Origin: Clostridiaceae bacterium
GTDB taxonomy: Bacteria; Bacillota; Clostridia; DSM-8532
Assembly (NCBI GenBank): GCA_012839205.1
Contig: DUNT01000071.1
Span: 1 to 55,218 of the forward strand
Reading direction: 5' to 3'
DNA length: 55,218 nt
Under the pieces are notes generated by a model. It saw nothing but the letters and a program-made list of their open reading frames with translations. It did not search any database and had not been told where the DNA came from. Made by a program: the position numbers and the translations under genes. Positions 1 through 55,218 of this stretch are shown in pieces; positions within the stretch are counted from its first letter, which is position 1, and each line of letters begins with the position of its first letter.

Positions 1-848
1 ATGGTAGCAATCTTTGACTTTCTATTGGTGAAAAATTTTCTGCCATAGCTGATGGAAGTATTCTCCTCCACCCACTTAACCATTGCTATAGTCGTCTTCA
101 GCGTCATAGCCGGTTTCAGCTCTAAAACAGATCTGTCTACCTGTTTTGACGGATAAATACCGTACAGGATAATTCCCGGTCTGACCATCTCCATTGCATA
201 CTCCGGATATTGAATGATGGCCGCACTGTTGGCCACATGCCGTATGGGAATTAGTATCCCTATACGGTTCAGCTCGCTTATAATGCTGTCGAATAGCTCA
301 GCCTGATGAAAAGTAAAGTTTTTGTCCTTTTCATCAGCTGCCGCAAAATGAGTAAATATTCCTTCTACAATTATTCCCGGGAGTTTCTGTATTTCGCTGA
401 CAGCTTTAACAGCACTGTACCCGGGAGGAAACCCGACTCTGGACATGCCTGTATCTATCTTTATGTGGACACTTGCTTTTGTCCCCTGTCTCACTGCCTC
501 ATCCGAGAGTAACTTGGCAATATCATGGCTATAAATAGTCTGAGTTATGTTATATTTTATAAGCTCGTCAACTCTCAGCGGGTTGGTATGGCTAAGAACC
601 AGAATGGGTATATTAATACCGATCTGTCTGAGCTGGATTGCTTCATCCAGCATTGATACTGCAAGGCGTGAACAACCGCTTTCAACAAGGGTATTGACTG
701 TTTCAAGAACCCCATGTCCATATGCATCGGCCTTAACAACAGCCATTATTTCAGTACGTTTTCCAGCTACCCTCTGAATCTCCTTAACATTATGAGCAAT
801 ATTATCTAAGTTTATTTCTGCCCATGTTCGTGTAAATTTATAATCCAT
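1..848 (-). CDS. alr: alanine racemase, partial (C-terminus beyond left edge)
   Basis: PLP-dependent enzyme interconverting L- and D-alanine, which supplies D-Ala for peptidoglycan. The reading frame is open from the ATG at 848 to the left edge, about 282 codons. It shows the family's N-terminal TWAEINLDNIAHN and the PLP-lysine motif AVVKADAYGHG, then TGMSRVGF and, at the very edge, SYGRKF..., which in this family precedes the GYADG segment. About 100 C-terminal residues, including the catalytic tyrosine region, lie outside the window. It follows nnr by 48 nt on the same strand, a common clostridial arrangement, so the coiled-coil gene, nnr and alr are probably one operon. Identity is firm; an anabolic role is inferred. 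Confidence 0.95.
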   Translation of the reverse strand, partial: MDYKFTRTWAEINLDNIAHNVKEIQRVAGKRTEIMAVVKADAYGHGVLETVNTLVESGCSRLAVSMLDEAIQLRQIGINIPILVLSHTNPLRVDELIKYNITQTIYSHDIAKLLSDEAVRQGTKASVHIKIDTGMSRVGFPPGYSAVKAVSEIQKLPGIIVEGIFTHFAAADEKDKNFTFHQAELFDSIISELNRIGILIPIRHVANSAAIIQYPEYAMEMVRPGIILYGIYPSKQVDRSVLELKPAMTLKTTIAMVKWVEENTSISYGRKFFTNRKSKIAT

Positions 849-896
849 ATTTTCCCTCTGATTTACATTCTGGTTAATCACATATTTTCCGGCTTC

Positions 897-2432
897 TTAT
901 GATTGAACATGAATTAAAGCCTTTGGGATATTATCTGCTATATCCGAGGCTATAACACTGGCCGCACCTTTATCCAAAGAGGCTATATCCCCGGCAAGCC
1001 CATGCAGATAAACACCGGTTACTGCAGCATCATAGGGGGCTAAGCCCTGACCCATAAGAGACGCTATAACGCCTGCCAGCACATCACCGGAACCGGCAGT
1101 GGCCATTCCATTATTGCCGGTAGGATTTATGGATGTCCTTCCATCATTTGCAGCTATAACTGTCCCTGCTCCCTTTAATACCACCGTCAGACCAAATTCG
1201 TCTGCAAAATCCTTGGCAATACTTATTCTGTCTTCCTGTACCTCATGGATTGATTTTTGAGTCAGTCGGGCCATTTCGGCCGGGTGGGGCGTAATAACAG
1301 TCTCACAGCGAAGCCTTTCCAACAATGGCCTTTCCTTTGACAGAATATTAAGTGCATCGGCATCTATTACCATAGGCTTATCACAGTTCTCTACAACAGC
1401 CTCCACAAGTCTTAAGGCTTCATCAGAAGTCGAAAGCCCCGGCCCCATTAAAACTGCGTCAGCATCCACTATAAGGTTTTTTATAAGATCATTAAATTTG
1501 CTGTCACTATACCCTGACAGACCAGCAAGGACCGCTTCAGGTAACAGTATTGACAATGAATTCATACAGGCCTGTGGTACAGCCAGCCTTACATAGCCTG
1601 TTCCGGTCCGGAAAGCCGAAAGTGAACTTAAAAACGCTGCACCAGTCATTAACTCCGATCCTGCAAACACCACTAGTTTTCCGAATGTTCCTTTATGCCC
1701 GTCTGCAGGACGCAGGGGCAGCATTTTCTTTATATCATCCTTTTCGTTTAATTGGGAGGTTTCTATATCCTCTGACAAAGCATATGGTATTCCTATATCT
1801 GCCACAGAAAGCTCGCCCGTATATGACGCGCCGGGGTATTGAACCATTCCGATCTTAGGCAGGTAGAATGTAACGGTTGCATCAGCCTTCACAGCATTAC
1901 CCATGATTTTCCCGGATAAACCATTTATGCCTGAAGGTATATCAATAGACAGAATCTTTGAAGAAAAAGCATTAATAATGTCAATAACATCGGACCATAT
2001 TCCCTCTACCAAACGATTTAACCCTGTACCAAAAATTCCGTCAATAACCAGGTGGCTTTCCCGACAGGCAATTTTCAGCCTTTCAAGATCCTTTTTCCCT
2101 GATATAACTGGAATATTAACTCCAATATTTTTTAGTATTCTACCGTTTGTATATGCATCCCCATGAAGTTCATCCAATTCTGTCATAGAAAAAACAGACA
2201 CCACATACCCCATGGTAAGTAAATGCCGTGCAACTGCTAATGCATCACCTCCGTTATTTCCGCTTCCGGCTATGACTGTAATTTGGGGTTCTCCTTTATC
2301 CTCCAGCATGGCTGAAGCTTTGAATGCCGTCTGAATTGCGGCATTTTCCATTAGAACTATTCCGGGTATCCCAAGAGTATTAATGGCTATTTCATCAATT
2401 TCCCTCATCTGCCGAGGTGTCAACAGTTTCAT
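897..2432 (-). CDS. nnr: bifunctional NAD(P)H-hydrate epimerase / ADP-dependent NAD(P)H-hydrate dehydratase
   Basis: Repairs damaged nicotinamide cofactors: the N-terminal YjeF_N domain (about residues 1-215) epimerises NAD(P)HX, and the C-terminal ribokinase-like domain (about 235-500) dehydrates S-NAD(P)HX using ADP. Visible motifs are GSGNNGGDALA and DGIFGTGLNR in the epimerase half, then KGTFGKLVVFAGS, DADALN, TPHPAEMARL and the nucleotide/catalytic loop NPTGNNGMATAGSGDVLAG. At 511 residues it has the usual fused length. The ATG at 2432 lies inside the 3' end of the upstream coiled-coil gene (38-nt overlap), suggesting translational coupling. alr follows directly. Confidence 0.96.
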   Translation of the reverse strand: MKLLTPRQMREIDEIAINTLGIPGIVLMENAAIQTAFKASAMLEDKGEPQITVIAGSGNNGGDALAVARHLLTMGYVVSVFSMTELDELHGDAYTNGRILKNIGVNIPVISGKKDLERLKIACRESHLVIDGIFGTGLNRLVEGIWSDVIDIINAFSSKILSIDIPSGINGLSGKIMGNAVKADATVTFYLPKIGMVQYPGASYTGELSVADIGIPYALSEDIETSQLNEKDDIKKMLPLRPADGHKGTFGKLVVFAGSELMTGAAFLSSLSAFRTGTGYVRLAVPQACMNSLSILLPEAVLAGLSGYSDSKFNDLIKNLIVDADAVLMGPGLSTSDEALRLVEAVVENCDKPMVIDADALNILSKERPLLERLRCETVITPHPAEMARLTQKSIHEVQEDRISIAKDFADEFGLTVVLKGAGTVIAANDGRTSINPTGNNGMATAGSGDVLAGVIASLMGQGLAPYDAAVTGVYLHGLAGDIASLDKGAASVIASDIADNIPKALIHVQS

Positions 2433-3102
2433 CTTTTAACCCCTCCAACTTATATGCTTCTTCAAATTCTTTAACCGGGTCAGTTCCGATAAGTTCTGTA
2501 AGATCAACTGCGTACTTGGTCCAATCCAGCGATATTGTCTCCATCTCCTGGCTAAGCAATTTCTTTTTTTCTTCAATCTCTGCAAGCTCTTTTTTTATTT
2601 GAAGAGCTCTTTCATTATTTACCTTCAATGTTGAAAATATATAGTTTATTGATCTGTTAAGAAGCTCTAAATTAGCTTCCCGCATCTCTTCCTCCAGCTC
2701 TTCAATATCCTCCAGTATATTATTTGTTCGATCATTTATTCTTTCTATTTCTTTTTTGCATTCTTTCAACTTCTTTTTCGCTTCTTCATTATCATTCTCA
2801 AAGGCTTCTTTAGTCAGACTCATAATCTGTTTCATGCATTTTCGTTTTTGGGGCTCTAAGTTTTCCTGTTCATTTTTAAGCATGGCTTCCTTTTTAATAA
2901 GCTCGTTCATTTCTTCTTCGCTTTTTTTCAGCTCAGGAGGCATTTGAATGGTAACAAAAAGTTTAGTCCACCTTTCATCAATAGACAGTCTTGTTATATT
3001 ATTCTTTCGCAATATTGAAGAATCAAATTGAACATTCGTAATACCTTTTTGTGACTCAATTTCCTTAGAATCCTTTTTCGGTTTGCGTCTAAAAAGTTGC
3101 AT
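2395..3102 (-). CDS. charged coiled-coil protein of unknown function
   Basis: 235 residues, not assignable to a family I recognise. The N-terminus is basic (MQLFRRKPKKDSKE). Residues from about 55 to 200 are almost entirely Lys/Glu-rich heptad-like sequence, so a long coiled coil is very likely. There is no signal peptide, membrane segment or cysteine cluster. The start ATG at 3102 has an AAGGGGGC ribosome site 7 nt upstream. Its last 38 nt overlap the nnr start. It is probably the first gene of a unit with nnr and alr. It could be a structural or scaffolding protein; no function is claimed. Confidence 0.8.
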   Translation of the reverse strand: MQLFRRKPKKDSKEIESQKGITNVQFDSSILRKNNITRLSIDERWTKLFVTIQMPPELKKSEEEMNELIKKEAMLKNEQENLEPQKRKCMKQIMSLTKEAFENDNEEAKKKLKECKKEIERINDRTNNILEDIEELEEEMREANLELLNRSINYIFSTLKVNNERALQIKKELAEIEEKKKLLSQEMETISLDWTKYAVDLTELIGTDPVKEFEEAYKLEGLKDETVDTSADEGN

Positions 3103-3180
3103 AATAATGCCCCCTTGCCCAGGACAATTGATAGAGCTGTTTAAAATAGTTCTTTTTAATAACTACATCAATAGTATAAC

Positions 3181-3203
3181 ATAGTAAAGATTGTTTTTAC
3201 TAT
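3181..3203. promoter_or_regulatory. inverted repeat in the divergent intergenic region
   Basis: ATAGTAAA (3181-3188) and TTTACTAT (3196-3203) form an 8-bp perfect inverted repeat around a 7-nt spacer, between the divergent coiled-coil/nnr/alr operon and the vanW-like gene. It could be a regulator site or a small hairpin. The sequence alone does not decide. Confidence 0.3.
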
Positions 3204-3243
3204 CGTTCTAACCATGTTAATCTGATTATGTGAGCGCAGGCTG

Positions 3244-3272
3244 TTGTCAATGTTTTTAAAAGCTGAGATAAT
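3244..3272 (+). promoter_or_regulatory. sigma-A-type promoter for the vanW-like gene
   Basis: TTGTCA (3244-3249) and GATAAT (3267-3272) are separated by 17 nt, each one mismatch from consensus. They lie about 70 nt upstream of the ATG at 3342, in an otherwise empty 239-nt divergent spacer. Confidence 0.5.
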
Positions 3273-3341
3273 GTTATCTGGGCAACAAAATCAATATAAT
3301 TAATTAGGTGCACTTTTATAGGATGGGAGCAGCAAATAAAA

Positions 3342-4967
3342 ATGCCATCAGCTAATCAGCAGGAGAAATCCCGCAACTTAAAAAATAAACTTCCAATTCT
3401 TATTTTATCAGTTTTGTTTACTCTGGTAATACTTGTTTCTGTGATTATATTAAGTTCATTGTTAAATACATCTACCGTTTATAATGGTGTGCTGATTCAA
3501 AATGAAAACATCGGAGGATATACAAAGGAAAAACTCTCACAACATCTTCAGAATATTTATTCGAAAGCATTTGATAATATTTTTATAACATTCTCAGCAC
3601 CGCAGTTTGAAAGAACCGTTATGGTCTCGGATATGGGAATAGAAATTGATATTGAGGCTATGACTGAAAAAGCTTTCAGTATTGGCAGAGAGGGAAATAT
3701 TATAAAGCGTCTGGCAAGGATCGCCAAGCTCAGGAAAAATCCTGTATCGGTTGAGCCGATTCTGAATTGTGAATCCGAAAAATATAATGATTTTCTGGAG
3801 GATATCCGCCAACACACTTATAGAGAAATAATACCTCCAAACATATACATAACAGACAGCCAGGTAATTCTGTGCACCGGGCTTCCTGGTTTGGAAGCAG
3901 ACGAAGAAAAACTTAACTCTGATATTATTAATGCCGTAAAAAGGCTTGAATCATCAACAGTTACCCTGAAATTGCTTGAGAAAAATCCTCCCCCCATTGA
4001 TGTTGAAACCACTTTAGACATGCTCAATAAGCCTCCGGTTAACGCTGAATTTGTGCGCACCTCCAGAACAACATATGAAATCAGCCCTCATCAAATGGGT
4101 CTTAAACTGGATCGTGCCAAACTCATGGAGGTTATATCATATATTGAAAATCGTGAAAAAAACGAATATGAGGAAATTATGCTTCCTGTTGAGTTTATTA
4201 CCCCTGAAATAACAAAGGAAACTTTAGAATACCAGCTTTTCCGGGATACCCTTGCTTCCTATACTACTTATTTCAACACAAACACTGAGAATAATTATAA
4301 TCGAAGCATCAATATACGTCTTGCTGCCGAAAGCATAGATGGCACACTGCTTTTACCGGGAGAAGAGTTCTCTTTTAATAAAGTGGTAGGCCCCCGTACT
4401 GCCCAGAGAGGTTATAAAACTGCTCACATCTTTGTGGCCGGACAGATTCAGGATGGTACCGGCGGTGGGGTCTGCCAAGTATCAACCACACTTTACAATG
4501 CTGTTTTAAGAGCTAACCTGGAAGTACGTGAAAGACATAACCATATGTTCACTGTAGGTTATGTCCCTTTGGGCCACGATGCAGCTGTTTCTTACGGGTA
4601 TGCAGATCTGGTATTTACCAATACAACAGCACATCCCCTTCAAATATTTGCAAAGGTATCCCAAGATAATTCTCTGACCTTTACAATAAAATCAACCAAC
4701 GATTATCCCGGGTTGAAAGTAAAGCTGGCAACAAAAACTATCAGCACTACCCCTGTCAAAGTGATTTACATAGATGACAGCACTCTGCCCACAGGAACTG
4801 AAAAAACTATAGAAAACGGTATGGAAGGTTATGTTGTGGATACATATATCAGAGTATACAATAATGATATTTTGGTCAGGGAAGAAAAGCTGCACCGAAG
4901 TGTTTATCAGATGTATCCCAGAAAAGTACTCCGGGGCAATTCCCCGGTATCAGAAATAATTGAATGA
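3342..4967 (+). CDS. VanW-family cell-envelope protein with peptidoglycan-binding-like repeats
   Basis: Predicted membrane-anchored extracytoplasmic protein of 541 residues. A single hydrophobic segment (about residues 17-40) follows a basic N-terminus. Residues about 50-290 look like the paired PG_binding_4 regions common in clostridial VanW proteins. The VanW domain spans about 300-455, with FNTNTENNYNRSINI, LLPGEEFSFNKVVGPRT and the conserved GTGGGVCQVSTTLYNA. The tail (about 470-540) resembles a degenerate G5-like module. The family is named after an accessory gene in vancomycin-resistance clusters but has no demonstrated resistance role, and no vanHAX genes are nearby; an envelope function is inferred. 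The ATG at 3342 has a GGGAG site about 14 nt upstream. Confidence 0.88.
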   Translation: MPSANQQEKSRNLKNKLPILILSVLFTLVILVSVIILSSLLNTSTVYNGVLIQNENIGGYTKEKLSQHLQNIYSKAFDNIFITFSAPQFERTVMVSDMGIEIDIEAMTEKAFSIGREGNIIKRLARIAKLRKNPVSVEPILNCESEKYNDFLEDIRQHTYREIIPPNIYITDSQVILCTGLPGLEADEEKLNSDIINAVKRLESSTVTLKLLEKNPPPIDVETTLDMLNKPPVNAEFVRTSRTTYEISPHQMGLKLDRAKLMEVISYIENREKNEYEEIMLPVEFITPEITKETLEYQLFRDTLASYTTYFNTNTENNYNRSINIRLAAESIDGTLLLPGEEFSFNKVVGPRTAQRGYKTAHIFVAGQIQDGTGGGVCQVSTTLYNAVLRANLEVRERHNHMFTVGYVPLGHDAAVSYGYADLVFTNTTAHPLQIFAKVSQDNSLTFTIKSTNDYPGLKVKLATKTISTTPVKVIYIDDSTLPTGTEKTIENGMEGYVVDTYIRVYNNDILVREEKLHRSVYQMYPRKVLRGNSPVSEIIE

Positions 4968-5062
4968 ACATGGGTTGATATGAGGCAGTTAATTGAACCT
5001 CAAAGGAATATCCCTTATAATTAAAATATAAAAGAGGGTTGAATAATAAGGAGGGTTAATCC

Positions 5063-5392
5063 ATGAAGCTTCTCTTTGCAATTGTAAGTGATGAGGACAG
5101 CAGCAATCTGACAGATAATTTAAACCGTAAAGGTTTCAGTACAACAAAGCTGTGTTCCAGCGGCGGTTTTTTAAGAAGCGGAAATACAACTTTTTTAGTA
5201 GCCACAGAGGAAGACAAAGTTGACGAGGCTCTTTCGATTATCGGTGAAACATGTAAATCAAGGCGCAGGATGATAGCTTCTGAAAAACTCCCCGGTAGTT
5301 TTGGTTCCTTTAATATGGCTATGCCGGTTGAAGTAAACATCGGTGGTGCTACCGTATTTATCCTGAATATTGAGCAATTTCATAAGCTCTAG
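5063..5392 (+). CDS. darA: PII-like cyclic-di-AMP receptor (DarA/PstA family)
   Basis: Small cytosolic trimeric PII-like protein that binds c-di-AMP in Firmicutes. At 109 residues it has the usual length. It starts MKLLFAIVSDEDS and carries the family hallmark GGFLRSGNTTFLVATEE, with the usual C-terminal strand ATVFILNIEQF. A strong AAGGAGG site precedes the ATG. It lies 95 nt downstream of the vanW-like gene with no clear terminator between, so co-transcription is possible. That would fit c-di-AMP's role in envelope and osmotic homeostasis, but the link is inference. Confidence 0.93.
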   Translation: MKLLFAIVSDEDSSNLTDNLNRKGFSTTKLCSSGGFLRSGNTTFLVATEEDKVDEALSIIGETCKSRRRMIASEKLPGSFGSFNMAMPVEVNIGGATVFILNIEQFHKL

Positions 5393-5574
5393 CTTTTAAG
5401 CAGTTTTGCGTCAGATATATACCACAATTTTATTACTCTTAGAGTAAGGAATCTGAAAAAGCCGCTTATTGATGAGAAACAATAAAATAACACAAACAGG
5501 TCAACTTCAGTATTAAACAAATCTTATTTCTGATTTATCCTATTTGCGCTTCTAAAAGAACAGGAGGATTTATA

Positions 5575-5922
5575 ATGATAAAACGTAAATCTGAAATGAA
5601 GGTAGAAATTCGTGAAAAAATGCGGGATGGCAATGGAAATGTCAAACTTCAGCACATATTTGATACTGACGAAATAATGGGAAAATGTCGCTTATTTAGT
5701 CGGATAACTCTGGAACCCGGCTGTTCAATCGGTCTTCATCAGCATGAACAGGAAGAAGAAGTCTACTATATATTAAGCGGTACCGGTACAGTCGATGATA
5801 ACGGAGAAATTAAGCGTCTCGGCCCGGGCGATGCAATAAAAACAGGAGGCGGGCAAGTCCACTCCATTTCAAACAGCGGAGATGAGCCTCTGGAGTTTTT
5901 AGCTGTTGTAATTTTATTTTGA
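5575..5922 (+). CDS. small single-domain cupin protein
   Basis: 115 residues forming one cupin_2 barrel. The metal-ligand motifs are readable: LHQHEQEEEVYYILSGTG (motif 1, with His, His and Glu) and GDAIKTGGGQVHSISN (motif 2, with the fourth His). The start has an ideal AGGAGG site 7 nt upstream. These small cupins are metal-binding proteins of very diverse function (isomerases, dioxygenases, sensors), and nothing next to it narrows the role. The following 550 nt hold only repeats. Confidence 0.85.
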   Translation: MIKRKSEMKVEIREKMRDGNGNVKLQHIFDTDEIMGKCRLFSRITLEPGCSIGLHQHEQEEEVYYILSGTGTVDDNGEIKRLGPGDAIKTGGGQVHSISNSGDEPLEFLAVVILF

Positions 5923-5937
5923 ATATTTATTCCTCGT

Positions 5938-6246
5938 GTCATTCTGAGCTTCATTACCACTGTCATTCTGAGCGAAGCGAAGAATCTTATGCGTTGACGT
6001 TTAAGATCCTTCGACTCCGCTACGCTCTGCTCAGGATGACATAAAGAAGGCTACCGTTGCGTTTAGGATGACAGCTTAAACAAACGTAATTAAAGCGGCG
6101 TGGCTGCTGCGATTTAAAGCGAAGCATGGATCTAAGTAGCGGGCACAACTAGAAACCGGATGTTGGAGATGAAGCGCTAAATCGCAGCAGGCTACAGCGC
6201 TCCACTGTTTAACGCAGAAAGATCCTTCGCTGACGCTCAGGATGAC
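5938..6246. repeat. intergenic inverted-repeat (REP-like) cluster, site A
   Basis: A left arm of the GTCATTCTGAGCG..AGAATCTT type (5962-5988) faces an inverted arm AAGATCCTTCG...CAGGATGAC (6003-6040). A truncated left arm lies at 5938, a degenerate right arm near 6064 and another right arm at 6219-6246. Between the last two lies a different element with perfect 13-bp inverted ends, CTGCTGCGATTTA (6104-6116) and TAAATCGCAGCAG (6178-6190). Related arms recur near 14.5 and 43.2 kb. No coding sequence is evident in this 550-nt gap. Confidence 0.85.
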
Positions 6247-6438
6247 AATAACATGATGTGAGAGATGGGATGTGGGAAGTGAGATGTTGGCTCATATTAA
6301 TTATATACATTTCTTACTTCCAACCTCGCACCTCTCACCTCCAAATTGATGGATTCATGGAGTGGCGCATTTGACTCACTCTACAGGCACCAACTTGTTA
6401 CGCATAATTCTTAACATGAGCTTGCAAATATCAAGAAA

Positions 6439-6455
6439 GCTGTCGCCGCGGCAGC
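6439..6455 (-). terminator. probable terminator of the copper operon
   Basis: On the minus strand GCTGCCG and CGACAGC (one G-U pair) close a 7-bp stem on a 3-nt loop, followed by TTTCTTGATATTT. It lies 20 nt past the copZ stop. The U-tract is imperfect. Confidence 0.5.
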
Positions 6456-6475
6456 AAGGCAATTTTCTTCTTGTT

Positions 6476-6685
6476 CTATTGGATTTTTGTAACCTCGTAT
6501 CCAGCTTCTTCTATAGCTGACTCTATTATTTCATTGTCAACATCATGACTTAATTCAATTTCAGCCGACTTGTTCTCCAGGCTGACTTTTGCCGATCTGA
6601 TTCCGTCCAGTTCCTCCAGTGCATTCTTTACATGGTTTACACAATGTTGGCAGGACATGCCTTCAATTGAAATTTTCTTAATCAT
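6476..6685 (-). CDS. copZ: copper chaperone, CopZ-like heavy-metal-associated domain protein
   Basis: 69-residue single HMA (ferredoxin-like) domain that carries Cu(I) to the CopA ATPase. The metal motif is GMSCQHCVNH, with Cys12 and Cys15. I place the start at the ATG at 6685 because AAGGA sits 8 nt upstream. In-frame ATGs at 6694 and 6718 are possible but are poorly spaced from a ribosome site. It is the last gene of the csoR-copA-copZ operon, 51 nt after copA. Confidence 0.93.
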   Translation of the reverse strand: MIKKISIEGMSCQHCVNHVKNALEELDGIRSAKVSLENKSAEIELSHDVDNEIIESAIEEAGYEVTKIQ

Positions 6686-6735
6686 TATAATCATCCTTTC
6701 CTTTAGAAGTGGTCTCAAAATATCTGTAAATCTAT

Positions 6736-9192
6736 TTAGTGTAATGGTTTAAATCTCTTTAACCTTAATGCATTGGTTAAAACAGATACTGAACTGAAGG
6801 CCATGGCTCCCGCAGCAATCATGGGGTTTAGCAATGGTCCTCCCAAAAGATACAACAGGCCTGCCGCAATAGGAATGCCGGCCGAATTATACGCAAAAGC
6901 CCAGAACAGATTCTGCTTGATATTCCGTATTGTTTGCTTACTTAGTTGAATTGCGGTAGGTACATCCATAAGATCGCTCCGCATTAAAACAATGTCGGCA
7001 GATTCCATAGCTACATCAGTTCCGGAACCTATTGCAATACCAATATCAGCCTGAGCTAATGCAGGTGCGTCATTAATACCATCTCCCACCATTGCAACTT
7101 TTTTACCCTCTGACTGGAGTTTCTTTATCTCATCAGCCTTATCCTGGGGTAAGACCTCTGCTAATACCCTGTCAATTCCTGTCTGTTTGGCAATAGCTTC
7201 AGCTGTTCTTTTATTGTCGCCTGTAATCATTACCACTTCTATTCCCATATTGTGCAGCGCATCGATTGCCCTTTTACTGCTTGGTTTCATTATGTCTGCC
7301 ACCGCTATTATCCCTGCAAGACGGTTGTCAATGGTAACATACATAGGTGTTTTACCTTCCTCCGCAAGCCTGTTGGATTCTTCCTGCAGGGTTATCTCTA
7401 TTTTCCGGTCATCCATTAGTTTTTTATTTCCTAAAAGCATATTCTTGCCTTCAATTGAAACCTCAATACCATGGCCTGGTATTGCTTCAAAGTTATCAAC
7501 ATTTAACAGTTCTAAATTCTGTTCTTTGGCTTTGTTAACTATAGCCTCTCCTAAAGGGTGTTCCGAACCTTTTTCTGCTGAGGCTGAAAGTCGCAGCAAT
7601 TCTGTCAGATCAACCTGACCGGTTGTGATTATATCTGTTACTATTGGATTTCCTTCAGTTATTGTTCCTGTTTTATCAAATACAACGGTTTTAATTAAAT
7701 GGGCTGTTTCAAGAGCCTCTCCACTTTTTATTAATACTCCATTTTCAGCTCCCTTTCCGGTTCCAACCATAATGGCTGTGGGCGTTGCCAGCCCCAGAGC
7801 ACATGGACAGGCAATTACAAGTACTGAAATAAATATGGTTAATGAAAATATCACAGATTTACCTGAAATAAACCATGCCAACCCGGCAATAATTGCAATG
7901 GCTATTACAACAGGTACAAAATAACTGGCAATTATATCAGCCATCTTTGCAATAGGTGCTTTTGACCCCTGTGCATCTTCTACCAGCTTTATTATCTGAG
8001 ATAAGGCTGTATCTTTTCCTACCTTTGTTGCCTTAAACTTTATGGTTCCATTTTTATTGATGCTTGCGCCAATTACTGTATCGCCAGGATTTTTCTCCAC
8101 AGGTATACTTTCCCCTGTAAGCATGGATTCATCTATTGATGTCCTTCCTTCTGTCACTTCACCGTCAACAGGTATTTTCTCACCGGGCTTTACCAGAATA
8201 ATGTCCCCAACTTCTACCTCTTCGATGGGAATAACAATTTCCTTACCGTCGTGTATTACTATTGCCGTTTTAGGGGCTAATCCCATCAGTTTTTTTATGG
8301 CCTCTGAAGTCTTGCCTTTTGTCACCGACTCAAGATATTTTCCCAGCAAAATCAATGTAATAATAACCCCTGCCGACTCAAAATACAGGTCATGAGCGTA
8401 TTCATGGTATCCGTTTAATATCCGGATTATTGCGTAAATACCATAAATAAATGCAGCAGCTGTACCCAATGCTATTAATGAGTCCATATTAGGTTCACGT
8501 TTAACAAGCCTGCTAAAACCAACGGTATAGAATCTATACCCTGCAATGATGGACGGGATTACCAGAATAAGCTGAACCAGGCCGAAATTCAAAGGATTTG
8601 TCTGTGGTGATATAATATTTGGTACAGGAAGACCTATCATGGGGCCCATGGCAATATATAAAAGGGGTGCGGTAAATATGGCCGAGAGAATAAACTTCTT
8701 CCAAAGTGTTTTTATTTCCTTTTCTTTGCGCTCTCTGTCATAATCGGCCTGTTCTCCTGTTTCAATATCAAGAGCCTTATACCCGGCCTTGTCAATAACG
8801 TCCTTGATTTGTGATATCCTTACTTTCGAAGAATCATACACTACCTTTGCTTTTTCGGTAGCAAGATTAACGCTTACCTCATTTATGCCTTCCAGTTTTC
8901 CTATGGCTCGTTCAACAGCTTTTACACAAGCTGCACAGGTCATTCCGGATATAGGTAATATAATCTCGCGTTTGTTCTCATTATCTTCCTGGATACCATA
9001 GCCTGCTTTTACAACAGATTCCTTTATTTTTTCTATGTCTGTTTTTGTATCATCAAATTCAACCGTAAGTTTTTCAGTTGCAAGATTAATATTTGCATCA
9101 CTTATACCATCTACTTTACGTACATTTCTTTCGACAGCTCTTGCACAGGAGGCACAAGTCATGCCCGTAATACCTAATGTCTCTTTTTTCAT
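6736..9192 (-). CDS. copA: Cu+-exporting P1B-type ATPase
   Basis: 818-residue membrane pump that exports Cu(I) at the expense of ATP. Two N-terminal HMA domains carry CASC (Cys13, Cys16) and CAAC (Cys86, Cys89). The actuator TGES is at 359-362. The transmembrane metal-site motif CPC is at 462-464, followed by ALGLATPTA. The phosphorylated Asp506 lies in DKTGT, and the hinge [11 protein letters not shown] is near the end. About eight membrane segments are visible. The start is placed at the ATG at 9192 because of the AAAGGTGG site just upstream; an in-frame codon at 9216 would add eight unlikely residues. It is co-transcribed with csoR. Confidence 0.97.
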
Positions 9193-9216
9193 ATTTACAC
9201 CACCTTTTTGCTGCAT

Positions 9217-9489
9217 TTATTTAACGTATTTATCAATTAAATAGATTATTTCATCCACCTTCTGGTTCCCTGCAACTTCACCCTCAGTAAAAGCCTGTCT
9301 TACGCAATGCTTGATGTGCTGGTCGATAATTGTTAAGTTTGCTTTCTTAAGCAGTCCCTGAACCGAGAGAATCTGTTTGGATATATCCACACAATACCTG
9401 TCATCTTCCACCATTTTAATTATGCCCTCTATTTGACCTTTAGAGGTTTTTAAAAGATTCATAACCTGCTTTTTTTCTATACTTTGCAT
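9217..9489 (-). CDS. csoR: copper-sensing transcriptional repressor, CsoR family
   Basis: 90-residue all-helical repressor of the CsoR/RcnR family. The Cu(I) ligand set C-H-C is present as Cys33 (DDRYCVD), His58 and Cys62 (DQHIKHCV), with the same spacing as in mycobacterial CsoR (36/61/65). This points to Cu(I) rather than Ni/Co or formaldehyde sensing. It is first in the operon with copA and copZ and has an AGGAGGG ribosome site 9 nt upstream. A GC-rich inverted repeat just downstream of the -10 box is the likely operator, so the system should be autoregulated and induced by copper. Confidence 0.95.
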   Translation of the reverse strand: MQSIEKKQVMNLLKTSKGQIEGIIKMVEDDRYCVDISKQILSVQGLLKKANLTIIDQHIKHCVRQAFTEGEVAGNQKVDEIIYLIDKYVK

Positions 9490-9505
9490 ACTATAATGCC
9501 CTCCT

Positions 9506-9565
9506 CCCTACCCCTCCATGGGTGGGGTTATAGTTTTATTATATCCTCACCATATTATTTGTCAA
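9506..9565 (-). promoter_or_regulatory. csoR-copA-copZ promoter and putative CsoR operator
   Basis: On the minus strand TTGACA (9560-9565) and TATAAT (9538-9543) are perfect -35 and -10 boxes, 16 nt apart. Immediately downstream (about 9508-9532) lies a G/C-tract inverted repeat, ATAACCCCACCC then GGAGGGGTAGGG, resembling the GC-tract operators described for CsoR. Its position over the start region would let bound repressor block transcription. The promoter is clear; the operator is inferred. Confidence 0.75.
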
Positions 9566-9615
9566 GTGATATATTAATATTTTTATTTGATTTGTTTAAA
9601 GAAAGACAGTAATAA

Positions 9616-9652
9616 GGGGATAGCCAGTTTGTTTTAATCATTAGCTATCCCC
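9616..9652 (-). terminator. terminator after the PHP-domain gene
   Basis: GGGGATAGC (9616-9624) and GCTATCCCC (9644-9652) form a 9-bp perfect stem with a 19-nt loop. It begins 7 nt past the PHP gene stop. On the minus strand it is followed by TTATTACTGTCTTTCT. Confidence 0.6.
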
Positions 9653-9658
9653 TGTTTT

Positions 9659-10336
9659 CTATTGAGTTTGAATCAGGTCTGTTATTTTATTATTTCTGAT
9701 TATATCTGCAAATTCCTGAGGGTTGCAGATGCTTTCTGAAACAATTACGCCACCGCGGGCAATATCAACTTTCTGATGAAAGTCCGAGCCCGAAAGCATA
9801 AGAAGCTGGTTTTTCAGTGCATATCCATAAGCCAGATTATTGTTGGAATTATGCCGGGGATTTCCATTAAAGACTTCAATCCCATCCAGCAATTCCGGTG
9901 GCGCCGGAATCATTCCAGATCTGAAAGGATGTGCCTGAAATATAAGAATATTTTCTTTTTTTGTCAGCTCCCTAAATTGTTTTAAACTCAGTTTGTAAAG
10001 CTCTTTATTGTTTCTTAAAAAATCTTCGTCAAACCCGTAAACAAGATAATCATTAGAATCCCCAACAAATCTTATTTCCATACCGAGTATGACTTTTAAA
10101 CCCAGCTTTTTACCGGCATCGAAGGCTATATTGTAGCCTTCCAAGAAACTATCTATCTTTTCGTTCCAGGTGAGGTTACCTAAACTGATAAAAAAAGAAT
10201 CACAGTAGTGATCTGTTATAATTATGCCGTGATATCCGGCTTCTTTATACATTTTTACTGCTTCTTTGGCAGGTACTTTACTACAAGGGCTGATTTCTTT
10301 TGTGTGTACATGTGTGTCGTACTTAAATGCTGTCAT
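9659..10336 (-). CDS. PHP-domain metal-dependent phosphoesterase
   Basis: 225 residues of the PHP (polymerase and histidinol phosphatase) fold. Metal ligands are visible as THVHT near the N-terminus, ITDHY (about residue 41), MEIRF, QAHPFR and SGSDFH near the C-terminus. Stand-alone PHP proteins include histidinol-phosphatases and nucleotide or oligoribonucleotide phosphatases, and the substrate cannot be told from sequence alone. The start is an ATG with GGAGGA upstream, slightly far at 12 nt. It is transcribed alone. Confidence 0.87.
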   Translation of the reverse strand: MTAFKYDTHVHTKEISPCSKVPAKEAVKMYKEAGYHGIIITDHYCDSFFISLGNLTWNEKIDSFLEGYNIAFDAGKKLGLKVILGMEIRFVGDSNDYLVYGFDEDFLRNNKELYKLSLKQFRELTKKENILIFQAHPFRSGMIPAPPELLDGIEVFNGNPRHNSNNNLAYGYALKNQLLMLSGSDFHQKVDIARGGVIVSESICNPQEFADIIRNNKITDLIQTQ

Positions 10337-10452
10337 GTTAATTTAATGTCCTCCGAATTCTATTATATTAATTATAACATATAAAATTTATGATAAAAAA
10401 ATATGGTCTGCCTCAAAATCAAGGATAGCAAATCCCGTCTCCAGTATTTTCG

Positions 10453-10481
10453 GAATAAGTATATCACTCTTATCATACTTT
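10453..10481 (+). promoter_or_regulatory. candidate sigma-E (sporulation) promoter for ytrHI
   Basis: GAATAAG (10453-10459), a 14-nt spacer and CATACTTT (10474-10481) match the layout of mother-cell sigma-E promoters, in which the -10 box resembles CATACANT. It sits 20 nt before the ytrH start. B. subtilis ytrHI is sigma-E-dependent, which supports the reading. Confidence 0.5.
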
Positions 10482-10500
10482 TCAATAAGGCGGTGAAAAA

Positions 10501-10845
10501 ATGTCCGACTTCTATTCGAATCTGGTTAACAATTTCCTGATAGCTTTCGGAGTGATAATCGGAGCAAGCCTTTTTGCCGGCATAGGAGCTATAATAACCG
10601 ATCATCCTCCTTTAAAGGCCATGCTTGACCTGGCCGGCTCAATAAAAATATGGGCAATGGCAGTTGCCTTAGGGGATACTTTTTCTTCATTTGCAGTTAT
10701 AGAAAAAGGTTTGTTTCAAGGGGAAATCAAATCAATACTGAAACAAGCCGTCTATGTTTTAACTGCAATTTTAGGCGCAAATACAGGATATCTTTTCATT
10801 AAGCTAATCCATAGGTGTGGCGTATTATGGCACAATATAGAATAA
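10501..10845 (+). CDS. ytrH: sporulation membrane protein YtrH
   Basis: 114 residues, three hydrophobic segments, matching the YtrH family in length and in the conserved stretches IGASLFAGIGAIITDHPPL, IKIWAMAVALGDTF and AILGANTGYLFIK. In B. subtilis YtrH and YtrI are made in the mother cell and are needed for efficient sporulation. The ribosome site AAGGCGGTG lies 5 nt upstream of the ATG. The 3' end overlaps the next gene by 19 nt, so the pair is coupled. It is good evidence that the organism forms endospores. Confidence 0.9.
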   Translation: MSDFYSNLVNNFLIAFGVIIGASLFAGIGAIITDHPPLKAMLDLAGSIKIWAMAVALGDTFSSFAVIEKGLFQGEIKSILKQAVYVLTAILGANTGYLFIKLIHRCGVLWHNIE

Positions 10846-11300
10846 AAGCCAACAAATATTTCTTAAATTTTTATGTGGGATTAATAGCGGGTGTTCTTAT
10901 TGGAAGCATATTGGCTTTTACTCTGATAAGCTATAGGATAGATACCTTCTATGAAAAAATTGCTGCCCTCGAAAATACTATACTAGAAAAAAATGCCAAG
11001 CTAGAAAATCTTGAAAAATCAATTAATTCGAAAAAGTTTGTTTTAAGGGATATTGAGATAGTACTGTTATTTGACGAAAATGATATTGATGACTTAGAAA
11101 TAATGCATATTGAGAAAACCGTAAAGGAGAAATACAACATCTTATTGGGTGCCGAGGTAAAAAGCATAGATCCTGATATCATAACCCTTGTTGTGGACAA
11201 AAGAATTTTGAAAATGAATGGAAAGGAAATCCAGCTGCATGTAAATAAACTTAAGTTAACTGAGATCTTAAAGTTATGGATAGATGCAAAAGTGATTTAG
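10827..11300 (+). CDS. ytrI: sporulation membrane protein YtrI-like
   Basis: 157 residues: a short cytoplasmic start, one transmembrane segment (about residues 14-34, ending before SYRIDTFYEK), then a coiled coil (about 35-65) and a mixed alpha/beta tail. Sequence similarity to B. subtilis YtrI is weak by eye. The call rests on topology, length and its overlap with ytrH, as in Bacillus. I chose the ATG at 10827; a GTG at 10815 would add four residues. It probably acts with YtrH at the forespore or mother-cell membrane. Confidence 0.75.
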   Translation: MAQYRIKANKYFLNFYVGLIAGVLIGSILAFTLISYRIDTFYEKIAALENTILEKNAKLENLEKSINSKKFVLRDIEIVLLFDENDIDDLEIMHIEKTVKEKYNILLGAEVKSIDPDIITLVVDKRILKMNGKEIQLHVNKLKLTEILKLWIDAKVI

Positions 11301-11328
11301 ACTATATTATATATCGAATTCAGAATAT

Positions 11329-11347
11329 AACCTATATGGTTTTTTTT
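11329..11347 (+). terminator. weak terminator after ytrI
   Basis: AACC-TATAT-GGTT followed by a run of seven T. The stem is only 4 bp but the T-run is long, and it lies 29 nt after the ytrI stop. Confidence 0.4.
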
Positions 11348-11445
11348 GACATACATTTTCTTAATAGTTATAATTGATTTAACAGATTTCCTGGCTAATC
11401 AGGCAATATTTGATTAATATTTATGGTGTGGGGAGAGTGTTTTTT

Positions 11446-12909
11446 ATGTTCATTAATAATACGATATGGCTGGCACAAAATGAAAACCCTGTTTATCTTC
11501 TGCCTAAAATGGCCAATCGCCACGGTTTAATTGCAGGTGCAACTGGTACAGGCAAAACTGTAACTCTTAAGGTATTGGCTGAATCCTTCAGTGATATGGG
11601 TGTACCCGTTTTCCTGGCAGATGTTAAGGGCGATCTGGCAAGTCTGGCTGCAAAAGGTACCCAGTCACCAGCAATTCAGGAAAGATTGTCCATGCTTGGT
11701 ATACAGTCATTCGAATTCAAATCATTTCCTGTGAGGTTTTGGGATGTTTTCGGTGAAAATGGGCATTCGTTACGTACAACCATCTCAGAAATGGGTTCCT
11801 TGCTGTTGTCAAGGCTTCTAAATCTAAATGAAACTCAGTCCGGCATTTTAAACATAGCTTTCCGTATTGCCGACGAGCAAGGCTTATTGCTCATAGATAT
11901 CAAGGATTTACGTGAAATGATCCGATATGTAGGTGAAAACGCCAGGGAACTTACCATGAAGTATGGCAATATCTCTCCCCAAAGCGTAGGTGCAATTATG
12001 AGAAGCCTTATCGCGTTGGAAGACCAGGGCGGTGAACTCTTTTTCGGAGAACCGGCTTTAGATATTAAGGATTGGATGCAAACAACCCCTGACGGGCGTG
12101 GTTACATAAATATTCTGCATAGTGTCCGGTTGTTCAATTCACCACTTCTATACTCAACCTTTTTACTGTGGATGCTTTCGGAACTGTTTGAAACACTTCC
12201 TGAATCAGGCGATTTAGAAAAACCAAAAATGATCTTTTTCTTTGATGAAGCCCATTTGCTATTTGATGATGCCCCAAAGGTCCTCATTAATAAAATTGAA
12301 CAAGTGGTTCGACTGATACGTTCAAAAGGTGTCGGTATTTACTTTGTTACCCAGAACCCGGCTGATCTGCCTCAGGATGTTTTAGGGCAATTGGGAAATA
12401 GAATTCAACATGCCTTAAGAGCGTATACTTCTTCGGAGCAAAAGAAAGTAAAGGCGGCTGCCGATGCCTTCCGCCCAAATCCGGAATTCAGTACCGAAGA
12501 AGTTATAACTAACCTTGCAACAGGTGAGGCATTGGTTTCTTGTCTGGATTCCGAAGGCCGCCCATCCATTGTCCAGAGAGCATATATCCTTCCTCCTCAG
12601 AGCTCCTTCGGCACACTGGACGAGCTGACAAGAAGGGGAATTATAAACAATTCACCTTTAGGCGAGAAATATGACACTTCCATAGACCGGGAATCGGCTT
12701 ATGAAATATTGCAAGCCAGAACACTTAAAGAACAGGAAGAGGCTCAAAAGGAGAAAGAATTGGTCCTGAAGGAGAAACAGAAGCCAAAATCACCCGGAAG
12801 GCCAAAAACATCTGTGATTGAAAAGGCTACAAACTCTGCCGTGACTGCAATTGGTCGTGAATTGGGAAGAACAATAATCAGAGGGATATTAGGCTCTTTT
12901 AAAAAGTAA
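11446..12909 (+). CDS. HerA-like P-loop ATPase, DUF853 family
   Basis: 487-residue ATPase of the HerA/FtsK branch. Walker A is [13 protein letters not shown] (about residue 36), a Walker B-type segment is [14 protein letters not shown], and a downstream sensor-like stretch is [22 protein letters not shown]. The C-terminal 50 residues are charged and low-complexity. The family is often annotated as a helicase HerA-like protein, but its bacterial role is unknown. I take the ATG at 11446, with GGGGAG 10 nt upstream, rather than a TTG at 11410. It is transcribed in the same direction as the SPFH/zinc-ribbon cluster but is separated by 222 nt with a strong hairpin. Confidence 0.9.
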
Positions 12910-13054
12910 CAAAATTTTTGTTGAAAAATCTATTTATTACTCTACAAATGATTATAAAAAATATATACTAAATTTATAAACGATTATACACAGGTCCCTA
13001 GTCGTTAAAGTACATGTGAGGAGGATGTCTTCTCTCATGAAATAGTAATTTCTA

Positions 13055-13075
13055 CCCACCTCCCCAGGAGGTGGG
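13055..13075 (+). terminator. strong GC hairpin between the HerA-like and SPFH genes
   Basis: CCCACCTCC (13055-13063) and GGAGGTGGG (13067-13075) form a 9-bp perfect stem with a 3-nt loop, followed by GAAATGTTTTCTTTG. The U-tract is imperfect, so this may be a terminator for the upstream gene or a leader hairpin of the SPFH gene 57 nt downstream. Confidence 0.45.
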
Positions 13076-13131
13076 GAAATGTTTTCTTTGGAATATTGTG
13101 CATAAACATATTATTGAAAGGAGATTTTTTT

Positions 13132-14460
13132 ATGGGACTAATTAAAGCTGCGATTGGCGCGGCAGGTGGAGTACTGGCTGACCAATGGAAGGAGTTTTTC
13201 TATTGTGAGGCAATGCCAAAAGAAGTTCTGGTGACAAAAGGCAAAAAACGTATTACTGGACGTTCTTCCAATGTCAAAGCTACTGATAACATCATTTCAA
13301 ACGGATCAGGCATTGCAGTGGCAGACGGACAATGTATGATCATAGTTGAACAGGGGAGGATTGTTGATGTTTGTGCTTTACCGGGTGAGTACACATATGA
13401 TACTTCCAGTGAGCCAAGTATATTTACCGGTAATCTTAGTGAAAGCATTATTGAAACTTTTAAAACTATAGGAAAAAGATTTACTTATGGAGGAGATCCC
13501 GGAAAAGATCAACGCATATACTACATTAACACAAAGGAAATAATCGACAATAAATTTGGTACACCAAATCCGATTCCTTTCCGTGTTGTTGATCGTAATA
13601 TAAACCTGGACGTAGATGTATCGGTTCGTTGCTCCGGTGTATACTCCTACAGGATTGAGGATCCATTATTGTTCTATACAAATGTATGCGGAAATGTTCA
13701 GTCGGAATATACCCGTGACGAGATAGACAGTCAACTTAAAACTGAATTTATTTCAGCACTTCAGCCTGCATTCGCAAAAATATCCAACCTCCAGATAAGG
13801 CCAAATGCATTGCCGGCTCATGCCGAGGAACTGGCTGAGGCTATGAACGAGGCTTTAACAAAGAAATGGCTAAATCTAAGAGGTATTTCAGTAGTATCGG
13901 TTGCACTGAATACTATCACGCTTCCCGATGAGGACAGTGACATGATAAAAGAGGCGCAGCGCGTTGCCATGCTTAAGAATCCTACCATGGCCGCCGCAAC
14001 ACTGGTTGGAGCCCAATCTGATGCTATGAAGGCAGCTGCCTCAAATCCGGCCGGAGCCATGACAGGTTTTATGGGAATGGGTATGGCTCAGCAGGCTGGT
14101 GGCATGAACGCTCAAAACCTTTTTGCTATGGGTCAACAGCAACCCCAGACACAGCAAACCACCCCTCCTCAGGGTTCCATTGGAAGTGAAAACTTATGGA
14201 CATGTGAGTGTGGTACTCAAAATTCCGGAAACTTCTGTACCAACTGCGCTAAACCCAAGCCGGCATCTCCTTCTCAGTGGTCCTGCTCCTGTGGCACTGC
14301 CAACACAGGCAAGTTTTGTTACAATTGTGGCAAACCGGCACCATCGGGCGCTATTCGTTACCGCTGCGATAAGTGCGGATGGGAGCCAAAAAACCCCGCA
14401 CAGCCACCTAAATTCTGCCCTGAATGCGGTGACTCATTTGATGAAAATGACAAGAACTAG
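13132..14460 (+). CDS. SPFH-domain protein with C-terminal zinc ribbons, YdjI-like
   Basis: 442 residues. An SPFH/band-7-like core (about 20-300) with FFYCEAMPKEVLVTKGKK and later PNALPAHAEELAEAMNEAL is the hallmark of the COG4260 'virion core protein-like' family (B. subtilis YdjI). A Gly/Met/Gln-rich linker follows. Then come three zinc-knuckle units: CECGTQNSGNFCTNC, CSCGTANTGKFCYNC, and CDKCGW with CPECGD. The ATG at 13132 has an AAAGGAG site. In Bacillus, YdjG, YdjH and YdjI are encoded with a PspA-type protein and act at the membrane. No pspA is seen here, so any envelope-stress role is inference. Confidence 0.85.
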   Translation: MGLIKAAIGAAGGVLADQWKEFFYCEAMPKEVLVTKGKKRITGRSSNVKATDNIISNGSGIAVADGQCMIIVEQGRIVDVCALPGEYTYDTSSEPSIFTGNLSESIIETFKTIGKRFTYGGDPGKDQRIYYINTKEIIDNKFGTPNPIPFRVVDRNINLDVDVSVRCSGVYSYRIEDPLLFYTNVCGNVQSEYTRDEIDSQLKTEFISALQPAFAKISNLQIRPNALPAHAEELAEAMNEALTKKWLNLRGISVVSVALNTITLPDEDSDMIKEAQRVAMLKNPTMAAATLVGAQSDAMKAAASNPAGAMTGFMGMGMAQQAGGMNAQNLFAMGQQQPQTQQTTPPQGSIGSENLWTCECGTQNSGNFCTNCAKPKPASPSQWSCSCGTANTGKFCYNCGKPAPSGAIRYRCDKCGWEPKNPAQPPKFCPECGDSFDENDKN

Positions 14461-14461
14461 G

Positions 14462-14691
14462 TGCTCCGCTTCACGCATGACATCGGCAGCGGTTCCTCCC
14501 TACTTAAATTCATTTATTGTGGTGAAGATATCGCGTGGGAATTCTGAGCGTTAGCGAAGAATCTTTCTCTCGTTGTCATTCTGAGCGTTAGCGAAGAATC
14601 TTTCTCTCGCTGTCATTCTGAGCGTTAGCGAAGAATCTTTTGGGTAACGCAGAAGATCCTTCGACTCCGCTGACGCTCCGCTCAGGATGAC
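14462..14691. repeat. tandem and inverted repeats inside the ydj-like cluster, site B
   Basis: Three parts. (1) 14462-14547: a block whose reverse complement recurs at 43331-43420. (2) Three tandem copies with an exact 37-nt period beginning at 14541, 14578 and 14615, each reading ATTCTGAGCGTTAGCGAAG. (3) An inverted arm AAGATCCTTCG...CAGGATGAC at 14653-14691. The RNA could form a large hairpin between the SPFH and zinc-ribbon genes, possibly affecting expression balance. There are no unique spacers, so it is not CRISPR. Confidence 0.9.
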
Positions 14692-14758
14692 AAAAAGGGG
14701 TATTGCGCTCCGCTCAGTATAAAGTTTCAAAATAGAATAGAATGGAGATGAGGTTGTT

Positions 14759-15841
14759 CTGGAATTACTAGAATTCAAGTGCCCTGCCTGTGGCGGGGCT
14801 GTAGGTTTTGACAGCAGACTTCAAATGGTAAAGTGTCCGTATTGTGATACTGAATTTGATATGGAGTCTCTCAAGGCATATGATGAGGCCTTAAAAAATG
14901 ACCAGCCTGATGAAATGGTGTGGGAAACTCAAGCAGGAAGCCAATGGGACGAGAGTGAAACCTCAAGCATCAATGCATATATATGCAAATCCTGTGGAGG
15001 CGAGATTGTAGCTGATGAAAACACGGCCGCCACAAGCTGTCCCTTCTGTAATAACCCGGTAGTTATGGTTGGCAAACTATCCGGTATTTTACGTCCGGAT
15101 TTTGTAATCCCGTTTAAGTTGGACAAAAAGGCTGCTAAAGAAGGCCTTATGAGGCATTTGCATGGCAAGAGGCTTCTGCCGAAAATTTTTAAAGATCAGA
15201 ACAGGATTGAAGAAATCAAAGGCATTTATGTTCCCTTTTGGCTGTTTGATGCTGATACTGATGCAAATATCCGTTACAGGGCAACAAAAGTCCGCACCTG
15301 GAGTGACAGCGACTATATCTATACTCAGACCAGCTTTTTTTCAGTTTTGCGAAGTGGTAGTCTCAGTTTTGAAAGAGTCCCAGTGGACGGTTCCACAAAG
15401 ATGCCTGATGATTTAATGGAATCAATAGAACCGTATGAATTTTCGGAAGCAGTAGATTTTCAGACTGCCTACCTGGCCGGGTATCTGGCTGATAAGTATG
15501 ATGTTAAGGCAGATGAAAGCATAGCCCGGGCAAATGAGCGTATCAAACACAGCACAGAACAAATCTTTGCCTCAACGGTACATGGTTATACAACGGTAAT
15601 ACCTGAAAACAGCAACATTCGTTTTAGAAATGGTCATGTAAGGTATGCACTATATCCTGTTTGGTTGCTTAACACTATATGGGATAACAAAAGATATACC
15701 TTCGCTATGAACGGGCAAACCGGAAAATTTGTAGGTGACCTGCCAATGGATAAGGCTGCATATTGGAAATGGTTTGGTGGTTTAACCGCCGCTTTTGGTG
15801 CAGTTACATACCTGGTTGCATTTTTTCTGAACTTGTTATAG
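14759..15841 (+). CDS. zinc-ribbon membrane protein, YdjG-like; probable CTG start
   Basis: 360 residues as placed. Two N-terminal zinc ribbons (CPACGG...CPYCDT and CKSCGG...CPFCNN) precede a globular domain of about 200 residues with VPFWLFDADT, and a single C-terminal transmembrane segment. The first in-frame ATG (14825) would cut off the first CPAC half of a ribbon, so translation must start earlier. The in-frame stop is at 14738, and the only start-like codon after it is CTG at 14759, 5 nt after GGAGATGAGG. Two ATGs at 14742 and 14748 are in another frame. A CTG start or a one-base sequence error would both explain this. The next gene follows by 13 nt. Confidence 0.85.
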   Translation: MELLEFKCPACGGAVGFDSRLQMVKCPYCDTEFDMESLKAYDEALKNDQPDEMVWETQAGSQWDESETSSINAYICKSCGGEIVADENTAATSCPFCNNPVVMVGKLSGILRPDFVIPFKLDKKAAKEGLMRHLHGKRLLPKIFKDQNRIEEIKGIYVPFWLFDADTDANIRYRATKVRTWSDSDYIYTQTSFFSVLRSGSLSFERVPVDGSTKMPDDLMESIEPYEFSEAVDFQTAYLAGYLADKYDVKADESIARANERIKHSTEQIFASTVHGYTTVIPENSNIRFRNGHVRYALYPVWLLNTIWDNKRYTFAMNGQTGKFVGDLPMDKAAYWKWFGGLTAAFGAVTYLVAFFLNLL

Positions 15842-15854
15842 GGGAGGCGATAAT

Positions 15855-16628
15855 ATGAAGAAAAGAAATCTATTGGCTATTTTGACCATTGTATTCTGGA
15901 TCGCTTCACTTGTGACGGGGTTTGCGGTCAGTGACAGAGAACTGCCGCTGTTGGTAGACGATGCCGATCTTCTTACCGACAGCGAAGAAAGAGCTTTAAA
16001 TTTAAAGCTGGAAGAAATCAGCGAAGAACATGAATGTGAGGTTGCAATAGTAACGGTATATTCTCTTGGAAGTAAAACCGCCACCGAATATGCCGATGAC
16101 TTCTTTGATTATAATGGCTACGGGTATGGTGAAAATAATGACGGTATCTTGCTGCTTGTCAGTTTAGAAGACCGGGACGTAGCTATTTCAACATATGGTT
16201 TTGCAATCAAGACTTTCACCGATTCAAAACAGGATTACATATACGATGAATTTTTACCGTATTTGAGCAATGCAAATTACAATAAAGCATTTTCCACCTT
16301 TGCAAAACTTTGTGACGAAATACTTGCCCAGGCAAGGGCCGGTACGCCTTTCCTCTCGGGCAAGCGTTTGATTATCTCACTTGGAATAGGTGTAGTATTT
16401 GCCTTGATTATTACCGGAATAATGAAGAGCAAGCTCAAAAGTGTCCGTTTTCAGCCTGCAGCTTCAAGTTATGTGAGAAAGGACAGCCTTAATATTACTA
16501 TCAGCAGAGATATCTTCCTTTATTCAAAACTTGACAGGCGTGCAAAACCCAAAAGCTCCTCTTCAGATTCAAGTACTCATAGATCCTCTTCAGGACGAAT
16601 ACATGGAGGCTCAAGCAGGAAATTTTAA
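15855..16628 (+). CDS. TPM-domain membrane protein, YdjH/YgcG-like
   Basis: 257 residues. A signal or anchor segment (about 5-25) is followed by a TPM domain (about 30-150) starting PLLVDDADLLTDSEE with VAIVTVYSLGS and NNDGILLLVSLEDRDVAIS. A second transmembrane helix (about 170-192) and a Ser/Arg/Gly-rich tail ending SSGRIHGGSSRKF follow. Related proteins usually end in a glycine-rich low-complexity tail. It is tightly linked to the zinc-ribbon gene and probably acts with it and the SPFH protein at the membrane. TPM domains have been linked to photosystem repair in plants, but the bacterial role is unclear. Confidence 0.85.
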   Translation: MKKRNLLAILTIVFWIASLVTGFAVSDRELPLLVDDADLLTDSEERALNLKLEEISEEHECEVAIVTVYSLGSKTATEYADDFFDYNGYGYGENNDGILLLVSLEDRDVAISTYGFAIKTFTDSKQDYIYDEFLPYLSNANYNKAFSTFAKLCDEILAQARAGTPFLSGKRLIISLGIGVVFALIITGIMKSKLKSVRFQPAASSYVRKDSLNITISRDIFLYSKLDRRAKPKSSSSDSSTHRSSSGRIHGGSSRKF

Positions 16629-16646
16629 CAACCGTAGACATATAAG

Positions 16647-16686
16647 CGGGCTGTTTCAGAACAGGCAAACAATCTGCATCAGCCCG
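16647..16686 (+). terminator. terminator after the TPM gene
   Basis: CGGGCTG (16647-16653) and CAGCCCG (16680-16686) pair perfectly around a 26-nt loop and are followed by ATTTTCTCTTT. The position 18 nt past the stop fits a transcription end for the cluster. Confidence 0.55.
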
Positions 16687-16796
16687 ATTTTCTCTTTGCC
16701 TCTGTTTAGCAAATCCGTACCTTTTTCAGTTTAATCATTATCTCTTACATCTTTATACATGAAATAACAAAATACGGCATTCTTCTGGCGCATCTA

Positions 16797-16825
16797 TTGA
16801 ATTAGTCCTATAAATTCTATATAAT
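16797..16825 (+). promoter_or_regulatory. sigma-A-type promoter for the hemerythrin gene
   Basis: TTGAAT (16797-16802) and TATAAT (16820-16825) with a 17-nt spacer, 30 nt before the ATG. Confidence 0.6.
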
Positions 16826-16855
16826 TAATATAATTAACCAAAAGGGGGGCTTATA

Positions 16856-17257
16856 ATGTCAATAAAATGGACTCCTAGTTTATCAGTAGGTGTTGAAACA
16901 ATTGATGAACAACACAAAATATGGTTTGAAAAAGCTAATGGGCTTTTCGAAGCAGGAAAACAACAGAGAGCAAAAGAATATATTGATTCAATGCTGGATT
17001 TTTTGGATGAATACACAAAACTGCATTTTAAAGATGAAGAAGCCTATATGGAAAAAATTCGTTACCCTGAGATTGATGCGCAGAAGAAAGCACATGCAAG
17101 TTTTATCAATGATCTTGCCAAGTTAAAGAAAGATTATAACGAGTCTGGAGGCAATATTCTGGTTATAATTAACGCCAATAAAATGGTTATAAATTGGCTT
17201 ACCAGACACATAACAAACATGGATAAAAAAATAGGCGAATACGCCAAGACACTTTAG
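16856..17257 (+). CDS. bacteriohemerythrin
   Basis: 133-residue four-helix diiron protein that binds O2 reversibly. It probably serves oxygen storage, delivery or sensing in this anaerobe. Ligands visible are His20 (IDEQH), His57 and Glu61 (LHFKDEE), His80, then His118 and Asp123 (RHITNMD). The position usually filled by the first His of the H-x3-H pair is Gln76 (QKKAH), so the site would have one fewer His than the classical set. The ribosome site AAGGGGGG is strong. It stands alone between its own promoter and a terminator. Confidence 0.93.
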   Translation: MSIKWTPSLSVGVETIDEQHKIWFEKANGLFEAGKQQRAKEYIDSMLDFLDEYTKLHFKDEEAYMEKIRYPEIDAQKKAHASFINDLAKLKKDYNESGGNILVIINANKMVINWLTRHITNMDKKIGEYAKTL

Positions 17258-17270
17258 TAAGAAATACAAT

Positions 17271-17292
17271 AAGCCGCTCAAAAGAGCGGCTT
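17271..17292 (+). terminator. terminator after the hemerythrin gene
   Basis: AAGCCGCTC-AAAA-GAGCGGCTT is a 9-bp perfect stem with a 4-nt loop, 13 nt past the stop. The downstream tract ATATCTTA is U-poor. It could also act on the opposite strand for the kinase gene ending at 17373. Confidence 0.6.
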
Positions 17293-17372
17293 ATATCTTA
17301 ATATTGAAAAAATTGTTTCATGAAACCAAGAATCCGAGCAGGACCCAGATCATCTCATCCCTATGTATAATC

Positions 17373-18863
17373 TTACCCCAGTTCTCTGAACCGATTCTTT
17401 AAATCACTGTACAGCCCACGGTATACAGGATATAGCTTTTCATATGCTTTCGAGTTCTCCTCTATTGGCATGGTTAGTGTCTCATCTTCAAGGCATTCTG
17501 CTGCATCCTCAATATTTCTCCAAATACCCGCACCTACTCCTGCAACAATGGCAGCTCCGTAAGCACCGCCTTCTGCAGCACCGGTAAGCGTTTTAACTGG
17601 CAGACCAAAGATATCTGCCTGAATCTGACGCCACAGCGGACTTCTGCTTCCACCACCTGAGGATATGATTTCCGTTGGTTTCATCTTCGGGTTCGCATTC
17701 AGTATCAGTTCATATATATCCCTGAGACCTAACGTTACGCCTTCCATTACTGACCTTATGATATCCCCTTTTCCGTGCGACCTCGTCAGCCCAAAGAATA
17801 CTCCCTTTGCGTATGGATCGGCATAAGGACATCTCTCGCCAGTGAGGTACGGCAGAAATAAAAGGTTATTTGAACCCGCTGGGCTCTTACTCGCAATTGC
17901 GTCCAAATCCTTGAAACTCTCGCCGGGATAGAGTGAATCATGAACCCATTCCATAGAACCACCTGAGCTAAGCTGGCAACCAAATGCCTGCCACTTGTTT
18001 CTGTCGTTGTTACAGAAATACTGCAAAAGCCCGCCTGTGTTCCTGCCGAAACTATCCAGCGACATAGATACAATACCTGATGTGCCTATGATTATGCCAA
18101 TCGTCCCTTCTTTTACTATACCCATCCCGGTTGTCTGTATGACGGCATCGCCTCCGCCGGCATATACAGGTGTACCTTCAGCAAGGCCGATATCCGCATC
18201 TTTAGATACATACCCCGCTACCTCATCAGATTCGTATACTTTTGGGAAAATGCTTTTGTCCAATCCCAAAATGCTTATAAGCTGATCGCTCCACTTCCTT
18301 TTACCAACGTCAAACAGCCCTGTGCCGGATGCATCGGATGCATCGGTAGCCTTCTGGCCCGTTATGCAGTACCTTACGTAGTCCTTCGGCATAAGAAAGG
18401 AACGCATCCTCTTAAAGTTCTCAGGTTCATGTTTCCTTAGCCAGAGTATTTTTCCGCCTGTATAACCGGTCAGCATAGTATTGTTGGTCATATCCAGCAG
18501 TTTCTCAAGCCCTCCCGCAGCCGCTATAATCTCTTTGCATTCTTCATCGGTGCGTTGGTCATTCCAAAGGATTGACGGCCGGATAACGTTATCATTATCG
18601 TCGAGTGCGACTAATCCATGCATCTGTCCGGAAAAACCCAGTGCGATGATATCTTTTTTATCAGCACCGGATTTTTCAACTGCCTTCTTCATAGCTTCCT
18701 TCGTAGCCTTATACCAATCGGAGGGATCCTGTTCCGACCATCCGGGGTTAGGAGTATAGTAGGGGTAGCTCTCAGTGCAGGAAGATTGCAATTTTCCATC
18801 CTGCCCTATAATAATGCACTTTACACCTGTAGTGCCAACATCTATTCCCGCTAAGTATTTCAT
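17373..18863 (-). CDS. xylB: FGGY-family sugar kinase, xylulokinase-like
   Basis: 496-residue kinase of the actin-like FGGY fold, closest by eye to xylulokinases. Motifs are GIDVGTTGVKCIIIG (N-terminal phosphate loop), QMHGLVALD, ILWNDQRTDEEC, DASDASGTGLFDV and GGGSRSPLWRQIQADI followed by GAAEGGAYGAA. Xylulokinases phosphorylate D-xylulose, and relatives use ribulose or fuculose. With fucI nearby, the true substrate may be D-ribulose or L-fuculose. The ATG at 18863 overlaps the stop of a 15-codon leader ORF that carries the AAAGGAG site, so translation may be coupled. A cupin gene is upstream in the same unit. Confidence 0.88.
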   Translation of the reverse strand: MKYLAGIDVGTTGVKCIIIGQDGKLQSSCTESYPYYTPNPGWSEQDPSDWYKATKEAMKKAVEKSGADKKDIIALGFSGQMHGLVALDDNDNVIRPSILWNDQRTDEECKEIIAAAGGLEKLLDMTNNTMLTGYTGGKILWLRKHEPENFKRMRSFLMPKDYVRYCITGQKATDASDASGTGLFDVGKRKWSDQLISILGLDKSIFPKVYESDEVAGYVSKDADIGLAEGTPVYAGGGDAVIQTTGMGIVKEGTIGIIIGTSGIVSMSLDSFGRNTGGLLQYFCNNDRNKWQAFGCQLSSGGSMEWVHDSLYPGESFKDLDAIASKSPAGSNNLLFLPYLTGERCPYADPYAKGVFFGLTRSHGKGDIIRSVMEGVTLGLRDIYELILNANPKMKPTEIISSGGGSRSPLWRQIQADIFGLPVKTLTGAAEGGAYGAAIVAGVGAGIWRNIEDAAECLEDETLTMPIEENSKAYEKLYPVYRGLYSDLKNRFRELG

Positions 18864-18968
18864 ATCATTTGCTTGAATAACACTTGGCAAAAACCGTGTG
18901 TATTCATACTCTCCTTTCATTATTATTGCTATAAGCCAGACTAACAATGAAAAACTTTAAGTTATGCA

Positions 18969-19346
18969 TCAGTCAATTTTACCAGTGACCCATAATACAA
19001 CCAATGGCAGATTACCTTTCTGGTAAGTAGTGTGGAATTCATTAGGCGGAACATAGAGCGCATCTCCTGTGCGAATTTCAAACCGATCTTCTCCCACAAC
19101 CATCTCACCTTCACCCGATATGACAAAATAAACCTCTTCCATGTCGGCATGGGTATGGCCTGTTGTGGAGCCTGTGGGATAAATAGTTGTGTACCCCATT
19201 TTAAGCCTTTTAGTCGGGCTATTGTCCTCATCGATAAGAAAATATGTGTCCCTTAATACCTGTTTATCCCGATTAATTACTCTTGCCCTCAAAGAACGGG
19301 GATCTTCATCCGGCTGCTTATTATTAACGTTTACTACACATTTCAT
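18969..19346 (-). CDS. cupin protein of the sugar-kinase operon
   Basis: 125-residue single cupin. Metal motifs are TGHTHADMEEVYFVISGEGE (His, His, Glu) and GDALYVPPNEFHTTY (His). The sequence opens with MKCVVNVNNKQ, and the barrel starts near residue 45. In a sugar-catabolism cluster such proteins are often sugar or sugar-phosphate isomerases or mutarotase-like, but no specific family is recognisable. It precedes the kinase by about 105 nt and is divergent from the DeoR gene, sharing a 250-nt regulatory spacer. Confidence 0.8.
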   Translation of the reverse strand: MKCVVNVNNKQPDEDPRSLRARVINRDKQVLRDTYFLIDEDNSPTKRLKMGYTTIYPTGSTTGHTHADMEEVYFVISGEGEMVVGEDRFEIRTGDALYVPPNEFHTTYQKGNLPLVVLWVTGKID

Positions 19347-19599
19347 TATTGCTTACCATCCTTTGCTTAAATTTTGTTCTTTTAACTGTCGACTTGCATA
19401 TTTTTACTTTTATTATGTATAGGTTAACACAATTACTAATCGTTATCAATGCATTATGACGGTAAATTTGACTAATATCATTCATTAAATCAAATCCCAT
19501 GTTATTTTGACCATATTTCTGACTAAATTCCAGCCGTTATTGCTATTGCCAGGAAAACATGATAAACTTTTATAATATAATTCAAAGGAATGAGCACTT

Positions 19600-20364
19600 A
19601 TGGTCAACAAAAAGGATGTTGTTAATTTCATATATAATATGGGAAGCGTTTCGGTCGAGGATATATGCATCGAGTTTTCATGCAGTGAAAGCACTGCCCG
19701 AAGGATATTGAAAGACCTGTCGGAAAAGAAACTCATCAACCGGTATCACGGCGGTGCAACTGCATTGCCCAATCCAAAAATGCAATCACACTTGAATTCA
19801 GATATCATGAAACGAGCAAATATCAACAAAGAGAAAAAAATGATGATTGCCCGTACCGCTTCAAAACTCATAAAAGAGGATTCAACCATAATTCTCCTTG
19901 GCGGATCTACTGTTTGTGAGCTATGTAAATATATCAAAAATATGAATATTACTGTGATTACCAATTCCATACTCGTATTCAATGAGCTCCAATATTCATC
20001 CGGCGTTAAGATTATTTTGCTGGGTGGGACATTTGATATCAACGAGTACGAAGTCAACGGGATTTTATCCAGCATGAGTATGAATTACATAAGGGCAGAT
20101 CAATTGTTTATGGGTGCTTCCAGTTTCGATGAAATACATGGCTTTACCACAGCCTTCCCTGCAGTTGATCTTTATCTTACTTGTTTAAAATCCTGTCTTG
20201 AATCATGCGTTTTAGTGGACAGTTCCAAATATAAAAAAGGCGGTACTGCCATTACCGCCAGACCGGATCAGATCAATTATCTTTTTACTGATAATGGCTT
20301 AAACAGGCAGGCCATTGATACTTTCCGGGAAAAAGGTGTAAAAGTTATTATTTCTGATATCTGA
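19600..20364 (+). CDS. DeoR-family transcriptional regulator
   Basis: 254 residues. An N-terminal helix-turn-helix (about 1-58; VSVEDICIEFSCSESTARRIL, then YHGGA) is followed by a DeoRC effector domain of the ribose-5-phosphate isomerase-like fold, with ILLGGSTVCELCKYI, VITNSI, ILLGGTFD and VDSSKYKKGG. These domains bind phosphorylated sugars. It is divergent from the cupin-kinase unit and convergent with the aldehyde dehydrogenase gene, so the sugar genes on both sides are its likely targets. Confidence 0.92.
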   Translation: MVNKKDVVNFIYNMGSVSVEDICIEFSCSESTARRILKDLSEKKLINRYHGGATALPNPKMQSHLNSDIMKRANINKEKKMMIARTASKLIKEDSTIILLGGSTVCELCKYIKNMNITVITNSILVFNELQYSSGVKIILLGGTFDINEYEVNGILSSMSMNYIRADQLFMGASSFDEIHGFTTAFPAVDLYLTCLKSCLESCVLVDSSKYKKGGTAITARPDQINYLFTDNGLNRQAIDTFREKGVKVIISDI

Positions 20365-20393
20365 ACAGATTATTGATATATTGGGTTTGCTAA

Positions 20394-21836
20394 TTATGAA
20401 TAACGTACACGTATATGCTTGATATTCAGATACTCATATAAGCCTTCAGGTCCATGTTCATGGCCAAAACCACTGTCTTTCCATCCTCCATAAGGGGCAT
20501 TGATAACGCCGGCATCTGGATTGTTTATTGCTATATTACCAGCATTTATTTCCCGTGCCAGCCTTTCGGCAAGATGCAGACTTTGTGTATAGACCATGGC
20601 TGCCAGCCCATATTCAGTGTCATTAGCCAGCTCTATAGCTTCTTCAATAGTGTCAAACGGCATCACACCCACCAGTGGCCCGAATGTTTCCTCGGTCATC
20701 ACCAGCATACTGTGGTTAACGTCAGCCAATATGGTGGGCTCGAAAAAGTAACCTTTCTCATATTCATTGCCCTCAGGTTTTTTACCTCCGCACAATAGTC
20801 GTGCTCCTTTGGCAAGGGCATCTTCAACGTGTCTTGCAGTGGTCTCAACTCCCTTTTTCGTGCACATGGGCCCAAGATCGCATTTCTTTGCAAGACCATT
20901 ACCTATGGAAAGCATTTGCGTTTTTTCAGCAAATTTCTGCAAGAACTCTTCATATATTTCCCTGTGTACATATATCCTGTTTATCGCAATGCATATCTGC
21001 CCCATATTGCGGAAGGATCGCCGGACTGCACCTGCTACTGCCAATTCCATGTCACAGTCCTTGCAAACAACCATAGGAAGACTGCCGCCCAGTTCCAAAG
21101 ACACTTTTGTCAATGTATCGACACTATTCTTCAGTACATGCTTACCTGTTGCGGTTGATCCGGTAAATGCCACTTTCTTCACTTTCGGGTTCCTAATAAT
21201 TTCCGTACCAATTACCGAACCGGCTCCCGTCAAAGCGTTTATTACACCTCTGGGTACCCCGGCCTCAACTACGCATTCTATAAATGCAAGGGGTGATAGT
21301 GGCGTTTCAGATGGGAGTTTGCATACTATAGTACAGCCCGAAGCAAGTGCAGCACCTAATTTCCATGCCAGAAGTTCAATGGGATAATTCCATGGTGATA
21401 TGGCTGCCGCAACGCCCACGGGTTGGTAGATAACGCGGCTTTCCATGTTATCTTCCGAATTAGGGATAATTCTGCCATAGATACGCTCGCCTTCCTCTGC
21501 GTAATAGCGAAGTATCTCTGCTCCTTTATTAACTTCTCCAATGGCTTCTGCCAGGGGTTTTCCTTGTTCCTGCGTCATCAAAGCGCCGATATCCTTTGAA
21601 CGGCTTATAACGATTTCGCTTGCTTTTCTCAGGATTTCGCCCCTTCTAAACGGTGAAAGTTTGGACCAGCTCTTATAAGACTTGTCCGCTGCATTAACAG
21701 CGTCTTGTACATCTTCCTTTGTAGCCTTGGGTACATGGGCAAATACTTCTTCTGTTGCAGGATTAACTACTTCCAAAAGGTCATTTCCGTTTCCACTGGT
21801 CCACACACCATCAATAAGCATCTTTTTATGTATCAT
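20394..21836 (-). CDS. NAD(P)-dependent aldehyde dehydrogenase (lactaldehyde/glycolaldehyde-type candidate)
   Basis: 480-residue aldehyde dehydrogenase superfamily enzyme. It has the NAD-fold stretch SPWNYPIELLAWKLGAAL, the VAFTGSTATGK loop, the general base Glu in SLELGGSLP, and the catalytic Cys in FRNMGQICIAINR. It ends with GGWKDSGFGHEHG. By eye it resembles the succinate-semialdehyde/lactaldehyde group. Next to fucI the expected substrate is L-lactaldehyde (from L-fucose) or glycolaldehyde (from D-arabinose). The start is the ATG at 21836, with GGAGGG 6 nt upstream; an in-frame codon at 21905 would add 23 unlikely residues. Confidence 0.9.
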   Translation of the reverse strand: MIHKKMLIDGVWTSGNGNDLLEVVNPATEEVFAHVPKATKEDVQDAVNAADKSYKSWSKLSPFRRGEILRKASEIVISRSKDIGALMTQEQGKPLAEAIGEVNKGAEILRYYAEEGERIYGRIIPNSEDNMESRVIYQPVGVAAAISPWNYPIELLAWKLGAALASGCTIVCKLPSETPLSPLAFIECVVEAGVPRGVINALTGAGSVIGTEIIRNPKVKKVAFTGSTATGKHVLKNSVDTLTKVSLELGGSLPMVVCKDCDMELAVAGAVRRSFRNMGQICIAINRIYVHREIYEEFLQKFAEKTQMLSIGNGLAKKCDLGPMCTKKGVETTARHVEDALAKGARLLCGGKKPEGNEYEKGYFFEPTILADVNHSMLVMTEETFGPLVGVMPFDTIEEAIELANDTEYGLAAMVYTQSLHLAERLAREINAGNIAINNPDAGVINAPYGGWKDSGFGHEHGPEGLYEYLNIKHIRVRYS

Positions 21837-22171
21837 TGTTGTCCCTCCATCAATCCGCTTTTCCTTAACCTGTAATACCACAAGATATTCTGTGCAATAC
21901 CACATTTTTCATACATCATTCTTAGATTAACATAAGTATTGAAAGTAATCAATCTGTCTCAGTGGCAATTATGACTTATGTCAGTCATTTCGTTCAATAT
22001 TCTAATTGTTTTGACCGTAATTTGCGTGTATTATAATATACTCAATGAGAGTCCCGAGTTGTTTTTAACAGTTCTGCCACCCAGTTATATGGCTTTAATA
22101 AGAAAGAAGCCGAATGACAGGCCTTAGTAACCACATTCAGCTTCTTCAGTAGAATCAGATATTTACAGTTT
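21837..22171. other. 335-nt spacer between aldehyde dehydrogenase and fucI
   Basis: No ORF is convincing. It contains the fucI terminator and must contain the aldehyde dehydrogenase promoter; no strong -35/-10 pair on the minus strand stands out. A TTGACC...TATAAT pair near 22012-22038 on the plus strand has only 15 nt spacing and points at the 3' end of fucI, so I do not call it. Confidence 0.5.
22105..22145 (-). terminator. terminator after fucI
   Basis: On the minus strand AGAAGC-t-GAATG (22145-22134) pairs with CATTC-g-GCTTCT (22116-22105), 11 pairs with one mismatch and a 17-nt loop, followed by TTCTTATT. It separates fucI from the aldehyde dehydrogenase gene. Confidence 0.6.
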
Positions 22172-23929
22172 TCATCCGTATATAGGCCCGTAGTTCTTGC
22201 ATGCCAAAACATCTGCACTTTCAATATTTACGGTGCCGAATGCCGACCATGAAGCCGGTCGGAAAATATCTTTTTCATCAACATTATGCATGGTTACCGG
22301 TATCCGAAGCATTGAAGCAAGAGTAATAATGTCGGCTCCGATATGTCCATAGCTCAATGCACTGTGGTTTGCCCCCCAATTTGCCATGACAGAATATGCA
22401 TCCTTGAATACTCCTTTGCCGTTCAGGCGTGGTGCAAACCAAGTGGTAGGCCATGTGGGATCTGTGCGTTCATTCAATATGTTATGCGCATCTTCCGGAA
22501 GTTCAACCGTATATCCTTCAGCCAATTGCAGTACGGGTCCGAGCCCTTTTACAAGGTTTAATCTTGTCATTGTTACAGGCATATTACCTCGGGTTTTAAA
22601 ACAGCTTGAAAATCCGCCGCCTCTCATATAGCCTTTATTTGCCGGGCACCATCTTACTGCCTCCAGACATCTGTCAACATCCTGCTGAGTAATTTCCCAA
22701 TGAGGTTTCATAACAGGTTTGCCGTTACTTTCTTGTTCACCGGTACCGTCAAGACTTGCAGACCCTGAATTGAGTAAATGAATTATACCGTTTTCTGCAT
22801 AACCTGTAAGTTCGATGCCAGCCACTCTTTTTACAGCTTCTGGGCTCCAGAAGGTTCGTACATCTGCAAAAACCTGAGCCGTATTAGAAAGAAGGTGTCC
22901 GAAAAGCATGGAAACTGCGTTAAGAGAATCATTTTCTGTCGCAAAAATATAGGGTGCTCTTATACCGTTCCAGTCAAACGAGCTGTTAAGGATAGCCTCT
23001 GGGAAATCAGTATTTGGGAAATAATCAGTCCATTGCCGCTGTCCCTGGAAACCACCGGCAATTGCGTTTCTTCCAAGTCCCTCTTCCCTGTAACCTAATT
23101 CCACCAGCTTATCATTTCCTACAAGTAAATCCCGGGCAATCAGAGCACATTTTATTGTGAATTCCCATTCCCAATCTTTTCTCGCCCTGTCCGACGGATA
23201 CTTATTATTGTCAATGCCTTCTTTACATTTTTCATTTACCCATCGTCTGGCCTTCTCATATTCTTCCTTATCATATATGCCCAGTTCGATTCTGCGGACA
23301 AACTCAGTCATATCAACCTGCTCACACCGCATGCCCAGATAATCCTGGAAAAATGCTGAATCCACCATTGATCCGACTATGCCCATTGAAACATTACCAC
23401 AAGAAAGATAACTTTTCCCTTTCATCTGACCGACTGCCGCAGCTGCTTTCGCAAAGCGCAGTATCTTCTCGGCTACATCATTCGGTATTGTACTGTCATC
23501 TGAATCCTGCACATCTCGCCCGTATATTGAAAAAGCTGGCAGGCCTTTCTGTGCATGTGCAGCCATCGTGGCCGCCAAATACACGGCACCCGGCATTTCG
23601 GTTCCGTTAAATCCCCATATCGCTTTCGGCATTAAAGGATCCATATCCATGGTTTCCATACCATAGCACCAGCATGGAGTAACTGACAAAGTAGCACATA
23701 CTCCTTCTCTTGCAAACTTTTCTGCACATTGCGCGGCTTCATATACGCCACCGATTGTAGTGTCGGAAATCACGCATTCCACAGGGTTTCCAAAGCGATC
23801 TTTACAATTGCTGGTAATTAGCTCAGCAGCCGCTTTAGCCATTGCCATGGTTTGTCCTTCCAAACCTGCACGGATACCATTTTCTCCCTCTCTTCCGTCA
23901 ATAATAGGTCTAATACCTATTTTTACCAC
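22172..23929 (-). CDS. fucI: L-fucose isomerase
   Basis: 585 residues, against 591 in E. coli FucI, with near-continuous similarity. Shared segments include [53 protein letters not shown] and [10 protein letters not shown]. Mn2+ ligands by analogy are the Glu in ATENDS, the Asp in FADVRTFW and the His in NWGANHS. The enzyme converts L-fucose to L-fuculose and also D-arabinose to D-ribulose. I place the start at GTG 23929, 6 nt after GGGGTGG; the TTG at 23932 is also possible. No fuculose-phosphate aldolase or transporter lies in the window. Confidence 0.96.
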
Positions 23930-24281
23930 CAAAAACCACCCCTTTTTTATACTCTTTTAATTGATTTATACCATTAATTCCGTAAGAATTGTATGGTTAA
24001 CTTGGATAAGTCCACTATATCCAAACAATATCCCCACCAATCAAGGCTTTCCCAAAATTCCCTGCCTGATTCGTTATTTTATTCTTGTGTGGAATCTGTA
24101 CATATGGCAATAGCATAAATTATGTCAAACCTGTCAGAGTTGAACCAAGTGTTTATTTTTTTTGAAACCGGCTTTAAAACCGTTTTTTTCTTTGTCTTAT
24201 TAGGCTATGGATAAAAATGGCAGACAATCTGCCGATTATCTGCCAAGAATACAAAAGATATTTATTAATTAAACATATACT
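23930..24281. other. 352-nt spacer upstream of fucI
   Basis: Holds the V-ATPase terminator at its left end and presumably the fucI promoter at its right. An imperfect inverted segment GAAACCGGCTTTAAAACCG lies near 24162-24180, possibly a regulator site. No ORF and no convincing riboswitch are seen. Confidence 0.4.
24219..24233 (-). terminator. terminator of the V-ATPase operon
   Basis: On the minus strand GGCAGA-TTG-TCTGCC is followed by ATTTTTAT, 49 nt past the subunit D stop. A second copy of GGCAGA precedes it and could compete for pairing. Confidence 0.65.
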
Positions 24282-24953
24282 TTATGATTGCTGTGCCATT
24301 CTTTCTTTAAAATGATGCGCCTCTTCCAGCATCATGTCCTTGACTTTCATCAGGCGGATCATATTGCCCCGCTCATTTTCGTCAAGTTTCATTACAATGT
24401 ACTTTATAGTTTCTTCAATATTAGGAATCATAACATATTCAAGTGCGTTAACCCTCCGACGGGTTTTCTCTATTTCGTCTGCCATAAGCTGTGCGGTTTT
24501 TTCCAGTTCAGCCAGCCTCAATAAATGGGGAGTGACCTTCTGGAGGGCTATCATGGCACCGTCCAATTCACCTGAAGTTGCAGCAAAGCCATATGGGAAA
24601 ACATCATCACCTGTCTGGCCTTGTGTATAAAACTCAAAAACAGGCACCTCAACGCTCATTATATTTTTTGACGAAGCTTTTAATGTAACCTTCTGCTTCG
24701 GAAAAATCAGGGCTTCTTCCAGATGGGTATCACTCATTAAAGCCCTGGCCATAATAAACCGGGAATAAACATCCTTGAGCATTTTTTCAACTAATTCACG
24801 TTCCCTCCTGTTCTCTTTGACAATGGCCAGGAACTTTTTCATCAGCTCGTCACGCTTGTCCTTTAATAGCTTATGGCCCCGTCTTGCTGTTCTAAGTTTT
24901 CTTTTGAGATTTGTCAGCACCATACGGGTAGGATTTACATTAAGCCTTGCCAT
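24282..24953 (-). CDS. ntpD: V-type ATPase subunit D (central stalk)
   Basis: 223-residue rotor shaft subunit, a long antiparallel coiled coil. It begins with the family signature LNVNPTRMVLTNLKRKL, continues RGHKLLKDKRDELMKKF, and has the C-terminal helix RRVNALEYVMIPNIEETIKYI. Length fits the family (about 210-220). It is the last gene of the cluster, 49 nt after subunit B, and a terminator follows. Confidence 0.96.
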   Translation of the reverse strand: MARLNVNPTRMVLTNLKRKLRTARRGHKLLKDKRDELMKKFLAIVKENRRERELVEKMLKDVYSRFIMARALMSDTHLEEALIFPKQKVTLKASSKNIMSVEVPVFEFYTQGQTGDDVFPYGFAATSGELDGAMIALQKVTPHLLRLAELEKTAQLMADEIEKTRRRVNALEYVMIPNIEETIKYIVMKLDENERGNMIRLMKVKDMMLEEAHHFKERMAQQS

Positions 24954-25002
24954 GGTTTACTCCTTAAACTTATATTTTATAACTCACTTAACCGGAATAT
25001 AT

Positions 25003-26382
25003 CTATTCATTTTTATCCGGATAATACTTTTCAATCATGGTGGTCTTTATACGTTTGAGCTCTGATTTAGGCAGAATGGATAAGAGCTTCCACCCTAAAT
25101 TTAATGTCTCTTCTATACTCCGGTCTGTTTCATAGCCCTGGGATACGTACTGCTTTTCAAATTCATCGGAAAACTTTGCGTATTGTTTGTCTATATCCGT
25201 TAAAGCTGCCTCACCCAGAATTGCTGCTAATTCCTTACTCTCCTTACCTCTTGCATAAGCTGCAAACAGCTGGTTCATTGTGTCGGCATGGTCCTCACGG
25301 GTTTTGCCTTCTCCTATACCTTTATCCTTCAGACGGGAAAGTGAAGGCAATACATCTATTGGCGGAGTTAAACCCTTTTTATGGAGTTCACGGTTTAATA
25401 TTATCTGGCCCTCGGTGATATACCCTGTCAGGTCAGGAATAGGGTGGGTTTTATCATCCTCCGGCATGGTGAGTATTGGAATCAATGTTATTGATCCATC
25501 TTTACCCCTCATCCGTCCTGCACGTTCATACAGTGAAGCCAGATCTGTATATAGATATCCTGGATATCCGCGGCGTCCGGGAACTTCTTTACGGGCAGCC
25601 GATACCTCACGGAGAGCTTCTGCATAATTTGTTATATCGGTAATAATAACAAGAACATGCATGTCCTTTTCAAAGGCCAGGTATTCAGCGGCAGTCAAAG
25701 CCATACGTGGTGTGGAAATACGTTCAACAGCCGGGTCATTGGCAAGATTCATGAAAAGAACTGCTCTTTCTATGGCACCGGTTTTCTTAAAGTCACTGAT
25801 AAAGAAATCGGCTTCCTCAAATGTAATACCTACAGCCGCAAATACAACGGCAAATTTGCTGTCGGTTCCCAAAACCTTTGCCTGGCGTGCTATTTGAGCA
25901 GCCAAATCAGCGTGGGGCAAACCTGACGCAGAGAATATGGGAAGCTTTTGTCCTCTTACAAGAGTGTTCAACCCATCTATAGCTGAAATTCCAGTTTGAA
26001 TAAACTCATTAGGGTAATCTCTTGCAGTTGGATTCATTGGAAGACCGTTAATATCAGCTCTTTTATCGGGAATAATCGCTGGTCCGCCATCGATAGGCTT
26101 ACCAAGGCCATCGAATACTCTGCCCAACATATCCATAGAAACAGGCATCTCCAGATTACGGCCAAGAAAGCGTACCTTACTGTTAGAGAGATTTATACCT
26201 ACAGCATTTTCAAAAAGCTGTACCAATGCGGTATTCCCATCTACTTCCAAAACTCTGCAGCGTCTGATTTCACCGTTTACGAGTTCTATCTCTCCTAATT
26301 CATTATAGGTAACACCTTCTACATTTCGAACCAGCATCAATGGTCCGGCAACTTCAGCAATCGATCGATATTCTTTCAGCAT
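25003..26382 (-). CDS. ntpB: V-type ATPase subunit B (non-catalytic)
   Basis: 459-residue regulatory subunit of the V1 hexamer. It has [15 protein letters not shown] at the start, a degenerate P-loop region [21 protein letters not shown] in place of GxxxxGKT, and the signature [22 protein letters not shown]. It ends at the usual length. An AAAGGAGAAAGG site precedes the ATG. It pairs with the catalytic subunit A gene 56 nt upstream. Confidence 0.97.
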
Positions 26383-26438
26383 TGTGCCTTTCTCCTTTCT
26401 TATGGAGCAGGATTAACCTGCCGGCAGATTTGCCTGCC

Positions 26439-28205
26439 TTAACCGCCAATAAGAGATTCAATCTGTTTGGAAAGCTCCTCCTCTATTTCATCAAAGGGCT
26501 TGCCTTCCTCTGTCTGCGGTATATATTTCATTCTGCTGATTTTTTCCCTTACAGGCATTGAAAAGAGGCTATTAATATCTACGCCTTTTTTAGCTGCTTC
26601 CTGGGATTTTTCATAAAATGCCAGAATAATCTTAAGCATTCTGAATTGCTTATCAAGTGTTGTATAGGTATCTTCTTCATTAAAGGCATTTTGCTGCAGA
26701 TAATCTTCACGGATAGACCTTGCTGCCTCCAATGTTACCCGGTCTGTAGCTGACAAGGAATCTATACCTACCAATTGTACAATTTCCTGAAGCTCTGCTT
26801 CCTCCTGCAGAATACGCATCATATCACTTCTGTACTTATTCCAGTCCCTTGAAACATTCTCCCGGTACCATTCATCAAGCTTATCCAGGTATAAAGAATA
26901 ACTCTGCAGCCAGTTTATGGCCGGGAAGTGTCTCCTGTAGGACAGATTATAATCAAGGCCCCAGAATACCTTTACTATTCTTAATGTAGCCTGCGTAACT
27001 GGCTCGGATAAGTCTCCGCCCGGGGGTGATACAGCACCAATGGCACTGATTGCTCCTATCCTGTCCCCGGAACTCAGCGTTTTTACTTTGCCGGCCCTTT
27101 CATAGAATTGGGAAAGACGTGATGCCAGATATGCGGGATAACCCTCCTCACCAGGCATTTCTTCCAGGCGCCCTGACATCTCACGTAGAGCCTCAGCCCA
27201 ACGGGAGGTAGAGTCAGCCATCAGGGCTACGGTATATCCCATATCCCTGAAATACTCAGCAATTGTTATTCCTGTATAAATAGATGCCTCCCGGGCTGCA
27301 ACAGGCATGTCTGATGTATTTGCAATAAGAACCGTCCTTTTCATAAGGGGATGACCTGTTTTTGGATCCTTCAGTTCCGGAAACTCCATAAGAACATCGG
27401 TCATCTCATTACCACGCTCTCCGCAGCCTATATATACAACTAAATCAGCCTCAGCCCATTTGGCCAATTGGTGCTGAACAACAGTTTTTCCACTTCCGAA
27501 AGGCCCCGGAATAGCAGCTACCCCGCCCGATGCAATGGGGAACAGGGTATCAATTATTCTTTGCCCGGTAATAAGCGGTTCATTTGGTGACAGTTTTTCC
27601 TTATATGGTCTTTCTTTTCTGACAGGCCATTTTTGCAGCATTGTCAATTCAACGGTATTTCCGTTTTTAGTCTTGACCTTTGCCACAGGAGTATCAATGG
27701 TAAATCTTCCTTTTTCGATTGATTCAATTGTTCCTTCTATATCGTAGGGCACCATAATACGATGCTCAAAAACTTCATTTTCCTGAACAGTCCCTATAAT
27801 GTCACCGGCTTGAACCTGGTCTCCCGGCATGACAGTCGGGACGAAATCCCATTCCTTTTCCCTGCTTAATGCCTGTAATTTAATACCACGGGTTATATTG
27901 TCCCCTGTAGCGGCTCGCATAGCTTCCAACGGTCTTTGAATGCCGTCAAATATATTCTCTATGAGGCCGGGCCCCAATTCAACACTCAATGGAGCATTGG
28001 TAGTCACTACCGGTTCCCCCGGACCCAAACCTGAGGTTTCTTCATAAACCTGAATGGAGGCCTTGTCCTCATGGATTTCCAGGATCTCTCCTATTAAATT
28101 CATCTCCGACACATGCACAACATCCAGCATATTACAGTTACGCATGTTCTCTGCCACAACCAAAGGTCCTGACACCTTGACGATTCTGCCTTGATTCATC
28201 ATCAT
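26439..28205 (-). CDS. ntpA: V-type ATPase catalytic subunit A
   Basis: 588-residue nucleotide-hydrolysing subunit. Walker A is [16 protein letters not shown], the catalytic segment is [11 protein letters not shown], and [20 protein letters not shown] and the non-homologous insert (about 110-200) typical of V/A-type A subunits are present. No intein interrupts the P-loop. The start is the first of three consecutive ATGs at 28205, 5 nt after AAAGGA; upstream in-frame codons to 28253 read as an extension lacking a family match. Confidence 0.97.
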
Positions 28206-28255
28206 TCCATTCCTTTCAAACATCCGGGATAACCCGAATTTGAATTTTGTCAACT

Positions 28256-28576
28256 TTAGTCATCCTGAGCTAAAATATCAGCGCCGACCGCCTTCTCAAT
28301 ACTCTCCTTAACAAATTTCTTACCAATTCCCAATGAGCCTTTACTGCCAGGTATAAGAATAATTGCTGGAAAGTAACTGCTTCTGTACTTAGATATTTCA
28401 TCCATAATACCATAAGCTTTATCTTCGGTAATATATATCAGTGCATATCCATCAGCAACAAGACTTTCAAGTAAGTTTGCCGTTTCCTCATTGTCTTTGG
28501 TGGGATATATGTCAAAGCCAATTGCCTTAAATCCCAGGATACTGTCTTTATCGCCTATGACTGCAATCTTATGCAT
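28256..28576 (-). CDS. ntpG: V-type ATPase subunit F (E. hirae NtpG)
   Basis: 106-residue small rotor-associated subunit. It opens with [24 protein letters not shown], the conserved start of the family, and has [10 protein letters not shown] and a central [11 protein letters not shown] segment. Its start overlaps the subunit C stop by 8 nt, implying coupling. Position between C and A matches the E. hirae ntp order. Confidence 0.94.
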
Positions 28577-29585
28577 AACCCAACCTCAGCCTTTCCCTAA
28601 TGGTTTCCCTTGGAACTTTATTCTTTATGCCCGTTATGATCAGCCGGGCATTTTTTATCTCAGTCTCCTTGAAAAACAAATATCCGATAACTGGCGAAAC
28701 GCCCATAACCACGTACTTGCTTTCCTTTAAATACAACGTGATATAATCATCCAATATTTTTTCAATTTCTGATATGCCGTCTTCATTATGAGCTGCCTCT
28801 TTGAGCTGTATTGCAAGTTTATCATAGCCAATATCTTTAAGTAGTGAGAATAACTTATTCAGCCCTTCCTTCAGCATTTCTTCAAACATTTCCTCTTTAA
28901 AACTTCCGTTTTTTATCCAGGCCTTACGTATGAAATCCTCCGGCTTTTTAAGCAGCTTTGACCTTATAAATATCCGAATATTGGCTGTATCAATCAGCAT
29001 GTTTACCAGTTTTATCAAGACAGGATCTTCGCTTTTTTCTGCATCAGCCATCATTTCAGCATAGCTGGCATTATCCAGAATAAAGTCAATAAGCTGAGGA
29101 TCTCCTGTTTTATTAAAGGCCTCTTCAGCTGCTGTAACAGCCTGGCTGAATATTTCCGATACATCCTCAAATTTTCTGTCAGTCATCATTTTAGCAAGAT
29201 TTTTCGGCTCAATGGTGCCCAATTCAGACATAGTTTCCTTTACATCAATCCGTAAGAACTCAGCTTTCAATATGAGCTTAGCATTAAGATAATCATACCT
29301 TTTCTTAAAAAGGTTAATTACCAATGGGTCGGGAACAATTTCCCCGATGAAGTCATAGGTCTTCTTAAGCTCCGAGGAAAGAAATCTTTCAATATCCTCC
29401 GTACCCTCTTTGCCGGCGTTTGGGTCCTGGCCGGAATAGCCGGCTTCGGCTAAAAGTTTTATCGCATCAGCAGAATCAGTGATATCAAAAAGTCGCTCTA
29501 ATCTGTTTAAAGGCAACAACTTTGATTCTCTGACACGTATTCGGGCTGTGGCATATGCATAACCCTCTTCTTTGATTCTGGCCAT
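28569..29585 (-). CDS. ntpC: V-type ATPase subunit C (central stalk socket)
   Basis: 338-residue all-helical d/C subunit that links the rotor shaft to the membrane ring. It starts ARIKEEGYAYATARIRVRE, continues LLAEAGYSG, and ends in the family-typical PVIGYLFFKETEIKNARLI segment, which includes the conserved E-x-E-I/V-x-N-x-R-x-I. The ATG at 29585 has AAAGGAG 5 nt upstream; a start at 29606 would overlap the E gene and lacks a ribosome site. Confidence 0.95.
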   Translation of the reverse strand: MARIKEEGYAYATARIRVRESKLLPLNRLERLFDITDSADAIKLLAEAGYSGQDPNAGKEGTEDIERFLSSELKKTYDFIGEIVPDPLVINLFKKRYDYLNAKLILKAEFLRIDVKETMSELGTIEPKNLAKMMTDRKFEDVSEIFSQAVTAAEEAFNKTGDPQLIDFILDNASYAEMMADAEKSEDPVLIKLVNMLIDTANIRIFIRSKLLKKPEDFIRKAWIKNGSFKEEMFEEMLKEGLNKLFSLLKDIGYDKLAIQLKEAAHNEDGISEIEKILDDYITLYLKESKYVVMGVSPVIGYLFFKETEIKNARLIITGIKNKVPRETIRERLRLGYA

Positions 29586-29598
29586 ACAAACTCCTTTA

Positions 29599-30201
29599 CT
29601 ACTCATTAAACAATATCTTTGCTACCTCGGTCTCCATGTTTGGTCTTTGCATGTCTAGAATAATCTCCAAGGTACAGTTTACTTCCATCTCACCATAGCG
29701 AAGAATAAAGCCACCTGACGTATCCAGGGAATCCTTCGCCAGGCTTAATACAGCCGACAAACCTTTAGCCTTGAGTTTCTGGTTTAATCCAGAAATAAAA
29801 TCTTCACCCAAACGTTTTTTATCTCTTTCATTAAAAACTATAACACCGTCTTCATTTTTTACGGTTTCAAGAATAATGCTTTCCATAAAGAGTTTATACT
29901 TGTCCACCGGCATATCGGACAGTTTTTGTAAAGCCACTTCAAAAGTTTCATCAATGCACTCCTGGCGCACTTTAAGCATATTCTTTCTATCTTCCATACT
30001 TTCAGCTGCCTTATAGCGCTGCTTAATAAGAGCTGCTTCTTCCTTGGCTTTCTCAGTTAATAGAGTCATCCTCTGGAAAGCCTCTTTCTCGGCCTCGGCA
30101 ATAATGTTTTCGGCTTGCGCATTAGCCTCCTGCATAATCTTATCATGCAGGCTTCTGGCATCTTCCAGTATTCTTTCTTTTATTTTTTCGGCTCCATTCA
30201 T
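29599..30201 (-). CDS. ntpE: V-type ATPase subunit E (peripheral stalk)
   Basis: 200-residue stalk protein. A long amphipathic helix (about 1-85; NGAEKIKERILEDARSLHDK through Ala/Glu-rich repeats) pairs with the G/H-type subunit, and a globular C-terminal domain ends with GGFILRYGEMEVNCTLE, a family hallmark. It lies 19 nt after subunit K. Confidence 0.94.
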   Translation of the reverse strand: MNGAEKIKERILEDARSLHDKIMQEANAQAENIIAEAEKEAFQRMTLLTEKAKEEAALIKQRYKAAESMEDRKNMLKVRQECIDETFEVALQKLSDMPVDKYKLFMESIILETVKNEDGVIVFNERDKKRLGEDFISGLNQKLKAKGLSAVLSLAKDSLDTSGGFILRYGEMEVNCTLEIILDMQRPNMETEVAKILFNE

Positions 30202-30220
30202 TTTTAAAGCCCCTTCTAAT

Positions 30221-30694
30221 TTATATTTGATTCAACATAAGAATGGAAACAACAAGGCTCAGTATAGCAAACATCTCAACCATAAGGGCGTAAATGATTG
30301 CATTACCAAGCGCTTCAGGCCTTTTGGCAACCAGATGTATGCCTGCCGTAGAGACTTTACCCTGCCATGTAGCTGACATATATCCTACAACACCAACCGG
30401 TACCCCTGTTGCCATTAGTGCAAGGCCGGTTTCGAGGGTTTCAACGGCTGGTATCTTGCCGACTATCATAAATGCAATTACAAATCCATAGATAGCCTGT
30501 GTTGCAGGAAGTGCCTGCAGAATCATTGTTGCTGCAAATCTGCTGGGTTCTTCTGTAACAACACCTGCTGCTGCCTGTCCTGAAATACCGCAAGCTTTAG
30601 ACGAGCCCAGAGCTGCAACCATAAATGCGATAACCGCACCTAAAAATGCCCATACTTTCGGGTTTAAGAATAAATCGACAAATTTTAAGTCCAT
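30221..30694 (-). CDS. ntpK: V-type ATPase proteolipid subunit K with Na+-site residues
   Basis: 157 residues, four transmembrane helices from a duplicated hairpin, forming the rotor ring. The ion carboxylate is Glu140 in the fourth helix (ALMVEMFAIL). The first hairpin has LPATQ (Leu62, Thr65, Gln66), and Gln111 lies in WQGKV. The E. hirae NtpK Na+ site uses L61, T64, Q65, Q110 and E139, so every ligand is present with a constant offset of one. This strongly suggests Na+ coupling. Known biology says such enzymes can act as Na+ pumps or synthases; the direction here is unknown. Confidence 0.96.
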   Translation of the reverse strand: MDLKFVDLFLNPKVWAFLGAVIAFMVAALGSSKACGISGQAAAGVVTEEPSRFAATMILQALPATQAIYGFVIAFMIVGKIPAVETLETGLALMATGVPVGVVGYMSATWQGKVSTAGIHLVAKRPEALGNAIIYALMVEMFAILSLVVSILMLNQI

Positions 30695-30718
30695 AGTGTT
30701 TCCTCCTGATAATATTAA

Positions 30719-32719
30719 TTATAGTATCCCGGTTTTTGTTCCGGAATTTAGTACCGCTGCTGATTCATAATCTACCACAATATACTTTGTCTTGGCTTTA
30801 TAAGGTTCAAATGCCACTCCACCGCCTTCCAGGAACTTTCCAAAGAATTCCAGGAACTGAAGTCTGCAGGAATGGACATATGCCCCAAGAGCATTTAGAC
30901 CAATGTTTAAAGCATGAGCAAAAACCAGTATTACACTGGCAAGTATAACTCTTATAACAATGAATCCTCCAAAGGATGTTGCTAAAGTATTTACTATGTC
31001 ACCTATAATAGCTGAGGCAAGTCCCAGAGCAAGGATTCTTGTATAGGAAAGACAATCGCTGAAAAAGCCTACTATATCATAAAGCCCCGGCAATCCACCA
31101 AAAATCTTTCCAAAGATATTTTTAGATTTTCTGCCACCGGTCAGCAGAACTAAAACCACACCAATTACAAAAACTTTGTAGCCTGCCTGAACAATTGCGC
31201 TATCGCTTGAAATAGTTAAGCCTGGAGCAAAGGGCAAAAGAATCATAATAAATCCGCTGTACATTATAATGACAAAGAAAGCGTCACAGATGGCATCGAA
31301 GATTTGCCCCCTTCGTATAAGGTTCAGCCCCTTCATAACAAGACCTGAAAACATATGAATTATCCCTATTAAAATAGAATAGCTCATCATAAGCTCGGTT
31401 TGTTCAGTAGGAACAATCCATAGGGCTGTTTTGGTGAGGGATGCTATTCCAAACCAACTACCATAGAGGAAGCCTGCGAATATAGTTGCCAGACCACTAA
31501 AAAACAAGAGCTTAACAAATTGCCTTGTTTTATCCTCCATACGGAATTTTTTCAGTGCAAAACCTGTAGCTAAAGCAATTAACAAGCCATAGCCGCCATC
31601 CCCCAGCATAAGACCAAACATAAAAATATAAAAAGGCAGAGTAATGGCTCTGGGATCTATCTCAAGACTTGAAGGCATACCGTACATCTCAATAACCGGG
31701 TTAATTGCTTCAATGATTGGACCATTTTTAAACAGAACAGGGAATTCTTCATCCCTGGCCGGTTCTTCTATGCTGACAGCACAGCAGAATTGCTTGTTTA
31801 TATATTCTTCGACCTTTTCCGAATGCTCGGCAGGAAGCCAACCTTTTAACAGAAATGTTTTGTTTGTGGAAAGCAAACGACTTTTGGCTTCGATTCTTGC
31901 TTTTTCGGCTTGAAAAGCGTCTGAAATAATCTCCAGATCTTCTCTCTTTTTAGCCAGCTCAATAATAAGAGCTTTTTTGTTCTCCCGCTCTTTTTCCAGT
32001 CTTTTTAGACTGGCTTTTAGTTTTTCTTTTCTTTCGTGAGCGGTACCTTGTCCATCACGGATAGTTATGCGGTTCCATCCCCATCCTCTTAATAACTCCA
32101 TTATATCTGATTCAGAAGTCTTCATGCCAAATATAACCGCATAATGTATGTCTTCTTCACTCTTTGCTATTACCAGCTCCGATTCCGGAAACTCACTTTT
32201 CAGCTTTTCCTCAAATGACTTTAAATCTGTTCTTCCCGGCAGACTACCCGTTTGTATAAATGTATAGCGTGTATCTGTAAGTTCCAAAGGCATGTCCAGA
32301 CTAATCCAGGGTTCAATGGAATCCAGCTGATTTCTCAAATTATTCTCTTCAGCTTTTAATTTTGTCAAATCGTCTTCAGCATTGTTAATCTGAGCCGCAT
32401 AGCTCATTATCTCGTCTTTTTTATTAATCCTTTTATCATAATCAACTTCGGAAATAATGCGTCTGGCTGACAGAAAGGGTTTCTTTATCGGGGCATAGCG
32501 ACTCAGTATATCTATTGCCCGCTCCAGCCCAGATATATTCTCATCTATTTTTGCTAAATCAGAAACAACATCCAGATTGTATACACTATCACCAAGATTC
32601 TCATCCGGTTCTTTCTGATCTATTTCCAAAACTCCAAACTTCAACAGTGCCTTTAATAAAGCGGATCGTTCCTGGGCAAGCCCTAAAACAGCGATTTTAT
32701 TCATTTTTACCACTGCCAC
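30719..32719 (-). CDS. ntpI: V-type ATPase subunit I (membrane stator, a-type)
   Basis: 666 residues. The cytosolic N-terminal half (about 1-340) has two coiled-coil arms, and the C-terminal half has about seven to eight transmembrane helices, as usual for the family. The ion-channel Arg is expected in YVHSCRLQFLEFFGKF, followed by the conserved EGGG and FEPYK. GDGGYGLLIAL marks the first membrane part. The GTG start at 32719 lies 2 nt after the upstream stop, so translation is likely coupled. Confidence 0.96.
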   Translation of the reverse strand: MAVVKMNKIAVLGLAQERSALLKALLKFGVLEIDQKEPDENLGDSVYNLDVVSDLAKIDENISGLERAIDILSRYAPIKKPFLSARRIISEVDYDKRINKKDEIMSYAAQINNAEDDLTKLKAEENNLRNQLDSIEPWISLDMPLELTDTRYTFIQTGSLPGRTDLKSFEEKLKSEFPESELVIAKSEEDIHYAVIFGMKTSESDIMELLRGWGWNRITIRDGQGTAHERKEKLKASLKRLEKERENKKALIIELAKKREDLEIISDAFQAEKARIEAKSRLLSTNKTFLLKGWLPAEHSEKVEEYINKQFCCAVSIEEPARDEEFPVLFKNGPIIEAINPVIEMYGMPSSLEIDPRAITLPFYIFMFGLMLGDGGYGLLIALATGFALKKFRMEDKTRQFVKLLFFSGLATIFAGFLYGSWFGIASLTKTALWIVPTEQTELMMSYSILIGIIHMFSGLVMKGLNLIRRGQIFDAICDAFFVIIMYSGFIMILLPFAPGLTISSDSAIVQAGYKVFVIGVVLVLLTGGRKSKNIFGKIFGGLPGLYDIVGFFSDCLSYTRILALGLASAIIGDIVNTLATSFGGFIVIRVILASVILVFAHALNIGLNALGAYVHSCRLQFLEFFGKFLEGGGVAFEPYKAKTKYIVVDYESAAVLNSGTKTGIL

Positions 32720-32721
32720 GA

Positions 32722-33030
32722 CTAATTCACAATCCTTTCCACAATGTAATCTGCTGCTTCATTAAGTCTTTCTTTAGCTTTTAACCTGATCTGTTCCAGT
32801 GCCTTATTTTTGGAGTCGGCTTGCAATCTGGCTTCTTCTTCGGCTTCTTCTCTGGCCTTTTGAAGTAACTCCTCTGATAAGGCTTCACCCTCCAACAGGG
32901 ACTTTTCCAATATCTCGGAGGCCTTTTTTCTTGCCTCGGCCAAGATCAGCAGAGCCTGTTGTTTAGCATCATTTTCAAGTTTAGAGGCCTCTTCCTCACT
33001 TTCAATAATGGCTTGAAGAATGGTGTTCAT
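32722..33030 (-). CDS. ntpF: V-type ATPase peripheral-stalk subunit G/H (E. hirae NtpF-like)
   Basis: 102-residue, almost wholly helical Ala/Glu/Lys-rich protein (EEEASKLENDAKQQALLI and following repeats) that forms the stalk coiled coil with subunit E. The start is the ATG at 33030, 5 nt after AGGAGGG; an ORF extension to 33057 overlaps the end of the diguanylate cyclase gene. It is the first ATPase gene in the operon. Confidence 0.88.
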   Translation of the reverse strand: MNTILQAIIESEEEASKLENDAKQQALLILAEARKKASEILEKSLLEGEALSEELLQKAREEAEEEARLQADSKNKALEQIRLKAKERLNEAADYIVERIVN

Positions 33031-33049
33031 CGGTACCCTCCTGTTATTA

Positions 33050-34237
33050 TTAAGCACTAGTTATACAGTTTCTACCACAGCTTTTTGATTTATATAGTGC
33101 TTCATCTGCTTTCTTTATAACGTCATAACTGGTTTTTAATAAGTTTGTTTTTTGGGCTAATCCCATACTTACTGTAATATTAATTATTTCTTTGCCTTTT
33201 GAGTATTCGCCAGGTTTATCAGGTTTTTCAGCTGGCCTGTTTTCTGATCTTATAATAAATGGTCTTTGTTCAATAGTTTTGCGTGCCAGCTCTAATTGAG
33301 CCATTATCTCATTATAGCCCTTTCCGGTAAATAGTACAACAAACTCTTCCCCACCATAGCGAAATATCTTTGCTCTGTTTAAGGTGTTTTTGAGAATTGA
33401 GGCCACCATCTTTAAGACCTCATCACCTATATCGTGCCCATGTCTATCATTTATTTTCTTGAAAAAATCCAAATCTATCATTGCAATAGCATATTTTCTG
33501 CTCCCGAGTTTCAAAAGTTCGTGTTCAAGGGCTCTTCTGGATAACACTTCTGTCAGTGTATCATAAAATACCAAAGAATACGACACATCAAACATTGCAA
33601 TAACCATAATAACAAAAATTGCTGATGTAAAGATTGCAACCAATATAATCCTGTTTGAGAGGTAGAAGGATACTATTGATGTTATTAGAACAGCAACATA
33701 AATAAGATCCATATATCTTTTCTTCAAAATATAGCATGATAACAGGAGTCCTACCGCCAGTATATACAAAACCATGGCAGGCACTTTTATCCCTATATAA
33801 ACTTGATTTATGTCCTGACTAACAGGAACATTTGACTTAATTCTAAAACTGATAAAGACCCACAAAAGTTGGGCCAGAAGAACTATAGCCTTGTTTCTCC
33901 CGTAGGTACTTATAATGCCTCTTTCTTTAGAGAAACTGAGCCAGACAACATTTACAGGAAATAATATGCTAAGCATGGTCACGGTTTCCACCAGCATAGG
34001 AGGATGATCCTGTGACATATATATAAAGATATATGATAACAAAGCAAAACAGACTAAATAAAAAGAATTGCTGTTCTGGTACCAGATGCTCATAAATATG
34101 GCTAAGAAGGCTGTTACATAAGGCATAACCATAATCAGGGATTGTGCAGCAACGCTGGAAGACTCAGCCTTGACAGCCAGAGTCCAAGCAACCAATATTA
34201 CTGTTATTGGTGCTAACACCCCCACCACTTTACGCAT
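33050..34237 (-). CDS. membrane-bound diguanylate cyclase (GGDEF domain)
   Basis: 395 residues: about seven or eight transmembrane helices (residues 5-225) followed by a GGDEF domain. That domain shows YDTLTEVLSRRALE, IDLDFFKKINDRHGHDIGDE and the active-site variant RYGGEEF, which is the active GGEEF form. It should make c-di-GMP from two GTP. The usual inhibitory RxxD site five residues before the GGEEF motif is absent (sequence there is NRAKIF), so product inhibition by that site is unlikely. It ends 19 nt before the ATPase stalk gene with no terminator, so it is probably the first gene of the V-ATPase operon. Confidence 0.92.
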   Translation of the reverse strand: MRKVVGVLAPITVILVAWTLAVKAESSSVAAQSLIMVMPYVTAFLAIFMSIWYQNSNSFYLVCFALLSYIFIYMSQDHPPMLVETVTMLSILFPVNVVWLSFSKERGIISTYGRNKAIVLLAQLLWVFISFRIKSNVPVSQDINQVYIGIKVPAMVLYILAVGLLLSCYILKKRYMDLIYVAVLITSIVSFYLSNRIILVAIFTSAIFVIMVIAMFDVSYSLVFYDTLTEVLSRRALEHELLKLGSRKYAIAMIDLDFFKKINDRHGHDIGDEVLKMVASILKNTLNRAKIFRYGGEEFVVLFTGKGYNEIMAQLELARKTIEQRPFIIRSENRPAEKPDKPGEYSKGKEIINITVSMGLAQKTNLLKTSYDVIKKADEALYKSKSCGRNCITSA

Positions 34238-34336
34238 TTGTCCTATGTACCTTTCTATTATTTGTTATTATTATATACTATTCTACATTTTGTTAAGGAT
34301 TTATGCAATATTTGCATCTAAAGCAAAATAATAATA

Positions 34337-34360
34337 AAGGAAGGACTTTCGCCCTTCCTT
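34337..34360 (-). terminator. terminator after the Cys-rich gene
   Basis: On the minus strand AAGGAAGG-(8 nt)-CCTTCCTT is followed by TATTATTATTTT. It starts right at the stop codon at 34361 and separates that gene from the diguanylate cyclase unit. Confidence 0.75.
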
Positions 34361-35212
34361 TTAGCATTTATTGTCTTCCACACCCGGAAAATCAAATTTC
34401 TGCGGCGGGAAGAACTGATCCAATGGGAATTCGATGCTGTCAAAGATATCGCAAGGATTCTCATCGGTGGAAGCAATGCACTCCTTGTTGGGGTAGCAGA
34501 AATTAAAGGCGGGAATCAAAAGCTGAACAAGGCGTACAAGCTTTATGATTGAAAAAATACCAAGAGTGACAACAACTCTCCTCTGAGGTCCGAGGATATT
34601 ATTTACCTCGTTTTGTTCATCATCACACCCAAAATGTTTATGATGTCTTTCATGTACTCTCTTTATTCGGGTATTCAGTACCAGAGGCTCAGCTACCTCC
34701 ACTTTAATTATGGGAAGGTTATCCTGTTCTACTAATCCTCCACAACCGTCGTTGCATCCTTCACATACCATAGGCAGAGGCTGGTTCAAATCAACACTCT
34801 TGAAAATCTTGATTTTGCCCTCAGATCCAAAGAGAATCACTGTCTTTGAAAACCATACGAAACCTACCTTGGGACTGGAGTTGACAATATTTCCTGTAAC
34901 GTCCTTATAGCAGAATTCACATACGACACGTATCTTGTAACGTACATTAACAGTAAAAAACCCTCTCTTGAAAGGGACATCTTCAAGATCTGCCAATACT
35001 GCCACAACTTCTGCGTCTTTTGTCTTTACCTTGATTGCATTATTGATGAGATCCTGTACATTGTCTACAAAATCAACAACCGCATCCTCAACACAATCTT
35101 TCTCGCGGCAATTGTCATATACTTTTTCTACATGAACACATACGGCTTCCCGTAGCTTGCATATGTCTTCGCCGCATATAAGTCCTGGAACCACTTGATC
35201 TTTACAGCCCAT
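34361..35212 (-). CDS. Cys-rich clostridial protein of unknown function
   Basis: 283 residues beginning MGCKDQVVPGLICGEDICKL, with about 18 Cys. Cys clusters are CREKDC (about 35), CEFCYKD (about 100), CEGCNDGCGG (about 155) and single Cys near the C-terminus. There is no signal peptide and no clear transmembrane segment. I recall similar MGCK..VV.GLIC proteins in other Clostridia as uncharacterised, possibly spore-related, but I cannot assign a function. The ATG at 35212 is 9 nt after GGAGG; an ATG at 35248 has no ribosome site. It is divergent from the plus-strand pair at 35372. Confidence 0.8.
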   Translation of the reverse strand: MGCKDQVVPGLICGEDICKLREAVCVHVEKVYDNCREKDCVEDAVVDFVDNVQDLINNAIKVKTKDAEVVAVLADLEDVPFKRGFFTVNVRYKIRVVCEFCYKDVTGNIVNSSPKVGFVWFSKTVILFGSEGKIKIFKSVDLNQPLPMVCEGCNDGCGGLVEQDNLPIIKVEVAEPLVLNTRIKRVHERHHKHFGCDDEQNEVNNILGPQRRVVVTLGIFSIIKLVRLVQLLIPAFNFCYPNKECIASTDENPCDIFDSIEFPLDQFFPPQKFDFPGVEDNKC

Positions 35213-35371
35213 TTTATCGGTCCTCCATTTCAGAATAATTGCCTTCACATTGTCATAATATGCCTTTTAGATGAATTGGTTACTGTGAGTAATATTAACT
35301 CCAGGACATAAATATGAATAATAAGGAGACATGTACTTCTAATTCTATTCTTTTTAAAGGAGTTGTGGGAT

Positions 35372-36487
35372 GTGCCCTCAAATGAAAATATACGACATCT
35401 GTTAAAAAACAGTATGGGTATCACCACCTGTATCTGGTATAAGAACGGGCTTTTTATGAGTCTGTTGGATAAAGGGAACAGATGGGGGCCTCCATTTTCA
35501 TTGTCAGACACTTCAACCGGCGATTTTTCGGCTCTGTTGGAAACAAACGATGTCATAAGTACCTGCTATGTGGATTATTCAGGGAGGCTACTATATATTA
35601 ACTCCTGTGAAGAGAAAAAAGAACCGAAGGTTTTACTGGAGAGTCGTATAGAAGGCTATTCTCCGTATAACGTTCGTCTTGCAGAGTCCGAAGGATCGGT
35701 TCATGCTTTTTACATTATATCTCATAATCGAAAGCAATTATTAACATACCAGAAAATTGACGGCCCGGAAAGTATGATGCCCGAGGTTTTAGGTGTCATC
35801 ATCCGGGATGGACAGAGCTATACAGTCAGCACAGATGATGTAAATATTCACCTCTTTTTCCTTACAGATGTTCAGGGTATAAACCTTTTAGTACATAGAA
35901 AACTTTACGGTGGAAAAGCGTCAAAACCCATCACCACACCGTTTCCCTACAGCGCATCACTGAGGTTGCAGTCGGTTATATCGGATGATGGACTGCTTTA
36001 TATTCTTGCCTCCCCGGACGATGGCCAGGATGTTAGTGTCATATACAGATTTGATCCCGTTCTTAATAAATTTTCTAAAGGACTTGAGGTGTATAACAGT
36101 TCTTCCGGACAAGGAAGCGATAGCCTTATTCTGATTAATAATAACCCATATGTAGTACGTTCATTAAAATCCTCCTTGATTCTCTCGAGAATCAGCCGTG
36201 ATATAAAAGGCATTGCTGATGAAGCCAGAATCGATCTGGTTGGCCGTGATATCCTGTTAAAGTGCAGATATCAGTCAAATTACAAAAAGGACAGAGCTTT
36301 TAAGTGCGATCTTACTCCAATGCTATTCGGAAACGGACTTCATTTTCCTTTCAACTTAAAGACACTTATGACACAAAAGAACGAGAATGAAACTATTGAC
36401 AGCAAAGCCTTCAATGAGCGTATTCAGGAACTTGAGGGCCGGATAGAATTTCTTGAAAACACCATACGGGAAATCCTGAGACCATGA
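35372..36487 (+). CDS. beta-rich protein with C-terminal coiled coil, unknown function
   Basis: 371 residues from the GTG at 35372, 9 nt after AAAGGAG; the TTG at 35363 touches the ribosome site. Residues about 1-310 are rich in short alternating strands with repeated aromatic/Gly turns and may form a beta-propeller, which is inference. The last 40 residues (FNERIQELEGRIEFLENTIR) are a clear coiled coil. No signal peptide is seen. It is followed after 90 nt by the degenerate hydrolase gene on the same strand, so they may be co-transcribed. Confidence 0.75.
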   Translation: MPSNENIRHLLKNSMGITTCIWYKNGLFMSLLDKGNRWGPPFSLSDTSTGDFSALLETNDVISTCYVDYSGRLLYINSCEEKKEPKVLLESRIEGYSPYNVRLAESEGSVHAFYIISHNRKQLLTYQKIDGPESMMPEVLGVIIRDGQSYTVSTDDVNIHLFFLTDVQGINLLVHRKLYGGKASKPITTPFPYSASLRLQSVISDDGLLYILASPDDGQDVSVIYRFDPVLNKFSKGLEVYNSSSGQGSDSLILINNNPYVVRSLKSSLILSRISRDIKGIADEARIDLVGRDILLKCRYQSNYKKDRAFKCDLTPMLFGNGLHFPFNLKTLMTQKNENETIDSKAFNERIQELEGRIEFLENTIREILRP

Positions 36488-36577
36488 CTTGGTTCTTGAA
36501 GCCTTTTCGACAGTATGTTAGCATATAGTATATAGAATTCATGTCTCATATTATGGTTAGACAAGAGGAGACAATTT

Positions 36578-37603
36578 ATGATAGGCTTATTCTATTTTCT
36601 TGGTATAATAATTTTTATTTTCTTATCGATATATTTTTTTATTCTAATTTCTAACATTAGGAGTGTTAAGTGGTTTAACCTGCCTTCCCAGGAGGGAAAG
36701 TTTGCAGCTGCTGGCGGTAAGAAAATATATTACCGGATTAAAGGAAGAAGCGGACCGGTTGTTGTCATTATCAACTCCATAGGCAGCTCACAAGCTGAAT
36801 GGTGGCATATTCAAAATGAGGCAAGCCAAAAATGTCGTGTTATTACTATCGACAGGCCGGGTTATGGGTGGAGTACCTCAGAAAGCGAAAACATATCAGC
36901 ATCCAGCGTAGCTAAAGAACTAAATATGATTCTTAAGTTTGAAAAAATAAGAAAGCCTGTTTATATTGTAGCCAACGGTACCGGAGTACTATATGCAAGA
37001 TATTATTGTGCCAAATACCCTTCCAGGGTGTTGGGTGTTTTATTTACCAACCCGCTTCCTTTGTGTTATTCAGACTGGATGGATGCCATAAACAGCATTG
37101 ACGAATGTCCGAATATGATTGAAACGGCCAAGAAAATGCAGCATAAGGCAGCTAAAGGAATATACCGCCTGGTTTCTCCTTTCAGGGGATATCGACTTGA
37201 CCATCGGTACAAGCGATATATTATTGAGCATTATTCAAAAACAGAACATTATGACACGATGCAAAAAGAATTATCCCAATTGGATAATATTCTAGCTGAG
37301 GTAGAATCTGCCGGCAGTTTCCCCCCCATTCCTCTCAGGGCTTTATATCCCGCAGGGGAATCGTTTATACGTGATTTAATCAGAAAAGGTATCAATGAGT
37401 ATTCAGCCCGTCAGCTTGGCAGAGTTTATCAGGAGCTCTCTAAAGATGTACTGACACTCTCTCCAGAATCATCATCTGTTGAAGTGGAAGGGGCCGGGGA
37501 GCATATCCATCTTGGTAAACCAAACATTGTTATAGAAGAAATAAGAAACATGGTTTCTAAACCAAGAACATCCCGAGCACTCAGAACGCGTAAAAAAACA
37601 TAA
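36578..37603 (+). CDS. membrane-anchored alpha/beta-hydrolase-fold protein lacking the nucleophile serine
   Basis: 341 residues. A strong N-terminal transmembrane helix (about 3-26) anchors an alpha/beta-hydrolase domain with VVVIINSIGSSQAEWW (oxyanion strand), ITIDRPGYGWST and the nucleophile-elbow position IVANGTGVLYARYY. Where active enzymes have G-x-S-x-G this protein has A132-N-G134-T-G136, so the catalytic Ser is Gly. The late His (GEHIHLG, 309-311) remains. It is probably not a classical hydrolase and may bind ligands or proteins. The tail is basic (RTRKKT). Ribosome site AGAGGAG is good. Confidence 0.85.
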   Translation: MIGLFYFLGIIIFIFLSIYFFILISNIRSVKWFNLPSQEGKFAAAGGKKIYYRIKGRSGPVVVIINSIGSSQAEWWHIQNEASQKCRVITIDRPGYGWSTSESENISASSVAKELNMILKFEKIRKPVYIVANGTGVLYARYYCAKYPSRVLGVLFTNPLPLCYSDWMDAINSIDECPNMIETAKKMQHKAAKGIYRLVSPFRGYRLDHRYKRYIIEHYSKTEHYDTMQKELSQLDNILAEVESAGSFPPIPLRALYPAGESFIRDLIRKGINEYSARQLGRVYQELSKDVLTLSPESSSVEVEGAGEHIHLGKPNIVIEEIRNMVSKPRTSRALRTRKKT

Positions 37604-37604
37604 T

Positions 37605-37842
37605 AAAAGGCTGTTCTTTCGAACAGCCCATCCCAAAATGCCGTTCGCCTATTTTGACACCTGGCTCGCACCAGGTGGGTGCCCTATTGTATATTTCATA
37701 TTTCCACCGCCGTTGCAAATGGCTTGCGCCACTTGTCGGAATTAGCTTGTGGCCTATATTACGTATACAAACAATCGGACTCCCGTGTCACATATAGCAG
37801 GTTCAAAATTAAGGCATCACGCACATTTCAGGAATCTTTCCT
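37605..37842 (-). ncRNA. ssrS: 6S RNA candidate
   Basis: Transcript predicted from about 37842 to the terminator at 37609-37628. A 5' hairpin (CAGGAA-AGA-TTCCTG) comes first. Then ATTTTGA plus ACCTG pairs with CAGGT plus TCAAAAT, with one bulge, as the closing stem. About 13 unpaired nt on each side form a central bubble, whose 3' side can form CACC/GGTG. GGG-A-GTCC-G-ATTGT then pairs with ACAAT-A-GGGC-A-CCC, leading into an apical region with GCCAC/GTGGC. Closing stem, bubble and terminal stem are the 6S layout, which mimics an open promoter and sequesters sigma-A RNA polymerase. No ORF fits. Identity is inferred from structure, without a database match. Confidence 0.75.
37609..37628 (-). 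terminator. intrinsic terminator of the 6S RNA candidate
   Basis: On the minus strand GGCTGTTC-GAAA-GAACAGCC is followed by TTTTATTATGTTTTTTT: a perfect 8-bp stem, a GNRA tetraloop and a T-rich tail. On the plus strand it lies just after the hydrolase stop but has no T-run there. Confidence 0.85.
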
Positions 37843-37848
37843 GGTCTT

Positions 37849-37877
37849 ATTATAGCATAGTTTTATTTGTGGCTCAA
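37849..37877 (-). promoter_or_regulatory. strong sigma-A promoter of the 6S RNA candidate
   Basis: On the minus strand TTGAGC (37872-37877), 17 nt, TATAAT (37849-37854). Near-consensus, with the expected start about 7 nt downstream at A 37842. It lies 57 nt from the 3' end of the next gene, which has no other need for a promoter here. Confidence 0.8.
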
Positions 37878-37933
37878 TATGAACTAATTATCATATCCTG
37901 AAAATTTTTCCTTAAATGTTTTCACTCTCCTGG

Positions 37934-38665
37934 TTATTGCATTTCAGTCATATTTCTCCAGTATCGGGCCGGTAAAAATTTCTTTTGCAGTTTTGGATTT
38001 CTTCTGTCGTCTATTGTTATGGCCTTAAAATAATTTTTCCATAATTTTTCGATTGCTTTATCCTCATCATTATCTGTATGGATTTTTATATCCTCATTAA
38101 TAAAGATAACCTGATTCGTGTCATAGCATGCAAAAATACTCCGTTTTGCATCATGAATTATCCAGGGCTGGTCAGAAAACCTGTTTTTAAAGTGCTCTGC
38201 AATAATCATGGTTATATTGTTATCAGGTTCAATCTTCGCATAGTATAAGCCGCTGCCCAGTTTTTTAAACCTGAGAATTCCTAGAAATCTGTGGGCTTCG
38301 AAAGAGACCTTTCGTGCCAGGTCATGAATCATGAGCACATCAGGATTTTGCAGGTATGATAATACTTTTATTCCAATTTTCAGACCGATTTTTATATATT
38401 TATATAAAGCTGTGCCTATATCACAATACTGGCTGAGCCATGCTTTATACATAGTTTCTATAGCATTATGAGATATTTTATTTACTACGGCATTATAAAC
38501 CCTGCGAAATTTTTCATCATTTTTTGAAATTTCTCTTACAACCGAATCAAGGGATATTTGGTAGAAATCCCGTGATACAATACTTTCAGGAGTTTCCTTA
38601 TTTTCATATGCTTCAAATACCGCTGTTAAAATTCCCTCAAATGAACCATCCGTAACATATATCAT
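37934..38665 (-). CDS. TIGR03915-family DNA-metabolism protein (DUF4130)
   Basis: 243 residues with the start IYVTDGSFEGILTAVFEAYE, the central HDLARKVSFEAHRFLGILRF and the tail KKFLPARYWRNMTEMQ that mark this family. Members are almost always encoded beside a radical SAM/helix-hairpin-helix partner, as here. They are described as a putative DNA repair or modification pair related to uracil-DNA-glycosylase-like proteins. The reaction is not established. The start is the ATG at 38665, and the partner gene ends 10 nt upstream. Confidence 0.9.
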   Translation of the reverse strand: MIYVTDGSFEGILTAVFEAYENKETPESIVSRDFYQISLDSVVREISKNDEKFRRVYNAVVNKISHNAIETMYKAWLSQYCDIGTALYKYIKIGLKIGIKVLSYLQNPDVLMIHDLARKVSFEAHRFLGILRFKKLGSGLYYAKIEPDNNITMIIAEHFKNRFSDQPWIIHDAKRSIFACYDTNQVIFINEDIKIHTDNDEDKAIEKLWKNYFKAITIDDRRNPKLQKKFLPARYWRNMTEMQ

Positions 38666-38675
38666 TTATAACCAC

Positions 38676-39917
38676 CTAATCAAACATAGATATCTGCCCG
38701 TAAATAGCTTTTGAATATGTTTTTTCCGACAATATGGAATACAGATTCCCTGAATCAATATCCACATCGCCGTAATATACCCCTTTGCAGGTAATAAAGT
38801 ATTTGGCACGCTTAAGTACAACACGCATTCTTCTTAAATCTTCAAATGACAATGGAGCTACTTTTCTTGCTCTGACAATACGTTGAGCCATTTTGTAACC
38901 TATGCCCGGGACTCTGAGAAGAGTTTCAACAGGGGCACGGTTAATTTCAACCGGAAATTTATCAAGATTTCTCAGTGCCCAATCACATTTTGGGTCAACT
39001 TTAGTATCAAAGTTTGAATGCTTTTCGTCCAGCAGCTCCTCAGCATTAAAACCGTAATACCTTAACAACCAGTCTGCCTGATAAATTCTGTGTTCCCTTA
39101 ACAGCGGCGGGTTGGTGTTAAGGGCGGGGAGATTGGTGTCACTATTCACAGGCACATATGCCGAATAGTACACTCTTTTAAGTCTATAACGATTATATAA
39201 CTCCTGAGTTAACCTAATTATAGTTAAGTCACTGTCGGGGCTGGCACCTACAATAAGCTGAGTTGTCTGCCCCGCAGGTACAAACATTTGCTTTTTTCGA
39301 TATATTGTAAGCTCATTGGCTCCATGAATCTGTTCACTAACAAATGACATAGGCTTTATTATGGTTTGGTGATCCTTTTGCGGAGCCAGAAGTTTAAGGC
39401 TGTGTACAGAGGGAAGTTCAATGTTGATACTCATTCTGTCTGCCAGAAGTCCAGCCTGATGAATAAGGCTCAAATCAGCTCCCGGTATAGATTTGACATG
39501 GATATAACCATTGAATTTATAGTCATATCTTAATTTTCTTAAAGCCGAAATAATCAGTTCCATGGTATAGTCGGGACTTTTTAATACTGCTGAACTTAAA
39601 AAAAGCCCCTCTATATAATTCCGCCTGTAAAACTCGATGGTCAGTTGGCAAAGCTCATCCGGTGTAAGACTCGCCCTTCTGATATCGTTTGAGATGCGAT
39701 TCACACAGTATTTGCAGTCGTAAATACAGTAATTGGTGAAAAGCACCTTCAAAAGTGAGATGCAGCGTCCGTCATCCGACCAGCTATGACATATTCCCGC
39801 CACTGCAGCATTCCCTACCTGCCCTTTTTTATTGCTGCGACTGCTGCCGCTGGATGAACATGAAACATCGTATTTTGCGGAATCGGCCAGAATCTGAAGT
39901 TTTTCAAGCAGATGCAT
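38676..39917 (-). CDS. putative DNA modification/repair radical SAM protein (TIGR03916)
   Basis: 413 residues. The 4Fe-4S/SAM motif is FTNYCIYDCKYCVNR (C-x3-C-x2-C), with later SINIELPS typical of the family. The C-terminal helix-hairpin-helix NRAPVETLLRVPGIGYKMAQ suggests DNA binding. The ATG at 39917 is 5 nt after GGAGG; an in-frame codon at 39929 overlaps that site. It forms a coupled pair with the TIGR03915 gene 10 nt downstream. Substrate unknown. Confidence 0.92.
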   Translation of the reverse strand: MHLLEKLQILADSAKYDVSCSSSGSSRSNKKGQVGNAAVAGICHSWSDDGRCISLLKVLFTNYCIYDCKYCVNRISNDIRRASLTPDELCQLTIEFYRRNYIEGLFLSSAVLKSPDYTMELIISALRKLRYDYKFNGYIHVKSIPGADLSLIHQAGLLADRMSINIELPSVHSLKLLAPQKDHQTIIKPMSFVSEQIHGANELTIYRKKQMFVPAGQTTQLIVGASPDSDLTIIRLTQELYNRYRLKRVYYSAYVPVNSDTNLPALNTNPPLLREHRIYQADWLLRYYGFNAEELLDEKHSNFDTKVDPKCDWALRNLDKFPVEINRAPVETLLRVPGIGYKMAQRIVRARKVAPLSFEDLRRMRVVLKRAKYFITCKGVYYGDVDIDSGNLYSILSEKTYSKAIYGQISMFD

Positions 39918-40061
39918 AAAGCCCTCCAAACATATGTTCTTTTTTTATTATATCATGAATAAAATTAAAAGAAAATATGTTCGGCGAATGTAGGAATATT
40001 ATTGCTGCAGCCATGCTGCCGGATAAGTCAAACCGTGAAACAGAAAACTCTCTTATTAACA

Positions 40062-41090
40062 TCAATTTGACAAAAATGCTCTCAGTGTTTCGGCAACTGT
40101 TTCGGCCTCTTTCCTGCTGATATAATAATGAGTAACAAGACGCAGTTTGCCGTTCTCAGGGGGATTTATGAGTATCCCTTTCTTTTTGAGAGACTCTGTG
40201 AGATTTGATGTATCTACGATTTTATTTATTCTGAGGAAAACCATATTGATATGAACATCTTCCGGATGAACCTCGACACCGGGAATTTTTTTAAGCAGTT
40301 CAGCCAGATAAACCGCATGCTCTCTGTCTTCAGATAATCTTTTTGTCATTTTTTCAAGTGCTATGATACCCGCCTGTGCAATAATGCCTGCCTGCCTCAT
40401 GCCCCCGCCCAAAATTTTGCGTTTTCTTCTGGCTGCATCAATAAAACTTTTTGTCCCGGCTAAAATCGAGCCAATAGGAGCACATAACCCTTTTGACAGA
40501 CAAAACATAACCGAGTCAGCATATCTGGCAATTTCGCTGGCTTCAACCTTAAGATACGAAGCAGCATTAAATATCCTGGCTCCGTCTAAATGTACAGGAA
40601 TGTTATTCTCTTTTGCTATGCCGTAAAGTTCCTGCATATAGGAAATTGGATGAACAATTCCGGTTGAATGGGCATTTTCAGTACAAATAACTCCGGTTTT
40701 AGGTTCATGAATATCTTCGGCAAACCGAATTGTGTTTCTGACTTTATCCAAATCAACCATACCTTTTTTAGATGGCAGGCACCTTAGATTTCCCCCGGAG
40801 ATTATTGCTACAGCACCGGCTTCATGTGCAACTATATGGTTGTCTTCCGGTACAATAACCTCATCTCCCCGACTTATATGAGTAAATACTGCCAGTTGAT
40901 TTCCCATTGTACCAGTAGGCACAAATAATGCCGCTTCCTTTTTTATAACCTGCGCTGCTATCTTTTCCAGCCGATTTACGGTAGGGTCATCGCCATATAC
41001 ATCATCGCCTACCTCGGCATTCAACATTGCTTTTCGCATTTCTTCAGTAGGCCAGGTTACTGTATCGCTTCTTAAGTCAATGTAATTCAT
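40062..41090 (-). CDS. ltaE: low-specificity L-threonine aldolase
   Basis: 342-residue fold-type I PLP enzyme cleaving L-(allo-)threonine to glycine and acetaldehyde. Signature segments are DLRSDTVTWPTEEMR, DDPTVNRLE, FVPTGTMGNQLA, VHLDGARIFNAA and the PLP-Lys in MFCLSKGLCAPIGS. A GGAG-type ribosome site lies upstream. It follows the HAD gene by 25 nt and may share its transcript. Confidence 0.95.
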   Translation of the reverse strand: MNYIDLRSDTVTWPTEEMRKAMLNAEVGDDVYGDDPTVNRLEKIAAQVIKKEAALFVPTGTMGNQLAVFTHISRGDEVIVPEDNHIVAHEAGAVAIISGGNLRCLPSKKGMVDLDKVRNTIRFAEDIHEPKTGVICTENAHSTGIVHPISYMQELYGIAKENNIPVHLDGARIFNAASYLKVEASEIARYADSVMFCLSKGLCAPIGSILAGTKSFIDAARRKRKILGGGMRQAGIIAQAGIIALEKMTKRLSEDREHAVYLAELLKKIPGVEVHPEDVHINMVFLRINKIVDTSNLTESLKKKGILINPPENGKLRLVTHYYISRKEAETVAETLRAFLSN

Positions 41091-41115
41091 TTTTTATCTC
41101 CCGCTAATGTGTTTT

Positions 41116-41763
41116 TTAAAAAAAATCCTTATAGTTCTCAAATAATTCAGTCAGATTTCTAAAAACCGGAACACCGGTAGCCTTAAGCCTTTCTTCACTG
41201 CAATGACCGTTAGAAACCAGGCAGCAACGCATCCCTGTTTCTTTTGCAACTTCAAAGTCATGAATGGTATCACCTATAAAAAGCATTTCAGAAGGCTCAC
41301 ATTTTACCAGGCTGACAAGTTTTTCAGCAAGCAGGGTCTTGCTGTCGCCCCGATTATTATCCTGTCCGAGTATGTTAACAAAATATGACCTAAGCCCATG
41401 GTCTTGAATCTGTTGAGTCAGTATTTCCCTGTCAGACGCAGAGACAATATGCTGTTTCAAACCTTTATTTTTAAACTGTTTAAGCACTGCCAGAGCATCC
41501 TTATGAAGGGATATAATGTGGGAATTATTTAAATAATTGGCTATATATTCATCGCAAACATCCTGATAACTTTCATTACTAAAATCAAAACCGGCTTCAA
41601 TATATACATTAATTACCGGGTACACAATTTTATCTTTGTACATGTCAATTGATACCGAACCGAGATTTCTCTTTTTAAACAATTCATTAGCAGCGTTACA
41701 GCTGGCTTCTGCGTCATTTAGAAGAGTACCGTTCCAATCCCATACAATATGCTTTAACCTCAT
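41116..41763 (-). CDS. HAD-superfamily phosphatase, phosphoglycolate-phosphatase-like
   Basis: 215 residues. HAD motif I is VWDWNGTLLND, motif II includes HIVSASDRE, and motif IV is MLFIGDTIHDFEVAKE with the paired acids. A helical cap occupies about 18-85. The substrate is uncertain; phosphoglycolate and nucleotide phosphatases share this pattern. It is divergent from the universal stress protein gene and upstream of ltaE. Confidence 0.9.
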   Translation of the reverse strand: MRLKHIVWDWNGTLLNDAEASCNAANELFKKRNLGSVSIDMYKDKIVYPVINVYIEAGFDFSNESYQDVCDEYIANYLNNSHIISLHKDALAVLKQFKNKGLKQHIVSASDREILTQQIQDHGLRSYFVNILGQDNNRGDSKTLLAEKLVSLVKCEPSEMLFIGDTIHDFEVAKETGMRCCLVSNGHCSEERLKATGVPVFRNLTELFENYKDFF

Positions 41764-41930
41764 TTACATCCACCTTTCAGTCCCTTTACCATCTTCTAAT
41801 GATGATATCGTTTCGCAATTGAAATGTCAAAATATCGGTTTGGAATTAAAGACTTTTTCAAGGTTATCTGTTATAATACAGACAGATGAATAATTAATTT
41901 TCAATTTATATATATCCGGAGATGGTAAAT

Positions 41931-42326
41931 TTGAATGCTTATGATTCCATATTAGTCTGTGTCACTCGTCAAAAGGCATGTGAAAGGCTCATTAAAGCTG
42001 CTGCCAAACTTAAGAAAAAAGACGGTGAACTTTATGTCATACACGTAACAAAAGAGAATTGGAATTTTGTAGATAACTCAAGAGACGGAGAAGCAATGGA
42101 ATACCTCTTTTCTTTGACTAAGTCGTATGGTGCAGACCTTACAATTCTTAATTCTGATAAAATTCCCGAAACTATAGCCCAGTTTGCAGAACACTACGGA
42201 ATTGATCTAATTGTTCTGGGTCAGAGTCCGGATGGCTCTCAAGGTGCTTTTCAAAATCGGCTGGAATCACTTTTGAATGATACAGACACAGAGATTATGG
42301 CTGTACCTAATCCCTGCGCACTATAA
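41931..42326 (+). CDS. universal stress protein (UspA-like)
   Basis: 131 residues with the Usp fold: DSILVCVTRQKACERLI (first strand and helix), then IDLIVLGQSPDG and a final strand TEIMAVPNPC. The ATP-binding GxxGxxS loop is not conserved in the usual form, so it may be a non-ATP-binding type. It resembles the Usp-like domain of KdpD. I prefer the TTG at 41931, 9 nt after GGAG; the ATG at 41922 overlaps that site. Confidence 0.85.
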   Translation: MNAYDSILVCVTRQKACERLIKAAAKLKKKDGELYVIHVTKENWNFVDNSRDGEAMEYLFSLTKSYGADLTILNSDKIPETIAQFAEHYGIDLIVLGQSPDGSQGAFQNRLESLLNDTDTEIMAVPNPCAL

Positions 42327-42327
42327 A

Positions 42328-43173
42328 TTAACTGTTTAATAATTTGTATATATCGCGTTTAGAAAGCCCTCTGTCCTTTGCGGCGAGTTTCATTGCGTCC
42401 ATACGTTCATAGCCTTCTGTCATGTAGTACTTAACATGATCTTCAACAGTCAGACATAAAAGATCAGGTTTTGGATTATCTGAAGCCTTTTCTTTCGATC
42501 CCTCCACTACTATTACAAACTCACCTCTGGGTTCTTTATCCTCAAAATGTGAAACAACATCGCTTACTGTACCTCTTATGGCTTCCTCATGAAGTTTTGT
42601 GAGTTCTCTTAGTATACTGCAACGTCTGTCGCCAAAGACTTTCAGTATATCCTCCAGAGTTTTTCTGATCCTGTGAGGACCTTCATAAAATATAATTGTT
42701 CTATCTTCATATTTTATAGATTCAAGAAATTTGACCCTGTCATTACGTTTCTGAGGCAAGAAACCTTCGAAAGCAAATCTCCCGGAAGGCAGCCCCGACA
42801 GTACCAATGCGGTTAATGATGCAGAACAACCCGGCACAGCAGTTACAACAATTCCTTGTGATACAGCGAGAGCCACAAGTTCTTCTCCGGGATCCGATAT
42901 TCCCGGCATACCTGCATCGCTTATAAGTGCAATATTCTGGCCATTTTTTAGTTTACTCACCAATTCTTCTGCCCTGGAGATACGGTTGTTATCATGATAG
43001 CTTATTAAAGGCTTTTTAATACCCAGATGGTTCAGTAGCCTCAGTGAGTGTCTGGTATCTTCAGCAGCGATCAAATCCACCTCTGACAGGATTCTGACTG
43101 CTCTATAAGTAATATCTTCAAGATTTCCGATTGGTGTTGCCACCATATACAGAGTACCGTATTTTTCAGACAT
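42328..43173 (-). CDS. rsmI: 16S rRNA (cytidine(1402)-2'-O)-methyltransferase
   Basis: 281-residue SAM-dependent methylase of the tetrapyrrole-methylase fold, acting on C1402 of 16S rRNA. Diagnostic segments are LYMVATPIGNLEDITYRA, AAEDTRHSLRLLNHLGI, ALISDAGMPGISDPGEELV, GLPSGRFAFEGFLP and REFVIVVEG-like strands. It is convergent with the universal stress gene (ends one base apart). The 389-nt upstream region holds only repeats. Confidence 0.97.
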   Translation of the reverse strand: MSEKYGTLYMVATPIGNLEDITYRAVRILSEVDLIAAEDTRHSLRLLNHLGIKKPLISYHDNNRISRAEELVSKLKNGQNIALISDAGMPGISDPGEELVALAVSQGIVVTAVPGCSASLTALVLSGLPSGRFAFEGFLPQKRNDRVKFLESIKYEDRTIIFYEGPHRIRKTLEDILKVFGDRRCSILRELTKLHEEAIRGTVSDVVSHFEDKEPRGEFVIVVEGSKEKASDNPKPDLLCLTVEDHVKYYMTEGYERMDAMKLAAKDRGLSKRDIYKLLNS

Positions 43174-43235
43174 TTTATTCTCCTAAATTTTTTAATTCTT
43201 ATTGACGGGTGCAAGGATTTTATAAGTTGAGATGA

Positions 43236-43420
43236 AAGATCCTTCGACTCCGCTTCGCTGCGCTCAGGATGACAGTTTGGGGGCGCTGTGCTGCGCTCAA
43301 GATGACAGTTATTGGGGTGTTGCACGACCCAGAATTCCCACGCGATACCCGCACAATAAATGGATTTAAGTATGGAGGAACGCGGAGGAACCGCTGCCGA
43401 TGTCATGCGTGAAGCGGAGC
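43236..43420. repeat. dispersed repeat region, site C
   Basis: A right-arm copy AAGATCCTTCG...CAGGATGAC at 43236-43273 and a degenerate one near 43283-43303. Then 43331-43420 is a reverse-complement relative of 14462-14547, sharing GAATTCCCACGCGATA, CACAATAAAT, TTTAAGTA and GAGGAACCGCTGCCGATGTC. The 43174-43562 gap shows no gene otherwise. Confidence 0.9.
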
Positions 43421-43562
43421 ATGGATTGCGGAGCGGCGCGAATAATTTCCGGATGAAATTCCTGAGCGGCACGCATGACATTGGCTAAAGGTTCCACATT
43501 GTGTATTCATAGCAATGACATAGACGCAGCCAACTCTTATTTCCACATCGCATTTCTCACCT

Positions 43563-44405
43563 CTAAAGTGTAATCGATTTATGTCTTGTCACATGACACC
43601 CTATATTTACTGCCACCGGCAAACCGGCAATATGAGTGGGATATACATCAATATTCACACCCAGGGCTGTAATTCTTCCTCCCAGGCCTGCCGGACCGAT
43701 GCCCAGTCTATTTATAGAATCCAGCAGCTCTTCTTCCAGGTCTTTATAGTAAGGATCGGGGTTACGCTTATCTATAGGTCTCATCAAAGCTCTTTTTGCC
43801 AATACCGCAGCCTTATCCATACTCCCGCCGATGCCGACACCTAAAATAATTGGAGGACAGGGATTGGGTCCTGCCTGCCTTACAGTATCTATAACAAATT
43901 TTTTCACACCTTCTACTCCGTCAGATGGCTTAAGCATTTTCAGAGCGCTCATATTCTCACTGCCAAAGCCTTTGGGAGCTATATGCAATGTGAGACGGTC
44001 CCCCTCAACTATATTATAATATATAACGGCAGGGGTATTGTCTCCTGTATTGTTTCTCCTTAAAGGATCCTCCACCACTGAGTTTCTCAGATAGCCCTTT
44101 TTATATCCTTGTCTTACTCCCTGATTCAAAGCATTTTCCAGGCTGCCGCCAGTTACCTGAAGCTCCTGGCCTAATTCAACAAATATTATAACCATTCCCG
44201 TGTCCTGACAAATTGCCAATTTATCGTCAGCTGCTATGTCAGCATTTTTTATCAGACTCTGAAGTATTGAACGCCCCGTCTCGGATTCCTCAGCTTTTTC
44301 AGCTTTTTCAAGAGCTTCCCTTATATCCCGGTTCAGAATAAGGTTAGCTTCAATACATAAGTTCTCTACAGCTTCAGTTATTTTTGATACGTGTATGGAC
44401 CTCAC
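43563..44405 (-). CDS. class I fumarate hydratase / tartrate dehydratase, alpha subunit
   Basis: 280 residues, homologous to the N-terminal (4Fe-4S) half of class I fumarases and the alpha subunit of L(+)-tartrate dehydratase. Cluster cysteines are visible in AICQDTGM, GPNPCPPIILGVGIGG and VNIGCHVTRH. It would normally need a beta subunit of about 185 residues, which is not adjacent: rsmI comes next, after a repeat. The start is GTG 44405, 7 nt after GGAGG; the GTG at 44411 is only 1 nt from it. Oxygen-sensitive, consistent with an anaerobe. Confidence 0.92.
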   Translation of the reverse strand: MRSIHVSKITEAVENLCIEANLILNRDIREALEKAEKAEESETGRSILQSLIKNADIAADDKLAICQDTGMVIIFVELGQELQVTGGSLENALNQGVRQGYKKGYLRNSVVEDPLRRNNTGDNTPAVIYYNIVEGDRLTLHIAPKGFGSENMSALKMLKPSDGVEGVKKFVIDTVRQAGPNPCPPIILGVGIGGSMDKAAVLAKRALMRPIDKRNPDPYYKDLEEELLDSINRLGIGPAGLGGRITALGVNIDVYPTHIAGLPVAVNIGCHVTRHKSITL

Positions 44406-44424
44406 TGCCACCCCTCCATTATTA

Positions 44425-45435
44425 CTATTCCACTTCTATCACAAATTCTCCATCCTCAAGATCAGTTTTGACAACTACATCATGTAGTTGGTATTTTTCT
44501 TTGATGCCTTTAATATTTGTTCTTTTCTGCCCCACCAGTTTCGAAAGAAGCCGGGGGCGTGTCCTGATTATAATCCTCTTTTGATTGTTAAGATGCATAT
44601 CCAGCCATTTAGTAATTCTCTTATATAGAATCCTTGATTCAACCAACTCGCCAAAGGCAGGATGATATGGGCCCGCTACCACTGAACTTTCTAAGGTGTC
44701 GGAATCCTGAAGTCCCATCCTTAAAACTTTAATTTTTGCTTCTCTGTATAGTGGCAAAATGCCGGTACACCATTCAATGGCTTCTTCCAGACTAAGAGGG
44801 GTATACTGCCCTGTTAAGTAGTATTCCTCCAGCAAAGTACTTTTGAGAACCAAAGCCGGGTATATTCTGATCATATGGGGTTTTAACTTTATAACATCTT
44901 TTGCTGTTTTCAGAGCTTTTTCATAGGTATCGTCAGGAAGCCCCAGCATTGTTTGAATCCCCAATTTTATACCACTTTGGTGAATCAATGAACAGGCTGA
45001 TATCACATCTTCAACACTATGGCCTCTTTGACTTTGAAGTAAAACTTCCGGATCCAGGCTTTGGACTCCCAGTTCAATTGCTGTTACTCCGTAGCTTTTA
45101 AGAATCTTCAATATATGGGGTGTTATTGTATCAGGTCTGGTAGAAAGCCGGATGCCCGAAGCTTTTCCGGCCTTCAGATATGGCTGGGCAAGCTCAAGAT
45201 ATGTTATCATTTCATGCTCTGGAATGCCAGTAAAGCTGCCTCCAAAAAAAGCTATCTCCACATCGTCATTTTCTCCTGTTGTAGAAAAACTCTCTTCCAG
45301 AATCTTTTTAACACGCATCGGAGACTGAAATGAAAGTGTACCGCTGATTTTTTTCTGATTGCAAAAAACGCAGGCATGTGGACAGCCCATGTGGGGAATA
45401 AAGATTGGTATATTTATGTGGCGGGTTCTTCTCAT
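44425..45435 (-). CDS. radical SAM protein, Elp3-like (COG1243)
   Basis: 336 residues. The radical SAM cluster is PHMGCPHACVFCNQKKISG (C-x3-C... with CVFC), followed by IAFFGGSFTGIP and LSTRPDTI, then IELGVQSLDPEVL. These match the short clostridial Elp3-like group, which lacks the acetyltransferase domain of full-length Elp3. The usual neighbour is rnc, as here. The function is probably RNA or cofactor modification but has not been established. It ends 20 nt before the fumarase gene. Confidence 0.9.
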   Translation of the reverse strand: MRRTRHINIPIFIPHMGCPHACVFCNQKKISGTLSFQSPMRVKKILEESFSTTGENDDVEIAFFGGSFTGIPEHEMITYLELAQPYLKAGKASGIRLSTRPDTITPHILKILKSYGVTAIELGVQSLDPEVLLQSQRGHSVEDVISACSLIHQSGIKLGIQTMLGLPDDTYEKALKTAKDVIKLKPHMIRIYPALVLKSTLLEEYYLTGQYTPLSLEEAIEWCTGILPLYREAKIKVLRMGLQDSDTLESSVVAGPYHPAFGELVESRILYKRITKWLDMHLNNQKRIIIRTRPRLLSKLVGQKRTNIKGIKEKYQLHDVVVKTDLEDGEFVIEVE

Positions 45436-45447
45436 GAAAATTCCTCT

Positions 45448-46167
45448 CTACCGGGTTTTCCCCATATCCTCCAATGCCGCTTTTGCAGCCATTTGCTCTG
45501 CATCCTTTTTTGATCTTCCCACACCTGTTCCAATGGCTTTACCATTGGTAAAAACAGATATTTTAAAGGTTTTGGCATGATCCGGCCCTGTTGACTCTAT
45601 CAGTTTATATTGGATCTGAACATCACCGGATTTTTGAAGCTCCTCCTGCAGCGCCGTTTTATAGTCCATAAACAACATGCCTTCAACAGCCTTATTGTAA
45701 ATATCACCTAAAAAGTGCATTATGAAACCCTCAGCCTCATCAATCCCACCATCTAAATAAATACTTCCTATTACAGCTTCCATGGCATCGGACAGGATGG
45801 AAGGTCTTGTTCTTCCTCCATTTGCTTCCTCGCCTTTTCCAAGCATTAAAAGCTCGCCTAAACCGATTTTCCTGGCACACGCATTCAGCGATGCCTCACA
45901 TACAATGAGGGCCCGTAATTTACTCATTTCGCCTTCACTGAAATTTTTCGGATTATTATAAAGCATAAGACTCAGGATAAAGTCTAAAATTGCATCACCT
46001 AAGAATTCCAGCCGCTCATTGTTTTTAGCCGGAAAACCATGGTTTTCATTTGAAAACGAACTGTGAACAAGAGCGTTTATTGCATATTGTTTGTTACGGT
46101 ATGTGTAACCTATTCTGCTTTCTAAGATTTTTATAATTTCTAAAATCTCTTCCGGAATTTTTACCAA
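45448..46167 (-). CDS. rnc: ribonuclease III
   Basis: 239-residue dsRNA endonuclease. The catalytic domain carries NERLEFLGDAILDFILS (signature), with later Glu in the SDAMEAVIGSIYLDGG helix. The dsRNA-binding domain (about 165-235) ends KDAEQMAAKAALEDM. It starts at the TTG at 46167, 6 nt after GGAGG, giving MVKIPEEIL; the upstream in-frame codon at 46182 has no ribosome site. It lies 12 nt before the radical SAM gene. Confidence 0.96.
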   Translation of the reverse strand: MVKIPEEILEIIKILESRIGYTYRNKQYAINALVHSSFSNENHGFPAKNNERLEFLGDAILDFILSLMLYNNPKNFSEGEMSKLRALIVCEASLNACARKIGLGELLMLGKGEEANGGRTRPSILSDAMEAVIGSIYLDGGIDEAEGFIMHFLGDIYNKAVEGMLFMDYKTALQEELQKSGDVQIQYKLIESTGPDHAKTFKISVFTNGKAIGTGVGRSKKDAEQMAAKAALEDMGKTR

Positions 46168-46246
46168 GTAAATCCTCCTCAAATAAGAACAATTTGTTGT
46201 TAATTAGTTTAGCATAATTTACAGTCATTTGTGTAGGTATATTTAT

Positions 46247-47338
46247 TCAGACAGGTCTTCTGCCTTCAAGGTCGTAAACAAAAGCAAGAACTTCGGCTAC
46301 TGCCTTATAAAGCTCAGGCGGGACAGGCTCACCTATGTCTACTGTATTGTACAATGCCTGGGCAAGCGCAACGTTCTCCATAATGTATACTTTATTCTCT
46401 TTAGCCACTTCTTTTATACGTATCGCCATAAAATCCACACCCTTTGCCAATACATATGGTGCTGACATTTTATTTGTGTCATACTTAATTGCCACAGCAT
46501 AATGGGTAGGATTGGTTATGACCACATCAGCCTGCGGCACATCCTTCAGCATCCGGCGCATGGAAATTTCCCTTTGTTTCTGCTTGATTCTGGATTTTAT
46601 CTCGGGATTTCCCTCCATTTGCTTGTATTCTTCTTTTACTTCCTGCTTACTCATACGGATATCCTTTTCGTATTTTCGAAATTGGAAGTAATAATCAACA
46701 GCTGAAACCACCAAAAGAGCAAAGCAGATTTTAATTGCTATACCAAGAGCTGTATCAGCCAGGTAGCCGGCAACAGATACAAGCGGAAGATCCATGAGTT
46801 TCATCAGGTTAATAAACTCGTTTTGTATTGAGCTCCAGGCCACCCATCCCACCAGGATTACCTTAACAATCGATTTAATAAGCTCAAAAACCGACCTGGA
46901 AGAAAAAATTCTTTTCAGTCCATTTATGGGATTAAGCTTCGAAAATTTTGGTTTTATCACTTCAGTTGTAAACAGAAACCCGATTTGAACATAAGTTGAT
47001 AAAACCCCGACCAAAATGGCTATAATAAAAAATGGTGCAACCATTTTTACAATTTCAAGAGTCACAAAAGTAACTAATCTCATAATTTCAACAGGTTCCT
47101 GCAGATTATATTCAGAAGTTTGGGTGAAAAAAATATTAAAAATTTTGCTGATACCTGTAAAAAGACTTTTGCCAAGTATTCTAATGGAAATAAACATTAT
47201 TAATAAAATCAGGTTTGTAGGCAACTCTTTGCTCTGCATAACCTGACCTTTTTTCCTTAAGTCCTGCCGTTTCTTAGGTGTAGCTTTTTCTGTTTTGTCA
47301 GATGTATCAGCAAACAGCTGAAGGTTAATATCAATCAT
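46247..47338 (-). CDS. flhB: flagellar export switch protein FlhB
   Basis: 363 residues. Four transmembrane helices (about 30-215) precede a cytoplasmic domain with the self-cleavage motif TNPTHYAVAIKYD (N|PTH). It controls the change from rod/hook to filament export. It starts 4 nt inside the fliR stop, and a shared ATGA suggests coupling. It is the last flagellar gene here; flhA is not found downstream. No clear terminator lies between it and rnc. Confidence 0.97.
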   Translation of the reverse strand: MIDINLQLFADTSDKTEKATPKKRQDLRKKGQVMQSKELPTNLILLIMFISIRILGKSLFTGISKIFNIFFTQTSEYNLQEPVEIMRLVTFVTLEIVKMVAPFFIIAILVGVLSTYVQIGFLFTTEVIKPKFSKLNPINGLKRIFSSRSVFELIKSIVKVILVGWVAWSSIQNEFINLMKLMDLPLVSVAGYLADTALGIAIKICFALLVVSAVDYYFQFRKYEKDIRMSKQEVKEEYKQMEGNPEIKSRIKQKQREISMRRMLKDVPQADVVITNPTHYAVAIKYDTNKMSAPYVLAKGVDFMAIRIKEVAKENKVYIMENVALAQALYNTVDIGEPVPPELYKAVAEVLAFVYDLEGRRPV

Positions 47339-48123
47339 GAGCCTTTCGCCTGTCTCAGAAAATTATACATCTCCTCATATGTCCCTTGAATAATGACATT
47401 CACAATCCCCTTAAAAGCACCGATAGTAATTAAGATAATGGATATTCCAAGTATTATTTTAACAGGCATACCCAGCATGAACACATTTATTTGAGGCATA
47501 CTTTTAGAGATAATCCCCAGCGAAATATCAGTAATTAAAATTGAAACTGTTATAGGAGCCGCTATCTTAAATCCCAGTGCAAAAACATTAGTGAATAGTT
47601 TAAAAACTTGACTTATAGCAGCGCCATCAAATACTGCCTCGCCTATGGGAAGAATCTTGTAGCTGTCTACCATTGCCTGTATTAAAAGATGATGGGCATC
47701 TGTAATAAGCATCATTACAGTTGCTATTATAACATAAAAGTCAGCAGTAATTGGAATCTGAAGGTTTGTGATAGGATCAAACACTGATACCATACCAAAG
47801 CCTATCCGCATATCTATTAGCTGACCTGCAATATAAATGCTGGAAAACAGCAAATAGGAGATAAAGCCCAGCATTAATCCTAATATAAGTTCTCTGGCTA
47901 TAAGAACGGCATACGCTGTTAGAGATGTATAAGTCAGTTGAGGTACAGGCACAGAATTTGCCGTAATAATGGAAAAAACACAGCAGAAACCTATCTTAAA
48001 ATAATTAGGGATATTCCTCCTGCCAAAAATGGGGGATAAGAAAAACATACCTGTAATGCGAACCAATACAAGCAAGAATATAGTCCATATATTCTGAAAT
48101 ATATCAAAGGGTATGATGGTCAT
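47335..48123 (-). CDS. fliR: flagellar export protein FliR
   Basis: 262-residue export-gate protein with about six transmembrane helices. Conserved features are FLLVLVRITGMFFLSPIFG at the start and the DMRIGFGMVSVFDP loop. It overlaps flhB by 4 nt and follows fliQ by 25 nt. Ribosome site GGGGGT is close to the ATG. Confidence 0.96.
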   Translation of the reverse strand: MTIIPFDIFQNIWTIFLLVLVRITGMFFLSPIFGRRNIPNYFKIGFCCVFSIITANSVPVPQLTYTSLTAYAVLIARELILGLMLGFISYLLFSSIYIAGQLIDMRIGFGMVSVFDPITNLQIPITADFYVIIATVMMLITDAHHLLIQAMVDSYKILPIGEAVFDGAAISQVFKLFTNVFALGFKIAAPITVSILITDISLGIISKSMPQINVFMLGMPVKIILGISIILITIGAFKGIVNVIIQGTYEEMYNFLRQAKGS

Positions 48124-48148
48124 GGTTACCCCCTTGTTTTACAGCACC

Positions 48149-48418
48149 TCACAAACCAATAAACCGAAGCATACTGTCATACATTCGCAAAGTAAATTCT
48201 TTCATTGTAGTGAGCATCCATGAACCTAAGAGAAGCAAAGCAACTATCATGGCTAAAATTTTAGGAACAAAGTGCAGTGATTGCTCCTGAATTTGAGTTG
48301 TAGCCTGAAATATGCTGACAGTCAAACCTACCACCAGGCCAATCAAAAGTACCGGCGAGGCAATCTTTATAACAGTTAATAAAGCATCTCTGGCTACATC
48401 TAGCAGGTATTGTTCCAA
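48149..48418 (-). CDS. fliQ: flagellar export protein FliQ
   Basis: 89 residues, two transmembrane helices, with ARDALLTVIKIASPVLLIGL and the loop ATTQIQEQSLHFVPKI typical of FliQ. Part of the FliPQR export gate. Confidence 0.96.
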   Translation of the reverse strand: MEQYLLDVARDALLTVIKIASPVLLIGLVVGLTVSIFQATTQIQEQSLHFVPKILAMIVALLLLGSWMLTTMKEFTLRMYDSMLRFIGL

Positions 48419-48440
48419 TTTTATCCCTCACTTCAAGCAG

Positions 48441-49208
48441 CTATCTTACAAAGGATTTAATAATGGTTTCAGTTAAAAGATTCCATCCGTCTACCAGAAG
48501 AAACAGTAATATTTTAAATGGCATTGATATCATCACCGGAGGCAGCATCATCATACCCATAGCCATAAGCGTACTGGCCACCACCATATCTATTACCAGG
48601 AAAGGTATATATAACATAAACCCCATCCGAAATGCCGTATTTAATTCACTTATCATAAAAGCAGGCGTCACAACCGTCAGCGGAAGATCTGTCAATTCCT
48701 CCGGCGGCTCCACCTCAGCTATACTGGCAAATAAGGCTAAGTCTTTATCTCTTGTATGTTTTAGCATATTAGCCTTTATTATATCTTCAGAGGTATCTAT
48801 AGCCTCTTCCAATGAAATACGGTTTTCAGTAAATGGTACCAGAGCATTTTGATTAACATCAGCTATAACAGGGGACATAATAAAAAATGTTAAAAATAGA
48901 GCAAGCCCTATAACCACCTGATTGGGCGGTGTTTGTTGCGTGCCCATAGAACTTCTCAAAAAAGAGAGAACTATAATTATGCGTGTGAAGGAAGTCATCA
49001 TTATGAGAATTGATGGTAATACCGATAACACCGTCAGGAGTAGCAGCAGCTTTATGCTGGCACTGATTTCCTCCGGGTCATCAGTAGAATTAATAGTAAT
49101 TCCATCATCTGAAATGGAAATTCCCGGGGCGGCAAAGACAACGGTGCTTAGCAAAGCAAAACATAGCAGAGTCAATATTAGACATATTACTACTTTTTTC
49201 TTTTGCAT
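48441..49208 (-). CDS. fliP: flagellar export protein FliP
   Basis: 255 residues: signal peptide (about 1-27), then transmembrane helices with SILIMMTSFTRIIIVLSFLR and GTQQTPPNQVVIGLALFLTF, and the C-terminal MGMMMLPPVMISMPFKILLF. FliP forms the pentameric core of the export gate. It lies 11 nt after fliO. Confidence 0.97.
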   Translation of the reverse strand: MQKKKVVICLILTLLCFALLSTVVFAAPGISISDDGITINSTDDPEEISASIKLLLLLTVLSVLPSILIMMTSFTRIIIVLSFLRSSMGTQQTPPNQVVIGLALFLTFFIMSPVIADVNQNALVPFTENRISLEEAIDTSEDIIKANMLKHTRDKDLALFASIAEVEPPEELTDLPLTVVTPAFMISELNTAFRMGFMLYIPFLVIDMVVASTLMAMGMMMLPPVMISMPFKILLFLLVDGWNLLTETIIKSFVR

Positions 49209-49219
49209 GATTCATCCCT

Positions 49220-49660
49220 TTAGTGATTATTGGTATTAATTTTCTTTAGTCTATTAATGTTTCGCTGAATCCCTGTTTCTTTGCTCTTTTCCGCTTCAAC
49301 TCCCCCACTTGAGTCGTTATCTTTTTTATCACTCAATCCGGAATAGGTATCAAAGATTTTCCTGAAATTAAATACATTCGTTGTATCATCCTGTTCCGAT
49401 GAATCCTCAGTCTGTATTTCTGTATTAATCTCTGAAACAAGTTCTAAACCCTTTTTGCTGGCAAAAAAAAGAAAATACTTATTCCCTACGAGAATAAGAT
49501 AAAGACATCGATCAAGACCCAAGGAAAGGGTTTCTATTATCTTCATATTTTTGTTTTTAGTGCCGCCGGACATTTTCTTGGCAATAATCCTGGTAGTATA
49601 ATAACAAAGCAGTAAAATTGCTCCAAATGCAAACAATACTCCAAGCATCTCAAAAAACAT
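49220..49660 (-). CDS. fliO: flagellar biosynthesis protein FliO-like
   Basis: 146 residues: one N-terminal transmembrane helix (about 3-25; GVLFAFGAILLLCYY), then IIETLSLGLDRCLYLILVG, the conserved SLG..R.L.LV segment of the FliO/FliZ family. The acidic low-complexity C-terminus is poorly conserved. FliO helps FliP assembly. It sits between cheY and fliP, as is usual in Firmicutes. Confidence 0.88.
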   Translation of the reverse strand: MFFEMLGVLFAFGAILLLCYYTTRIIAKKMSGGTKNKNMKIIETLSLGLDRCLYLILVGNKYFLFFASKKGLELVSEINTEIQTEDSSEQDDTTNVFNFRKIFDTYSGLSDKKDNDSSGGVEAEKSKETGIQRNINRLKKINTNNH

Positions 49661-49686
49661 AGAAGTCCCCCTTCTTCAGGGCCAGA

Positions 49687-50046
49687 TTAGCCAACAACTT
49701 TTCTGACGGCCTCCAGAACACGTTCAGCCTGGAAAGGTTTTACAATAAAATCTCTTGCTCCGGCCTGGATAGATTCAATGACCATAGCCTGCTGGCCCAT
49801 AGCCGAACACATAATAATCCTGGCAGAATCATCTATTGCTTTAATCTGTTTTACAGCTTGGATTCCATCCATTTCAGGCATTGTAATATCCATGATAACA
49901 AGATCAGGATTTACTTCTTTGAATTTTTCAATTGCTTTAATGCCGTTCTCGGCTTCACCAACCACAGTATAACCGTTTTTTGAAAGGATGTCTTTGATCA
50001 TCATACGCATAAACGCGGCATCATCAACGATCAGTATACTTGCCAT
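49687..50046 (-). CDS. cheY: CheY-type response regulator
   Basis: 119-residue receiver domain. Phospho-acceptor Asp53 (VIMDITMPEMDG), acidic pair Asp8/Asp9, Ser81 and Lys103 (IVKPF) are all in place. With fliY upstream, it should bind the FliM/FliY switch when phosphorylated and be dephosphorylated by FliY's CheC-like domain. An AGGAT-type ribosome site is present. Confidence 0.96.
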   Translation of the reverse strand: MASILIVDDAAFMRMMIKDILSKNGYTVVGEAENGIKAIEKFKEVNPDLVIMDITMPEMDGIQAVKQIKAIDDSARIIMCSAMGQQAMVIESIQAGARDFIVKPFQAERVLEAVRKVVG

Positions 50047-50109
50047 AGGTCATATCCTCTCCCCGTAAAAATAAACATATTAAAGATATACCACTTTTAA
50101 TCAGCTATT

Positions 50110-50125
50110 ATCAATTATAATTGAT
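50110..50125. promoter_or_regulatory. 16-bp perfect palindrome between fliY and cheY
   Basis: ATCAATTATAATTGAT is its own reverse complement and sits in the 118-nt gap between fliY and cheY, the largest gap within the middle of the flagellar operon. It is AT-rich, so a regulator site is possible but a chance match cannot be excluded. Confidence 0.3.
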
Positions 50126-50164
50126 ATTGTGATAAAATGAAAGTCTTTTCGTCATTATTCTACT

Positions 50165-51364
50165 CTAAAGTCGTTTTGAAGGATGTATTATGTCGGTAAT
50201 TCTTACACCGAAACTCTCATCAATAACAACCACCTCTCCCTTGGCAATTGCCTTGCCGTTCACCAATATGTCTACAGGTTCTCCGGCCAGTTTATCCAGT
50301 TCTATAATTGAACCTTGTCCGAACTCCAGAATCTCTCTGATTTTTTTGGTGGTGCGTCCCAATTCAACCGCAATTTGCAAAGGAACATCCATAAGAAGAT
50401 TTATGTTTTTTCGTTCAACACTAGCCATGCCATCATCAAAATTCTGAAAATGCACAGGCTGAACGTTCACAGGCTGTTGGAATTCTTGTCTCTGGGGCGG
50501 CTTTTGATATCCTTGCACAGGCTGAGAACCATATGAACCCTGCTGGGTCGGAGGCATTTGTTGAGGTTGTTGCTGATATTGCGGCATTTCAGCTTGAAAC
50601 TCAACAGGCCGGCCTGGTGGTGTCTGGGTTGTTTGAGACACTGCCGGTTGTGTATCAGTTTCTTCTTTATGCAACAGATTGTTTGCCATTTCTTTTGCAA
50701 ATGAAATAGGTAGAATCTGCATAATTTCGCTGTCAATTAAGTCGCCGACTTTAAGTGAAAAAAGGATAACTACTATACTGGTGTCCTTATCTATCCGGAT
50801 TTTCTCATCCTCTTCTCCCACCTCTACCAAAGCTGGTTCGGGTGGTGATATGTCAACACGCTTATCAAACATTGAGGATAATGAGGTGGATGAAGAACCA
50901 ACCATTTGATTCATTGCTTCACTTATTGCACTTAAATGCAAATCATTGAATTCCGCATCAACATTGCCAAAACCATCCCCACCCATCATGAGGTCAGTGA
51001 TTATCTTGGCATCTTCTTCCTTTATAATCAGAAGGTTGTAGCCCTTTAATCCCTGGGTATACTGAACCTTAACAGCAATATAGGGCTTATCGAACTTTTT
51101 TACAACCTCTTCCCAGGTTGTTTCTTCAACCCTGGGTGTTGTAATGCTCACCCTTTGCCCTAAAAGTGTATAAAGTGTTGTGGCGGATGTTCCCATAGAA
51201 ATATTGCCTATCTCTCCAAGAGCATCCTTGTCTTCAGGAGTCAGTATAAACTCCTTTGGTGCCTTTGGTTCAGAGGATAGCGATTCTTCTTTCTGTGGTT
51301 CCGGTTCATGACCGGTACCTTTTAATAGGGCATCTATTTCAGCTTGAGATAACATATCTCCCAT
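50165..51364 (-). CDS. fliY: flagellar motor switch phosphatase FliY
   Basis: 399 residues. The N-terminal CheY-P docking helix is MGDMLSQAEIDALLKG. Two CheC-type phosphatase motifs follow: DALGEIGNISMGTSATTL and LSAISEAMNQMVGSSSTS. Then comes a Gln/Pro-rich linker (about 235-310). The C-terminal SpoA/FliN domain has VPLQIAVELGRTTKKIREIL and GEVVVIDESFGVRITDI. It combines a C-ring structural role with CheY-P hydrolysis. It starts 1 nt after the fliM stop. Confidence 0.96.
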   Translation of the reverse strand: MGDMLSQAEIDALLKGTGHEPEPQKEESLSSEPKAPKEFILTPEDKDALGEIGNISMGTSATTLYTLLGQRVSITTPRVEETTWEEVVKKFDKPYIAVKVQYTQGLKGYNLLIIKEEDAKIITDLMMGGDGFGNVDAEFNDLHLSAISEAMNQMVGSSSTSLSSMFDKRVDISPPEPALVEVGEEDEKIRIDKDTSIVVILFSLKVGDLIDSEIMQILPISFAKEMANNLLHKEETDTQPAVSQTTQTPPGRPVEFQAEMPQYQQQPQQMPPTQQGSYGSQPVQGYQKPPQRQEFQQPVNVQPVHFQNFDDGMASVERKNINLLMDVPLQIAVELGRTTKKIREILEFGQGSIIELDKLAGEPVDILVNGKAIAKGEVVVIDESFGVRITDIIHPSKRL

Positions 51365-51365
51365 A

Positions 51366-52352
51366 TTAATAATCCTCCTCTCGAACTACATCAGTAATCT
51401 TTACTGCCATTCTTTTGTTTCGTGCTCCGGGTTTTCCATAAAACTTCAGCATATCTCCTACAATTACCTCTATCTTACCATCTACATCGGTGTTGAGGGA
51501 CAAAACATCTCCCTGCTGCAGCATTAAAAAATCATGTACAGAGATGGTTGTTCTCCCTAAAACCGCAGAAACAGGAATCTTGCTCTCTTCTATCTTTTTC
51601 TCGATAGTTTCTTTACTTTCCTCGGTTGAGCCATGTTCTATAAGAGAGAACCAGAGTTTTGTCGAAAGTTTACTCATTACTGGTTCAACTGTCATATGAG
51701 GTATGCAAAGATTCATTAAACCTTCTACTTCACCAATTTTTGCTGTGAATGTGACTAATACAACCATTTCATTAGGTGACATAAGCTGAGCAAACTGAGC
51801 ATTTGTCTCAATTCTGTCAAGGCTTGGCTTGATACTTATAACATTTTCCCACGGATCCCGCATCAAGCCCAGCATTTGAGATATAAGCCGCATTAAAATG
51901 GCCAGTTCTATTTCGGTAAAGCCCCTCACTTTATCCATAGCAAATCCTCTGCCACCTAAAATTCTGTCAATCAGGGAATAGGCTATGGAGGGGTTCACCT
52001 CCAATACTATTGAACCGGGCATCGGGTTAAAATTAATAATTCCCAGTACGGCTGGATTAGCTATTGAATTGGTAAACTCTGAGTATTGCATAGCTTGGAC
52101 AGTCTGTACATCCACCTGTACCAGAGTCCTTAAGTAACCAGAAAGAAAGTTGGTCAAAAGCCTCGCATAGTTCTCGTTAATAATCTGTATAGTGCGCAGA
52201 TGATCTTTTGCGAATTTACTCGGGCGACGAAAGTCATGATTACGCACCTTCTTCTCGGTTGTGTCTATTTTAAACTCTTTTACATCGAGCTCACCGGTAT
52301 TAAGCTGTTGTAGTAACCTGTCTATTTCATTTTGAGAAAGTATATCGCCCAC
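51366..52352 (-). CDS. fliM: flagellar motor switch protein FliM
   Basis: 328-residue C-ring protein. The CheY-P-binding N-terminus is ILSQNEIDRLLQQL, the middle CheC-like domain (no phosphatase motifs) has FLSGYLRTLVQVDVQTVQAM and GGRGFAMDKVRGFTEIE, and the SpoA tail has VLGRTTISVHDFLMLQQGDV. It lies 14 nt after fliL and is immediately followed by fliY. Confidence 0.97.
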   Translation of the reverse strand: MGDILSQNEIDRLLQQLNTGELDVKEFKIDTTEKKVRNHDFRRPSKFAKDHLRTIQIINENYARLLTNFLSGYLRTLVQVDVQTVQAMQYSEFTNSIANPAVLGIINFNPMPGSIVLEVNPSIAYSLIDRILGGRGFAMDKVRGFTEIELAILMRLISQMLGLMRDPWENVISIKPSLDRIETNAQFAQLMSPNEMVVLVTFTAKIGEVEGLMNLCIPHMTVEPVMSKLSTKLWFSLIEHGSTEESKETIEKKIEESKIPVSAVLGRTTISVHDFLMLQQGDVLSLNTDVDGKIEVIVGDMLKFYGKPGARNKRMAVKITDVVREEDY

Positions 52353-52366
52353 CAGTTACCCCCCTG

Positions 52367-52891
52367 TTACTGTCTGATCCATTTATCAAAAACTACATCT
52401 ATTATAATCATATCTTCCGAATCATCTGGTCTCACAATTTCATTAAAAGTAACTTTTAAAGAGGCACGGGCTTTATCCATTGCATCTTCCCCACCCAGGT
52501 CCTCATAGCTTTGGTTCATGAAATATTTTATACAAGCCTGTTTTAGTATGCTTAAGTTCTTTTCTAAAAGCAATTTGCGGTCTTCGGCCAGCTTATTTCT
52601 TTTACCCCCATCATATATTATGGATACCGAGGCCATAAGAAAGCTGTTAGGATGGGCTTCTGTACTTTTTATATTAAATATGGCTTCATTACTATCCTCA
52701 TAAAGCTGAAACTCAACTTGTTCCTCCTTTGGCACCGCACGTTCAACTAATGGTTTTGGCGTTTCCGCGGAAGAAGATATTCCGGTTTTAGCATTAAATG
52801 CAGTAAATACAAAAATCACCATAACTGCCAGAGCCAATGTGAGAACGGCTATAATGGAGAGTAATATAGTATACAATGTTTTGCCCTGCAA
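52367..52891 (-). CDS. fliL: flagellar basal-body-associated protein FliL
   Basis: 174 residues: one transmembrane helix (about 7-30; LYTILLSIIAVLTLALAVMV), a Ser/Pro linker and a periplasmic-side domain with NEIVRPDDSEDMIIIDVVF near the end. Modest sequence match; the call leans on its location next to fliM. FliL stabilises stator-rotor interplay. Confidence 0.88.
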   Translation of the reverse strand: MQGKTLYTILLSIIAVLTLALAVMVIFVFTAFNAKTGISSSAETPKPLVERAVPKEEQVEFQLYEDSNEAIFNIKSTEAHPNSFLMASVSIIYDGGKRNKLAEDRKLLLEKNLSILKQACIKYFMNQSYEDLGGEDAMDKARASLKVTFNEIVRPDDSEDMIIIDVVFDKWIRQ

Positions 52892-52923
52892 AATATGACA
52901 CTCCTTTTACGATAGACTCTATG

Positions 52924-53148
52924 TCATTTATCGTCATTTATTGATGAAGTATTAATCCTTCTGTTAAGATAAAAAACTTTCTGCTTATATTCAATTACCC
53001 TGTCTATTATTTCTTCAATCTTTTCAGCTACAACAAATTTTTTCCCGTTGGTGAGGGTTATAACTGTATCAGGAGTTGATTCAACTGTTTCAATCCAATC
53101 TGCATTGATTACAAACTGGGTATTGTTGATACGTGTTACCTGTATCAT
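52924..53148 (-). CDS. flbD: flagellar FlbD-family protein
   Basis: 74 residues with the FlbD signature IQVTRINNTQFVINADWIE and TVITLTNGKKFVV. Small protein of unclear role in Firmicute flagellar operons. It lies after flgE. In many Clostridia motA/motB follow; here fliL follows directly after 32 nt. Confidence 0.92.
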   Translation of the reverse strand: MIQVTRINNTQFVINADWIETVESTPDTVITLTNGKKFVVAEKIEEIIDRVIEYKQKVFYLNRRINTSSINDDK

Positions 53149-53174
53149 ACTTTCCCTCCTTTAAAACTGAATGC

Positions 53175-53209
53175 AGGGCTGCCCCGGGATTAAATACCGG
53201 GACAGCCCT
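53175..53209. terminator. stable hairpin between flgE and flbD
   Basis: AGGGCTGcCCCGG (53175-53187) pairs with CCGGGaCAGCCCT (53197-53209), 12 pairs with one mismatch. On the plus strand it is followed by TTTTTAATT; on the coding (minus) strand by GCATTC, without a U-run. It is probably a 3' stabiliser or partial attenuator after the highly expressed hook gene. Confidence 0.6.
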
Positions 53210-53219
53210 TTTTAATTAA

Positions 53220-54680
53220 TTAACGTTTGATATTTGAAAGTTCCTGTAATATTTCGTCTGATGTTGTCATAACACGGCTATTGGCCTGAAATCCTCTCTG
53301 GGTTATGATCATTTCTGTAAACTGCTTTGCAAGGTCTACATTGGACATTTCCAGTGTTCCGGGAATTAAAACGCCTGCACCGTCATTCCCTGGCTGCTTT
53401 CCTGTCTTGAAATCACCGGAGTTTGTTGTCTGTGCAAACTGATTTGCGCCTACCTTCTGAAGACCTGCCGGGTTTTCAAAGGTTGCAAGTGCAATTTGTC
53501 CGAGAGGCTGCTGGCGGCCGTTATCATAAACTCCTGTTATTATTCCGTCACCACCTATGCTGAAGGTAACCAATGTCCCCGGAGGATAACCGTCAACCCG
53601 GGTTGTCTTAACAGATGAATCATCAGCATACATGGAAAGTTGCTCCATATTAAGCTCAAATGTAAATGGTTCCGTCCCTATTGAAATACTTGGTGTTAAT
53701 TCTATTGACGGTTTAAAATTAAATTTTGTTATATCGTCCTTAATCAGCTTCCCATTTGAGTCGAACTTTATAAATCCGGCTGCCGAGTCGGTTGCAGTTG
53801 CATTTGAACCGCCTTCAACCACATAGTACCAGGATGTTTCAATAGGAGTGTCATCACCGGCTCCTGTTGGGCCCTGAGTAAAGTTTTTCCAAAACTTTAC
53901 GGTAAGTTTATACTCATTCCCAAGTTGATCATATACATTTACAGGAACTGTGAAATGGGGATCAATATTTGTTGAATTAGCAACGCCACCATCAGGTATA
54001 CCGTCACTACCTGGTTCCCCATCAGCATTTACTGCATCAAGAAGGGTATCTAAAGTTGCTACAGGCCCTTCTTTACCTGAATATCCGCCTACTGGTGTAG
54101 CAGTGGCGTCAAGATTCCCGGTAAGAATTGCTTCAGTAGTTACCTTAGCGGCTATAATCCTCTTATTATTGTTATAAATATCCGAATAGAGATTCAGGGC
54201 TCTGATGGGTTCCTGGGTATCAAACTCATACCCATCATCACCGTATTCATACTTCATCCACCCATAAACATTTTGCCCCGAAGCGGTAACAAGATTTCCC
54301 TGTTTGTCAATGGTGAAGTTACCTGCCCTTGTGAAGTTATAGGCACCTTCATTTCCGCTTCTGACAATGAAAAAGCCTTCGCCTTCTATGGAAAGATCTG
54401 TAGGGCTTTCTGTTCTTTGCACACTTCCCCTGCCCATTTGAACATCAATTGCGTCTATATTCATACCAAGACCGATCTGCATGGGGTTAGTACCACCCCG
54501 ACCCGATAATGCATCAGGTGCGCCGGCAGAAGAAAGAGTCTGGGAGAAAATCTCCTGAAAAGTGGCACGGCTTCCTTTAAAGCCTACAGTATTGACGTTG
54601 GCTATGTTGTTGCCAATTACGTCCATACGGGTCTGATGAGCCTTTAAGCCTGAAACACTTGCAAACATTGACATCATCAT
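53220..54680 (-). CDS. flgE: flagellar hook protein FlgE
   Basis: 486-residue axial hook subunit. The N-terminal rod-type motif is MDVIGNNIANVNTVGFKGSRA, and the C-terminal D0 helix is GTLEMSNVDLAKQFTEMIITQRGFQANSR, split by a large surface domain (about 140-390). It has the strong AGGAGG site and the triple ATG start MMMSMF. It precedes flbD and follows the TIGR02530 gene. Confidence 0.96.
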   Translation of the reverse strand: MMMSMFASVSGLKAHQTRMDVIGNNIANVNTVGFKGSRATFQEIFSQTLSSAGAPDALSGRGGTNPMQIGLGMNIDAIDVQMGRGSVQRTESPTDLSIEGEGFFIVRSGNEGAYNFTRAGNFTIDKQGNLVTASGQNVYGWMKYEYGDDGYEFDTQEPIRALNLYSDIYNNNKRIIAAKVTTEAILTGNLDATATPVGGYSGKEGPVATLDTLLDAVNADGEPGSDGIPDGGVANSTNIDPHFTVPVNVYDQLGNEYKLTVKFWKNFTQGPTGAGDDTPIETSWYYVVEGGSNATATDSAAGFIKFDSNGKLIKDDITKFNFKPSIELTPSISIGTEPFTFELNMEQLSMYADDSSVKTTRVDGYPPGTLVTFSIGGDGIITGVYDNGRQQPLGQIALATFENPAGLQKVGANQFAQTTNSGDFKTGKQPGNDGAGVLIPGTLEMSNVDLAKQFTEMIITQRGFQANSRVMTTSDEILQELSNIKR

Positions 54681-54703
54681 AAAAAATCAACCTCCTGAAA
54701 GTC

Positions 54704-54755
54704 TTCATTCCGTCTATCATTCGGGAATGAACAGCCTCCCGTTGGGTCCGGCTGT
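54704..54755 (-). other. two tandem hairpins upstream of flgE
   Basis: TTCATTCC (54704-54711) with GGAATGAA (54724-54731), and ACAGCC (54731-54736) with GGCTGT (54750-54755) with inner CCC/GGG. They lie between the TIGR02530 gene and flgE, close to the flgE leader. They may influence flgE mRNA processing or stability; the role is inferred. Confidence 0.45.
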
Positions 54756-54808
54756 ATGTGACTTAATAATAAAAATAATTTGTGTTATAGTTATTCAGCT
54801 ATATACAA

Positions 54809-55195
54809 TCAGGTAAATACTGCTCCGTCAATATTGGTAAAAACATTATCCTTTAACTCACTTTGGTTTAACGCAGTTATTACTGTTCTGGCATTGACAT
54901 TTACTACAAATGCCATATCGTCCATAACCACCAGCGTATCTTTTACGCCTTTTGTCGAAGCCTTGTCTACTGCATTTTTTAATCTTTCAACCCGATTAGA
55001 ATCGAGTCTGATGTTTCGGGATTCAATACGCATTGCCGCATGCTTAGAGATTTTTACCTCCCGGCTTTCATTGAGTTTCTGACTTAGAATAGAAGAAAAA
55101 TCTTCTCCTTTCTTAGTAACAGGAACCTTTGCAGCGGGCTTAGCGGTACCGACGACCTGATGAATACTTTGAATGGGGCGATTGTTAATATTCAT
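54809..55195 (-). CDS. flagellar operon protein, TIGR02530 (flg_new) family
   Basis: 128 residues. The conserved core is KISKHAAMRIESRNIRLDSNRVERL and later VKDTLVVMDDMAFVVNVNARTVITA, followed by DNVFTNIDGAVFT. It is commonly found between flgD and flgE in Firmicutes, and the role is unknown. The ATG at 55195 has GGAGG 7 nt upstream; an in-frame codon at 55210 overlaps that site. The next upstream gene, probably flgD, is outside the window. Confidence 0.9.
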   Translation of the reverse strand: MNINNRPIQSIHQVVGTAKPAAKVPVTKKGEDFSSILSQKLNESREVKISKHAAMRIESRNIRLDSNRVERLKNAVDKASTKGVKDTLVVMDDMAFVVNVNARTVITALNQSELKDNVFTNIDGAVFT

Positions 55196-55218
55196 ATCAT
55201 TACCTCCCATCTGGTTAC

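Follow-up and report, generated by a model that had tools for sequence, protein, structure and literature searches.

6S RNA binds the housekeeping RNA polymerase holoenzyme as a mimic of an open promoter, and the synthesis of pRNA releases it (PMC8876501). In E. coli, a hairpin in the 3' central bubble makes use of the 3' strand of helix P2, and forms when pRNA synthesis opens P2 (PMC8876501). In B. subtilis 6S-1 RNA the synthesis of pRNA is reported to give rise to no extended hairpin, and the RNA is described as having a collapse helix (CBCH) (PMC8876501); the pRNA of B. subtilis is 5'-GUUCGGUCAAAACU, initiated with G (PMC12005410). Among the clostridia, strong expression of 6S RNA has been shown on Northern blots of Clostridium acetobutylicum (PMC3879012), and the likeness of the present locus to it is that of one clostridial 6S RNA to another, at the level of description.

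The locus considered here lies within a contig of 55,218 nucleotides (the window) from an uncultured relative of Thermoclostridium. Taken as a whole, the evidence is best explained by a single-copy 6S RNA gene (ssrS) on the minus strand, a reading to which we assign a probability of about 97%. The copy is typical: the locus is new, but it is a regular 6S RNA gene of the known family. Its description places a global regulator of RNA polymerase in an uncultured clostridial genome, with ends and structure corrected, and the aligned set of relatives yields a concrete pRNA prediction and a candidate release hairpin for the Clostridia. The understanding of 6S RNA is in principle unchanged.

Identity and copy number

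An earlier note, made from the sequence of the window, had pointed to an ORF-free gap of 330 nt and proposed that it probably encodes 6S RNA. The gap is confirmed between an alpha/beta hydrolase gene (36578-37603, plus strand) and a gene for a DUF4130 protein (37934-38665, minus strand), and no other plausible protein gene was found within it. A minus-strand ORF at 37429-37671, which overlaps the 3' end of the 6S RNA, is not accepted as a gene because most of it runs antisense to the hydrolase gene, which is conserved.

The proposed identity is borne out by the Rfam comparison that the note had suggested. RF00013 is the single Rfam 15 match in the whole window, and cmscan aligns the model over its full length (1-187 of 187) with a score of 70 bits, the gathering score being 46.4 (E = 8e-12 for the window). 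The 273 nt of the minus strand fold with a predicted energy of -86.2 kcal/mol, compared with a mean of -68.1 kcal/mol for shuffled sequences (z = -3.9), none of 200 shuffles being as good. A 6S match is present in 55 of 61 genomes, comprising that of the host and 60 relatives, and exceeds the cut-off in 52. A second copy was sought in the host's own genome (2.3 Mb, 99.7% complete), none being found.

Two remoter relatives of the same class each carry two 6S matches, all of them over the Rfam cut-off (L046 on G052:C60 and L002 on G052:C24; L048 and L049 in G042).

Table 1. Features of the 6S RNA locus, in window coordinates and in the order of transcription
Feature	Position	Strand	Remarks
Sigma-A promoter	37849..37877	-	TTGAGC (37877-37872), 17-nt spacer, TG-N-TATAAT (37854-37849)
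6S RNA (ssrS), whole RF00013 model	37626..37837	-	cmscan
P1, outer closing stem, 5' strand	37819..37832	-	pairs with 37644-37632
P2, inner closing stem, 5' strand AUUUUGAACCUG	37798..37809	-	pairs with 37663-37651
Predicted pRNA 14-mer, 5'-GCAGGUUCAAAAUU	37797..37810	+	by analogy
5' central bubble	37785..37797	-	C at 37797 = predicted pRNA start template
Apical arm, 5' side	37764..37784	-	P3a GGG-A-GUCC (37784-37777), P3b UUGUAUA (37770-37764)
Distal apical arm	37698..37759	-	P4 (AUAU/AUAU, CCAC/GUGG) and end hairpin
GCAA-capped end hairpin, CAAGUGGC-GCAA-GCCAUUUG	37735-37716	-	
Apical arm, 3' side	37677..37693	-	P3b UAUACAA (37693-37687), P3a GGGC-A-CCC (37684-37677)
3' central bubble	37664..37676	-	between P3 and P2
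Alternative 3' central-bubble hairpin, ACCUGGU-GCGA-GCCAGGU	37659..37676	-	7 bp; shares CAGGU with P2
P2, 3' strand CAGGU-G-UCAAAAU	37651..37663	-	covariation
P1, 3' strand	37632..37644	-	covariation
Intrinsic terminator, GGGCTGTTC-GAAA-GAACAGCCT then TTTATTAT	37608..37629	-	

Secondary structure and covariation

The Rfam-derived structure was mapped onto the window's row in an alignment of 31 sequences from the genus, family and order. Standard pairs occupy 94.4% of the cells, two-sided changes are seen at 25 of 58 pairs and the covariation score is 0.300. In shuffle controls 85.0% of the cells were paired and the score was 0.136, with none of 500 shuffles as high. When the pairing partners were slid, 35-46% of the cells were paired and the score was at most 0.07; because one of the aligned sequences served for drawing the structure, the comparison of paired cells favours the unslid version, while the count of two-sided changes is not explained in this way. 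The covariation thus strongly supports a rod with a closing stem, a large asymmetric central bubble and an apical arm, and is of the kind that the note had asked for in related genomes. No helix is broken in the window's own sequence.

The closing stem is made up of two helices. The note had recognized the inner one, P2, correctly (ATTTTGA-ACCTG with CAGGT-G-TCAAAAT); it is paired in 94.6% of the cells, with both-side changes at three pairs, among them the top pair, which alternates between GC (19 sequences) and AU (11). It had missed the outer helix, P1, formed by CCUGAAAUGU-G-CGU with ACGGCAUUUUGGG, where 96.3% of the cells are paired and three pairs likewise show changes on both sides. The terminal stem that it had drawn is right in its lower part, P3a (GGG-A-GTCC with GGGC-A-CCC, 96.2% of cells paired), and has to be shifted above it. 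The proposed ATTGT/ACAAT register is complementary here, yet it is paired in 55% of the cells across the 31 genomes, against about 98% for UUGUAUA/UAUACAA; this latter helix, P3b, is paired in 97.7% of the cells and has both-side changes at six of its seven pairs. Further out, 93.5-99.2% of the P4 cells and 80.3% of those of the end hairpin are paired, with many compensatory changes.

In its likeness to RF00013 the RNA thus extends over the whole model, sharing the closing stem, the asymmetric central bubble, the apical arm and a CCCACC motif at the border of the 3' bubble. It differs in the length of the apical arm, the terminal part of which has 41 residues compared with 8 in the consensus, and this longer arm is common to most of the relatives.

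An extra 5' hairpin had also been proposed (CAGGAA-AGA-TTCCTG). It exists in this sequence, but not as a conserved part of 6S RNA: of the genomes examined, only that of the host (G000) and that of one relative (G009) have its 6-bp stem. Its upstream half lies near the transcription start, while the 3' arm coincides with the 5' strand of P1 and is constrained by that helix. It is read as a product of chance, or at most as a transient fold during transcription.

Promoter and terminator

The minus-strand promoter reported earlier, TTGAGC-17-TATAAT, is present, matching the consensus at 10 of 12 positions, and the TG before its -10 element makes this an extended -10. Two promoter-like hits were found where shuffled sequences lead one to expect 2.1; a lone hit is therefore not significant in itself, and it is the conservation in relatives that matters. 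The comparison covered the 30 other aligned genomes, of which 29 were readable, G010 being masked upstream. TTGAGN-17-TATAAT with the TG is found in 26 of these 29. Two relatives differ by one base (TATACT in G002, TTGTGA in G020), and the promoter of G032 is doubtful, its best match lying too far upstream.

The hairpin with a GNRA tetraloop that had been taken for a terminator is found as described, with a GAAA loop. Each of the 14 genomes of the genus has a terminator-like hairpin at this position, and so do those of the Thermoclostridium group (G019, G024, G028, G030 and G031); in most of the family's other genera a simple search found none within 60 nt. The sequence features, with promoter and terminator conserved in the genus, are those of an independent transcription unit with a housekeeping promoter and a length of about 180-240 nt.

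Alternative explanations

The locus might hold some other structured RNA, or a leader or attenuator acting in cis, that merely resembles 6S RNA, and its intergenic position, its own promoter and the terminator hairpin at its end would suit this. Against it stands the absence of a minus-strand gene just downstream, the next gene being convergent and on the plus strand. The Rfam search, too, gives no family other than 6S at the locus up to E = 1, and every helix of the 6S structure covaries. Explanations of this kind are accordingly very improbable. Less probable still is a non-functional 6S-like fold, arisen by chance or left by decay. The score of 70 bits does fall below that of several relatives, which reach up to 100, but the gene is the sole copy in its genome, its promoter and terminator are intact and each of its helices is whole. 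A 6S RNA gene remains by far the preferred reading.

The predicted pRNA template and a proposed mechanism

The C at 37797 (C41) is invariant in all 31 sequences. From the position in B. subtilis 6S-1 it is predicted to be the template for the start of pRNA, which would have the sequence of the plus strand because it is copied from the 6S RNA. The predicted pRNA resembles that of B. subtilis 6S-1 in its G start and in having UCAAAA in the same place (PMC12005410), and in several other genera the prediction is GUAGGUUCAAAAU(U/A).

By analogy with the 6S family, the following course of events may be proposed. Transcription from the sigma-A promoter would give an RNA of about 235 nt, ending at the intrinsic terminator, which would fold into the 6S rod with its closing stem (P1 and P2), central bubble and apical arm. 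Imitating a melted promoter, it would bind the holoenzyme of RNA polymerase with sigma-A and block it, stationary phase being the most likely time for this. During outgrowth, the polymerase would copy the 5' bubble and the 5' strand of P2, starting from C37797, into the predicted pRNA. This would open P2 and free CAGGU, whereupon the hairpin ACCUGGU/GCCAGGU could close and the 6S RNA be released. The sequence itself shows membership of the family, the structure, the promoter and terminator, and the conservation of the template C and of the competing hairpin. Polymerase binding, pRNA synthesis and the growth-phase role we infer from the family as a whole; least certain of all is the part that the hairpin would play in release.

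A hairpin in the 3' central bubble

The 3' arm of this 7-bp hairpin overlaps the P2 3' strand CAGGU, and the hairpin and the top of P2 are therefore mutually exclusive. Its pairs are formed in 99.1% of the cells (31 sequences), one of them occurring as GC, GU or AU. Two-sided covariation is small, amounting to five cells, and 27 of 500 shuffles were as high. In the clade with an A-U pair at the top of P2 the shared strand reads UAGGU, and its partner in the hairpin is G, as a wobble, or A. When the 14-nt pRNA site was blocked, the predicted probability of the hairpin rose from 0.47 to 0.79 in this RNA, and the mean over the 31 genomes from 0.68 to 0.88, which would suit a hairpin that closes when pRNA opens P2, in the manner of E. 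coli.

A conserved hairpin that competes with P2 for one strand is plausible as a release switch, and is the most specific feature of this 6S RNA. In many relatives, however, the hairpin is predicted to be formed already in the free RNA (median probability 0.77); it may therefore not act as a switch but be constantly present, as has been reported for B. subtilis 6S-1. The 3' central bubble of the B. subtilis RNA also contains a hairpin (PMC8876501), whereas the one described here is 7 bp long and has CAGGU in common with P2. In using the 3' strand of P2, the helix downstream, it resembles the hairpin of E. coli 6S RNA, which differs in having 9 bp and an open 3' bubble in the free state; here the hairpin is predicted to be partly formed. 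Where CAGGU becomes UAGGU, its partner in P2 changes with it (G to A), and so, in part, does its partner in the hairpin (G retained as a wobble, or A). Since this clostridial clade in this way keeps the strand complementary to both, a Gram-positive lineage with a release hairpin of the E. coli kind, in contrast to the collapse helix described for B. subtilis 6S-1, may be suggested tentatively, as the less probable outcome.

Gene neighbourhood

Of the 14 genomes of the genus, 12 have the DUF4130 gene upstream of the 6S RNA and on its strand, the two where it was not seen being G009 and G012; all five genomes of the Thermoclostridium group have it there as well. The hydrolase gene follows downstream on the opposite strand in most; it was not seen in G010 and G013, and in G003 the contig ends. 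Neither was found beside 6S RNA in the family's other genera. Conservation of the 6S RNA thus reaches further than that of the genes around it, which is what one expects if it is an independent gene.

Some features of the surrounding genes may be recorded. At 37934-39929 on the minus strand, the gene for the DUF4130 protein (PF13566) and that for a radical SAM/HHH protein (PF04055, slightly below the cut-off) are adjacent and co-oriented, upstream of the 6S RNA, and the pair is conserved in most of the genus and in the Thermoclostridium group. Two proteins, encoded at 34361-35248 (minus strand) and 35363-36487 (plus strand), belong to no Pfam family. The latter, of 374 aa, is conserved near the 6S RNA in the genus and in the Thermoclostridium group with 49-85% identity, and its end reads like a coiled coil.
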